64,000 nucleotides of DNA from Gaertneriomyces semiglobifer (Eukaryota; Chytridiomycota; Chytridiomycetes; Spizellomycetales; Spizellomycetaceae): the NCBI GenBank assembly GCA_025558075.1, contig JAHLKF010000011.1, positions 496,001-560,000 on the forward strand, read 5' to 3'. Positions 1 to 64,000 of this stretch are shown one piece after another (within the stretch, counting starts at the first letter, position 1; every line of letters begins with the position of its first letter). The position numbers were made by a program, and so were the translations under genes. A model generated the notes under the pieces. The model had not been told where the DNA came from. It made no database searches and worked only from the letters and a program-made list of their open reading frames with translations.

Positions 1-3000
1 ATGCTGAGCTAGGAAACGCTTTAAAAGATCGTGATTCCAACATTCATGAGCTCCAAAACGATGCTGCATTGCTAAGGACTGAACGCGATCAACATTTGAG
101 AACCATAGACGAATTGCGACGTGACTTAGCCCAATTGAATGACGGGAGCAGCATGAAAGACCAGGAATTATGCCAGTTGCGTGTACAGGCATCCGAGATG
201 CGTGATCTCATCCGAAGACTCAACGCTGAATCGTCGCAGCAATCTCGGATGCTCGCGGACAAATTGGATGAAGTGCAAAGTAGTCTTAACAACACACAAC
301 AGGATTTGCACCTGAAAGTGCAGGAAACTGAGCAGTTGCTAGCTCAATGCTCACAGCTGCGATCTCAACGCGACCATAAGGATGCTGACATTCAAGCACT
401 CAAAGCAGAATGTCTCTCAAAGGATGCACTGATAGACAAGCTTCGGGAAGATATGTTGAGGGATAAGCAGCATCTTCAGCGACAACTTGATAATGCGAAA
501 GCATCCTTAAAACAGTTTGAGGAGGTTGTGGAGACAAAATCCCAAAACATAATTCGGTTGGAGAAATTGCTGTTGGAGATGGAAGGTTCACTGCACGAAA
601 TGAAAGGAGCAATGTCATCCGAGCGAACTCGCTTCGACAACGAAATGCGCGCATCGAGTAGCGCCCTCGAAAAATCGAGTCAAGAACTAAGGCACAAAAC
701 CGCTGAAATTGAGAATTTGCGTGCGTCAATGTCTCGGACGGAGGTGGAGCTCAACCGCGCACGCAGCGAGCTTGAATCTCGCCAGCAGGAGTTACTTCAG
801 CAATTGGGGTCTGCCAAAAAGAAGATTGAAGAAACCGAAGCGAAAGTCAATCAAGGAACAGCCGATCTTGAGGAAGCACGGTCGGAGAGTGCAATCAAAG
901 ATGAAATAATTTCAAAGTTACGTGCGGAAGCTATCAACGCTCGACAGGCATTGGAGGCTGATGTTGAGGCATCTCGGCTAAACGTCATCAATGTCCAACA
1001 TGAGCTGGAGAAAGCGATGACTTATAACGAAGAGCTTTCTACCCAAATTTCTGCACTATCTACCAATCTAGATGTTGCTGGTCGCGCTCTTGAGGAGTGC
1101 AGAGGCGAACTTGGGTCCAGTAAAGAAATCAATAGGCAGCAGGACCAGGAGATCCAGCGCTTGAGACAAGAAGTTCAGACATGTCGCGCAATTATTGAGA
1201 CCATACGCAAAGAGCTTGCAGACTCCCAACTCCGAAGTGCCGACTTACGAGGCCAAGCTGAAAGCACGTTGCGAAGCCTAGAGACGGAACGCGCCAAGGT
1301 GGATAAACTGGAGGAGCAACTTACTGGCGCAGATCGGCAGATGCGTGAATGGGAACAAAACGAAAAGGATTGGGTACACGAACGGGAGGCTCTCGAAGCG
1401 CAGTTACGGACGGCCTCTGACGAAGTGCAATCAATAGAAACTCAAAAGAAAGCGTTGCTCCAGGAAAGTTTGGCAAGCGCGACACAAGTGTCGTCCTTAG
1501 AGCAACAATTGTCAAGTTGTCGCACCTCCATTGCAGAGCTTGAAGCAAAGCTTACGAAGGAAGTAGATATCAACGAACGATTGTCATGCGACTTACGTTC
1601 CAGAGACACCCATATAGCAGCCCTCACTCAAGACTTGTCATCTACCACAGCGAGGTTAGCCCACACTCGGGAAACCTTAACAGCCACTAAAGAGGAAATG
1701 CGTCAGCTGGAGCTTGATTTTTCGTTGAAGGAATCGTCCTTGGCCGCTTCTCAAACAGATCTGCGCCACACGCAGAGTCGTTTAAATCAAATGGAGATAG
1801 ATCTCGACGAGAAAGGCGCTGAAAATAAGCAGTTACGTCAGCGTGTTGAGAACGTCAGCTCTGAGCTCCTAAGAACTCGAGTTGATGCTGAGGCTCAAGG
1901 TCAGAAGCTGGTCGAGTCTCAAAAGCTGATTTTGCAGTACAAAAGCGACATTGCGGAATTGAATGGGAGCATTACTGCCCGGGACTCTCTTGTCGTAGAG
2001 CTTGAGAACAAACTGCGCTTGAACGATGCAGCCGCTGCGTCCTATAGAGACAAAATCCAGCTTGAAGTCAACAACCTCTCAACTATAATTGCTGCCAGGG
2101 AATGCGACAATACTCGCCTTGAAGGTGAATTGAGCGCGAAAATGACAATTGTGGATGAACTACAAGCAGAAGTGTCACTTAAATCACGAGCGTTAGAACA
2201 GCGGATCCAAGAAATTAGCGCACTATCTGCGAAATCACAGAGATTCGAAAGCGATCTCGCCACATCCCAAGACCTAGTAAAGCAATTAAATTCCCGAGAA
2301 ACCGCGCATCTTGAGAGGATCCATTCTTTGTCTGGCATCATCTCTTCAAATAATGCCGAGTTAGCAGCACTACGCGCTGAAGTTGCTGCTAACAAAGCGA
2401 GCCAAGGGGATATCGAAGTTTTAACTCGGAAAGTTGCGCAAAGAGATGAGCGCCTGTTGATGCTGGAAAATCAGCTAGAAGATGCCCAACGACAGCTGCA
2501 GCGCGCAGAGGCAAGCCTTCACGAGGCCAGCAACACCCAAAATGTGATTGAGCTGAAGATGGCCAATGAAGTTTCAGCTAGGGACATGCAAATTCGACGG
2601 TTACAGGATGATTTAAAGAGTAAGAATACCGAGTTGGCGGACATTAAGACTCAGGCCAAAAGTGCTGTGACTAGTGCAAGGAAAGAAGCCGCAGAAGCGA
2701 GAAAGGACGCTGCCAAAAGCAATGAAACTACTGAGAAACTCTGTGTTCTTGAACGTGCATTGAAAGAAGCGGAGAGGAGATTTGAAGGAGAAAAGGCAGA
2801 CTTGGCATGCCGTGTCCGTCAACTGGAGCAGGACTATGAACAAACAGAGGCGAATCTTGTCAGGTATGAACGAAGAATGCTATTGGTGGGCTGGTGCTGT
2901 GCCATTATGTTCATGTTCACTGCGGAGTTTGTTGCAATACTGTTCGTGTACGCTACATGGCGCGACATGCAATCATACCACAGACTGGTTATACCGTGAA

Positions 3001-3642
3001 TTCGACCTGGCATCACCTTGTCCACCCTTGATGTTTATTGCGATGAAGCAGTGGCTAATCATTCGGCGTTCCATTGCACTGGTTCAAAAATATAGGACTC
3101 GTGCAGAACTGATCGAGGAACGTCGTGAGAAACAGGAGATGGAGGAAAACCATAAATCGCAGTTGGAGCTACTGACGCTTCGTGGCCAGTTAAAGAAGGA
3201 GGAAGTGAAGAAGCTTGGAGAGCTGAACGCGGAACTCTTTGGCCACACGAACAACAAACAGAAAATCAAGCACGTGGCTCAACTCAAAGAAAAGAACATT
3301 GAACTTGAAACGGTGGGGAATTGTCTCAGTCCTTGGCTTACAGGCGAGGACTCATTTGGCTTTCACTTTCAGAAAACCCTGACGTTGTCGCGTGAATGCG
3401 AAGTGAACAGACGGAAAATACAAAGTTTACAGAGAGAACTTGAGAGTTATCGATCCATTGCTCCGTTAACTGGACATGGTAATGGTAGGAAAGTATCCAG
3501 AGCTGGTCGCGCTGCGTCAAGTCAACGCCACAGCGTGGCGGACATTTCGATGGTCATTGACAAGATCGTTGAAGAACCTGAAGACAAGGAAAACGTAGAC
3601 GCCACCTACTCCAGCGGTGGTCTGAGTTTTGTTATTAACTAG
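1..3642 (+). CDS. Coiled-coil protein with HMMR/kinesin-12-type C-terminus, 5'-truncated by the window
   Basis: The reading frame is open from position 3, so the gene starts outside the window. About 950 residues of nearly unbroken heptad-rich coiled coil (E/Q/L/R/K rich, no prolines) are followed by a short C-terminal module. That module contains FGHTNNKQKIKHVAQLKEK, close to the C-terminal signature shared by the hyaluronan-mediated motility receptor and KIF15 (kinesin-12); both are spindle microtubule proteins. I join the parts by two introns. One is 2864-3095 (GTATGA donor, AAAATATAG acceptor, GCTAAT branch, phase 2). The other is 3313-3372 (60 nt, GTGGGG donor, TTCACTTTCAG acceptor). The join gives a smooth coiled coil across LVR/TRAELIEE. 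Without the first splice the frame stops at 2999 after a hydrophobic stretch (see findings). If a motor domain lies upstream it is a kinesin-12; otherwise an HMMR-like protein. The HMMR-type motif is clear; the identity of the whole protein is inference. Confidence 0.7.
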
Positions 3643-3712
3643 TAGTTCTATACAAAGTTGTGATATTTATATAGTGCAGAAACGCCCGCATCCCCACTGA
3701 TGGTGCGTCGGA

Positions 3713-5284
3713 TCACAAGCCGAACCCATTCATTATAGCCAACATTTCATTCGCAAATCCTTCATCAAGTGCTGTTTCCGCCCGTCCTGCCTCTGTCAGC
3801 ACTACAGTATCGCTTTCCGAATGTGGCTTCAAATCCATCGTTTCCACTTGCGCTGACTGCTTTTGCGATACCTCAGTAACGGGCTCCTCAGCATCGATCG
3901 GGCGCGGATCAGCCATCCCACATGAATCTGCCGCATCTGGTATAGCGGGTTGATCTCCAGACTCCGCGGCGATGGCGGTGGCACCCAACACAACCGTTTC
4001 CTTGATAGGTAAACCGAGATTCTTCCGTATACCATTGGTGGTTGCCTATCGGTTGATGACTATATTAACAATGGGCCCGCAATAGCGTCCCGGGTGCCTC
4101 GTACCTGAAGCCCAGCTACCTTGTGGATAGATTGAGCGATGACACGTTCAACTTTCTCCTTGAGAGCATCATGGATCTATAGAGCATTAGACGTCACAAC
4201 TGCACCCAAATGATGGCGAACGATTGCTCTGGGCTTACAGTTACCAGTGGATTCGAAGTTTCAATAAAGCGCTTCTCGGTCTTTGTCACTGCGTGGTTTC
4301 AGTTTGATTAACGTCTGCACAGGATAACCGTCTTACGAACACTCGACAACCCAAACGCTTCTAACCTGGTTCCGCGCCTAGCCGGCGAACCTGAGCTTCG
4401 AGGGCGACATTGCGAGCCATTAACATTTCCACCGATTCGTTTAACTCCCGGATTTCTCTTTGCCGTAAATCAGCATCCTCTGTGAGCTTCCGCAACTGAG
4501 CCATGATTGTAGGGTCATCTACGGTTCTGCTGTCAGCACGAGTATTGACTCTGTCAACATAAATCGCAGCGAACCACCTCCTAAAGTAGGCATGGCATAG
4601 TGTGCACGACGTTTGTACTTAGCAATCGCTTCATCACGTTCCTTCTTGAGTCTAGTAATTTCATCTTTGAGATCCTCGATGCGCTGGGTATAGCATTCTT
4701 CATTTTCAATGGCTACGGCGCCGTCGGTATCCAGGCCATCATTCACCAATGTAGAGCTAGATGAGTCGGCTTCTGTTCCGGCATCACCCACCGTGCTCTT
4801 TCTCGTGTGGTTGTCTCCTTTCAATGAAATAGATTGTAGTGAATGAGAGAAACTCCCGCTTCCACGTTGAGACAGCAATACGCTAGGAGAAATGCCGTAC
4901 TGAGGTGGAGTGAAGTTGTTGACGGCGCTTGATCGTGCTTCTTTCAGAGGCGACGCAGGAGCCGGCCTTGGCGGTAAGGCACCTGCCCCTACCGGATGCT
5001 CGCGCCGAAATGGACTTCCGCTATAAAATGGTGATGAAGGGAACGTGAGGAGCTAGTTCAGCAAAAGTGACCAATCAGCCTTACTTCGGAGACCTCGCGG
5101 GCCCAGGGGATATGCGGTTTTGATATGCAGACTTCCCAAAGTGGACGTTGTTTAAAGGCCGGGGTGGGGTAGGCGCACTGTCGTGGTCCTGCTGTACCTC
5201 CTTTCTACCACCAAATGCCTGACCTTCGTAATTGACGGGTTTTCGTCTCGCCTTCATGCTGGAGGTCCCCGTGGAAATGTCCAT
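3713..5284 (-). CDS. Unrecognised proline-rich and coiled-coil protein, six exons, 414 aa
   Basis: Exons on the minus strand are 5284-5085, 5020-4578, 4518-4366, 4288-4245, 4176-4105 and 4045-3713. The five introns (64, 59, 77, 68 and 59 nt) keep phase throughout and the sum is 415 codons with a TGA stop. The start is the ATG at 5284. The first 140 residues are basic and rich in Pro, Ser and Gly with no fold I recognise. Residues around 180-265 form a charged coiled coil (RIEDLKDEITRLKKERDE, then LRKLTEDADLRQREIRELNE). A short conserved-looking helix (ALKEKVERVIAQSIHKVAGLQ region) precedes an acidic tail. No signal peptide or membrane segment is visible. It is convergent with the upstream coiled-coil gene (70 bp apart). 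A cytoskeletal or centrosomal scaffold is possible from composition alone, but I do not assign a function. Confidence 0.75.
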
Positions 5285-5816
5285 CGCGGATGCTACAGCG
5301 GCCGAATTGACTGCTTGCTCAGTAAGTTCTTGGCGCTACAAGAATTCTAGGTATGCTGCTTCAGTTAAGTGTTACTTGAGACTTGAAGCGTGATGGAAGA
5401 ACATTAAATTGACGAACGGCTACCCGGCCAAAAATCATTCGCAACACAACGTAAGCTGGTACGCTCTTCGAGGTTTGTGGGCCCAGAGAGGGCATATCTT
5501 GAGCCAGTTGACTCTTCCCACTTCAGCAATGACGAGGATCAGCAAGAGCCCAAAAATAACCAGCCTCTGGCGCGCGCTCTGGACAGTAGAGCGGAGTCAG
5601 GTTACGTAACGTGTTTGGATGACATAAGCACTTCAGAATTCTTTTTGCTGATTTGGACACTCGCGACAAGCGTGAACAATAATAACACCATTTCACTTGC
5701 TCTGTTGCAGAAGCCATTGGGGACGTTTCGTAGTGGTCTGATAGCTTTGGGATTTTAAAGCTCAGTTGGGTCCTTGAACGTACTACACAACCCGTGAGGA
5801 AGCCTTGCATACCAAC
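5285..5816. other. Intergenic, divergent promoter region
   Basis: This 532-bp stretch separates the divergent starts of the minus-strand coiled-coil gene and SDA1. Short open frames on both strands overlap each other and show no family resemblance or splice logic, so I treat it as shared promoter and 5' UTR sequence. I see no clear motif in it. Confidence 0.6.
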
Positions 5817-8099
5817 ATGGTTAAACGTAGCCGGGCCGAGTTCCTGGCCTGCAATTTACCGCAATTGCAGAATCTGATCAAACGGGACCCACAGTCTTAC
5901 CGCGACGAGTTTTTGCAGCAATGGAGGCACTACGAAAGCGCTCTTGCGATCTTCCGGTTGAAACCTGAATCGGATGCCAAAGAATTCGGAGAGCTCATTA
6001 CGTTCATCAGTCATGTTTCGTTTTGTTACCAGGAAGACTGTACTCAGTTTCCGCAACAACTTATCGATATTTTGTCGACGCACTACCAAATTCTTGAACC
6101 CGAGTTACGCCGGACCATGGTGCAGGCACTGGTCCTTTTGAGAAACAAAGATCTTATCTCAACCACGAGCTTGCTATCGCTGTTCTTCACCCTCTTCAGA
6201 GCAAAGGATAAGCAGCTTCGCAGTTTACTCCATTCGCATATCGTTAACGACATCAAGAATGCCAACGCGAAAACCACTAATAACAAACTTAACAAAACCC
6301 TGCAGAATTATATGTATACCATGTTGAAAGATTCCAACGAAACGGCTGCGAAGAAGTCTTTGGAAGTGATGATTGATTTGTACAAGAAGAACGTGTGGAA
6401 TGACGCTAAAACCGTCAATGTAATTGCGGAAGCATGCTTCTCACCAGTGCCAAAGATTGTCGCGCCGGCGCTTCATTTCTTTCTTGGATCCAACGACAAA
6501 AAGGATGACGATCAAGATTCCGACGGTGATGTTCCCGACATCAGCGCGCTGAAGCACATGGCCCAGGTCAATAAGAAGAAAAAATCTCGTCGGACTGCTA
6601 TTGAGAAGGCCATAGCGACCACGAAACGAAAGGAGCGGGCAAAGATGAGAGCGGAGACGTTTAATTTCTCTGCGCTCCATCTTTTGAACGATCCCCAAGG
6701 CTTTACCGAGAAGCTGTTTTCCAGACTGAAACACACTACTTCGTCGAATTCTTTTAAGTTTGAGCTCCGACTTCAAATGATGAATCTGGTGTCGCGCATG
6801 ATCGGTATACATAAACTGATTGTGTTTGGCTTTTACGAGTACGTCATCAAGTATCTGAAACCACAACAACGTGACGTTACTGCCATTTTGGCGTTCGTTG
6901 CTCAGAGCTCACATGAACTTGTACCCCCGGATGCGCTCTCGCCAGTTCTACAGGCAATTGCGGATACTTTTGTATGGAATAATATGGCGTCAGAGGTTGT
7001 GACAGCGGGCCTTAACGGGTTGCGCGAAGTATGCGCACGTTGCCCACTTGCGATGTCAGAAACCCTGCTACAGAGTTTGATTGAAGATTACAAGAATCAC
7101 CGGGAGAAAGGCCCAATGAACGCTGCTAGGTCACTTTTGGGCTTGTACCGTGAAGTGAACCCGGAAATGCTTAAAAAGAAAGACCGCGGCAAGGTCGCTT
7201 CTATGGCATTGAAAGAGTTTAAACCAGCAATGTACGGTGAGGTCAGGGTAGCGACAGGGATCGACGGTACCGAGTTCCTCGAGCGTCTTAACCGCCCCGA
7301 CGAGGATAATGATGAAGATGAAGAATTTGAAGTTAGTGACAGTGACTCTATCACGGATGAATCTTGCGATGGAGGAGCTACTGGAAACGACGAATGGTGT
7401 GATATCGAGAGTGAGGAGGATGATACCCGATCTGTAGATGATGCTGATGGATGGGACGAGTGGGAAGAGGCTAGTATGGACGAAGATGACGAAGAGGAAG
7501 GTAATACTGGATCTGAAGAAGAAGAACCGGCAGTGGGAACTAGAGAGACTGCCGGCGCAGAACCATCCCCAGCCAAAAAACCAAAGCTGGGGATAGCTGC
7601 AGAAAAAATTCTTACAGATGAAGACTTCCGGAAATTAAGGAAAATTCAACAACTTCGGGCGGCTCAAAAACTTGCCGGTGTTCATTCAGAAAGTCTAGAT
7701 GAGGACTTGCTTGAGGATTCGGATGACGGTGCTGTGGACGAAGACGATGGGTAAGCTGACTTACTTGCGTACTGCGAAACCAGCATACACTTACGATGTA
7801 TTTTCATGGTTTGTAGCGACGTGGTTGATGTTTCGCGCATCATGAAAGGTATCAGGCGCAAAGATGATTATGAGGCGCGCTTGGCCTCGATCAAAGCAGG
7901 ACGAGAAGGACGCGATTATGGCTCCAAGAAGAACAAGGAAGAGCGTGGCAGCAAGACGAATCGGGAGAAGTCCAAACAGAAGGCTGTCATGATGATGGTT
8001 CACAAAAAGAGTGTGAAGGGTAAATCGAAAAGGTCATTGCGAGAGAAGCAAAAGGTGCTGCGAGCTCATATCAAGAAACAAAAGATGAAGAAGCATTAA
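5817..8099 (+). CDS. SDA1: SDA1, 60S ribosome-biogenesis and nuclear export factor
   Basis: Two exons, 5817-7750 and 7817-8099, with a 66-nt intron (GGTAAGC donor, TTTGTAG acceptor, phase 2), encode 738 residues, within the usual size of the family. The start is the ATG at 5817; the frame is open slightly further upstream but has no earlier ATG. Family hallmarks are visible: the N-terminal NLPQLQNLIKRDP and FRLKP helical region, the repeat-like VLLRNKDL and LFFTLFRAKDKQLR segments, the KIVAPALHFFLG block, then a long acidic Asp/Glu stretch (about residues 495-580). The basic C-terminus encoded by the second exon (REKSKQKAVMMMVHKKS, then RSLREKQKVLRAHIKK) matches the conserved SDA1 tail. SDA1 is a nuclear HEAT-like protein needed for pre-60S maturation and export. 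The identification is firm. Confidence 0.97.
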
Positions 8100-8734
8100 A
8101 GCATTTTGTAAATACATCACTTGTCGAAGTCCGGTGCGTATCGTAATGTAATGAACAGATTTGGGCTTGACGCTCTAAATTCTCAGTGGGGCGAGCAGCG
8201 CATTGTAGTATAATTGAAGACCCCGGTTATACCCTCATGTGATTCGGCCCTCTGAACACCGCAGCTTCGGATTCAATCAGTTTGAACGATGGCTACTAAA
8301 GCTTAGATGATGGCGGAGTCAGCCATCGGATCGGGATTGGGACGGATAAAAGCGGCATCTCACTGGTCTTTTGCCATCTTCGCGAAGTAGAAGATAACTA
8401 GGGATGGAGACATATGACCAAGCAAACGTAAGCCCTAGTGTGATTCCCGCTGCATCTCAACTGCCCTCTAGGTATATTGATGCATCATTACAGGAGGCAT
8501 CCAAAACCGCGACAAGCCGGACACGTCTCAGCTTCGAGATCTCCCCATCAACGTCGTCAACTAGAGTTAACCGGATCTACCATCCCCAAAATCGGCGAAA
8601 GTACATTCTCTGGTAGGCTGGGACTGAGCGTGGAAGAACAATTCTATTTGCCGAAGGGATTGCGTGGGACCCCGAGTGTGGCTAATAGAATGTTTGGGTG
8701 CGAAGACAGGATTGGCGTTACCTGTGTACACCTC
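8100..8734. other. Intergenic between convergent SDA1 and ING genes
   Basis: These 635 bp lie between two converging 3' ends. Short plus-strand frames begin at 8404 and 8477, but the second runs antisense into the ING PHD exons and neither resembles a known protein. I see no tRNA, snoRNA or repeat here. Confidence 0.55.
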
Positions 8735-9862
8735 TTACGGACTGGGACTGGTACCGCAGCACGTTGGACAAAGCCATGCACCTGAACGGATGTTTAGGGT
8801 ATATGCATGCTAATTAGGTTCGATAGAACTAACCTTCAGGGGGAGAAGAAAGCTTTACACAATCCAGATGAAACCACTCATGGGGGCAGTCTTCGTTGTC
8901 ACAAGCAATCATCTCGCCATAAGACGACTGCTGGCAAATACAGTAGACGTCATCAGAAGTGTCAGGAGTGGGAGCTCTCCAATACGAGGAAGGTGCTTGA
9001 GATGTTTTCTCTCTGGAAACCGCAAGTTAGACAGTACTAAACCCAAGCAATGACGGGCAATCTCACGTTCTTGCGCGCTTTCGATGAGCTACGCCTATCC
9101 GGCGCGACGAGGGAGGATTTGGGTTGACGGTCTGCGCGTCTAGTGAATAGTGATCGGAATATGGTATTGAGGTAGTAGCAGCAGGACGGGAAAATGAATC
9201 TCTCGGTGTCCGTAATGAAGCTATGGCGCAGGTGCGCTCGGGCGAGTCGTTTTCGATCAGACCGTCGGGTTCTATTCTCATCGTTAGATGGTTGAGGTAT
9301 TTGCTGAGGATATCGTGCGATTTTTGAGCCATCTTGACCTTTTCGTCGGCGAGCCGCTCGCAGTCAAGATATTTCTGGCGTATACATTCGTAAAGTTCTT
9401 GCTGCTCAGGAAAATCTCGGGACAAATCCATGGGAGTCGAATTTCTTGACGCAACCATTCTTTTTGAATTGTTGCCCGCCCGGGCGTGTTTGCTGGTAGC
9501 AACTGGAAGCCCACCCGGCCTTGATGTTAGCCGAGCCTGACGACGTGTGACGCTATCCATCTGTGAAAACAGAAGCTGGCGAATATCGCAAAGCTCCTGA
9601 CGGAGTGCTGTAAGAGTATAACAGATGAATGCGACAATGAGATAGAGTCAAACACTGCTGAAATCTGGGTAAGGTTACCGTAAAACTCTTCATCACGATC
9701 GCTTATCTCGCGAAGTATCGACGTTATGTCATACGGGACAGGATCCAAAGCTAATGGAAGGACGTTCCAGTTGAGCCACGATAGAATCCAGCGATCAAAC
9801 ACCACAATGCATGTTATGTACCCACAATCAATGAAGTCGTAAAGAAAATCGTCCAAATCCAT
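8735..9862 (-). CDS. ING-family histone reader with C-terminal PHD finger, 291 aa
   Basis: Five minus-strand exons, 9862-9826, 9750-9679, 9607-9067, 9012-8834 and 8781-8735, keep phase and end in TAA; introns are 75, 71, 54 and 52 nt. The N-terminus ([37 protein letters not shown], then [20 protein letters not shown]) matches the ING N-terminal helical domain that docks into histone acetyltransferase or deacetylase complexes such as NuA4. Residues about 240-285 are a complete C4HC3 PHD finger: CIC, CDNEDC, HLDC and CPTC in the canonical spacing, with the Tyr before the first Cys and the Trp of EWFH that form the H3K4me3 aromatic cage in ING proteins. The PHD finger is split over two short exons, so single open frames miss it. 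The first intron uses a GTGGGT donor, the weakest call in the model. Which yeast ING it corresponds to cannot be decided here. Confidence 0.9.
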
Positions 9863-10570
9863 CTCCAACAATTCCACTCATCAAGCGCACTTTCGGTTCC
9901 CAACTGTAGCTGCTAGACCGCGATCTTGGTTCACAGCACACAAGCGGGATCCACAATCAAGTCCACTGGGAGAGTTTCCACTCCTCCTGCCTTTCCGTGC
10001 TTCTTGACTGGAACTGGTGATGCCGTGTCCGGGGATCTACGAAGCTATACAGCCTTTCTCACTGCCAATTCAACGAGGTGGTTTCTTTGTAGCGTGTGGT
10101 GAAGGTTCGTTCCCTGCGCGTTCGCGCCTTAATGAAATTAGGGTTGTACGTAAGCAAGGTGTAACCCTATTTAAATTACATGGTGTAAACTAGGGTTTCA
10201 TCGTGTCAGCGGCCAACTCGCTTGCTAATGTTGCCTTGCAATGTGTGATCGTATTAATACTCGGTGGAGGCCACTCACCACCCATGTTGGCGTCAGTCGG
10301 TCAGCAGGATCAGCAAATTTCATCTTCCGGTGATGTGAGGCAATTGCAACTCGGTCGTTTCGACACTACGTCCGCCATCGAACAGTCGGTTTGGCTGGTC
10401 TTAGCACTGGGGCACTCTTTATCGATGACAGAGACTCCGAAATATGCTTGCGTAAGCAGAGTTGGGCAAGCGCGACATTGTCCAAAACGCGTCGAGGCCT
10501 CGTCCGTCCTTGCACATACGGTTCTCATCTCACCAAGTGTGGTGGAGGGATTCATAGGACGTCCCACCCC
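9863..10570. other. Intergenic, divergent promoter region of ING and dynein genes
   Basis: These 708 bp separate two divergent starts. The dynein frame is open upstream to 10391 but has no ATG before 10571. A longer overlapping plus frame (10203-10943) has no recognisable content and is out of frame with the dynein. I see no clear regulatory motif. Confidence 0.5.
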
Positions 10571-13500
10571 ATGTCTGACCAAAGTCGCCCACCTGAAACG
10601 CCCGGCACGCGGAAGCCATCCGTGCAGCGTGCCTCAATGTCGCGGAAACCTAGTGCTGCACCCATTCCATCCGGGAGGAAACGTGATGATTCCGAAGCGA
10701 TTGAGAGACCTGCATCGCGTTTGGCCTCGCAACATGATATGCAACGCGATCAAGAATTGGTTGAGGGCAATGTTGGCGTCGGTCCCGACTCTGCAGAGGA
10801 AATGGCAGTTCCTCCTGGAACTGAACCACCAGAGTCTACAAATGAGCAAGGACGCAACGAGATTGAAGACGCCCTCAAAACCGAACGAGAACATGAGGCT
10901 CGCTTGCGCGTGGCCACTATCGATCGTTTTCGACGTGTTTTGACGCTATCCGGCTACACATCAGAACTTTGGACGGAAATGCATGATGAGGTCGTCGACG
11001 ATTTTCTCGCTGGCCCTAACACCAGCAAGCTCTTCGCCTATATGAATACGCATCACACACCCCCGACTCTGGAGCTTCGCACTAGCCTACCGGGAACCAT
11101 AGTGCAAGAGCTTATGTACTTTATGCGCTCTGCGACATCTACGCACCTGGGTCGCGTCAATGCCGAAAATTTCGAACAGACAGTACAGTACGGTACTATA
11201 TCCGGAAATGTTTTGGAGAGCTTGCTCCGTACTATGCACGGTGTATATATGCCGATGTTCAACGATAACAAGCGATGGCCTGAAACTGCACGCAAGGAGT
11301 TCAGCTCCCAGCTGAACAGATTCATGGCTTACTTGACCGATACTGCGTTTCAGATGAAAGGGCACACGGTTCTCTATGTGCCAGACGAGAACTTTGACGA
11401 CCCCGAACAGTGTGCTAAAACCAAGGACGTTGTCCAACGGTTGGAAGCCCTCATGATGCACTGGACTCGGCAGTTGAAGGAAGTAGTCAACAATCAGCAC
11501 GCCTCCGAAACCACAGAGAACTCTGGTCCTATGGAAGAAATTCAGTTTTGGCAGAGCCGTTGCGATGATCTGTCTGGAATTAGTGATCAACTCAACAGAA
11601 ACGACGTACAGAAAATACTACGTGTTCTGACCCTCGCAAAATCATCATACCTCGAGCAATTTACGCGACTTGCAAATCTGATACAAGATGGAACTATACA
11701 GGCTCAAGAGAATCTAAAATTCCTGTCGCTACTTACTGAACCCTGCCGCACTTTGGCCAGCACCGAACCAAAAAACATTCCTGCCGTCATCCCAACGCTT
11801 CTTAACTACATCCGCATAATATGGGCAAACTCTAAGCATTACAACACTCGGGAACGCCTTACCAGCTTGTTGAGGAAAGTTAGTAACGAAATAATCCGCA
11901 GATGTTGCGTGAAGATTTCTTTGGAGGAGATATTTCATGGGGACGTACAAGTGAGCATGGTGAGCTTGCAGGATAGTATTAGCTGCGGTGAAGCATGGAA
12001 AACCATATACAAGAAAGCTTGTCAACACATTGCCAAGTATTCCAAAGGGCGTTGGGACTTCGACGAAAGCAGCATCTTTGCTCAAATTGATGCTTTCGTG
12101 CAGCGATGTCGGGACCTTCTTGAAGTTTGCGAGGGACAGATTCAGTTTGCGCGGAAAATTAACGGAGGGGAGAAAGCCCCGATTCCCATTTTTGGCGGGT
12201 CACGCGGTCTTGAGATTGCGAAGAGGTGAGGTGGCCACTATTGCACCAGCATGAATTACTACTGACGCGGGAATCTTAGCCTGGAAGACATCGAAAGTGC
12301 GTTTGAAAAACAATTGTCATCTTTGTGGAATATCCGAAAGCACATCCTCGATGTCAAGGCGACCAGATGGCATGATGACTACAATACCTTTAAGCAGGGA
12401 GTGAAAGACCTTGAAGTGATGATTCAAAATACGATCACATCTGCATTTGAAGGGGCCACTACAGTTGAAACCAGTGTGGAGCTGCTAGAGACGTTTCATC
12501 ACCTTGCAAAGCGGGAGGCCATCAAGCGAACGGTCGAGAAAAAAACGACCGATACCTACATGTTGTTCGTTCAAGAGTTGAACGCTGTTAAAGCAGAGTT
12601 TGAAGCGCTCCGCAAGACGCCCGACGTTCTGCGTTCGCAACCGGACACTGCCGGCTCGGCATATTGGGCGCGGTCCCTATTGCGCCGCATAACGTATTCT
12701 ATGAACATCTTGCAGAATGCTTACTATTTGCCACATACTTTACTTGCCGATGAGGCTAAAGGCCAGTATGCCCCGCTAGTTGTGGCACTTGAAGACTACA
12801 TTGCTAGGACGCATGCTGATTGGGTTGCCGGGCTCCCTCAAGATTTAAACGAAAGGTTGGAGAGTGCTCTGATGACACGTCGATCGAATGGAATGCTTGA
12901 GGTAAAGTTCGACAGAGGATTGCTGCGCATATTTGCGGAAATTGCGTATTGGCAGAAACTCAAGATGGATGTCCCATTTCACGTGCAAGAAGTGTACAGC
13001 AAGCGCGAAGAACTTCGCGTCCTCCGCGAGAATGTATTACTAGTTGTGCGCGATTACAACAGCATCATGGAGACCCTATCACCAGAAGAGCATTTGCTAT
13101 TCCGTGAGCGTATTCGAGCGTTGGATCGAAAGATCAACCCCGGTTTGACAAATCTCACATGGGCGTCGAAGGGTATCACTGACTACTTCGTCAAGGAATG
13201 CCGCCGTTTTTCTCAAGATGTCCAAAAGACTGTCACAGACTTTATTGAAGCAAGCCAAAAGATTCACAGGAATTGTAAGGTGATCGCAGAATCTCCCTTG
13301 TGGTATATTGAAAGCAAGAAGATTTATGAAGTGGATGAATTCAAAGCCGCGCAGAACCGCCACCGCAACATTATTCGAGATAAGCTTACAGCAGTGCACG
13401 AAAATGTACAGAATACCTTGCAAAGCACGTATGAGAACTTCAGGAATGATGGAAAGGAGATATATGGTCACTGGGTCCGGTATATTGAGAAAGTAGATGG

Positions 13501-16500
13501 CATGGTTGAGGAAGCGTTACGAAGTGCTGTTAGACGATCGCTGCAAGAGATTAACAAGGCTATTAATGGAGAGGGATTAAAAACGCGGGATACTACAGCA
13601 GAAGTTCAACCATTATTCAAAGTGAACGTCGTCCTTGAGAATCAAAAAGTTGACTTCAATCCAACTCAACAAAAGCTGGAAGACACCGTGAACCGTGTCG
13701 CGAGAGATATGATATCTACTGTAGAGGTGGTGCCGCGTTTGGCAGAAACCCTAGTGGCCGACTCTGTACAACCACAGCGACCGTTTTATGATGTGATTGC
13801 GGAAGAGGAAGATATACTCAAGATCTTTGTTAGCATTCGCAATGGCATGTCGAGCAATGCTACCAGATGCCAGCAGTATCTGCGGACTTGGGACACCTAT
13901 CGCGAAATCTGGGAAATCAACAAGGATGCTTTTATCCGACGTTACGCCAAGCTTAAGCCCGCGTTATCGACGTTCGACAGTGATATCAATCGTTACAATG
14001 AAGTTGCCAATAACGCGCAACGCGAAGAAACCCTGACGCACGTCAGCTTTGTGAGAATCGATAGTTCCCTACTAAAGCACGCCCTAGTCAGTCATTGCAA
14101 CGGGTGGCAGAATAAATTGACCACTCTATTGAACTCTAACGCCAGTTCTGAGTTGCACAGCCTGCATAAAATGTTTGCCGAGAAGACTGATAAACTTCGT
14201 GCACCTCCGAAGAACTTAGACCAGCTAGGGGAAAGTTTAAGCATTCTCTCACAACTGCAATCAAATATATCAGCTATAGAAGCCCAGTTCGATCCTATCC
14301 GGGAACAGTATGAAATCTTGGAAAAGTACGAAGTTCAGATCAAGGAGGATGAGCTCGCGCTCCTTGAAAGCTTGCCGCTTGCTTGGTCCAACTTTCTACA
14401 GACGTTGGCGGACGCAGAGAAATCTCTACAAGACGCCAAAGCCAAGTTCAGAACGGAGCTCTTATCTTCAGTTGATGAGTTTGGCAAGAGTGTTGCGGGT
14501 TTACGAGAAGACTTCGCTTCCCGAGGCCCGTTTGACGTCTCTCATGGAGCAGACAAGGCGCTCCGATCAATCGACGAGTACCGCAATTCCGCTCAAGCGG
14601 CTGTCAATCAGGAGAAGAATCTGAAAAAGGGCTTGGCTGTCTTTCAACTGGAGCAAGGACCATCGAAGGATTTAGAATTGTTGCAAAACGGAATAGAGTA
14701 CTTAACGCAGATATGGCAGCTGGTACAAGAATGGGATATCCTTTACGGAGGATGGCGCACTAAGCCGTTTTTCACCATTAACGCCACGGATGTTGACGAA
14801 GCGGTTCAAGGTTTTATCAAGAAGCTGAATCGCATGCCAAAGGAAATGAAAGATTGGGCGGTTTTTCAAAGTCTTAGAGACCGAGTTCAGCACACTCGCC
14901 GAACTGTGCCTTTGTTACAGGATCTCTCAAATTCCGCTTTGCGCGATCGTCATTGGGCGCAGTTGATGGAGGAAGTTGGTAAAACGTTCAATCCTCAAGA
15001 GGACGATTTTACTTTGGAAAGGATAATGGAAATGGGCCTTGATCAATATGCCGAATCAATCGCTAGCATGTCTGCCGCAGCAAGTAAGGAATTATCAATT
15101 GAGCAAGGTTTGGTAGCTATCAAGGAGGCTTGGGATCAACTGGAGTTAGATATTGTGCCTTACAAAGAGGACAAAGGATACCTTAAGCTGCGAAGCACGG
15201 ACGGCATCTTTGAACTTCTCGAGGAGAATCAGGTTGCACTGTCCTCAATGAAAGCTTCTAGATTTATAGTCGCATTTGAAACACAAGTTGATCATTGGGA
15301 ACGGACACTTTCGAAGATTATGGAAATGACTGAACTGATGTTGCAAGTTCAACGGCAGTGGATATATCTCGAGAACATTTTCATTGGCACTGAAGATATT
15401 CGGAAACAATTGCCTCGCGAGTCTGCACTTTTCGATGCTGTTAATACTAGTTGGACTGGGCTGATGCAACGTATGGTATTGGAGAAGAATGTTTTGAGAG
15501 CTACGCACCAGACGCAATTGCCTGAAGGCCTGACCGACATGAATTCTAAACTGGAAAAGATTCAAAAATCCTTAGACATGTACCTTGAGACAAAGCGCCA
15601 GGCGTTTCCACGATTCTACTTCCTTTCAAATGACGACTTACTTGAAATTTTGGGACAAGCGAAAGATCCACATGCAGTTCAGCCACACCTTAAAAAATGC
15701 TTTGATGGAATTAACAAATTGGAGTTAGTAACGGCCGGAACAGACACTCGACGACATGTGGAGGCCGTAGGCATGTACGCAGGAGATGGCGAGTACGTTC
15801 CATTCAGTACCCCCGTCATCATTGAAGGTAAATGGTTTCAAGTTTATCATCATGATCACCTATTAACGGCGCGTACGTAAAAGGTCCTGTTGAGTACTGG
15901 CTAACAGAGGTCGAATCCGTGATGCGTTCGACTTTGCGTAAGCTGCTGTTGAGCACTCTAGTATCGATGAAGAAGTCCAAAATGGATAAATGGCTGAAGG
16001 ATTGGCCTGGCCAATTGGTTATCACCGCTTCTCTCATAGCGTGGACGATGGACTGCACCAAGGCACTGCAAGAAGTGGAAAGGGGTGCAAAGCATGCAAT
16101 GCGAGATCAACGGAAGAGGCAGATGATTAGACTGAAGAAGCTTGCGGACATGGTACAGGTGCCACTAAGCAAAGTGGAGAGGAAGAAATTGGTTGCACTC
16201 ATGACCATTGAGGTCCATTCCCGCGACGTAATCGACAGACTTGTCAAGAGCGAAGTTAAGAACGCCAGCGCTTTTGAGTGGCTGAGCCAACTACGCTTCT
16301 ACTGGGAGAAAGAAGGGAGAGATGATGAAGATTGCTTCATTCGACAGATTAACACACAGTTCAAATACGGTTATGAATATTTAGGGAACAGTGGGCGCCT
16401 TGTGATCACCCCTCTGACGGACCGTTGTTACATGACCCTGACGACGGCCTTACATCTTCATAGGGGAGGCTGCCCACAAGGCCCGGCCGGCACAGGTAAA

Positions 16501-19500
16501 ACTGAAACTGTGAAGGACCTGGGGAAGAATCTTGGGAAATATGTTATTGTGCAGAATTGTTCCGAAGACATGGACTACAAGTCGATTGGAAGAATGTTCT
16601 CTGGGCTTGCACAAACTGGTGCATGGGGTTGCTTTGATGAATTTAACCGCATCAACATTGAGGTCCTCAGCGTGGTCGCTTCGCAGATCTCGACAATTTT
16701 GTCCGCAATATCTAGAAACGTACGAGTCTTCGTATTTGAAGGCCAAGAAATCAAACTGAACACGAGCTGCGGCATCTTCATCACTATGAACCCCGGTTAC
16801 GCTGGGAGAACGGAACTCCCGGACAATCTTAAATCCCTATTTAGACCCGTTTCCATGATGGTACCAGACAGTGCACTGATTGCGGAAATCATGCTATTCG
16901 CGGAAGGCTTCGCAAATACGCGTGCGCTTGCGAAGAAGGTCGACACATTGTACAAGCTTTCCACGCAACAACTTTCCAAACAAGACCATTACGATTTTGG
17001 GCTCCGCGCCATGACTTCGGCATTAAGGAGCGCTGGGTCACGTAAGCGGCAAGATGCTACAGTTGCGGATGATGTGGTTCTATATCTTTCGTTACGCGAT
17101 AATAACGTACCCAAGCTTACCAGTTGGGATACGCCATTGTTCATGGGAATCTTGTCGGACTTATTTCCTGGAATCGAACCCCCGCTGGTGGATTACACAG
17201 AGTTTCGCACTGCCTTACTGGAGGAAATGAGGCTCAGCAACATTCAGCCATTGGAGTCCTTGATCACGAAAGTGATTCAACTTTATGAGACGAAACTCAC
17301 TAGACATGGAGTAATGGTGGTCGGTGCGACTGGATCCGGCAAATCTACTGTCTGGAAACTCTTACAGCAGACCCTAACGAGACTATGCAAATCCAACGCA
17401 GGCGCATATCATGCTGTGAGGACCTACATCATAAACCCGAAAGCGCTAAGCTTAGGGGAGCTGTACGGTGGGAATGATGCGAATACAAATGAATGGACGG
17501 ATGGTGTGCTCTCGAATATCATGAGAATCGCTTGTTCGGATGAAAAACCAGACCATAAATGGATTCTTTTGGACGGCCCTGTAGATACTCTTTGGATTGA
17601 GTCCATGAATACGTTGCTGGACGATAACAAAGTTCTCACGCTGATTAACGGGGAGCGGATCGCTCTTACTGAGCAAGTGTCGTTGCTCTTTGAGGTTGAG
17701 GATTTATCTACGGCTTCCCCGGCTACCGTTAGTCGTGCGGGTATGATATACATGGACTACAACGATCTGGGTTGGCGACCATATGTAGAATCATGGCTCC
17801 GAAGTCGACCCGAGAAGCAATCCGTGGACATTCTCAGACGTCTTTTGGACAAGTACATTCCTCAGTCACTGGACTTTAGGAAATCTTGTCAAGAGCTCGT
17901 GCCCGTGCCGGAAATATGCGTCATACGGTCGTGCTGCACATTGTTCGATGCATTGGCCACACCCGAAAATGGGGTCAACGTGGAAGATGGCGACGTGTAC
18001 CCACGCATGTTAGAATTATGGTTTCTTTTCTCCATAATTTGGACATTGGGTGGCTCGCTTACCAATGAAAGCAGGAAGCGGTTCGATATGTTCCTGCGCG
18101 AGATTGAAGGGCAGTTCCCGAGCAAAGACACTGTATACGAATATTACGTTGAGAAGCAAACTCGAGAATGGGTCCCATGGGAGGACAAGCTTCCGAAGGA
18201 GTGGCGATATTCTCCGAATGCGCCTTTTTACAAGATCTTCGTTCCTACAGTGGACTCTATCCGTAACGAATTCGTCGCTCGAGCATATATCAACAAGAAG
18301 CACCCGCTGCTCATCGTAGGCGATGTTGGTGTAGGGAAGACATCGTTGATTCAAAATGTAGTGGCATCTCAGAACGCAAGCAACCTTCTCTCTGTGGGTC
18401 TGTCCGCGCGCACCTCCTCTGGCGGCCTGCAAGCCATAATTGAAAGCAAACTTGAGAAACGCACTAAAAATACTTACGTACCTATCGGTGGTAAACATCT
18501 CATCGCTTTCATTGACGATTTCAATATGCCTGCGAAAGACATGTTTGGATCACAACCTCCGCTGGAGTTTATCCGGCAGTGGATGGATTACGGTTTCTGT
18601 TATGACAGGCAAAAGCAATCTCCAAAGCATATCAACGATGTCCTGCTGATTGCCGCCATGGGACCCCCGGGTGGAGGCCGGAACGCTCTTAGCGCTCGGG
18701 TACAGTCGCGATTCAACATACTCAACATGACATTTCCGACAGAATCGGCAATACGAAGAATTTTCGGGACTATTATAAACCAGAAGCTTCAGGATTTCGA
18801 GGAAGAGATCAAGCCGCTTGGTGACATTATGACTCAGGCCACTATTGAAATGTACCACGCAATATCCTCCCAACTACTTCCTACGCCGGCAAAAATCCAT
18901 TACCTCTTTAATCTACGCGATATCTCTAGAGTATTTCAGGGGCTTCTCCGAGCGAACAAGGACTTTTATGATTCACAAGAATCGGTGATGAAGCTATGGA
19001 TCCATGAAGTCAACCGCGTTTTCCATGATCGATTGGTGACGACGGAAGACCGCCAGTTCCTTCACAAACTTGTGGATGACAAACTGGTTAGCAACTTTTC
19101 AACATCCTTCAAGCAACTTTGTCCAGACCGCAGACCTCCCATATTTGTGGATTTTATTCAAGAATCCATGAACGAACCGATATATGAGGAGGTTGTCGAC
19201 CTTGAACATTTGAAGCGTTTAATGGAAGAGAAGCTGAAAGAATATAACTCGGAACCTGGTTTCATTCAAGCGGATTTGGTTCTCTTCAGGGATGCCGTGG
19301 AGCATATCTGTAGAGTCACGCGTATTCTACGTCAACCGGCGGGGAACATACTGCTGGTGGGTGTTGGAGGTAGCGGAAGGCAAAGTTTAGCCCGACTTGC
19401 AGCATATGTGGTTGATACTACTGTGTTTCAAATCAAAATTTCGAAGCATTATCGCCATGCTGATTTCCGGGAAGATTTGAAAAAACTGTATCGGCTTGCC

Positions 19501-22500
19501 GGGGTTGAAGACAAACCTACCGCTTTTTTGATTACGGATCAGCAGATCATTGCGGATGTTTTTTTGGAGGATCTTAGTAATATCCTGAGCAGCGGAGAAG
19601 TTCCTAACCTGTTCGCCGCAGACGAGTTAGTTGAAATACGCCAAACTCTTCAATCGCAGGCCAAAGGGGAGCGAAGCTTGGACAATCCAGATAGTGCATA
19701 TGCCTATTTCGTGGAACGCGTTCGCAACAACCTTCATGTAGTACTGTGCATGAGCCCGGTCGGAGATCCGTTTAGGGACCGCATCCGCATGTTTCCCGCC
19801 TTGGTGAACTGTACTACTATTGATTGGTTTTCGGATTGGCCGGAGGACGCGCTTTTTGAGGTAGCGAACAAGTACATGCAGAGTCTCGATTTAGGTGGTG
19901 ATACCCTCAAGAAGGCGGTGTCCCACCTCTGTGTGGCAATACACACGTCGGTCGTGGACACTTCGGCCCGAATGGCCGCAGAAGTTAAGCGATACAACTA
20001 CGTGACACCGATCAACTACCTTGAGCTCGTGAAAGGCTACATAGCACTCTTGAGTGAGAAGCGGGAAGAGATAGGCGATGCGGCGTCAAAGCTTCGGAAC
20101 GGTCTGAGCAAGTTGGATGACACTAGGCAGAATGTTGAAAGGATCAGTGTCGAGCTTGAAGAGGCCAAGAAGCAGGTTGCTCAGTATCAGAAACAATGTG
20201 AAGATTACTTAGTGATCATTGTTCAGCAAAAGCGCGAAGCCGATGAACAGGCCAAAAGCGTAGCCGCAAAGGCCGAAAAGCTTGGCGGGGAAGAAGAGGA
20301 AGTTCGAGCTGTTGCAGAGGCTGCGCAAGCTGATCTTGATCAGGCACTTCCTGCCTTGAACGCTGCGGTGGGTGCGCTTAATGCGCTTAACAAGAAGGAT
20401 TTGAGCGAGATTCGAGCGTATGGAAAGCCACCACCTCTTGTAGAAAAGGTGATGGAGGCGGTTATGGTACTGAAAAAGTCAGAACCGACCTGGGATGAAG
20501 CAAAGCGGCAACTTGGCAACCCATACTTTATCAAGCAATTGATCAATTTCGACAAGGATAATATATCTGATAAGATTTTGAAGCGGGTTTCCCAGTACTG
20601 CGCGGATGAAAGTTTTCAACCGGATGTGGTTGGTCGTGTCTCAGGGGCTGCAAAATCGCTATGTATGTGGGTTTGGGCAATGGAGACGTACGGCAATATC
20701 TTTCGCCAAGTGGCCCCTAAGAGAGAAAAGCTGCGCCTGGCGCAGGAAACTTTGGAAAAGAAACAAAAATCACTGCGCGAGGCTAAGGCTAAGTTGCAGG
20801 AAATCCAGGACAAGCTTGTGGAGTTGAAGGCGCAATACGATGAGAAAGTTAGCTTGAAAGAAAAGCTTAGGCAGGATTCGGAGCTGACAGAACTCAAATT
20901 ACAGAGGGCTGAGCAGCTAGTCTCCGGACTGGCAGGAGAGCGAGAGCGCTGGGAGAGGAGCATTAAGAATTACGAACAGGCGATGGAGTTCCTGCCAGGC
21001 GACTGCTTGCTCGCGGCAGGTTTCCTCTCCTACGCTGGGCCTTTTACCAGCAAATATCGCCAGCACCTGGTCAACACCGCCTGGCTGACGCAGATGACGA
21101 CACTAGAGATTCCTTTCACCCCTGGCTTTGCGTTCGATTCATTTGTAGGTAAACCGACCGACGTGCGAGAGTGGAACATTCAAGGTCTACCGAGCGATTC
21201 ATTTTCTTCAGAAAACGGTATTATTGTGACTCGTGGTAGGCGGTGGCCACTTATGGTTGACCCACAAGGGCAAGCTAATAAGTGGATCAAACGAATGGAG
21301 GCCAAGAAAGATCTCAAAGTTATTGATTTAAAACAACCGGACTTCATGCGGACTTTGGAAAACGCCATCCAATTCGGAAAGCCAGTGCTACTACAAGGAG
21401 TTTTAGATGTCATTGATCCGTCCTTAGACCCCATTCTGAACCGCTCCGTTATCAGAAGAGGAGGGCACCTAACCATACGGCTAGGGGATAAGGAGATAGA
21501 GTATAACGCCCATTTTAGATTTTACATCACCACCAAGCTAGCGAACCCCCATTATTCCCCAGAGGTCTTCTCGAAGGCAACAATTGTGAATTTTGCAGTG
21601 AAGGAGAAGGGGTTGGAAGACCAGCTTCTGGGGACTGTTGTCAAGCGCGAGAAACCCGAATTGGAAGAACAAAAGAACAGTCTAGTGGTCAATGTAGCGG
21701 CTGCAAAACGAAAGCTGGCTGATTTAGAAGATGAAATCCTTCATTTGCTAAGCACCGCGCAAGGCTCTTTACTAGATGATGAGAAGCTAGTGCTCACATT
21801 GCAGTCGTCCAAAGCTACTGCGGAGCAAGTAGCTCAACAACTTAATGTCAGTGAACAAACCGAAAAACGCATCGATATTGCCCGCGAAGCATATCGCCCG
21901 TGTGCTCAGCGGGCATCAATACTGTACTTCGTGCTGAACGACCTCTCCACCATTGATCCGATGTATCAATTTTCCTTGGACGCGTACACCGACCTTTTTG
22001 ATACCTCTATTGCCAAGAGTAAGCAGGCAGACGATCTCAACGAACGGATCGGTAACCTCAACGATTATCACACCTATGCGGTATATAAGAATACTTGTCG
22101 CGGGCTCTTCGAGCAACACAAGCTTTTGTTTGCATTCCAAATGACAGTAAAAGTTCTGGAGGGCGCAGGGAAGTTGAACATGGTCGAATATGAATTCTTT
22201 CTGAGGGGCGGACAAGTGCTGGACCGTGACGCACAGCCACCTAATCAGTTTTCTGACTGGATCACTGAGCGAACTTGGGATAACATCACTGAATTGGAAG
22301 CGCTTCCAGCTTTCACAGGACTGATCAGTTCGCTCGAGCAAACCGAACGGAATTGGAAGAACTGGTTTCTGAGTAGTGAACCCGAAGCGCTCCCGTTGCC
22401 CGGTGACTGGGAGAACAAACTTACTGACCTCCAGCGCATGCTAGTGGTGAGGGCAATACGACCAGACCGAGTCATTTTCTGTGCAAGCCGATTTGTCGTG

Positions 22501-24469
22501 GCTAATCTGGGCCAGAAATTTGTCGAGCCACCTATTCTTGATATTGGGGATATCTTGGGGGATTCATCCCCTAGAACACCACTAATTTTTGTACTTTCAC
22601 CTGGGGTTGACCCTACGGCATCTTTACTACAACTGGCTCAAAAGCGAGGGATGGAAGGGCGATTCAACTACTTGCCACTTGGGCAAGGGCAAGCACCGAA
22701 AGCAACCAAGCTCATCCAAGATGGCATTAGGGAAGGTAACTGGGTATTTTTGGCGAATTGTCATCTATCAATCAGTTGGATGCCCACGTTAGACAAAATA
22801 GTTGAGAGTTTGTCTGCGGAGCATCCTCACCCAGATTTCCGACTCTGGCTATCGAGTAGTCCTCATCCTCAATTCCCAATCTCCATCCTACAGAGTGGTA
22901 TCAAAATGACCACCGAACCGCCGAACGGCTTAAAAGCGAATTTGATAAGGTTATACGCTGGGATGACTGATGAAACGTTCAACCGATGTTCAAAGCCGGA
23001 AGTGTACAGGAAGCTACTGTTTTCCTTGTGCTTCTTTCACAGTATTTTGCTTGAGCGTAAGAAGTTCCTTACTCTGGGATGGAATATTGCAGCGGATTTC
23101 AATGATTCTGATTTTGATATATGTGAACGACTCATGGTAGTTCTTCTTGATGACTATTCGGAGACGCCATGGGACGCATTGAAGTATCTCATCGCCGAGG
23201 CCAATTACGGCGGTCGCATCACCGACGATTGGGACAGGCGCGTCCTGCGAAGTTATATCAATACTCTGTTCAGCAACGAAGCACTACAAACGCCACAGTT
23301 CCGAGTCTCCTCGTTGCCGAATTATTTCATTCCGGATGCGAACGACTTGCGAAGTTCGCGGGACTATGTGGCTTCTCTTCCCGCATTTGACAAGCCCGAG
23401 CTATTTGGGCAACACCCCAACGCTGACATAGCTAGCCAGATTCGGGAATCGGACTCTATGCTTCAGAGCCTTCTCTCGTTACAGCCACAAGTATCAACCG
23501 GTCCAGGAATGAGCCGCGAAGACAAAGTGTTGATGATTGCGGCTGATATATTACGTCGACTGCCCGAAAACCTTGATTATGAGGGCACTTACAAGATGGT
23601 CCAGCATGAGATGTCGCCAACAAATGTTGTGCTACTTCAGGAGATTCAGAGGTACAACTTGCTCCTCGACCAGATGAGGCGATCTCTCAGCGAGTTGCAG
23701 AAAGGTATTAAGGGTGTGGTGGTAATGTCTCCCGAACTTGATGAGACATTCCGAAATATATTTGATGGGCGAGTGCCACCAGATTGGGCAAAGGCATATG
23801 GATCGTTGAAACCCCTTGCCGCCTGGACCCGAGACCTTGTGCAGCGTGTGGAATTCTTTGCCGAATGGTCTACAGGGTGAGCGTCTCGTCTAATTCTTGG
23901 CTTCAAACTACTCCTCACACTGACGCTGTACTAGGACGGAGCCGAAGCTTTATTGGCTCGGCGCATTCATGTTCCCGACAGGATTTTTGACAGCAGTCTT
24001 GCAGAAAACCGCACGAAGGAATAATGTTGCCATTGATGTACTTTCCTGGGAGGTTTCTGTTCTCCAATTGGAAGATGACAATCATATCCAGCTGGGGCCT
24101 AAAGAAGGCGTGTACATTAAGGGCCTATACCTTGAAGGAGCAAGGTAAGAACATATCGTTTCATGCTAAATTTCATCAAATCAGACACTTACAAAGCAAC
24201 TCTCCAGTTGGGATCGAAAAAGTAATTGTCTCAGTGAACCAAAGCCTATGGAGCTAATTACTCCTTTACCTCCTGTACACTTCAAGCCGGTAGAAGCGAG
24301 AAAAAAAGGCACCAAAGGGATGTACATTTGTCCCCTGTACTACTATCCTATCCGAGCTGGTACCAGAGAAAGGCCATCGTTCATAATCGGGATGGAGCTG
24401 AAAACAGGCAACCACGATCATGACTTCTACGTCAAGAGAGGAACAGCAGCGCTTGCATCACTTTCGTGA
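10571..24469 (+). CDS. DNAH2: Axonemal inner-arm dynein heavy chain, DNAH2 type (I1/f 1-beta), 4,555 aa
   Basis: Five exons, 10571-12225, 12280-15827, 15884-23876, 23935-24144 and 24208-24469, with introns of 54, 56, 58 and 63 nt, all in phase, give 4,555 residues, full length for the family. The order is tail (DHC N1 and N2), then six AAA modules. P-loops are GPAGTGKT (about residue 1934), GATGSGKS (2214), GDVGVGKT (2546) and GVGGSGRQ (2893). The stalk coiled coils and microtubule-binding tip lie at about 3135-3440, and the C-terminal domain ends with the PLYYYPIRAG and IGMELKTG blocks. Runs such as TDRCYMTLTTALHLHRGG, INQKLQDFEEEIKP and AYRPCAQRASI agree best with DNAH2 as I remember it, rather than outer-arm or cytoplasmic chains. 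DNAH2 pairs with DNAH10 in the two-headed I1/f arm that controls flagellar waveform. Its presence means the organism makes motile flagella. The subclass rests on recall, not a tree. Confidence 0.95.
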
Positions 24470-24535
24470 AGTACCAGTGTATTTACGGAAATTCCAACAT
24501 GTATATTACAGATGTTGTATCAGATTTAGGTTGAA

Positions 24536-26634
24536 TTAACGCGAATCTTCGAGGTGTTGCATTATTGTGTCAATGAGAAGGAATACAAAATGCTTGTTGA
24601 TGTACTGGTGTTGAAGCATATCAAACAGGTCGCTAACCGCACTGTCTACAGCATCTAAACCGAGGACTTTGCACCAAGAAGACCCCACATGCCGTAACAA
24701 GAGCGATCGTGCACGTGCACGGGTCTCTTCTTGCTCCTCGCGAGCGGACTCAGCTGAGATATCGTCGGTACTTACATTCGAAGGCCAAAGAGTGTGCCGA
24801 AGAGTCGCCAAATATTTACTCACAGCAACTTCGGATGTTACCAAATGGACGCGGTAAATTATGGCCCTGTTGAGAAGTTAGCTCTGTGTTGATTCGTAGA
24901 ATGGGAACAAACGGACCTGTTGATGATACGAGTAAACAAGCTATGCACAATCGGTCGTGCAAAGACCAACAGTTGCGTATACAGCCATCGCGACCGCTGA
25001 TCACTTTGCAATAGATCCGTGATAAGATCTAGAATCGGATCGTCCAGGTTGGAACCCTCGTACTTCTTGGTATCAATGCTTCCGATAAAACGAGGCCCAT
25101 CACGAACTTCCTGGAAGAGGCTAACCACCTTATTCCAAAAGTTAGATCCGTAAGGAATGAGGCGTGCGCAGGGCCGGTTGGTATTCAATACATCCACAGC
25201 AATACCGGCGCCATTCACAGAACGGTTGAAGCTGGCGGATGCGGGCTGAATTTGTGCTTCAGATGCCACCGATTGAAAGCTGTCAGTTGAAGTAGACGAA
25301 TCCGAATCGTAGCCACCGCGTTTACCCTGAGCTTTTTCTTCCAATGAGCTGAAGTTTCGGCAGAAGGTTTGAGATGAGCCTTCACGATGGTCGGATACCA
25401 CGTCTGCAGCTCCTCGGGCCCATTCTATGACAGGGTCGTCCGTATTCATTGTCGGTGACAGTTGACGATGACGCTTCATACCGTCACTTTTGTCTCGTTT
25501 TGGAGAGACTGTTTCTTTGATGCGGCCCAGTCCTTGGTGGACTTTTTCAAAGCCAATGTTCAGGCCTTCCGCCAGCTTGGTCACAAAACCCACACCATAT
25601 GCTGGTCCCAGTGGCACTTTATGGGGCGATCTTTCACGCCTTCTCCGCTTCAATGAGGCCGGTGGCAGGTCTTGCAGAGTGAAGAGGAAGTCCTGGCCAG
25701 AGTATTTAGTGACACCTTGTATCACACGTTGATGACTGGGAGGCGTCAACACATCTAATGATGGTTGAAGTATAGGAAATGTGCTCTGTAAGAGCCCATC
25801 AGTCGGAGCCTTCTGGGGAGACAACGAGCTTATGCTTGAACCGTCTTTCCCAGTCAACGCCTACAGAAATGACCGCTTAGTTGAACCATAGAGGCATCAG
25901 CGAGGCGCGTATAAGGCACCTGTATGATAGAGCGGTTGATAAAGTTTGGGTCGCTTATCGTTTCCACGCAGTTACGGATGACGGCGTTTGTTAGGATTTC
26001 GCGAGCAACAAATCGAACAGAGTCACTCTTCAACTCTTCTGGTGGTAGCAGGAACGACAGTAAGAGCTCTACAACTCGGCGGTAATACTCGGCCTCGCTC
26101 TCGGGCGAATCGAGGCCGCAGTGCGGCTGACTTGACAGACAAAGCGCCATGCGTTAGCTGCGTCAGGAGAATGAGAGAGGGTCGACACGTTGCTTGTCCG
26201 CACCATCCATGGAAAAGCTCTTCAAAGGTTCGATCACCGCTATACATCGTTCCATGTGATTCTTTACAACGTCTGAAATCTGTTTCGGGTTTAGCGGGTG
26301 CAAAAGACATCCACTGTTGTCACAACCCACCTTGAACATGGCGACCAAGTAGCTCCGGTAAGTCTTTACTGAGAAACAACACCCAGTCAAAATTGTTTAA
26401 ATATTTCTGCTCTAACTGTCGAACAGCAAATGCCACTACATCCACAATCTCCTTCAGGAACGCCTCATCGTGTGAAATGTCGTGGTACCAAGAACATACA
26501 TAGTCCCGTAGTAAGATTATTAGAATCTCCGCAATTTCAGCATCGACAATAGCCGAGGAAGTGAACTTTTCTGGCCGGATATTATTGAACATCTGACCAA
26601 TCGTTGGCGTACCTGGCACTCTCTGTGAGGCCAT
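24536..26634 (-). CDS. PXA and Nexin-C domain protein (SNX13/Mdm1-related, no PX), 621 aa
   Basis: Five minus-strand exons, 26634-26331, 26279-26204, 26130-25920, 25860-24917 and 24866-24536, are in phase and total 622 codons. Residues about 15-197 look like a PXA domain: WYHDISHDEAFLKEIVDVV near the start, ELFHGCQPH across an exon junction, then EYYRRVVELLLSFLLPPEEL and AREILTNAVIRNCVETISD. A serine-rich, basic linker follows (about 200-430). The C-terminal 180 residues (FWNKVVSLFQEV, SRWLYTQLLVFARPIVHSL, then LFDMLQHQYINKHFVFLLID) match the sorting-nexin C-terminal (Nexin-C) domain. PX and RGS domains, usual between these two, are absent. Relatives tether ER to vacuole or endosome membranes; here I see no strong N-terminal membrane segment. 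The third exon start (acceptor at 26131) was chosen because it restores the PXA spacing. It converges on the dynein gene, 66 bp apart. Confidence 0.85.
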
Positions 26635-27043
26635 TGTTTTCCGCTGGCAATTAAACCGTCCTCCCAGCTCCTGCTGTTGCTGCCCGCCGCATGAAACAGC
26701 AAACAGCCGTGCTGCATAACCTCCCTAAAACTCTGTACCAGTCAAGTGTGGAAGCTGTTAGGAGAATCCTATTCAAAAAGTCGATGCAGGGACGCGCGGG
26801 ACAAAAAGGGGCGCTGATGACACACTGAACACTTTCGCAATGACACTTTCTCAAAAACCTTCCTCGTCCTTTCACGCTCGACAATTGCCTGTTTACAACC
26901 ATTATTGGTTGCTTTGTGTCTTTCTTTCAACCCCTCGATCTTTGCTGGCAGGCTCAACGAAGTGATCCGCACACCTGCAATCGCACACTGTCTAGAGAGT
27001 GGACCCGTACGGCTTTTAAAAAAAAAAATTGGGTTCGCTTTAA
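26635..27043. other. Intergenic, divergent promoter region
   Basis: These 409 bp lie between the divergent starts of the PXA protein and the bZIP factor. A run of 11 A residues (about 27018-27028) lies just upstream of the bZIP start, a common feature of fungal promoters. Nothing else is clear. Confidence 0.5.
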
Positions 27044-28006
27044 ATGGATGCCCCCGGTTCGCAGAGTAATTCTCCAGCGGGGACGGACACAGAATTTAGC
27101 GATGCTCCCCAGGTGGCATCGTACCCTACGTCATTGACTTCCGGATCGCTGTCCGATGCAGCAATAACTGCCACTTCCGTCAATGGAAATTCTGGAAACA
27201 AACAACGGAAGAAACCAGGCGCAAAACCGAATCCCTTCATAACCGACATGGAGGCATATAGAAAGGAGAAAAATAGACAAGCCCAGCGAGCCTTGCGGGG
27301 TACGTAGTGTATTGTGTGTAAGCCGGCAAGCTATAATCGGTGACGTGGTCTAACACTTGGCTTACCAGCTCGACGAGCCTTGATGTCCACGCAGCTGCAA
27401 CAAGAGTTGCAATCTCTTCGCTCACAGGTGGCTCAGTTAGAACAGGCAAATGTCCACTACAGGCAACAGAACCATCAGCTGCAGCAGTTGCTAGCGCTCG
27501 CATTCAGTACTTGGATGCCCGACGTTGAAGACCTTTCCACCAAAACTTCAACAGACGCTGTGATGATTGCGGCAAAAGCTCTAGCTGAGCTGTCGACGGT
27601 GGCGAGGCATTCCCCAGCGCCACCATCCTCTGCGTCACCTGCTGCAACTGCAACCGATTACTTTCAACACAAACCCGTTTCACAATCGCAATCCGCTTTC
27701 CATTCCCCACATATTCCATTACAAATTCCCTCTGTCGCTCCATCTTCTCAGCCATCACCCTTCGGATTTGGCTCGCAATCCTGTCCACCGCCAGATATGA
27801 CGACACCTGCGGAGGTTGAAAGTTGCGCGAAAAGCATGCCTTGCTTCGTCCTCAAAGACAAGATTATCAAATTTGGTCGCCAGATTGATCTTCCTTCTCT
27901 TTGTGACGAACTCTGTCGACGAGCCGTGTGCAATGGGAATCCTTGGGATCCTCGAGACTGGACGGTGCCCGATGACTTGTTCGAGCGTTATCCAGGGCTC
28001 AAATAA
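27044..28006 (+). CDS. bZIP transcription factor (AP-1/Yap-like), 297 aa
   Basis: Two exons, 27044-27299 and 27369-28006, flank a 69-nt intron (GTACGT donor, GTCTAAC branch, TACCAG acceptor, phase 1) that interrupts the basic region. Splicing creates KNRQAQRALRARR (residues about 76-88), the bZIP N-x2-A-Q-x2-x-R-x-R-R signature with Leu in place of the usual Phe. A leucine zipper with many Gln follows (about 89-130). The middle is Ser/Pro/Gln rich. The last 60 residues contain clustered cysteines (ESCAKSMPC, then LCDELCRRAVCNG), reminiscent of the C-terminal cysteine-rich domain that makes Yap1/Pap1 redox sensitive; that role is inference. Acts in the nucleus as a dimer on DNA. Converges with the RING ligase gene, 211 bp apart. 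Confidence 0.9.
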
Positions 28007-28217
28007 GTGCGCTCTCTTCTTCCTAATCTTCCTTAACTTGCCGACAACTGCACGTATCTGCATGGTTGTTGATGCATCGGGCGGATGCTCAAAGTCGTGC
28101 TCCATCAAGTGGTGTCAGATGCAATCTTTCAATCTTATTTACAAGAATATCAAACGGTCGCTTGTATACGTCAATGCGCCAGAATTTCTCTGTATTGCGT
28201 CGCAGCTTCAAGTTATT

Positions 28218-29249
28218 TCAATAAAGCAAAATCGCAATCATTATCAAGATCCCCATCATCATGAATACCCGGGATAGAAATGCCTGCTGTTGAGCCAACA
28301 CTGCCAGAATTCCTTAGCAGAACACGAAAGACTGACAAAAATGGCAATATGCTCACCGTCCGCTTGCCTGTACGGAGTTTCACCAGTTGGCATCGGGACA
28401 GCCCCTCCTAGCGTCTACACAGACCATGATCACAAAGCGTCAGGAACGTGTAATTACATTGCGGTATCACACGAAAGCTTCACGCACATAGTGCACCCCA
28501 AATAGAGACGGGAATAGTCCAAAACCGACAGTGACCCCCGTTCCGCCGACTGGCATGGCTCCCGCTGGAAAGAAGCTAGTATCCCACCCAGCCAAGCGAT
28601 GACGGGTAGGAGCGGTAGCAGGTCTTTGTGCAGTTGGACGCTGCGGCACTGCCTGCTCCCTGTAAATTGCTGGTTATGTTAAGAGCGACCAGCCTTTCCA
28701 CGTCGACCAACCCTTTACCTAGGATCCTTACACTCCCGTCCCTTAGCGTAAATTGGTACCAGCTTATCTTTATCAATGCTGGCTTTACACACGGGACACG
28801 CATTCGCTTGTGCAGACCGTGTCGACATCCATTGATGCAAACCTAGATGAGGATGAGTGAACAACTCCGTTGAGCTTGAACGTTTGGCAATGGCATACAT
28901 GGCCAACAAAACAGGTGCCCGCATAGCGTTACTATTGGGTTGGATGCGGTCTCTAGGCTATCTGACCATGCATTAGTGGAAGTAGTCACATGTTGAGTGC
29001 TGTAGGTCAATGCTAAACACTATACCATATGTTACATGCAAACAATTCGCCTTCATCTTCAGCTTCTGGGTCTACCATAGATGGTGAAGGCGAATTCAAG
29101 CGCGGTGAGGAATTTATGGGGGGTGATGGGGATGAAGGAAGCGAAACTTCTTCGCGAACTTGAGCATGCCGTCGTCGCAAAGTGTTAGCATCAAAAGAGT
29201 ATGAGGTTGGGTGAGGCGGGCGGTCTTCATCATTGTTGTCACTGTCCAT
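28218..29249 (-). CDS. RNF5/RNF185-type membrane RING E3 ubiquitin ligase, 244 aa
   Basis: Six minus-strand exons, 29249-29026, 28957-28899, 28842-28719, 28659-28473, 28414-28357 and 28300-28218, stay in phase with introns of 56-68 nt. The splices rebuild a C3HC4 RING finger: CNIC, TLCGHLFCWPCLHQW, then CPVC (residues about 72-115). After it come KDKLVPIYAKG and DPR, as in RNF5/RNF185. A Gly/Phe-rich stretch (TVGFGLFPSLFG) and a C-terminal hydrophobic hairpin segment (FLSRVFMMMGILIMIAILL, about 224-243) anchor such proteins in the ER membrane, where they act in ER-associated degradation. The N-terminal 70 residues are acidic and Ser/Pro rich. Length and architecture fit the family; RNF5 and RNF185 cannot be told apart here, so no symbol is given. 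Confidence 0.93.
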
Positions 29250-32200
29250 GAGGAAAAGACGGGCGGGGCCGGTCGCAGGCGGCGAACTACAGTCAGCTCG
29301 TTCCGGTTTAGGCTGATGGTTTGGTCGTCAGTGTGTTGGCACCATACATATGGTAAAACTATCTGTGTACGAAGACGTCCACCGCGTTTCATTTAAAGGA
29401 CAACTGCACCGGCGACCGGCTAGTACTCGCTCGCTAGGCCTACACTTTCTATACTGTTCGAACGGCGGCTGACGGCCTTTTGGCGGATTTATACACTGGT
29501 TGACCATATTGGTCAGACTTCAAGGAAGCAAGCAATGTCGGAATTTAAGTCCCCTTTATGCGGCGACATTATCTTGGGGAAAGCGCGGGCACTGACACCA
29601 AATCGTTCAAGATCGAAAATGTAAACAACAGCACAAGGATCAGCAGCGACAGTAACAGCATACTGCAACGGCAAAAGTCCTTCTGCCTAGCTAAAGCGAC
29701 CTATTAATGTACGAAGTTACGGTCCAATGCAAGTAGTGCTCTTTCTGCACAGTGAGATTGTAAACTATGCTTGTAGATTTGAACATTAGGACATGTCAGG
29801 TGCTCAGGTGGGCCATATATTTACAGCAGCCATTTGCAAATTGGTTTGCCATGGCTCCTTGATTTCACTTGTTGGTGAATGATTCTTGTTGAGTGAAGTT
29901 CCCAATTTGTGTTTTAACACCAGTCCCAGCAAATACAGCAGGAACAAGTGGCTTGCCTTACAAAGATACTACAGCAAAGATTGGAATGCCACTTGTATCA
30001 GTTTATACTACAGTGCAGAGCATATACTTGTTTGATAGCCCTATCCATTGTTGCAAGGGCCCTTGCAGCATTCATTACATGGACCATCATGGCAGCCACT
30101 AACTTAGTAAATGCTTGAGCAAGAGGAGCCGCCAGTCCATGGTAAACATAATGGTTTGGGGCACCAAAAGCCTTGATGTGTTTCTTGTTGCACAGATTAT
30201 GCAGCATTCAACAGTATCATCTTTGCTTTTTTGCAACACAGTAGAAAAATGTAGACTAATGCCCACACTACACTGAATCAGACATACATTGAGGAGTTGC
30301 AGAACACACTGACAGGATGCAAAACGCACAGCGCATTGAGTTCAACACAACCAGCAGTTGTTGGACCCATACCCCACCAATTCATTGACAACCAAGACAA
30401 CGTTAGCATGGGTTGTCTACCTCTAGATACTAAACACTTAAAAATGCTGATGGACTCCAATTACATTAATGTAGAGTATGCCCTGCCCAAGATGATGACG
30501 ATACCTCACAATACCAGTGATATAACCCTTTTTGACATTGCCATATGAAACAAATTTTTGTTAGCACAGGAAGCAACAGACAGGGTTAGGTTAAGTGATT
30601 TTCAAAACTGCAGTGGTGTTGGTACTATCAGGATGCAAGGTTAGAAACACGGATTGTTAGAAGTGTAAATGGTTTGGGACTATCTGGACACTCCATCAGT
30701 GCTGGGAAAGCATATTGATGATCTCGTGCATGCATCAAGCTTTGATCAGGTCGAGTGATCAAAGGCCGTGTCTGTGCAGGGCTCTCATATTCTCTGGCCA
30801 CCCAATTCTGAAGGTCTGGAATGCTGGTTCCAGGTCCCAGGCTTCCAATACAAGCAACAATTACAAATATGTTTACACAAGTGACATTCGATTCGGAAAT
30901 GAGTTTAATATTGCTGCTTCAAGATTCAGTTTGAAATTGTGTGTTGTACAACCACTGCAGTCCACTGTGAGGAAATACCATTTCCTTAGCTGGCCCAAGA
31001 TAACATATGGGCATTACCTTAGTGTAACCTCCTGCAATGCTGGCATTTTAGCACTTTTTCAAATTCTGACAGGATCTATCACAGTCAATGCTCAAAAAGT
31101 TCACAGCATTTTCATCTCAAGGATACATTGAACTGGTATAGCATCCACCTCCAATCACAGTGCCTTTGCACCATCAGCTTGACTTAGCATGGAACTTCCA
31201 TAAGTTGCCATGCCTTGACAAATATGACACATGAACAACCCCAGCAATAAATGACAGATGTTGTTACCACACGGAGGAATGATTTGGGTTTGAAATTGCT
31301 GGCTGCAAAAGGCGTCCTCAATTGTGTCATGTAACTTGAAGCAATTGTTTTCTCTGTTGGTTGTGAGTAATTTCTGTGTCAGAGGCAATGTTAAAGTGTT
31401 GAACATAGGTTTGAATCCCAGTGTATTGTGTGTCTACCTTGATCTTAACCAGGGAAACTCAAGAGGCGAGCCCACCTTTTATAGCAGAGAATTACAAGTC
31501 CTTATCACAAATCTGATCAGTTTATCAGTTCCAGCTAGAATATTCCCAGTCCAGCCTGTGCTCATTGTCTTCCAACATAGACATTTCAACAGCACTGTTT
31601 TCCTGCGTTCAACAGAGAGAATTACTAAAACGTTGGAAGAAGAAGCTCTTGTAACATGGCACATCCTTTGTTAAAAAACTCAAGGCCCCAATGGCATTGA
31701 TAGCTTTTGCCATTATGTTGGGAGACTATTGTTTGCATGGGTCTATCACATTGGCAATGACATATTTTGTCTTTGTAACGATGCCAAGGGCCTGTTTAAT
31801 GCGGATGCAGATTTCAGTAGTTCAATCCACTACAGCACTAGATCATTGGCCCCATGATACCAAGCACAGTTCCATCTTTCTACAAGCTTGCTGTACTGTG
31901 AAACTAGTGATGCCAATGTTTAGTGCAGAATGTCCCTTCTCAAAATATGAGTAAACTGGTAAGGTAAAGTGGACCTTTGTTTGAAATTGTTGCAGTACAT
32001 ATTTTAAAATCTGGAGGACTTTGAGATAGGTTCATCATGAAGGTGCTTTCTACAACTAAACAAGTCGGCTCAAGCGATTACGCTCTACCTGTTGCAAGTA
32101 CAATGCTTGAACTTTAGTGAAAACTTTGCTAAAGAGTGCAGCCCAAATTGCTCTTGTGATAGAGGGTAACAGATGGCATTTCCTGGGGTTCTTAGGTTCA

Positions 32201-32378
32201 TTTTACTGTACGCCCTTGTATTTATTATATATGGATATATTCCCTCAGGCCAACAGTGTGGTTTTTTGTTTTGGAACGCGTTTGTAAGTTGATCGCGTCG
32301 ACACGTTCGCACGCGTTCATCCATTTGAGCATTTTGCCCACGGCCAGCGTGAGCTGTCGAGTGCGGTGAGTGACTAAG
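29250..32378. other. Gene-free tract with CpG-depleted core (about 29761-32040)
   Basis: This is the longest gene-free stretch of the first 40 kb. The flanks (29250-29760 and 32041-32378) look like ordinary intergenic DNA with normal CpG. The core has almost no CpG: I count about 18 in some 2.3 kb, with two runs of about 360 bp (29761-30120 and 30901-31260) containing none, while TpG and CpA are common. No open frame exceeds 140 codons and none resembles a known protein. This is the pattern left by cytosine methylation and deamination in an old silenced element. I could not recognise terminal repeats or a coding remnant, so the type of element is unknown. Confidence 0.6.
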
Positions 32379-35300
32379 ATGGCGACTCTCGACTGGGGTC
32401 GGATATTGAAGGTGGATCTTGAGCTATTAGCCCAGAAGGTGAGGTATGACTATCTTCAACCACGGGTTGCACGCTGTTATACTTCAATCATTCTGTGCTA
32501 ACGGTCCGTGTCTGTTATGATCTAGGATGAGAACGAAATTGACGAGGAGTTGGAGGCGTTATACGACGTTCTGGTTGACACGAGAGTGCGCCTCGATGAT
32601 CCGCGAGCGACTGCCGAGAACTTGATCCACCTTTTTCAAGTTACTCAGCTTGTTATGGAGTAGGTATCACAGTTGGTTCATTCGACAGCATGTAAACCTC
32701 TTGTTAAAAGAGGTTATGCTGCTTAGAAACAAGCATCAAATTTTGGAGGAGACTGAACAGGAAGTGCAATTGTTAGAAGCTCGCGTTACAGAGCAGCAGA
32801 GCGAGTTGGACCGTGTGCTCTCCGGGGATAGTGCCTCGTATCTGAAACGTGTGTATGATACGCTTTGTTTTGTTGGGGGTTCGTGCAGCTGAGAGCTCTT
32901 CTACCAGAAATTGAAGAGCTACAAAAGGATGTCAGCGACCTAGAAGAGAGGAATTCTGCTCTTACCAAAGCCTTGGCGACTGCGGAGGAGCGCCTGGATT
33001 CTGAACGAGAAAGGATTACAAACTTGAGCACGGTGCGTGCAACTCTGCCCTTCCCACCTACGCTACTATCATGCTAAAGCCTTTACAGCAACTCACGGCT
33101 GAGCGGACCAAGACCTCAAATTTTCAAGACGCCGTTGCGCGCATGAAACTGGAAATTAAAGACTACCAATCTCAACTGCAAAATCAAAAAGATCGTATGC
33201 AGACCAAAACTCTTGATGACGATCAAATTAGAAAGCAGTTGAGAGACAAGAATGCCGAACTCAATAAGTATTTATCGGAAGTACAACTTCTCAGCGAAGA
33301 CAATGGTAGACTTGCGTCAAAAGTGGACGCCTTGACAGAAGAACTGGAGGCAGCGGTAAATGAGCTCGAAAAGTACAGCGCATTTCTCTAGCATGCTGAT
33401 CAGTACGAACGCTAATGGCATTTACTCTGACATTTCCAGGAGCGAGCATGAGCTACGAGGGATGAATGCCACCATATCGGAATACGAAAGGCAGATTATT
33501 CATTTTACTGATGAGAAGAATGCCCTGCAAGTCAAATTCGACGACAATGTCAATGCACTGACAGCAATAGAGAACGTACATCGGCAAGCTATGGAGGACT
33601 TGGAACGAGAGTTGCATCATTGCAAACGTGCTCTGGAAGACAGCAAGCGCAACGGTGCCGAAGGCAACATTGCTACTGAGGCCTTGCAACAGGAGATTTC
33701 TGCCTTGCGCGAGAAATTGCAGCAATATAATGTCGATACCGTCATAGAACGGATAAAGGAAAAAGACACGATCATCAATGAATTGAAACAGAAATTGGCG
33801 AATGCCTATCACGACTTTGAGTTGCTCAATGTTGACTGGAGCAAGGTTGACCAAGCGTTGAATGCAGGGAAGCGTATGCGATCCGATGTGCCGAAGGAAA
33901 CAGTTTCGGATGCCTTGTTGACCGGCAAATTAGAAGCGTACCGCAAGCGACAACGAAGATTCATCGAACAGATGCGTGCCGCAGATGCCCAGCTGCAAGA
34001 ACGGGACAAGGAGCTTGTAGAATTACGAAGCCGCTTGAATCTTTATGAACAAGGGCTGTACGGCGTTCGTGAAGCTAACGCTGAAATTCAGGATCTTCGC
34101 TCACGTATTAAGTTGCGAGAAGAGGAACTTGCGCAAAGGACGAACGACGCAAACGAGCTAGATCGCCGCTTACAGGAAATATACGATGAGAATGAAGAGC
34201 TATTATCTCGCGTAAAAACTCATGACGATACTGTGGATCTGACCAGTATTCGGGCAAGGCGTGCTGGGGAATTGCAGAAAGCGCATGCCTTGATAAAGCA
34301 TTTGCAGAGCGAAATAGATAAACTTGAAGAGGAACGTTTGCAGCTCAAGGCTTGTTTGCGTCTCCAAGCTATTAATCGAGGGGAGCGAGCTTTCCAACTA
34401 GGACTAACGTCGGAGCAAATCGTCCAACTGGAAGAGTGCACTGAGCGAATGCGCCTACAGTGTGATGGTGTGCCCATTACGCCCATGGCACCGGTTGAAG
34501 GCCCCACCTCTCAATCTGACCGCTTGGAACACCTTACTGTGGAGCTTCAGCGTGCACTAACACAAGGAAGTGAAGCTCGGGCAGAGAGTAAACGCCTGGA
34601 GGTGAGCTGTGGTTCGCAGCTTTGCTCTTAGACGGCCACTCACCGGTTCCATTCCTCAGACCGAACTCTATGAATTGCGTTCCGAACATGGACAGATGGA
34701 TGAGGCGATGGGTGAGCTGTTGCTTGCCATGGTTGAATTGCTCAGAGGTTTCAATGAAAACGGAGCCCCTCTCGGGGACTCATTCGAACCTCTTGAGCAA
34801 ATTGCCAAAGGGCTCCACTCAAAAAACAACAACGAGAAACGCGGCTGCGTCAACTCAATCCGGCATGCAATTCGTGTACGTACAATTGATGCCCAGCCGG
34901 CAGCGTAACTACTGATTTTGGCGGCCCTTAGGCCTTAAGAGATGAGCAGTCAAAACATCGATGCGAAAGCGCGCAACTCAACAAGCAGCTTGATGTCGTT
35001 ATGCGTGAAAAGGAACGATTGGAGACAGAACTTGAAGGGCACCGTCTTACAACAACTCTGAGCACGCGAAAGATAAGTTTGGACCTTCCACCGACGTTGG
35101 CACGTGGGAATGCATTTGATTTTGCCTTGCTGGCGGATCAACTGGTGCAGTGCATGGGCCGATTACGTGACAAAGATCGCGCCCTCCGTAATTGTAATTT
35201 CGCCTTGCAGAAATACAAGAGCCTTTACGGAACTCTTTCCGGACGGCAGCGCCAGCTATACCGTGAGCACCAGAAAACCTGTGCGCAGCATGAGGTTACC

Positions 35301-38300
35301 GTCGCTGGGTTAACATCACGCCTGTCGGACACCATTTCAGCTCGCGATATTGCAGAACTCAAAGTGAACGAGTTGGTTGAGCTTGTTCGTGTAATTGAGA
35401 GTACATCATCTCAAGATGTTCTTAACGCGCTCATTGACGCCCAGCGTCGTGTAACCGTACTGAAAGTTGACGAGAAGACCTTATGGCGACAAATTTATGC
35501 ACTTCAAGATAGTGAAAATATTCTTCGTAAAGAGAATACGCGCCTCGCAGCGGAAGTTCTATCTCTTGATAAGCTTGCCCGTCAAACACTCAGCCGCCTC
35601 AGTATTGCCAAAGGTGAGGCTGTTGCTAGGTGTGAACGGATACAGCTGGAATTTTCCGAGTCCGTTCCGATTGGCCAACACATCCAGCTCAGCAACAAGT
35701 TAAATCTGCATGTGTCGCATGTAAAGCAATTGCTAGAAAGGGAGGCGGAACTCGTAGCAGAGATTCAGCGCGAGCGTGTGCAAACGTCAGAAGTTAGAGA
35801 GCTCCGGAACTCGTTGGATTTGCAGAGCCTCGCGTTGGCTGAAGCACGTGAAAAGGCCGAGAAGTTGGAAGGTGTTCTTGCGAGCCTTCAATTGACAGGA
35901 GCTGTTGAAAACGGCGGTGTCCGCCAAGCAAACGTTGTTGAGATGCATCTTCAGATTGTAAACTTGGAAGTGCAAGTTCAATTACACGAAAACCGAGCGA
36001 GCATTGCTGATCGGAAGTGCGTTGCATTGATTGAAAATGAGAATGTACTGAAAGAGAGACTATCCGCGTTGGAAGCACAGTACACGGAAGCTAAAGCGGA
36101 GACATTTCAGTTACGCGAGATCGAGGCCGAGCTGCGGAATATCATAGCTGCAAGCATTAGCCCAACTGAGCATCAGAGTCAGGTCAAGCGTATATCTAAT
36201 TTGGAGGATGAGATACGAAAGTTACAATCGCAGTTGGACGAATACCAGCGTATTAGTGAAATCGCATCACGCCAAGTTGCAGATGTAATCCAGGCTCGTG
36301 CCGTTGAACAGGGCGAATTGGACGCTCTCAGAGCAACAGTTCGTGAACTTCAAGCGGAAACCGATGAAAAATTGCTCATCGGTCGACTACACCATGAAAT
36401 ACACAACTTGCGAGTGAGTGAGATCAGCGTTAGGCGAACATTGGAATCCTTGCAAGGCAAAAATCACCAACTCCAAAGCCGGATTGTGCACTTGGAGTTA
36501 GCGGTAGAGGACAGGGAGAAAGCTATGCTTAGCCTGCGCCTCAAGCAGAGAGAACAAAGCAGATTACTTCGGACAACCAACCTCGAACTAAGGCAACATC
36601 TTGCCGGTTCTGTGCATCTCCAGAAACATCAACGCATGTGCGCTCTAGCTCGGACATTAGACGCCAGCAAAACTAAATTGTTGGCCGAGTTTGCCAGAGT
36701 GCTGGAGGAAAAGCGAATCTCCGAGATGCAGCTGTCTGAAGCACGGCAGCGTGTTGACTCGTTAAATGAATTAGTTGGTGCCTTAAAGGGAAGCTCAGAT
36801 AGCGCCGAGCGAATTGCGGTGTCACATCGCAAAATGATAGAATCCCACCTCAACTTTGTTCGCCTTCAACGGGATTTGCAGCATGAAAAGGAGTCTCACC
36901 GTCAAACGATAAACACTCTGGAAGACAGCCGCAAACGGTTGGTTGCTTTGGAGGAAGAAGTTGCTCGCTTGCAAGAAGAAAGTGATCAGAAACAACTGGA
37001 GTGGGTAAATATACAAGAGCACTTCGACAAGGAACCGGAACACTTCGATAACGAACACATGCGGGCCATGGAGGCGTCCTCCGCGGATCGACCGCTGCCT
37101 TTCAATAATGACCCAAGTCATCGCGAAGAGCAGCATCCGGGAGCTGCTTCGCGCCTCTTTTCCCAGCACGGGCAGCTTGTGACCGCTGATGAGGCTAGAA
37201 TTGCTTCATTGGAGGAGACTATCAGAGATTTGAAGTCCAAGCTGTCTGCATGCGATAAAGGGTTGAACACTGCCCCCGCCAATCCTCCAATAGCTTGTAC
37301 AAAGCTTGATGTTGAGCAAGATAATCCACTTGAGCCCTTCACCGAATCGGTCAATGTCGTGAGGAAGCGCCCAATAAGAAGTAAACTTGTAGACGCAATG
37401 CAGAGCAATACCTTATCACTGCAAAGACAACTAAGACATAAGGACGATATGTTGGCCAAGTATCGGGTGATGCTTCAGGAGGTGCGAGAGGACATCAAGA
37501 CACGTCACACCGAGTATAGAACTGTTACCAAAGAACGCGAAGCAGCCCTCATTAAGATTCATAAACGCCTGCTAGAGAGGCTCCGCAAGGTTCCGGAGCG
37601 GGGAACTACCTTAAATATTGAGGAATCGAATGTAAAATGTACAATGGACCAGTATTGGGAGCTGTTCAATGCCAAAGAGCAGGAGCTTTCCACCTTTCGC
37701 GAACAAATGGAAGAGCTCCGAATTGAAGCACAAAACCAGAAGCGTCAGTGGCAGATGGAAATCAAACGCTTGGAGGAAGAGGTGCGCCATCGAGACATCC
37801 GACTGCAAGAAGCAACCGCAGAGATTGGGAGGCTCACCGATGTAGCAAACGCTCTACAACTTAAAGCGGCCGAGCTTCCTTCCCAGCAAGCCCTTTCTCT
37901 TATAGCCAAGCTGCAGCGTGAAACCCAGGCTAAAGACGCCAAACAAGCCAACCTCGTAGCGACCATTCATGAAATGCGGGTTAACGCTATTAACGCGGCA
38001 GAAACGTCAGCTATATCGCATTTGCAAGAGCTCCGTGATCATGTTGACGAGAGGTTGCGTGGCGCATCGGTCATGGGATTGTCTCCCGCCAGATCCAAGC
38101 GAGAAAGGCCACTTCACCAAGAGACTTGTTCTCCCAAGGCTCAGCAACCTGATAAGGACAACGAGCGGATTGCGGATTTGCAAGCTTCCCTTAAGAGTTC
38201 GCGTGCTGAAGTCAGGAGGCTGGCCAAAAAGCTGGCAACCATGGCTGGAGAGACAGTTTCGCAAAGAGCGAGTACAAATGCCGTCGGAAAACAAGCAGAC

Positions 38301-39578
38301 AATACATCCAACCCGCAAAGTCCGCGAACCATTACACCTTCCCTCGAAAGATGGCACAAAGAAAAGCAGTTTAAACAGAAACTTGATAAACTGCGAATGC
38401 AACTCGACCAGAAAACCAAGGAGGCCGAGGCTGCGGTTGCCTCGTTACTTACGACACGCGACGCATATCACCGGTCGGAGCGAGAACGTATGAAATTGCG
38501 AGAGAAAATCAAGTCCTTAACGTCGCGCATGACCGCCACAGTAGAAAATCAGGGCGACCACCCACACGCCGTTTCTCAGGATATGCTCCGAGAGAGTTTG
38601 CAACCCGTGCCAGCTTCTTCATTCCGGTCTGAGCTCATTGTAGTGACAGAAAATCTTTGCCAGTTCAATGATATATTAACAAAACAAATCCTTCAACCTG
38701 ATAATTGCCCGGCGACACATCAGCAATTATTAAAAGAATGCAAGAACCTGCGGCAGAAGCTTAAGGAGAAGGCCGAAGAACTCGAGTCCTCGCCAGAACA
38801 TGTAAAACATAGTGAGAGACTTGAGGAGGAAAACAAACGTTTGCGGAAACAGTATTACAAAGTGGAAAGAAAGTCATGCAAACAGGCAGCGCGCATTCGT
38901 GAGCTTGAATTAATGACTGAGAAGTTGAAGGAGGAGATGACGGCTGGGCTAGTCCCTGAGAATACTTATGGACAATCTCAAGTAAGTTTTTGTTTCCAGT
39001 CACAGAGAATCTCAAGTTGATGGATGGTGCGCTTCCTGAAAAAATTCGAGCACATGGCTGACCGACCGTCACAGACGCATGCGCCGGATGAAGCGCAAGG
39101 GCCTAATCAACGCGTTGTCGACCCGGATATCATTGCAGCTAACAAAGTGGCAGGAGAGAATAACGCGACAGGTCACGGGTTTGACAACGAGCGCTCCGTT
39201 CAAGATCAACTTCCGGAACTGTCCTGCGAGACCCAAATGACTAGGTTTTACACTCCTATTCTGCACTCTAGCTCGCAGAGAGTGCAAAGTGTGAATGCGC
39301 TACAACGGGAAAACTCCAGATTACGAGGTGGGCATTTTCGCATGCGGGGTAGACCTGAAAAATCACTAAACTTCGCGTCGCGTCCAGAGAAATTACTTAT
39401 ATTGGAGCGCTCCTTCGACGACGAGGTGGAGGATTTAAAGTGGAATTATCGCGACAGCGTTCGAGTCAATGTCCAGTATGAAGAAGCGATACGAGACCTC
39501 TGTGACCGAACGGGCTTTGCTGCAGAAGAAATTTTCAACGCAATCAAATCTTCAGATAACGAGGACTCGCAAGCGTGA
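32379..39578 (+). CDS. CEP290: CEP290, ciliary transition-zone coiled-coil protein, about 2,205 aa
   Basis: Ten exons: 32379-32438, 32526-32659, 32727-32850, 32889-33032, 33089-33372, 33440-34601, 34660-34875, 34932-38981, 39075-39327 and 39388-39578, all in phase. The start (ATLDWGRILKVDLELLAQK, then ENLIHLFQVTQ) matches the conserved CEP290 N-terminus, and the end (FDDEVEDLKWNYRDSV) the conserved C-terminus. Between them is coiled coil with family blocks such as RDKNAELNKYLSEVQLLSEDN, LVELRSRLNLYEQGLYGV and KVDEKTLWRQIYALQDSE. Human CEP290 is 2,479 residues. CEP290 builds the Y-links of the transition zone that gate the flagellar compartment. One junction is uncertain: exon 3 ends at 32850 (leaving a 38-nt intron) or at 32814 (74-nt intron, GTGCTC donor). 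The longer exon fits the family better. The gene agrees with the dynein nearby in implying a flagellate. Confidence 0.95.
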
Positions 39579-39737
39579 GAAGTTCATGGTGGAAAACGTT
39601 GCGACATTCTATTCGACCCTCTCTATGCGCATTTCTGGTTATAGAAAACAGTAAAGTAGCCGGCTTAGAGTGTACAATGGGAGCGAAATATATGTATTGT
39701 GATCAAAACGGTGAAATGCGGCACCACAAGGTACTTT

Positions 39738-40343
39738 CTACTTCTCCTGTGCTTGGAAGAAATTGACACCTTCGAGTTTCATCCCATGCTTCTTTGCCCA
39801 TTGCATAACGTTCCAACCACTTCGTTTGCCTTCAAACACAGTAAGCTGCTCGTATTTCCTTTGCTTGAAAAGGAGGATAACATAACGATGCAAACCGCTC
39901 CCTTGCGGAGGCTTAGGTTCCTCATAATCGGTAAGATCCTCGCCCTTGATGACATTGTCGCCGGGTATATTTCCGACAAGCCAATGGCGCCATTCGCCCA
40001 GAGACGGCTTATCACGATTGGGTGCATCGGGGTCGATCATGGCTACGGAGTAGTAGGCATCTGGTTCCGCTGGCCAAGTTACGGTCGGTGCGGATAGTGC
40101 AGCAGTTGGTGGCAACTCTTTGCCAAGTTGCGCCTTTTTGCCTGAAGGAAACTTGACAAGGAGGTCGTAGGTAGGTGTGAAGTTCGATAGAATATCAGGG
40201 ATGATTCCATGGTCGGTGAGGGCCTTTGTGAGTTTCTTAAGAGCGGCGGAAGTTTTATGACTGGCTTTATCTGCCTTGGCAGTGTTAGCCGGTTGAGGCT
40301 TGGTTGTCGACGTCGGTACAGCTGATTCTACTGGTGCTAACAT
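39738..40343 (-). CDS. Phosphatidylethanolamine-binding (PEBP/TFS1-like) protein, 201 aa
   Basis: A single uninterrupted frame from the ATG at 40343. The PEBP hallmarks are present: MIDPDAPNR (the DPDxP motif), EWRHWLVGNIPG and SGLHRYVILLFKQ (the GxHR motif), which together form the anion-binding pocket. The C-terminal WNVMQWAKKHGMKLEGVNFFQ helix closes the fold. The N-terminus has a Thr/Ala/Lys-rich extension of about 40 residues. Fungal relatives (TFS1) inhibit carboxypeptidase Y and bind phospholipid; others regulate kinases. Which role applies is not visible. It converges with CEP290, 159 bp apart. Confidence 0.95.
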   Translation of the reverse strand: MLAPVESAVPTSTTKPQPANTAKADKASHKTSAALKKLTKALTDHGIIPDILSNFTPTYDLLVKFPSGKKAQLGKELPPTAALSAPTVTWPAEPDAYYSVAMIDPDAPNRDKPSLGEWRHWLVGNIPGDNVIKGEDLTDYEEPKPPQGSGLHRYVILLFKQRKYEQLTVFEGKRSGWNVMQWAKKHGMKLEGVNFFQAQEK

Positions 40344-40463
40344 GGTGATTATCGGGCTAACGCAAAAAGGTGAACTAGTTTGTTACGAATGGGCTTCTTC
40401 TTGTCTGGCCTTTACACATGGGGAGATACACCTAGGAGGGGGGGTCGGGAAGAAGAGTAGGCT

Positions 40464-40471
40464 CTTTTATA
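40464..40471 (-). promoter_or_regulatory. Candidate TATA box of the PEBP gene
   Basis: On the minus strand this reads TATAAAAG, 121 bp upstream of the PEBP start codon. Only the match and the position support it. Confidence 0.35.
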
Positions 40472-40860
40472 TCACGCCAAACGCCCTGGGCTAACAGGGA
40501 AAGGGGGGCAAGGAGGCGCCTGCCACTATTGTCGAGCGAGTCACCCAAACAACACCAAAGGGCAGCATGGCGCCAGGGTGTGTCATGTCATAACCATCCG
40601 ATGTTCATTCCATCCAAACTCCATTGCTTGTTGGTTGTTTGGATTGGCGGGTGAGGGGGGTTTTCCATTGAATCGGTTCGTAATAGGATTGGGGATGGGG
40701 CGGCGTAGATGAACAGCGTGACCCCCAAGCCCTGTTTTGGCTGGGCAGGTCATGATGGGCACACGAAGTAGTCTCGAGATATGGGGGCATATATACACTT
40801 TTGTGCAGGGCACATCGTTTCGGCATGCCCAGCCCGTGTGTTGCACGGACGCAATGGCAT

Positions 40861-40888
40861 ACACACACACACGCACACACACACACAC
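40861..40888. repeat. (AC)n microsatellite
   Basis: Fourteen AC dinucleotide steps with one A-to-G interruption. Confidence 0.95.
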
Positions 40889-41590
40889 CTCGCTGCCCAT
40901 TTGCTCTGGTTATTAACAACCACCGGAGATCAGCAATCATTCTCTTAATGAAAAGCAGAGTTATTGTGTGTAGCATCATCGGGTGCCGGAAACTGTTTCA
41001 ATGGCACTGCGACGACGACGTTGGCAGGTCACACGCGTCGTAAATGTGACTCAGTCCGCCTCAGCGGAATTGCTGACTAAGTACTGCTGTGCCACCTGCG
41101 TGAATCCCTGTGGTATTGATAACATGGCAGCCCGTCCAAGCGCGTGCGCGTTCGGTTGTTGCTTGATCTTTGTATGCTCAAGAATCCTGCATACGAGATA
41201 TACGAGATGCGACGTAGGTGTTCCAGAGACTATCCGCTTATGCATGTGGGTTAGTATCAGTAGGTGACGCTCGCAATAGATTGGATATTCTTATTATGGA
41301 AATTGATATCTTGTACCGCCCTCACCGCCGAGTTAACCTTCAGACGGTCGCTGGGCGCTCCGGTTTGGAAACTTCAGTGATGAGCTCAATCCTAGCAAAA
41401 CGATATTCAAAATGGCCGTGGTCATGCCCGCAAGGTCTACAATAAAGGTTCAACTCTTGGGGTGAAGTAGGTCTACAATAAGGATTTAACAATGTCATTG
41501 TGAACAGATGGCCTCCAATACCGCTAATTCCATTCAGGACGCCGGCCGGAAATTCCACGCAATCTGCGAAAGGTCTCCCGTTAACCACGT

Positions 41591-42223
41591 CTACAGCAGC
41601 ACAGCAAGTCCACTGCCCATCATTGCAAGCAGGGCAAACCCCCCACCCCCAAGAGAAGCAGGAGAACCACTGACTTGCTTAGGTTCGAGGAGTGGTACAT
41701 CCGGGTTACCCGACTCACGATGGGAGGTGGCGTTCACAAACGGTGGCAGGTATTGCGCCGTTGTTGTGGCATACATAAAGTCATACGCAACAAGGATGTT
41801 GTTGTAGGCTTTCTGTGAACAGGCTTTCTTGAAAGCAGCAAAGTCGCGACGATCAACTTTGTGATTGCGGTCAAACGGACATGTCGGTGCAGAAAATGGG
41901 GCGTCTAAGAAGCTGATCATGTTAGCGAATGGGCCTCGTTGAATGCTGTATGGATGAAACTTACACCAGCTTGTGCACTTGTCAACGAGCGTAGTTTCAT
42001 CCGGGAAGGTACTGAAAGCGTCGCAGAAACAGGCTGCCGTGTCTTTGAAAAGAATATCCATTTCGGCAGATGGGTACGTAACGTTTACCAATTTTTTCAA
42101 AAAGCCGTCAAAGTGGCACTGATGAGCGTCCGTTTCGGCTTTGGCGCATTCCGGATTTCCTTGTTGAGCTTGCACCCTTGCAAATGCTGCAAGCACTGCA
42201 ATGAGACTGATGATAAGGCGCAT
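41591..42223 (-). CDS. Predicted secreted, GPI-anchored cysteine-containing protein, 190 aa
   Basis: The ATG at 42223 opens a signal peptide (MRLIISLIAVLAAFARVQA) with cleavage likely before QQGNP. I place an intron at 41905-41964 (GTAAGT donor, CGCTAAC branch, CTTCTTAG acceptor, 60 nt), giving exons 42223-41965 and 41904-41591. The mature part has paired cysteines (AACFCDAF, DKCTSW, APTCPFD, KKACSQKA) and one Asn-Val-Thr glycosylation site. The C-terminus ends in small residues then a hydrophobic tail (GGGGFALLAMMGSGLAVLL), the usual GPI-attachment signal. Because the intron is a multiple of three without a stop, the unspliced message would also encode a protein 20 residues longer. No family recognised; a cell-surface or secreted role is inferred from the signals. 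Confidence 0.8.
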   Translation of the reverse strand: MRLIISLIAVLAAFARVQAQQGNPECAKAETDAHQCHFDGFLKKLVNVTYPSAEMDILFKDTAACFCDAFSTFPDETTLVDKCTSWCKFHPYSIQRGPFANMISFLDAPFSAPTCPFDRNHKVDRRDFAAFKKACSQKAYNNILVAYDFMYATTTAQYLPPFVNATSHRESGNPDVPLLEPKQVSGSPASLGGGGFALLAMMGSGLAVLL

Positions 42224-42959
42224 TATGAGGCGACCAAGGGGTCAAGAGCTTGGGGTGACGGGAGAGAGATGTATTCTTACTTGGTCCGATTTGGGTCTGC
42301 GCCTACCTGCGCTCATCTTTTAAAAGCCATCCACGGCGTACTGTTATAATACACGCCGAGTGTCGACCATCCTTGGGCGATCAGAATTGTCGCAAAGTTT
42401 GACGCGCGCGTAGGAATAGTAGTACTGTGCACTAACTGAACTACAAGCAGGTTATTTGAGAATGCTCAGCATACTTTTGCTGCGTCGCTGGGATACTTAC
42501 TACACAGAAACCGGCAGCCGGAATTGGTAGGTGCACAAGCGGCCCAGCGTATCGCCAACGACCGGTGATTTTTGGAATATCATGATGAGACTCGGCGAGA
42601 GTACAGCGACATTATATATGAGAAACCCAGGATTGATAGGCACAAGCGGCTAAAAAAACAGTTGATTTGGAATGTAAGAGATAGTTTGAGGCGGCAACAG
42701 TGTTTTTCTCAATGATTTGTGTAAAGTTTCGCGCAAGTCGCCTTGAAAAAAGACGTACGCAGCCCAGAAGCAGGATATTTCCGATCGCTGTGCAAGATAC
42801 CGCCATTTCACCGCAGAGCCATGGGCATGTCACAGCTCAGTAGGGTTGATTAATGTGCGTCTATCGTCCGCCTGTTGAGCATTATTTAAAGAGCTTGCTC
42901 CCGATCGAGGAAGAGTTCTCATCCAGGACTTCGTCGATAACCGTTTCATCGAAAGCAAC
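42224..42959. other. Intergenic, divergent promoter region
   Basis: These 736 bp lie between two divergent genes for secreted proteins. A TTTTAAAA box near 42318 could serve the minus gene and the TATTTAAAG box at 42883 the plus gene. Small minus frames near 42612-43024 have no recognisable content. Confidence 0.45.
42883..42891 (+). promoter_or_regulatory. Candidate TATA box of the 42960 secreted-protein gene
   Basis: TATTTAAAG lies 70 bp upstream of the start codon at 42960, a plausible TATA position given a short 5' UTR. Confidence 0.4.
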
Positions 42960-43724
42960 ATGTGGCCTCTTCGTTTCTTCGCTTTTTTGTCACTTGCCTG
43001 CTTGGCATGTGCGGCGGTTATCAAATCTCAACGCCACATCAACTACTATTTCTCCAACCACGTAGTGCGCCTTGAGGGGAGCTGCAAGCTTGAGGATATG
43101 CTTTGGCAGATGTGGAACAAATGTAATCAATCCGGATGCACCTTAGGGGTAGGCCCAACCACCACGCTTCGGTTGGTTTTTGCTCTGCCGAACTTGCTGA
43201 TCTTGTTTTCATCAGCATGACGGGCACGAAGCCATTCCGTGCAAAGACGGCGTCAACAAGCTCTACATCAAAGCTCGTTGGGATGACTGGGAAGCTCGAC
43301 ACGCTTTCATTGCCTCCCTCATCGAAGTCTTCAAGAACGTTAAAAGGGAAAAAAGTTACAAAAAGAACTCCTGCACTTATGATTGTAGAGTCAAAACCTG
43401 TGAAGACAAATGGGTGACTGTGTGGGAAACTCCGCAGAAGCTGGAACTTTGGCAATTTGACGATTCGGGCCGTCAGCGGGCCAAGTGACGGTGGAATTCG
43501 TGACTCCCACCACCCAGTCAACATCATGTTCGGCCATAATGGACTTGTTCTCATCCGCATTCAGTATGCTGGACCCCACCGGCGTTCTCGGGTGGTTCGC
43601 TGGGCAGATGTGCACCAATCTTTTGGAGGATGATCCGCTCACTGCGGAATTCAAGGCCAATTACACTCGTCAGATGGAACTCGAAGACGCCAAGCAGAAA
43701 GTTCCTCTTCCTAAGTGTGTTTAG
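42960..43724 (+). CDS. Predicted secreted cysteine-rich protein, three exons, 205 aa
   Basis: Exons 42960-43148, 43216-43484 and 43565-43724 (introns 67 and 80 nt) are in phase and end in TAG. The N-terminus MWPLRFFAFLSLACLACAA is a clear signal peptide. The mature chain carries about ten cysteines (GSCKLED, NKCNQSGC, IPCKDG, NSCTYDCRVKTCEDKW, MCTNLL and the terminal KCV) and many charged and aromatic residues; no membrane segment or GPI tail is visible, so secretion is likely. The exon joins were chosen because they move between three different frames that each stop quickly; the second donor (AAGTGACG) is weak. No family recognised. An antisense frame (43039-43560) overlaps but is not supported. 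Confidence 0.65.
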
Positions 43725-44812
43725 AGGACCCGAAAAAGCGCGAAAGAGCACTTTGGAGATAGAAGAACAACCCATAGAATAACCATATTTGCACGCGGAG
43801 GAGCTATTTCTCAGGCTCTAGATCTAGAACTCGTTCATAGTCTCCTAATACTAGTCTCGTTCGAGTCGTCGGGCGACAGGTTCGGGAAAAGTGACAGCAA
43901 GTTGCCTCATAAATAAACAAATGCGTAGGGTATGATCTCTGGACTAATGTTAACAGCAATCAGCAGTAATGGTGAACCTCATGCTTACGGCAATCCGCAT
44001 TGGTACAGGCTCAAGTTCGTCCAATGTTTCCAATTGGTCACAATTGTTGGCAAGCCAACAGAGCAACATGGAGGTAACATTAAGGAGCTAGCAAGTAGAA
44101 GTCTTTCTCATAGTGCTGGTGCTGGCTGTGTGCGTCCTTTCAACCGCACATACTAAAGTGAGTACACCGGGACTACCCGAGCTACAGGTCACTGTTCAAG
44201 ACAAGTTCAATTACTTTCATGGGCAGGTTCTGGTAATCAGCGATTCGAAAAAGAAGGAGAAGTACACCCATGGGCCAAGATAGGTTTGGAAACCCGTGTT
44301 GCCAACCGAGGTAGTGAGCGGTACACTGCGGCGCATCTGATACGAAGCGTGCGGTGAAACAGGTAGGAGAAGCAAAAATGGACCCAAGTGTCAGTACAAG
44401 CTCGGTATTCCACAATCGCTTCAGCATATGGGGGACATTTGCGGTTGAATCAGGTTGCTTACAAGCACATGTTCCCCACCCTCCGTCCTTCCCTCCGCAT
44501 GTCACTTACCCACAGCGTATCCAACAGTAAGCCCTAGCGTGAGAACGGAATCGAAAACTCCAGTGAGGCTTCTTGTTGAAAGGCAAGTGAATTGTAGTCG
44601 ACATTTGGCCACAGGCTACAGGGTTCCCGACCGCAATTGCGTGTTGTGCGTTGTTTAGGAATTGCGCTCACTAGGAAAAAAGGCTCCATTAATTTTCCGA
44701 TCAACAACCTCCTCGTGTACTTGAGTTTCTCCAATATTGCCCAGGTAGTGAGCCAACGTTTGTCGTATACGTGGGTTCGTCTATGTTGCCACCAGAAGTA
44801 TAGAATGGCTCT
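43725..44812. other. Intergenic, no supported gene
   Basis: About 1.1 kb with only short overlapping frames on both strands (for example 44182-44505 minus). I see no signal peptide, family motif or consistent splice structure, and no repeat. Confidence 0.5.
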
Positions 44813-45409
44813 TTACATCATCCTTGCTTCAACACCAAAACAGCTGTGCAAATTCGCCACTCCCGGCATCAGTAACGTTTGAGCCGCGTCTATTGGAGAT
44901 GTATATTGCAGGAGTTTCTGCGGGTGGAGCAAGTGGAAGCTGTACGTATTGGAACGTTCCGGTGCCATAATCCCAATATCAAGCCCCACCGACACCTGCA
45001 AAGCTGTTCCAAAAGCGCTTGATAATCGTGGCAAACGGTCAGAGTAATAGTTGCAGGAATCCGTATCCCCCCAAGGACAGTCACCCCAGTGTAAGTAGTC
45101 GCTGTGTGCTGTTGAGCTGCGGTTCGCCAATGATGTAAGGACGTTATCGCTTGCAGCCGGCTCAGCGAGCGCAGCCAGCAAGTCGAACACTGCACTGGAA
45201 ACCCCGCGCAGCAACCGTCCAGAGGTTGTCCACAATGGCAGTGGCCAGCAGCTGAGCAGCTGGCACAGTAGAGTAGATAATGCTCTTGAAGCGTCCCACT
45301 TTACGGGTGATGTAGTACGGGTGCATGACAATTGTATGCCTTTCGCTTTCGCGGTATCGACGGTCACCCTTTTATAACTAGATAAAATGCCTGAGTTTAA
45401 TTGGCGCAT
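44813..45409 (-). CDS. Hypothetical 198-aa open frame
   Basis: An ATG-initiated frame with no recognisable domain, signal peptide or repeat. It is rich in Ser, Leu and Ala with a few cysteines in the middle (WGDCPWGDTDSCNYY). A second frame on the same strand (44890-45195) overlaps it, which weakens the case. It is listed because of its length; it may not be a gene. Confidence 0.3.
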   Translation of the reverse strand: MRQLNSGILSSYKRVTVDTAKAKGIQLSCTRTTSPVKWDASRALSTLLCQLLSCWPLPLWTTSGRLLRGVSSAVFDLLAALAEPAASDNVLTSLANRSSTAHSDYLHWGDCPWGDTDSCNYYSDRLPRLSSAFGTALQVSVGLDIGIMAPERSNTYSFHLLHPQKLLQYTSPIDAAQTLLMPGVANLHSCFGVEARMM

Positions 45410-45943
45410 AGCAATTTCGATGCACAGACCTTACCTGTTTGCCTTGCACAATCCCGGGCCAAACGTCGCGAGTAGAGCTATGTGGTTGAAGGGCGGTTTT
45501 GACAACCATATTAGCCATATCCAGCCTCAAAATTAATTCTAAGGCCACACATCGTGGTCGCTAACTGTTAACTGTTCCCCGAACCCATGATTTGCTGCGG
45601 CCGATTAACACTGAACAACTGAAGGAGAATGTGGTCTTAAAAAGATGAAGACGCGGTCGCGTACATTCTCCGATGCCTGTGCCATACAGCCAGGCACAGT
45701 CATGCTGCGCGTGCAGGCCCAAAACGATTATTTATCCAACAGGTTCACCAGTTCCAAGATCTACCGGCTTCGCACTCTTCTGAAACTGCCATACTGTGTA
45801 TATACGCTTGGACGTCGACAATCCGTCTGCATGCTTATGACCACCTGCTACTGTTGCACTGATACATTTCATTGGGGCGTGTATCCAATTCGTAAATTCA
45901 AATGAGGTTTCTAACATTGATATCTAGTATTATAAGCGCAATC
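45410..45943. other. Intergenic, no supported gene
   Basis: In these 534 bp I see only short frames without recognisable content. Confidence 0.5.
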
Positions 45944-46945
45944 CTAAGCTAGCCGCTTCTCAGGTATCGGCTGTCTGGCTCTATAACGGGCGACGCAAAA
46001 CCATATGACAGGAATTCCGATGAAGAGAAAAATGTTTCCTGATATCAAGCCAATCATAAGCGGACAATTCATGCCAGTCTCCCCATCCGTGCACTGTCCA
46101 GGGCATCCTGAACAACGGGTCCCTACGACACATTGGTTGTTAAAGAAACACTTCCTATGAACGGGTTTGGCGTTCCCACAACTCCTATCTTTTCCGCAGT
46201 AAGACCCACAGGGACAGTTGCTTCCTTCCCAAAGTGCCAAAATGCCTTCAAAATATTTTCCACTGCCCCGGGGAGCGTTTTCACCGTAGAATCCGTGGGG
46301 TGACCAGCCGGTGTATAGGGAGCATCCGTCTGATAATATGGGGTCTGCGTAGCTCCTTGCTTTTACTTGAACGCATTGGCCAGACACGCCATCGCAGCCG
46401 ACATGCAGCGGGTCTTCGCACGGGTTGTTCTCAAGGAAGGTCTGGCGAAGGGACAAGGACACTCCATGAAGCGTCATGTTCACAGGTGGTAATTTGTCTC
46501 GTTCAAAGTATTTTTCATAAGATGTAACATTGGAACCGGAAACGTAGCAGGAGCCACCAACGGCAATCCGGCGAGCACAGATAGTGGTGGCATTGTTTTC
46601 GGTCAAGCTAGCGCAAAAGCAGTTGGTGGGACAACCTTGTGCCTCAAAGGGGGCGGTTGGCGTCAAGGGACAATGATTGTCGGTCAGAGCCGAACCAGCA
46701 ACACCGCCGAGAAGTCCGCATTTCTTGTAGATCGCAGTGCTCCAAGATCCGTCTGCTGATGAAACGACGCAGTGATGTTGCGCCTTGTTGAGCGGATCTG
46801 GTTGACAAGTTGCGTCCGGATTGAACGTGGTGCACGCATCATTGCTGTTGCAAAGAATCGCAGGTAGCGATTCTGGTGCAGAAGGCTGCGCGGTGACGAG
46901 GATGGTGCGAAGTGCATACAGGCCCAAAAGTACCAGCGAGTGCAT
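45944..46945 (-). CDS. Cysteine-rich type I membrane protein, 333 aa
   Basis: A single exon from the ATG at 46945. The signal peptide (MHSLVLLGLYALRTILVTAQ) is followed by an ectodomain of about 275 residues with some 25 cysteines, many in closely spaced groups (CPTNCFC, NCPCGSYC, GTRCSGCPGQC) that suggest small disulphide-bonded modules. It has three or more Asn-x-Ser/Thr sites (ENNATT, GSNVTS, VNMTL). One transmembrane helix (MIGLISGNIFLFIGIPVIWFC, near 295-316) precedes a short basic cytoplasmic tail (RYRARQPIPEKRLA). I recognise no specific family; EGF-like or dickkopf-like folds are possible given the spacing. A surface role such as adhesion, wall contact or sensing is inference. Confidence 0.85.
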   Translation of the reverse strand: MHSLVLLGLYALRTILVTAQPSAPESLPAILCNSNDACTTFNPDATCQPDPLNKAQHHCVVSSADGSWSTAIYKKCGLLGGVAGSALTDNHCPLTPTAPFEAQGCPTNCFCASLTENNATTICARRIAVGGSCYVSGSNVTSYEKYFERDKLPPVNMTLHGVSLSLRQTFLENNPCEDPLHVGCDGVSGQCVQVKARSYADPILSDGCSLYTGWSPHGFYGENAPRGSGKYFEGILALWEGSNCPCGSYCGKDRSCGNAKPVHRKCFFNNQCVVGTRCSGCPGQCTDGETGMNCPLMIGLISGNIFLFIGIPVIWFCVARYRARQPIPEKRLA

Positions 46946-47713
46946 ACTGAACGCCCGCTAAACAGAGGGACCGTCGCTTGTTACATTCCCCATCGAAGGA
47001 AGCACTAGCATAATAAATCGTTGGAAGCTTGACGGCTTGATTTACACCGCTTTGGGTACAACTTGTTGGTGACATTAACCGCGGTGAGATATCCACTTCC
47101 GAAACGAAAATTTAGTATCTTCTAAGCTCTGCGGGCCAAATGGGGCATAATATGTGAACGCCGTGAAGACGGTGCTGTTTTCATGTTCCGCTATAGAAAC
47201 GGCGTATGTTTGGACGTATTCAATGTTAGTTGGGAGGCGGAGGAGGGAGAGCATCACTAGCACCAGCAGCAGGAGAGGCACAAAGGTGGAGCTGGAGTGC
47301 TAAAGAGGGGTAGAAGAAAGACCACTTCGATCTCATCAAATAATGGATGGTTCGCCTCTGTCCGGCTTCCTCGAGCGAAATAGGAGCAGAATGCCGCATC
47401 GCCACAACAGTTGCTATGAACCCTATGGCTTGCTTTCGGCATGACCTGGTGTCATCAACCATATGGCAGTAGAATCCTTCCAAGCAGCCAAACAGGGCAA
47501 GTGCGTGAAAACTGGCGCCTGGTATATATGTGCACCTGTTGGACAGTGAAATGATGACCGCTTAGTATCAATATGATCGGGCTTGACAGCAGGCAGCCTT
47601 TGATAGTGCCAATGAGAGCATGGAGGTTGGAGATTCTACACGATGTATATATGCTAAGTAACAACCAACTCGAGTCCTTTGATGCCTCCTATTCACCGCC
47701 TGCCGGCCCCATC
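46946..47713. other. Intergenic, no supported gene
   Basis: This 768-bp stretch holds several overlapping short minus frames, none with recognisable content; no repeat or RNA gene seen. Confidence 0.5.
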
Positions 47714-50700
47714 TCATGAAAGCGTCTCCTTACGAGCACAGTGACTAGCATAGAGCGAAGCAAACAAGGAACCTGGCCTTTGCAAGAGGACATTTGGCGG
47801 TCCATACTCTGCCACCCGGCCTTGATCCATCACCAGAATCATATCACTTTCGACAATAGTATTAATGCCTGTACGACGAAACCACAAAATAGTCAGATAA
47901 CCATGGTTGTCTGCCATGAAACGCCAAGGAGTGGTACGTACGATGCGCAATGGTGATGACGGTGCAGTCCCTGAACACGCTCTTCAGCGTTTGCTGAGTT
48001 AGGATTTCGGTCTTTTGATCGATCCCCGATGTTGCTGGGGTAGTACACACGTTAACATCATGAGGTGTGCCGAAGCGGGGCACTGGCTGCAGGCCACCCA
48101 CCTTCATCCATAACCAAAATGTTGGTCTTTCGCAAAATGGCCCTAGCGAGGCACAGTAACTGACGTTGTCCAACTGAGAAAATGCCTCCATCACCGGTTA
48201 TAGGGGTATCCAGTTTTGCTGCTAGGACAGAAACTGCGGCTTGCAGCCCAACGGATTCAAGCACGCTCCAAATGCGATCATCATCATGGTGGTCAAAAGG
48301 ATCCAAATTCCGTCGGATAGTGCCAGTCAAAAGAAACGGATCCTGAGGAATGATAGTCAAACTGCTTCTTAATCGATCTAAAGGCAGGGTGGCAATGTCG
48401 ATTCCATCAATATGAATTGACCCACGTGCACTTTCAATAATCCGGAACAGGCCCATGGACAGGGTACTAATATTTGAGAAAACCAATCTAAGAATTACCG
48501 AATAGGGAATGGTGCGTTTGATGAAAATTATACAATTACCTTTTTCCACTTCCAGTTCGACCGACCACCCCAACCTTTGTGCCAGCAGGGATAGTGAAGG
48601 AAAGGTCTTTCAGGACGAAATCCATATCAGGTTTATAGCGGGTAGAGTAGTTTCTGAACTCGATCTCGCCTGATGCGGGCCAGTTGACTGGTGGGGTTTG
48701 GCCGTCGCTTTTTTCGCTTGGCAGCCGGGAAAACTACAAAAATCCAACATGATGATAAGCACACTAAAAAAAACACAGTAAACAACTGTCAGTACTCAAG
48801 TCATACCTCTGTAATTCTCTCCACGCTAACCATTTGCGTTTCCAGATCCGCAAAGTTTCGAACAAAGAGAGAAAGCGTCTCGGATAAACTCAGAGTGTTC
48901 GTGATGGCAATGGCCATGACGCCAGTATTACCGGAAACGTCGCGCAAGATAACCGCAACCAACGCTGTTACAAACGTAATGAAAATACCTAACGCACGCA
49001 ATGCACAAATATTAGCGGAATGCTCGACCTGTTCGGATCTGCAATGTGCAACGAATTGTACTTACTGAAGTAGCCAAGGGACATTTGTAGCCATCGCGGC
49101 AAGATCCAAGTCATGAAGAAGGTGCGTTGCGTTGCATCCACCAACACACGATTGTCGTGAGTAAAGCGATCTTGGTCTCCATATGCTCGCACGCTCGCCA
49201 CCCCGTTCACAGTTTCGTTGAAATGCTGATACAGTGGGCTCTGCGCTACAGAATGCAGGCGCTTCACATCACGCGATGCAATTCGATAACGCGCTTGAAT
49301 AATGTAGTAGCTCATACCTAGACAAATGCCGACAACGGTCAGGTAATGCGACCCTTGTCAGTGTTCATGCCAGAAGGAAACTCACCAACAACCAGTATAA
49401 CTGGAATCAGGTACCAAGAAGCAACACAGGTAACCACTAGCACAGCAATAACGTTTATCAGTTTGATCAATGTTTGCTGAAGCGTGAGCGGAATCATTTG
49501 ATCGACACTGTTCATATCCTGGCCGAAGCGGTTCAGAATCCGGCCCAGCCTAATCATGAAAGACACAGTTAGACTTTCCATGTATGTACCATTCATTCCT
49601 CACGCTACTTACGGCGTTGAGTCGAAGAAAGACATAGGTGCGCTACAAGGAGAATCCAGAAATAGAGAAATGACATTGTTCAGACACGTTCATCAGATAT
49701 TCAGCGATCTGAACCGCCGGAACCCTTACCGAACAATTGAATCCAGCAGTGTCTGGTGCAAAACAGATGACGCGCTAATAGGAAGAGCACATAAAGACGT
49801 CCAGTACCCAAGAGCCAGGGTAACGAAACATGCAGCAAATAGCCCTGCGTAGCTGCCCAGGTAGTACCCAACTCTGGTTTGAGCATCAGCTTGCTCCAGC
49901 CAATAGTTGATATAGTACTGAATTCCCATGGAAAGAGCAGCCGACAGAACGATAGCAGCCGTAGTTAAAGGGAATAAAACCTTCCCGCTGGCAAACACGT
50001 ATTTCTTATATACAGAGGCACTGACGGCACCTTCCGCCCGTTGTTCCTTTCCGTGCATTGCATTAGGTTTGTCGCTCTTTGCAAGTTCTTGTGCTTCAGC
50101 TGAGGCGATTCGCTTCTCGGAAACACCGATGGTCTCTTTATCGTCGCTGGCGCTAGAGCCCTTGCCGGCGCGAAACGGTTGCTCCTCCAATTGCACGCGA
50201 ATTAGGTCAGAAAAAGCAGCCCCAGTTTCTACCAATTCAGTGAACACTCCCGTTTCCCCAATACGACCGTCAACAAGCATAACAATGTTGTCCACTTCGG
50301 GCAAGTGGTGCAATGCATGAGTAGCAAGAATACGAGTCTTGTCTTTTAGGAAGGAGTTGCGACCAAAAGCGTGCATAAAGATGTGCTTGTCAACAATGGC
50401 GTCCACAGCCGACAAGCAGTCATCGAAAATGTAAATGTCGGCGTTCGAGTATAAGGCTCGTGCAATCGAAATACGCTGTCGCTGGCCCCCAGAAAGAGCA
50501 ATTCCTCGATCTCCGATCAATGTTGCATCGCCATCTTGAAATAGCTGGATGTCCGTTCGCAAAGCGCACGCTTCAATCACACGATCGTAGGTAACTGGAT
50601 CAAATGGTTTCCCGAACAAGATATTCTCGCGCACACTGGCATTAAGCATAAAGGCGTGTTGGGCAACGTACGCAACACGTCCGTTGGTGACGACAGTACC

Positions 50701-53553
50701 AGATGCTTTATAAACTTCTCCAAGAATAGCGGCCAGTAACGTAGACTTTCCCGACCCGACGGCACCAATGATAGCTGTCAGGCTACCACGTTTAACTTCA
50801 AGATTTACGTCGCTGAGGAAGAGTTCCTGGGTTTCGCGGTTCCAATAAAAGGCACCGTCTGCAATTGCGACCGCTATGGGGTCACCAGACTCATCCGAGT
50901 GAGTAACTAGATTGCGTGGAAGTTCTTCCAGTGACAGGAACTGGTTGACGCGGGAAAACGAAACAGACGTTTCAAATGCTTTGCCTGCCCATATATGAAT
51001 ATTAGTCTGTTGAGCACGCTCGAATCAGTCATCAAGGCAAATAGCGAACCATAAACAATGGCCATCATGGCAAGCGGCATGCGTATGAGATCAAACAGGG
51101 CCAAGCAAACCAAGACTTTTGTGATGGTGAGCGGATTGCCTGGCGTAGCGATTGCCGCCGCGAAAGTCGCCAGCGTAGCAAAGATAATGAGAACAGGTGT
51201 CATGTCAAACATAATCTGAGACACCGTTCGTGCGTTGAGGAACGACCGCAGTGCTTTGAGCTGCTCCACGCGAGCTTCGTCAATCTGAGAATAATGTCTG
51301 TGTAAGAGTTGATATATACTGAAAACCCATAGTGGATGATCACCTGAGTGCGGAAGAACTTGTCCCAGGCGTACAATTTCAAAGTCCGCATGCCTGACAG
51401 TAGTGTCGTCTACAAGAAAAAAATTGGTTCCAGCACAACGAATTATATCAACGAAGGACGCACTAACTACACACCGCAAGATCCATTCTTTTGTCATTAT
51501 GAACCAAGGCCTTCTTCATCTGCCGACCGATCCAAGGCGCATTTAAGAGGTTGACCGCCATCACGAAAAGTAGCACGCCCAAGCCGACGAAAGTGGCCCA
51601 ACCCAATTGCTTATAAATCAGAGCCAGCGAGATAGCTCCCTGCACCGGTGCTACAAATACGATGGAATACGGTGGAGGCATTCAGTTCCCGTTTTTGCGA
51701 GAGAAGTTGCCAAGAGAACTGGATAAAGACTCACCAATCCAGAAGAGATGGAGAAGAGGTATCAGCTCTGCAATCTTATTTACATCCGTAGTCATCAGGT
51801 TTGTAATTTTTCCAACGTCGTTTCCAGCGTGTGGCAGTTTCAGTGTCTTCCGATAAATGGTGGGTATCAGGACCGAGCGGATTTTGATACCTGATAAGGA
51901 CTCCTTGTAAAATGCTTGCGCAAAGTGAATCAAGTAAAGGAGGCAAACAAGCAGTAGCAAAACTACAATATAATGCCGACTGCGTCAGTGGGTACTCCTT
52001 CCGACACATTTTATGCAAGGGAATGTGCAGCTTACCAGCGAGCGCGTAGCCATTCGCAGCAGGTTGTGAAGATTGCAAGAAGTCCAAGAGAGCTTGCAAG
52101 ATGATGGGTTGAACGACCAAATACAGCACATAAAACATTCGATGGATCTGCGGAACAATCGATTGAACCAGTGCGTCGTTTCATAAGTGCCACACTCTCG
52201 GCAAAACAGTTTCGCACTTCAGACTTACGCCAGAAAGTATCATTTCAGCCAGGACCGTGCGCAGCAAAGCCACTATGACTGAACGGTTTTCTCTGCAGCA
52301 AGGTTTAGTGTACAACCTCACTGTGCGGAAAACATTGGACTTACACGGGATTTTTACATTGCTGTTCCCAGTGTTTCGCAAAGATTTCAACATAACCCTC
52401 ATTACCACATGGGTCCAAGTCCCTGACAACGGCAAGGGGAACATCAAGGATGAGCAAATACCCGAAACAAGATAAGGCGCCACGCTTTACCATATGTCTT
52501 CCATATTAACCATCCGCTTCTGGTGCGCCATTTTGATAAAAGGACCAACCCATGAGAAGGTAATGCGCGCGAAAAAGTTACTTTGAAACTCAGGGCTTAG
52601 GTTGCTCTGTAGGTGTAAAGACATAAAACAAAACCTATTTTGAAAATTGTCACTTGTAGATTCTAATGAATGTTGTCTTACCTCGGCTGAGTTGATGGTA
52701 GCAGCTTCAGTAAAGAATGACTCCCAAAGCATCAAGATGAGGGATAATGCAACTACAACGACGTAGATGGAAAAGTCCGCGAGGGTCGACTCGTACCCCA
52801 GTTCCACATACGTCCTGAGCTTGAGTACATCGGTAATCAAACGCGTGCCCCAGAATCCAATGAGGATGGAGCTGGCCCGTCTCATGCGCTGCTGCTCGAA
52901 CCATAGCAGTAGCAAAGCAATAAGCTGTCATTCTCCTGATAAGTGCCAATCCCAAACAAAAGAAAGGAAAAGAACTCCACCGATCATACGACGGCAAGTC
53001 ATACCGAGGCCGGGACGGCTACTGCAATTGGAACGAAGGAACTTGGAGGCATGGCGGCACGATTTGCGATGGCAACGAAGAGACGCGTCACATTCACAAG
53101 AGCATATAGTGCCGTGAGTGCCTAACATGATCGAGTTGAAGGTCATCAATGATGCACATCGTCGGAGGTGGACGTGTGAGCATGACCAGGCAATCAGCCT
53201 ACCAGTTTAGTGCTATTCGTCAATTGCCGCCCCAACACGCCTCTGGATTTCTTGTTGCGTAGCCATATCAGCCGCCCGCAGCCCGCCACGATGATGAAAA
53301 CGTGGGGGATCAGCCAGACAACGCTACAATGAGAAAACTAGTCAGTTCGACAGTTCACTGTAGGGACTGCTAGAAGCATTCGCGTTGAACGTACAGATCC
53401 TCGAAGCATTGGGTAAAGAATGCCGATCGCTTCTGGCTGAGAGGGCCCTGTAAAAGGCAAAGTGTATAAGACAAGTAACACCTGAGTGAAATAGGGCGCA
53501 AGAATGCTAAAGCCTACCCATCCTTCATTATCATAGTTCGCGCAGATGGACAT
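47714..53553 (-). CDS. ABCC/MRP-family ABC transporter (full length with TMD0), 22 exons, 1,444 aa
   Basis: Minus-strand exons start at 53553, 53447, 53323, 53121, 52924, 52606, 52422, 52292, 52147, 51962, 51650, 51409, 51284, 50984, 49642, 49549, 49317, 48988, 48733, 48466, 48034 and 47868 and end at 53518, 53395, 53203, 53005, 52682, 52491, 52345, 52229, 52036, 51735, 51475, 51344, 51050, 49730, 49613, 49386, 49066, 48807, 48540, 48102, 47942 and 47714. All 21 introns (50-90 nt) keep phase; the sum is 1,445 codons. Layout: N-terminal TMD0 (about 1-190), TMD1, NBD1 (Walker [10 protein letters not shown] near 622, signature LSGGQRQ near 713), linker, TMD2 ([20 protein letters not shown] junction), NBD2 (Walker A GRTGSGKST near 1235, signature FSVGQRQ near 1335, D-loop TSGID). 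Both ATP sites look intact. YCF1/MRP1-type pumps export glutathione conjugates, metals or drugs into the vacuole or out of the cell; the substrate cannot be read here. Confidence 0.95.
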
Positions 53554-55124
53554 TGCTATTGTGCTGTTGTCCAGAAGGCACAAGCCCAATTGAGGCGAAG
53601 CGGAAAACGGCGTATGTTTTGAGTATGCCTCGTGGGTTCAGGCACTCAATCAAACCCTGCAAAGACAGACATGTTTCTCTTCCGAGAGGGGCGGGTCGTG
53701 CTGGCCAATCGCCTCCAAATCCTGCAGGTTCCGCAGCGGCCGGAGTAGCCCTGTTCAGATATCATCCTAAAGCTACAACTACTATGAACGGCCTTCTCCT
53801 CTGTAATAACGGAGTTGTCGAACATTCCGTGATCATCCAAAAAAAAAAAAGCTGAAAAAAACATTCCTACTTTTGGTCAGCGGAAATGAGTTCCCAAATG
53901 GGGAAGGTGGGACAACTGTCGATCGTTGTGTTACGTTGTCGTTCCAATGGATTGAGTGCATCCATATACGACGGAAAAGTTGTACTCGGCGGACCGAGGC
54001 CGCGGACACGGCGGGCGGCGAAACCCAGGCGGCGGACATTGCTGACATAATCGCACCCATGGACGCGTTGGAGCAAGTTCAGATCCTGCGGGCGTGCCCG
54101 TATATGATGCGCTTTCCTTCATGTAACTTCGATGCGTACGACCGCATCGTATAACCGGACCTTTTTTACGGAAACCAGCTGCGCAACGACCACCCTGAGC
54201 ATCCACGTACCAGCACGTCACCGTTGACTCATGGCCCTTCTCACAAACCCATCGGCGCTTGCGCTGAATTCGATTCACCTTAAATGTTCGCATGAGGCTC
54301 TCTCGATCTATCTATCGGATCTTGAACTGACTCCTATCGCTCTCGGTGGCGCTACTGGTTGGGCCGCTGGGCCTACCCCGAGAAGCCGCTGGCAACAAGC
54401 TTTCCCGGCCAGTGCATTTATGAATAATTTGAACAGCAGGTAGGCATATCTCCTGATACAGTTGCGATCGAGTCGATGCGGGGAACCAAACTATCATGTT
54501 CACCTCCTGCACAGCGAACGCAAATTGCGAGCATATCAACGTTCCACTCAGCTTACTTCCTCGCATTCACGGCGCGCAACGTGCAGACTCATCTGTGGTG
54601 CCCTCGACGGTCATGATCGTGTAGCTTGCGAAGTGCAAATATTGTGTGGAAACATCATCGCCCACATGTACCATAGCTATGAAGATTGGGCATCGGTAGC
54701 TTCCACAAGTAATTCACTTACGAGCGACGTTTTTGACTCAGTACCATTCCGCCACAAACTAGCAAGTCGTTGCCGAACTCCATCGTGCCTGCGTTCAGTC
54801 GCGAGCTCTTGAAAAAGTACTACTGGTATTTCTATGCAATATCACGTAAATTGACACACTCACTAAGAAATTCAATGGTTCGCAAACGTGCCGCGCGAGG
54901 CCTACAATAGTTAAGGAGCATATCCTTTTTGGGCCGTGGCGTTCTATTACAACCCTGGATCGAAGTCACGAAACAGCTCCATGATCGATATGCAACCTTG
55001 AAGTCCTGGTTGTACTTAATTTCCCAGGCAGCCATATTGTACACGTGGGCGACCCCATCAACTAGAAACATAATTGGATAACAAGTACAATACACATTTC
55101 AAACCAGCTCCAGCTTCGCCAAGA
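53554..55124 (-). other. Unresolved stretch, possible minus-strand multi-exon gene
   Basis: Several minus-strand pieces could be exons. An MSLHVARRECEE piece (near 54582-54547) with a GTAAGC donor leads to a piece reading FPASTRSQLYQEICLPAVQ. A further piece with cysteines and histidine (RKRRWVCEKGHESTVTCW, near 54265-54210) resembles a small zinc-binding segment. I found possible joins but no model with a convincing start, stop and family match, so I do not call a CDS. A 12-base A run lies at 53839-53850, close to the ABCC upstream region. A plus-strand frame at 54462-54812 is equally unconvincing. Confidence 0.3.
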
Positions 55125-56805
55125 TCACTTTCGCTTCATGCGTTTGGCTGTCGGGGTCAGAATAACTGACGGAGACGGGATCATCAATATATTACGCTTC
55201 CCCACTGCCTTCAAGGCCCCCGCGAGAAACCCAACTCGCTCTCGCAACAAAAGGCAATGTCTCACTAACTCTCCCAAAACCGCCCAGTCTTCCATTCTGG
55301 AAGGAACGGACAACTTGCTGAGTTGGTCAATCGCTACCTGTCCGTCAACCCATTTGGCAGCGTACACCCGTAGGGTACGCCCTGCAACGACCATTCCAAA
55401 GGACCCAATTCGCTGTAAGGCGCTGAATTCTTTCTTATCGGCATAATCATGGGCGACCACCATCTTGTGTTGGACATGGACGGCTAAGCTCATAGCCTTC
55501 AACACTTTTTTGGTGTCGTTGCGGTGCTTCACCTTGTCAAAACCGCCAACACCCCCAACAACTTCAAGAAAGACCACGTCCATTGTGCTGTTTTTACCAA
55601 AGGAAATCGTACCAACTCCATCGTGCTTGGGACTTAATGCGATCGAAGACCTCTCCCTTACAACCACTTCATTTGCGAGCTCTCCACAAGTCCATTCGAG
55701 CCAGTCGGCGGAAAGGGTTCGCTCAAACAGGCGGTCTAAAAAGTTCGAGCGGTACTCCAGTTCTGCGGTTTCGTCAATCGCCAGTGCGTTTTTAACATTG
55801 TTCAGTGCAAACATTTCAAAACAGCGCTGGGCTATGCCCGTCACACACGAAATCTTTGACCTGCGAACGAGAAGCGCCGGAGCAGCATCAAGGAGCGCCA
55901 TCACAATGACATCCTCTGCTGGTTGCTCTGGGCGCGTTGGCGGAGTGTCCGGCCGGCGATACTCGTCGAAATCATCATCGGACGAATTGGAACTCGCATA
56001 CGCCAAAGGAGCTGCGTACAGCTGGTCCCAGGCCACAGCAACTTCACTTCCCGCCCAACTTTCCTCGGCTTTCTCTAGCTCTATTCTGATCCTCCGCGCA
56101 TACTCCTGGCGGAACTCTTTCGTAGCGCTGATGAACCCAACCTTGCCCAGAAAGGGTTGTCCGTCGGCAACGAGGAAAACAATACGGTATCTTGCCATCC
56201 ATTGTTTAGGGTCTGCCTCGTCTTCGCCCGTGATATCACCGACCTCACTAATCATTCCAACATCCTCTGTCATCAGACCGCCTCTGGTATCTAGGAACAC
56301 GTTGTGTGCGACATCCTCCGTCAAAGGTTCTTTGCGTTTTCGCTCCACATGTCGGCGTTCAGCTTCGTTGCTGGCGAGGGTTACCCCTAGTAACGCAAGG
56401 TCCCTGGAATTCGCCTCAAGTTTGCCATCGAAATTGAGGTCTTCGAACGTGACAGTAAATTCCTTGCTTTGTTTGCCGGCCTAGCAAGTGGTGTGAATAA
56501 TAGGACATACAATAACCACAAAACAAAGCCCTCGGGTTTCTGAGCCAAAACTCGCGATCACTTACATGCTTCTTTACAACTCCGACTCTACGTAGTCGCT
56601 CGGCTTTGTTCTTGTCCTCACACTCCTTCCAGTCTTTCAATTCGGAAACCCATCTACACCACCAAACCTCCACGACCACCTGCTTCAGTACGGCCAATCC
56701 GATGTTGCTCGCGACGTGCTTCAACCACTGACAAGGCTCAGGCTCCAACGCGTTCGTAAAGTAGGCGCTTGAGGCCACCTTCCAGGCTGCCATTTGGTCG
56801 CTCAT
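55125..56805 (-). CDS. Subtelomeric fungal-expanded family protein with nuclease-like motif arrangement, 531 aa
   Basis: Two minus-strand exons, 56805-56566 and 56480-55125, flank an 85-nt intron (GTAAGT donor, CTTGCTAG acceptor, phase 0). The N-terminus is helical and Trp-rich (VEVWWCRWVSELKDW) with a charged linker. Near residues 365-405 the order is HDGVG, then FLEVVGG, then KHRNDTKKVLKAM: an Asp, a Glu on a hydrophobic strand and a following K/D/K helix, as in PD-(D/E)xK nuclease folds. I recall large families with this arrangement in Mucoromycota and Glomeromycota, function unknown. The C-terminal helix (PSRMEDWAVLGELVRHCLLL) matches the end of the second copy at 61888-63678. It ends in a basic tail (TAKRMKRK), a possible nuclear signal. 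Family membership is inference from motif order; enzyme activity is not shown. Confidence 0.8.
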
Positions 56806-59323
56806 AATGACGCTTCATTATGAAATTATGTGTCTGGACATGCCGTTAGATCCCCACAGACGCGACGCGTTCGGACGCGGTTGCTCATGATTGGATAATC
56901 CATTTTTATGAATGAGGCTGCGAGGCTGTCCACTTAAAGTATCGCTAAAGATCGAGAAGATAGAGACACGACAGGCGGCTGCAAACTGAGGTAAGGTCGT
57001 CATTCACTTTCTCTGCAAACGTGGGCCTGCTGGAAAAACTGCTGCGGGAAGGCCGCAGTGGCTGGGAGGCGGCTGAGCGGAGATCCTTGCGGGTCTCCAG
57101 TCTCCAGCTTGTCAGGTGGGAAGGCCGTCTGACGCTTCTTGGATGAGACCAGGTTCTCCGCGCTAATGCATGTGTAGACCCTTGCGAAATGGTTGCATTG
57201 GCTGGGGGGCAGCTAAGCGGAGGTCCTTCTGGGTCTCCAGTCTCCAGTTTGTCAGGTGGGAAGGCCGTCTGACGCCCCTCGGAATACATGCATCGGAGTT
57301 GATATGGCGCTGTGATTGTTTTAAAGAATGAACCGAACTAATGTCAAGCTCTTTCTTTCTTCCATTTCATGACTTTGTCGCAACAACGTATCTTGGAGCC
57401 AAAACGATCGGGTGGCGGGGAAAGGCATGGAAGCAGAATATACGACTGTTATGGAGTCAGATTCAATACATCAACTGTCGCTCATATGCCTAGTAACTCT
57501 TCACGCCGTGGCCGACGTTTAATATATACCTCTACGCAACGTATTGGGAAAGCCGTGCCGATTAGTCCCTGTCGCTTGATGTAGGCTGTAGTTCTTTTGG
57601 AGAAAGACAAACTTCGGACGTCGTGATGCATTGCCAGATCACAAAACGTTACAATGCTTTGCTTGCCCCGACTTCTATTGGCGGTCGTAAGCGCCACCTC
57701 AGCTTGGGAGAGCAGCGCTCCGTAACGGTTAACCGAGCCAGGTGGTGCTGTAGTCGGTGAATGTTGCATTGAGTGGCGCAAGGTCCGCTGGATCATGCGC
57801 GATCTGGCTGTCTGCCCTGGTTGCTGGAATGACACTTAGCGAGGTGCTATCTGGTCTGGAGGTTCCCTGGCTGTACATCATCCGTCACTGGAAGCTCATT
57901 AACGGCAGCAGTTTGTGTCATTACCGCCGATGAGAGCATGAGTGTCGTTTGTATAACTTGGCGGTTAGATTTTTCTCCCCTTATCAATGTCGTACTGCAC
58001 ATCAACTCATTCATGAGTGATCATGATATTAGGAGCATCTATGAGGGAGGGACATCGTCGAATTCTGTTAAGGTTTGCAGAGGGATGGAGTTCACAACCT
58101 GTGCTGTTTACTGAGGACTTTGGAAAGTCATTTGATGGAATTGTGTCACACAAGTAATTGTCCGGGTCAAAATATGTGTCGGGGCACCTTAAATATTGCT
58201 ACACGTGTCAATTATGGCGGAGTCGCTGTCCCGACAGCGTTGGAAATTGAGTACTCGATGGATTTTACACCACTAAACCAAAAGCACCTCCTTCTGACAT
58301 TCCTTTTCGAGTGCCTCAGCACATTTTGCAGGACATTCCATCGCACATTTTCACTGAACATGCTGATGGCAGTCGGTGGAGTCATTTCCTCCAGTACATT
58401 CTCTCATAGATTGCTATTTGACATTGTTTCCCGATGTTCTGGGGGGACATTCTGCTGATTGGCAACGGAATGTCTGTTATTAACCCCTCATATCACTGCA
58501 TACCACTGCATATTACTGCTCACACCACCATTGCTCATATTAATGGTTTGATAAAACATCAAAAAAGCATCAAAACCAACAGATTGAAAGGCCCTCCGTG
58601 GATGCATCTATTGTCTTGTTCCGCTGATGGTTGAGCTCCAGTGTGTCTTGCAGTTGAGACATATCGGCGTGGATATAGATCATGAGCATCGTGCTATATG
58701 TCAGTGATGCCAATGCGGCAATGCACCCCAGATCTGCGAACTCACCGCTCATCAGCGAGATCAGCCGCAACAGCAGCGTACGCGTAATCTTAAGCGTTTG
58801 AACCACTGATCAGCGCAACCTTCAGCAACATGAGTTGCGGATGTGACTGAGCTTGAGAAGCTTGCACGCAGAGGAATGTTGAGGACGCTGCATGTGCAGA
58901 GAAAGAGGACTCTGAAAAGAGACGCTGGGAAAAAGAGGCAAATACGTCTAAGTGCACGACCGCGTTGCCACCGAGGAGGCAAAACAGGCAAAAAGAATGT
59001 CAGCGTGCAGGAACGTGCCGTGGAATGTCATCCAACAACATGTCTCGGCATCGAATACGCTCCGATACATCCCATCTGATGTCCCTTTTGCCTCCTCGGC
59101 CGGAATGTGCTAATGAATGTCGGATTGTCAGCGGAATGTGCGTCGGCAACTGCTGTTCGATGTGCGGACGGATGCTCGCGCGAAATGTCTCATGGCGCCT
59201 TGTTTGTCGTGTTCACACGGACATATTGATAACTGAATGTCATATACGATGTCAACCTGGGTTGGGGGTGTACAGTTGACCACCAGAGCCGCATTGATCA
59301 AGGAAGCAATATGATGTCCAATA
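56806..59323. other. Subtelomeric gene-poor stretch
   Basis: About 2.5 kb with no supported gene. It contains the 75-bp duplication at 57061-57275. A region with frequent GAATGT/ACATTC words (about 58290-59340) runs on into the next gene. A plus frame at 58075-58458 (127 codons) has no recognisable content and is moderately CpG-poor around 58081-58140 and 58501-58560. Degenerate mobile DNA is possible but I cannot name an element. Confidence 0.45.
57061..57275. repeat. 75-bp imperfect direct duplication, period 140 bp
   Basis: Copies at 57061-57135 and 57201-57275 share TCTCCAGTCTCCAG, GTCAGGTGGGAAGGCCGTC and flanking sequence with only a few substitutions. The 65 bp between the copies is not repeated. 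No coding frame runs through both. Confidence 0.9.
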
Positions 59324-59806
59324 CTACGACCGTGACATTCCCTGCCATTGACCCCTGAGACGCCGTCCTGACTCCCAATCTTTGGCCGAAATGGGCACCC
59401 CTTTTCCACGCAAATTCCCTTCCTGAAAGAGACCTATCAGATAATCCTCCGCAGCTTCTTGCAATGTCTCAAACGCTTCAGTCTGCCAGCGAGCGTCCTT
59501 TAGTGTGGTCCCTTCCCTGGTCAGTACGTTCTGGCATATGTCACGGACCACACGTTGAAACGGCTTTTTCATGATAACCGACAACGTGCGCCTTGGGTAC
59601 CTATAAAACTGTCGCACCACCACAGAGGTTGGTCGATATCGGTGATGTGGATCAGGACGTTCTCCACGTGCTCTTGCTCGCAAGTATCCACCCAATCGTG
59701 GTAGCTTTTCGTCGGCCGCTTTCAACGCAAGCCGTATGCTCCGCCGTCCTCGCCGCCCACTTTCTAACAGTAGCGAATTCTCTCTGCGTTGGCATTGCCC
59801 TTCCAT
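59324..59806 (-). CDS. Divergent histone H3-fold protein (CENP-A-like or novel H3 variant), 160 aa
   Basis: A single-exon frame from the ATG at 59806. The C-terminal half follows the H3 fold: alpha-N entry HHRYRPTSVVVRQFYRYPRRT, alpha-1 KKPFQRVVRDICQNV, alpha-2 TLQEAAEDYLIGLFQE and alpha-3 SAKDWESGRRLRG. It departs from canonical H3 in three ways. The 50-residue N-terminus has no ARTKQTARKS-type tail and so none of the K4, K9 or K27 sites. Loop 1 is about seven residues longer and reads DARWQTEAF, recalling the longer loop 1 and Trp-Gln of CENP-A. Loop 2 lacks the segment around CAIHAK. A TTTTCAG acceptor-like site 20 bp upstream of the ATG suggests a spliced 5' leader. It could be the centromeric H3, a rapidly evolving H3 variant or a decaying copy; the helices look well preserved, which argues against decay. 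Confidence 0.85.
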   Translation of the reverse strand: MEGQCQRRENSLLLESGRRGRRSIRLALKAADEKLPRLGGYLRARARGERPDPHHRYRPTSVVVRQFYRYPRRTLSVIMKKPFQRVVRDICQNVLTREGTTLKDARWQTEAFETLQEAAEDYLIGLFQEGNLRGKGVPISAKDWESGRRLRGQWQGMSRS

Positions 59807-59922
59807 GCGCTTGATAAAGAGGAAACTGAAAATGAAAGAAAAATCGGTAAATACTCTGTGTACGTTTCATCCGTATAATCTGTGCGCCATAAATACATAT
59901 CTGCGTCTCCCTCCGTGAACAT

Positions 59923-60537
59923 TTAAACCGAATCGGCTGACGCATCTTCTTCGTAATCCTCCTCCGACTCATCTGTCTCATAATCCATGTCATACTCTTC
60001 CTCCGAATCATCGGTCTCCTCTTCATCCCCCTCTTGCAAAACAACCGCGTCTGCAAAAGCGCTGTCCTCTTCATCGTCTTCAGATATGTCTTCAATGGTA
60101 TCCGCCAGCGTAAGTTTCTGGGGGTCGTCCATGTCTGTCGTACCCACAGACGCCATTGCTTCCAAGACCAGCTGCTTGACGCGATCGATGTTGACACCCA
60201 ACTCAGAAAACATATTAGCGACGGAAAACGTGCATGGTGGGGAGCGGTCTCGCATTTGATGGGGCAGCCATATATGGATATGACGTGCTTCATGGCATGT
60301 GACGACAATACGGCTCAGATTTGGAAAGCCTTTAAGATCATAATCGTGCATCTGAAGACATCCTCCAAACAGGTCGGGATCGACAACTGCACCCCACACT
60401 TGTTCAGCACCGGTCACCAACGTCTTCTTCACATCAAGCTCGACCCATCCATTTTCGACACCACAACCTAACATTTGCTTCAACTCCTTTACCAGGCTGA
60501 TAACTTGGTCCGCAAAAGAAAAGAGGGAACCGTCCAT
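59923..60537 (-). CDS. Acidic-tailed protein of unknown family, 204 aa
   Basis: A single exon from the ATG at 60537. The first 130 residues look folded (FSFADQVISLVKELKQML, then GGCLQMHDYDLKGFPNLS and HEARHIHIWLPHQM). The last 70 residues are almost all Asp, Glu and Ser (for example EEETDDSEEEYDMDYET). Long acidic tails of this kind are common in histone chaperones and nucleolar proteins. It lies 116 bp upstream of, and on the same strand as, the H3-fold gene, so a partnership is tempting but is inference from position and charge only. No signal peptide or membrane segment. Confidence 0.65.
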   Translation of the reverse strand: MDGSLFSFADQVISLVKELKQMLGCGVENGWVELDVKKTLVTGAEQVWGAVVDPDLFGGCLQMHDYDLKGFPNLSRIVVTCHEARHIHIWLPHQMRDRSPPCTFSVANMFSELGVNIDRVKQLVLEAMASVGTTDMDDPQKLTLADTIEDISEDDEEDSAFADAVVLQEGDEEETDDSEEEYDMDYETDESEEDYEEDASADSV

Positions 60538-60859
60538 TGTGTTCAATGTTCAACCTCCTGGACCTCGTATCCTAATACACAGACCAATATGCCTCTTCTG
60601 CCTGTTCATTGATAGCAGGCCGATCACAGACCATTGCCTGTTAGCGCTCGGGCCACAGTTGGAAACCAAAGACGTGCTGGCCTATATCCACAATAAGACT
60701 CGGTTCGAGAGTCTCCAGATATATCTCGAGAGTGGCGCCTTCGGATCCCGTGTAGGAAGTGCGGTAGGGAAGGCACAACAACACCGGCAGTGGTTGTTCT
60801 GGCTCGCATATTACTTTGGGTGGTAGGAACTGGTGGAAGTCCTTCGTCGATGTAGTGCC

Positions 60860-61415
60860 ATGACAACGCCGCAGAAGACCACCGACGCGCGGTGCTTGGA
60901 TTTCCTGGTTATTTCGGCGTCCGAACTGTGCATGCTTTCCCCCGCCCGAGAGTTCAAGGCGTGGTACACTACCATGCTGGACACTCACAAAGACCTCATC
61001 GACTATTCCATACATTTCCTCGCCAGATGGCCTGAAATGCAGGCAGGCGTACTTTGCGATCCTGATACAAGCCGGTGCACACCTCATGCGCGACTTGTAA
61101 CATGTGAACAGCATGATGGATTATTGCGTGAGTTTCAGTCTGACGAGGCAATTCATCTACCTTTGGGAGACATGGTTTTACCGACAAGGAGGCTACGGCC
61201 CTCCCATCGATCGTCCCGCGCTGCTGGAAAAGGCTATCCTGAAAGGGTACCGTGACATCGCTACTTTCCTCGTCGGCCAAGGGCAAAGATTGATTCACCC
61301 CGTTCTTGTGAAGGATCCTCTGGAGTCGATGAGTTCCGAGTACATCGCCACTCTGATCGTGGCCGGCGTCGGGTTCCGAGGCTATGCGGGGTTGTTCGTA
61401 CGGTCCATCAACTAG
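60860..61415 (+). CDS. Tentative ankyrin-repeat-like protein, three exons, 144 aa
   Basis: Proposed exons are 60860-60963, 61043-61096 and 61139-61415, in phase, ending in TAG. The translation has ankyrin-like helical phrases (QAYFAILIQAGAHLMRD, LLEKAILKGYRDIATFLVGQG, SEYIATLIVAGVGFRGYAG). The second intron would be only 42 nt, and an upstream frame (60539-60826, with LQIYLESGAFGSRVG) may be an extra 5' exon that I could not join. Minus-strand frames across this stretch are antisense shadows. The existence of a gene is likely; its exact structure is not settled. Confidence 0.4.
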
Positions 61416-61887
61416 ACGAAAATGAACGATTCCCGTATCAAGCAAACCATACCCGAGTCACACCCGACTGTTTGCTCGGAATCCGAGATGAGAGCCCTTC
61501 ATCTAACGCCCGGATACCCAGATTCCATGCCAAAAACGCCCGAACCGCGCGCGTCATCGACATTCTGAACGCTATGGGGTCAGCAGATGCAGGATTTATC
61601 TGGGCAAGAGATAGAATGCGCAACAAGCTGCTCGCCTTCGAAAGGTCCTATCGCAGTCTCGCAGACACAGTTCCACTCCTCTGTACACGAAGTCCAGATG
61701 TGATATTCCAGTAAAATTTTCCATGTCCGGACCGTCCGGCAAATTTAATTAATTTGATTTTTCGATTAACTAATCAGGGGGCGGGGCGCCGTGCAGCCGT
61801 GCAGCAACCTTAAAAACCGTTTCCATTAGCACCAGTACTTGCAGTATCATCATCACTCACCGCTTATTATTTCTTTTTTGACGCAAG
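61416..61887. other. Intergenic, no supported gene
   Basis: In these 472 bp an 80-codon plus frame (61472-61714) could be a remnant of the upstream gene (VIDILNAMGSADAGFIW) but has no clear start. The AT-rich patch at 61740-61775 may belong to the promoter of the next gene. Confidence 0.4.
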
Positions 61888-63678
61888 ATGGCGTATGTTA
61901 ACTTTTCTGCGTTTCGTTGTCCAAGTGTGGTATCTCTTTAATATTTCTAACATACAGTTTTGTTGCTTGGAGCGATGAGGAAGGGTTGACCGCTGCAGAG
62001 AATGACGACGATCCCGATCATTCCGTGCCTCTAAGGCTTCGTTCCTACGTTGAGAAACGTATGAAAGACAATACATTGGATCCAGTCGGGTACGCCAAGT
62101 ACCTAAACCCCGACCTCACTGACAAGGACTCGGCCTTCCTGAGCCTCCAAGCTGCGGTCGAGTGGGTGAAATCACGGAGCAGCCGACTAACCTCCGGCGC
62201 GAAGAAGCATGCCACTGAGGCATCCAAACGCCTGGCAAAGTATCCTGTAAGCTGTGAATGCCGTGTTCACATTGTAATCCTTGTCATTGCATATTTGACA
62301 GTGCTGTTTAGTGGGATGATCCGATGGGGCCTTGGGCAACCTTCTGGGAAAAGGTCGCAAATAAGCAGCATGCTGTAGGTAGCCTCTTCATACTGTGGGT
62401 AGTGACCTCTTTCTGATCTTGGTCCCCCGTCAGAAACTCCAACGCCTGAAACGTAACCTGCAAGGGGAGATCGAGTTAACCTCAAGGTCGGGACTAGCCC
62501 TGGAAAAGACCTTGAGGAAAGTGAACAAAGCCAAGGCCAAAAGGAAGAGAGGTACCAGCCCGGCCCAGGCTGTTGCAGACGAGGACGAGGAAGTGACGAC
62601 TCCGACAAAGAAGCGCACGTCGGCATTGACGCCGTTCCTACATACTCCCATGAAGCCGCAGTTGAAGACGAGTACCAAGTTCGAGACTGCCATCGAGATC
62701 GTCTTTCTCTTTCGCGCCTCGCGACATGATCCTTTGGAGGCGCAGCTTTCTTATGTCGAGCAGATGAACAACATCTACGATGTGTCGTGCGTACCAAGTT
62801 CGGTACAAGAGATGATGACAAAGCTCTCTGCTGAGCCCATTGCCAGTGCACCAGGTGTACTTTTGTCCTCTGATAATCAGGAGGACAAGCATTTGCATGT
62901 CGCAAGAAGTGTGATTTTTGACTTCTGGGCGATGACACGCCACATGAGCGGCAACGTTCTGGTTCCGGGGCGGGAGCGAAAACACCTCATTGAGCAGGTA
63001 TCACCTCTTTTCAAACATATGGAGCACACCTTCCATAACATTGCCTTCGACTGGATTGAACGACCGGCCAACAGCACTAAGTCCTTGCGGCAGATGTGCG
63101 AAGGCAAACGTCAAACATTTGCAGTTGATGTTCTTGGGATCGCGGCGGCAGATAGCTCCGAGATCACCTACGTTGAACACAGTGGGTTAGATACGGATAA
63201 AGCTGAGACGATGAAGCACGCAAACGATGATATTTTGAAACTCATCAATGAGGCCATCGACGGGGCCAAGTTCCGTCTCTGCAGGTATTTGGATGCTCTG
63301 GCGGAACAGGCGAGCGATGTGAAGTCATTTGCGCTGCAGATAATTGGTAGGTTGAATGGTAATGCTAAAAGTGCCAATTCGTAATTTGATCAAACCCTGT
63401 CTGTCTTTCTAGGGCAAAGAATGACGCTGTTTTCGCTGTCGTTGGTGGGAGAAAATAAGTACCTTGCCATGGAGTGCAAGTCGGCCTGCTTGCCTAGTAG
63501 TTGGGCGGAGGCGGACCTTTTTGAAGAAGTCTTCGACCTTGCCTTCTTCCTGCTGGAGCAAGTGGATGAGCAACAGCAAATGATGGCAAAGCTGCGAAGC
63601 CAGCTACGCAGAGGGAAGCAATCCGCAGCTGGACCAACCGTGCGAGAATGGTTGCAGTTATCCCCTTCTATTATATGA
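61888..63678 (+). CDS. Second subtelomeric member of the nuclease-like fungal family, 511 aa
   Basis: Five exons, 61888-61892, 61958-62246, 62312-62374, 62434-63346 and 63413-63678, are in phase. The first exon has only five coding bases (ATG GC) before a GTATGT donor. A 21-codon third exon (WDDPMGPWATFWEKVANKQHA) is flanked by 65- and 59-nt introns. Residues about 345-395 repeat the motif order of the 55125-56805 protein: a VDVLG Asp (near 350), YVEHSG Glu (near 366), then KHANDDILKLINEA. A C-terminal helix (PSSWAEADLFEEVFDLAFFLLEQV region) corresponds to the end of the other copy. A basic linker (NKAKAKRKRG) may be a nuclear signal. It is the last gene before the telomere, which starts 246 bp beyond its stop. 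The paralogy is my reading of motif order, not an alignment score. Confidence 0.82.
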
Positions 63679-63923
63679 GTGTGCTGTCGTGTGGTTCCCA
63701 AGACTTTCATTCTTCAGTCCAATATCCTTCATTCATGCATTCGATTCCAAACCTTCAATGCGTCGTCGGAGTTTGGGGCTTGTGACATCGATTTTATCGA
63801 TAAATAATATATATGTAGACGTTCTTCCCAAAGGAACTGACGGAAAGCCCCGGCACCTCCGCTCTAGTGGCACGGTCAAGACTTTGCTTAAATAAACGCG
63901 CGTCGAACAATATAAGTTTTAAC

Positions 63924-64000
63924 TTCGGGTTAGGGTTTGGGTCAGGGTTTGGGTCAGGGTTTGGGTCAGGGTTTGGGTCAGGGTCAGGGTTAGGGTTAGG
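63924..64000 (+). repeat. Telomere repeat array with ordered variants
   Basis: Thirteen hexamer units run to the end of the window: TTCGGG, TTAGGG, then four alternating pairs of TTTGGG and TCAGGG, one more TCAGGG, TTAGGG and a partial TTAGG. The G-rich strand runs towards the window end, as expected at a right chromosome end. The variant units are the proximal zone where the array grades into subtelomere; pure TTAGGG begins at the last two units. Confidence 0.97.

Follow-up and report, generated by a model that had tools for sequence, protein, structure and literature searches.

We identified an H3-like gene close to a telomere of the chytrid Gaertneriomyces semiglobifer (Spizellomycetales). 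Our tentative preference is to regard it as a paralog within the H3/CENP-A family that is specific to this lineage and evolves fast, and the product of which would be dimer-prone or heterotypic if it is expressed. The gene lies in a stretch of 64,000 nucleotides (C11:496001-560000; referred to here as the window) from a 20.86 Mb genome assembled in 66 contigs. It is an open reading frame (ORF) of 160 codons plus a stop on the minus strand (59324..59806), and the frame has no stops or frameshifts of the kind that would mark a pseudogene. The predicted protein scored 54 bits for the Pfam Histone family (PF00125; cut-off 26.4), and it matched solved H3 chains with E values down to 1e-19. These two scores refute a chance ORF unrelated to H3, to which we give virtually no credence. 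The histone-fold core was placed by sequence comparison at residues 55-152 (59351..59644, minus strand), and by sequence its fold is of the H3 family; a first-pass annotation of this DNA had read its three helices as those of H3. That annotation also put the gene beside a telomere. It starts 4121 bases from a telomere-type array on the plus strand (63927..64000). The array runs on to the contig end at C11:560212, which is 212 bases past the window and 285 past the array start, and the contig ends in TTAGGG-type repeats.

The canonical H3 of this genome, encoded beside H4 (C33:109 kb), is identical to the window gene at 47 of 94 aligned core residues. The corresponding count for this genome's CENP-A (C2:140 kb and C6:365 kb) is 40 of 103. 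Q68, R72, Q76, Y99, and G102 are common to the window gene and canonical H3, whereas CENP-A differs. However, the window gene departs from H3 in having another tail that is without K4, K9, and K27, seven more residues in loop 1, no residues 110-112, and the replacements H113 to Arg, R116G, T118P, L126S, and A127G. It shares with CENP-A the length of loop 1, a tryptophan at position 84, and a C-terminal tryptophan with one glycine, but it is without the CENP-A blocks FARLVKE and VHLFEDANLCAIHAKRVT, and the end of its alpha-2 is shortened. Nine sites distinguish H3 from 20 fungal CENP-A rows; the window gene carries the CENP-A letter at two of them, the H3 letter at two, and neither at five. Compared by sequence, the core is no less H3-like than CENP-A-like.

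Canonical H3 has a loop 1 of standard length and an intact alpha-2 end, and the window gene has neither. Relative to H3, its loop 1 contains a seven-residue insertion (REGTTLK; 59498..59518, minus strand), followed after two residues by R-W-Q. This agrees with the annotated extension of about seven residues with Trp-Gln, and the total loop length equals that in this genome's CENP-A. A lengthened loop 1 with a tryptophan before alpha-2 is a CENP-A/cenH3 trait, and the tryptophan at H3 position 84 is present in 20 of 20 fungal CENP-A rows. Loop 2 had been described as shortened. Three residues are indeed lost, but they align with H3 110-112, at the end of alpha-2 and in the H3-H3' interface (junction L132-R133; 59408..59413, minus strand). 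The lost triplet is C110-A111-I112 in human H3 and A110-A111-I112 in this genome's H3. Both length changes in the core are in frame. We considered an intron concealed at the deletion, but the sequence, judged by eye, leaves no space for one. The C-terminal RGQWQGMSRS (59327..59356, minus strand) is nearer to CENP-A RGPWGGLG than to H3 RGERS. In comparison with RGPWGGLG, the tryptophan and one glycine are kept, the leucine is a methionine, and the end is longer. R69, R72, R83, Q85, and F104 are kept, and the basic DNA-face residues R52 and R63 are not. Only 4 of 14 H3 residues are retained in alphaN. E105, R116, and T118, which we take to be SIN positions of H3, are all altered. The excerpts returned by a literature search gave no confirmation of that status, and neither did a list of alanine mutants (PMC7308085).

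An AlphaFold model of the protein without Met1 was of low confidence (mean pLDDT 60), and in it alpha-2 stops at the counterpart of H3 L109. As a control, the CENP-A of Gaertneriomyces sp. JEL0708 was modeled from the same 25 alignment rows in a changed order. This model was also of low confidence (mean pLDDT 61), and its alpha-2 reaches the match of A114. Because predicted alpha-2 ends at L109 rather than at A114 as in the control, the missing residues seem to shorten this helix rather than loop 2. The models will not bear a reading beyond this, and the best Foldseek match, to H3, was weak (E 0.022).

The first-pass annotation called the protein tail-less. The canonical tail start is gone, but the predicted ORF has a different, arginine-rich tail. 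From the predicted start codon, 54 residues (12 Arg and 2 Lys) precede HRYRP (residues 1-54; 59645..59806, minus strand). The ARTKQTARKS start with K4 and K9 is not present, and K27 is also missing, in line with the annotation, so the tail is not that of canonical H3. Residues 25-40 (RLALKAADEKLPRLGG; 59687..59734, minus strand) are similar to H3 19-34 and may be a remnant of the H3 tail, with K23 matched and R26-K27 replaced by D-E; 139 of 20,000 shuffles scored equally well. Likeness to CENP-A tails is weaker, with 618 and 507 of 5000 shuffles as good.

When the whole genome was searched, Pfam Histone matched 15 times: eight matches are of H3 type and fall at seven loci, three are H2A, two are H2B, and two others lie on C1 and C15. 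The H3-type loci are the window gene, canonical H3 (two exons giving two matches), the two typical CENP-A genes on C2 and C6 (CENP-A1 and CENP-A2), two near-identical, transposon-linked CENP-A-like H3 genes (C6:703 kb and C21:259 kb), and an H3-like remnant with in-frame stops (C9:357 kb; L021). The cores of CENP-A1 and CENP-A2 are identical at 107 of 107 residues, and their tails differ. Their degenerate codons are the same at 45 of 102 positions, with 31.7 expected at random. By these comparisons the duplication is old, and both of its copies have been conserved. The C-terminal part of CENP-C was matched on C12 by two separate pieces, which score 32.9 and 30.3 bits, just over the cut-off of 29; four prokaryote control genomes also gave signal in this search, none of it above the cut-off. 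The annotation had suggested that the window gene might be the centromeric H3, oddly placed; it had also said that a more typical CENP-A elsewhere, combined with lack of expression or relaxed selection here, would point to a decaying copy. CENP-A1, CENP-A2, and the CENP-C match all lie elsewhere, which is the first half of that combination. Therefore, the centromeric role does not require the window gene, and the suggestion that it is the centromeric H3 is disfavored.

The transposon-linked H3 gene on C21 is carried by a complete-looking hAT element of 3242 bases (C21:258993-262234; L057:1494-4735). Its terminal inverted repeats match at 18 of 18 positions, and an 8-base target duplication (ATAAGAGA) is found on both sides. 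The transposase lies in a stop-to-stop frame of 651 codons. Its hAT dimerization domain scores 81.5 bits (cut-off 21.4), whereas an RNase-H-like match, at 25.4 bits, falls below its cut-off of 27. The H3 gene, which has one inferred intron with fungal-type signals, is tail to tail with the transposase: its stop ends at L057:2528, and the transposase stop runs from 2565. The copy on C6 (C6:702635-704283; L058) is cut at one end, is 98% identical over 1650 bases, and is flanked by a direct repeat of about 45 bases. In this copy the H3 intron donor is changed, together with one letter near the branch site. Exon 2 of the two H3 copies differs at 4 of 97 residues, by 5 bases, so there is no sign of present constraint on them. 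The window gene and the transposon H3 are not closely related (34 of 92 residues identical).

We also looked for a transposon around the window gene and rejected the idea that it lies inside one, having found no convincing ends; the dispersed repeats nearby stop at 59272, short of the gene. Ten inverted-repeat pairs were listed between 57000 and 62300, three of which enclose the gene (71, 75, and 81% complementary). At eight of the ten, including those three, no target duplication was found beyond identical flanks of at most 4 bases. No second genomic copy of 59300-61900 was found. Even so, a degraded transposon may surround the gene. The repeats themselves (58265-59272) are a mosaic with AATGTC/GACATT words (10 in 58250-59323), pieces of which recur, some reordered, on at least nine other contigs among the matches listed. 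Just upstream of the gene and on the same strand is an ORF of 207 codons with a strongly acidic C terminus (59923-60546, minus strand). It has a coding-like codon score and no Pfam match, and no paralog of it was found in the genome. An in-frame fusion of this ORF with the H3-like gene via a 170-base intron is possible, but it carries no evidential weight because five of the eight listed donor-like sites fit the phase. By the telomere is a 329-codon ORF (62395-63384, plus strand) with no Pfam match above the cut-off; related DNA occurs at C6:251 kb (78%) and, close to the end of C6, at 1063 kb (67%). In keeping with the annotation's mention of ING in the window, there is a weak match to the ING-family N-terminal domain (9273-9407, minus strand; 26.2 bits, cut-off 23.9), and two better ING matches are on other contigs. 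The window also contains an axonemal dynein heavy-chain gene, which fits a zoosporic fungus.

A search of 5.8 billion proteins returned no ortholog, only the window gene's own fragment and a protein designated P0002; because it requires shared five-residue words and predicted proteins, an unannotated or very divergent ortholog would escape it. The set includes the CENP-A of the congener Gaertneriomyces sp. JEL0708. A search of proteins with the core only gave four candidates, and the sole return was again the gene's own fragment. A scan of viral contigs found eight stretches that matched the pattern, none of which was confirmed as a relative, and a viral origin was rejected on that result. No chytrid histone variants were described in the titles or displayed abstract openings of the literature matches listed. 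P0002, which comes from short contigs (source tag lgn), is a lone record of an H3-like protein of 147 residues, and it was the only other protein found at E ≤ 1e-5 (6.7e-11).

The annotation had proposed a phylogeny with H3 and CENP-A. In a tree of 29 rows, 18 of them drawn from 120 listed proteins, the window gene has an end branch of 3.41 changes per column, and neither H3 (p 0.341) nor CENP-A (p 0.283) was rejected as the group that it joins. The same held with all rows on the 97 columns present in H3 (p 0.338 and 0.288). The 97-column tree put the gene on the CENP-A side when P0002 was left out (52/86) and again when the transposon H3s were also left out (97/87); however, the latter branch mostly reflects clustering of the H3 rows, which are few and near-identical, and joining to H3 was still not rejected (p 0.103). 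This reduced tree might suggest a second, specialized centromeric H3 of the CENP-A class alongside CENP-A1 and CENP-A2. The CENP-A length of loop 1 and the tryptophan at position 84 point the same way, as does the resemblance of the C-terminal RGQWQGM to RGPWGGLG, in the region that CENP-C contacts (PMC7475651). We consider it improbable nonetheless, since only two of the nine diagnostic sites carry the CENP-A letter, two conserved CENP-A genes are already in the genome, and the trees leave H3 unrejected. A different possibility is that the window gene and P0002 belong to a separate, rarely sampled class of noncentromeric H3 variants with a long loop 1. They share the length of that loop, its R-W, and the block KKPFQRVVRDI. 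At 15 sites where both depart from every H3 and CENP-A row, they have the same letter at 4, and they agree at 6 of 22 sites that are off both consensuses, as did 27 of 20,000 shuffles. They also join in the 29-row tree, without support (69/37). However, P0002 has a canonical MARTKQTARKS start, a full alpha-2 end (NLAAIHA), and no W-containing, CENP-A-like C terminus. Both are long branches, which attract each other, and a single relative does not make a class. We therefore think such a class unlikely. The annotated suggestion of a new H3 class with its own chromatin survives weakly: because no ortholog was found and P0002 is a lone record, the window gene is an orphan H3 variant and not a demonstrated class.

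Decay is the other explanation to be weighed. We simulated neutral substitution from H3 and from CENP-A, with 3000 runs per parent, each run to the observed identity. With H3 as the parent, the aligned codons stayed stop-free in 377 of 3000 runs, and the observed conservativeness of the replacements was reached in 63; with CENP-A as the parent, the counts were 95 and 3. By these counts, decay ever since duplication is unlikely, more clearly with a CENP-A parent than with an H3 parent. Decay may nevertheless have begun recently. The H3 frame was also the most coding-like of the six (0.060 per codon, compared with 0.063 for CENP-A1 in its own frame), as scored with a small table of codon use drawn from 13 long open stretches in the window. 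At silent sites, 14 of 47 codons were the same as in H3, with 15.2 expected. This saturation would fit a long separation, but alone it is no proof of selection on the window copy because the H3 lineage also adds silent changes. Relaxed selection had been named as a sign of a decaying copy, and it is not what the open frame and the replacements, more conservative than in the neutral simulations, point to. The gene has probably been kept by selection for much of its history. An old H3/CENP-A-family copy that is dispensable, silent, and now decaying under relaxed selection in a subtelomere is nonetheless a possibility that we take seriously while doubting it. In that case, early damage would account for the lost alpha-2 end and for the changes in alphaN. 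Consistent with this are the negative searches for a second copy and for an ortholog, the long end branch, the few H3 residues left in alphaN, the dispersed repeats 3' of the gene, and the presence of another H3-like remnant, with stops, in the genome. The 160 stop-free codons, the conservative replacements, and the coding-like codon use argue against it.

If the gene is used, we consider with moderate confidence that a dimer-prone or heterotypic variant without the main tail marks is the likeliest mechanism. The predicted product would still pair with H4, because its alpha-1, its loop 1, and the early part of its alpha-2 can be recognized, and it would contact DNA via the basic residues retained on its DNA face. 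H3-H3' contacts would be made poorly, and tetramerization would probably be poor, because residues 110-112 are missing and positions 113, 116, 126, and 127 are changed. In H3, residues 110, 126, and 130 are part of the H3-H3' four-helix bundle, and the laboratory mutant C110E/L126A/I130A makes H3-H4 exclusively dimeric (PMC7494816). The same interface is hit here, with 110 missing and L126 replaced by serine, but position 130 is leucine, and we infer the effect from sequence. This genome's own H3 has alanine at 110 and leucine at 130. Leu130 is therefore normal for this organism, which leaves the deletion and L126S as the only changes among these three positions. We also compared rates between structural parts. 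Identity to H3 is 12 of 26 residues from the alpha-2 end to alpha-3 and 22 of 39 in alpha-1 and the first part of alpha-2, and this contrast was set aside as not significant (Fisher p 0.46). Any argument that the H3-H3' surface in particular was lost is therefore based on the deletion and the single residues. A stricter version is a natural dimer-only H3, able to pair with H4 and to bind DNA yet unable to form the H3-H3' four-helix bundle. It would cap, poison, or replace half-nucleosomes while carrying no main H3 tail marks. We weight it lower, as a long shot, because the organism's own H3 already has Leu130 and Ala110.

A dimer-prone or heterotypic paralog, if expressed, would lead to nucleosomes that are unstable and lack the main H3 tail marks, or it would compete for H4 and chaperones. 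One chytrid genome holds seven H3-type loci: H3, two old CENP-A genes, two transposon-linked genes, an orphan, and a remnant. If expressed, the orphan would be a natural test of which losses in H3 (tail marks, alpha-2 end, and dyad residues) are tolerated while a gene is kept, and it would ask whether H3-H4 dimers serve cells on their own.
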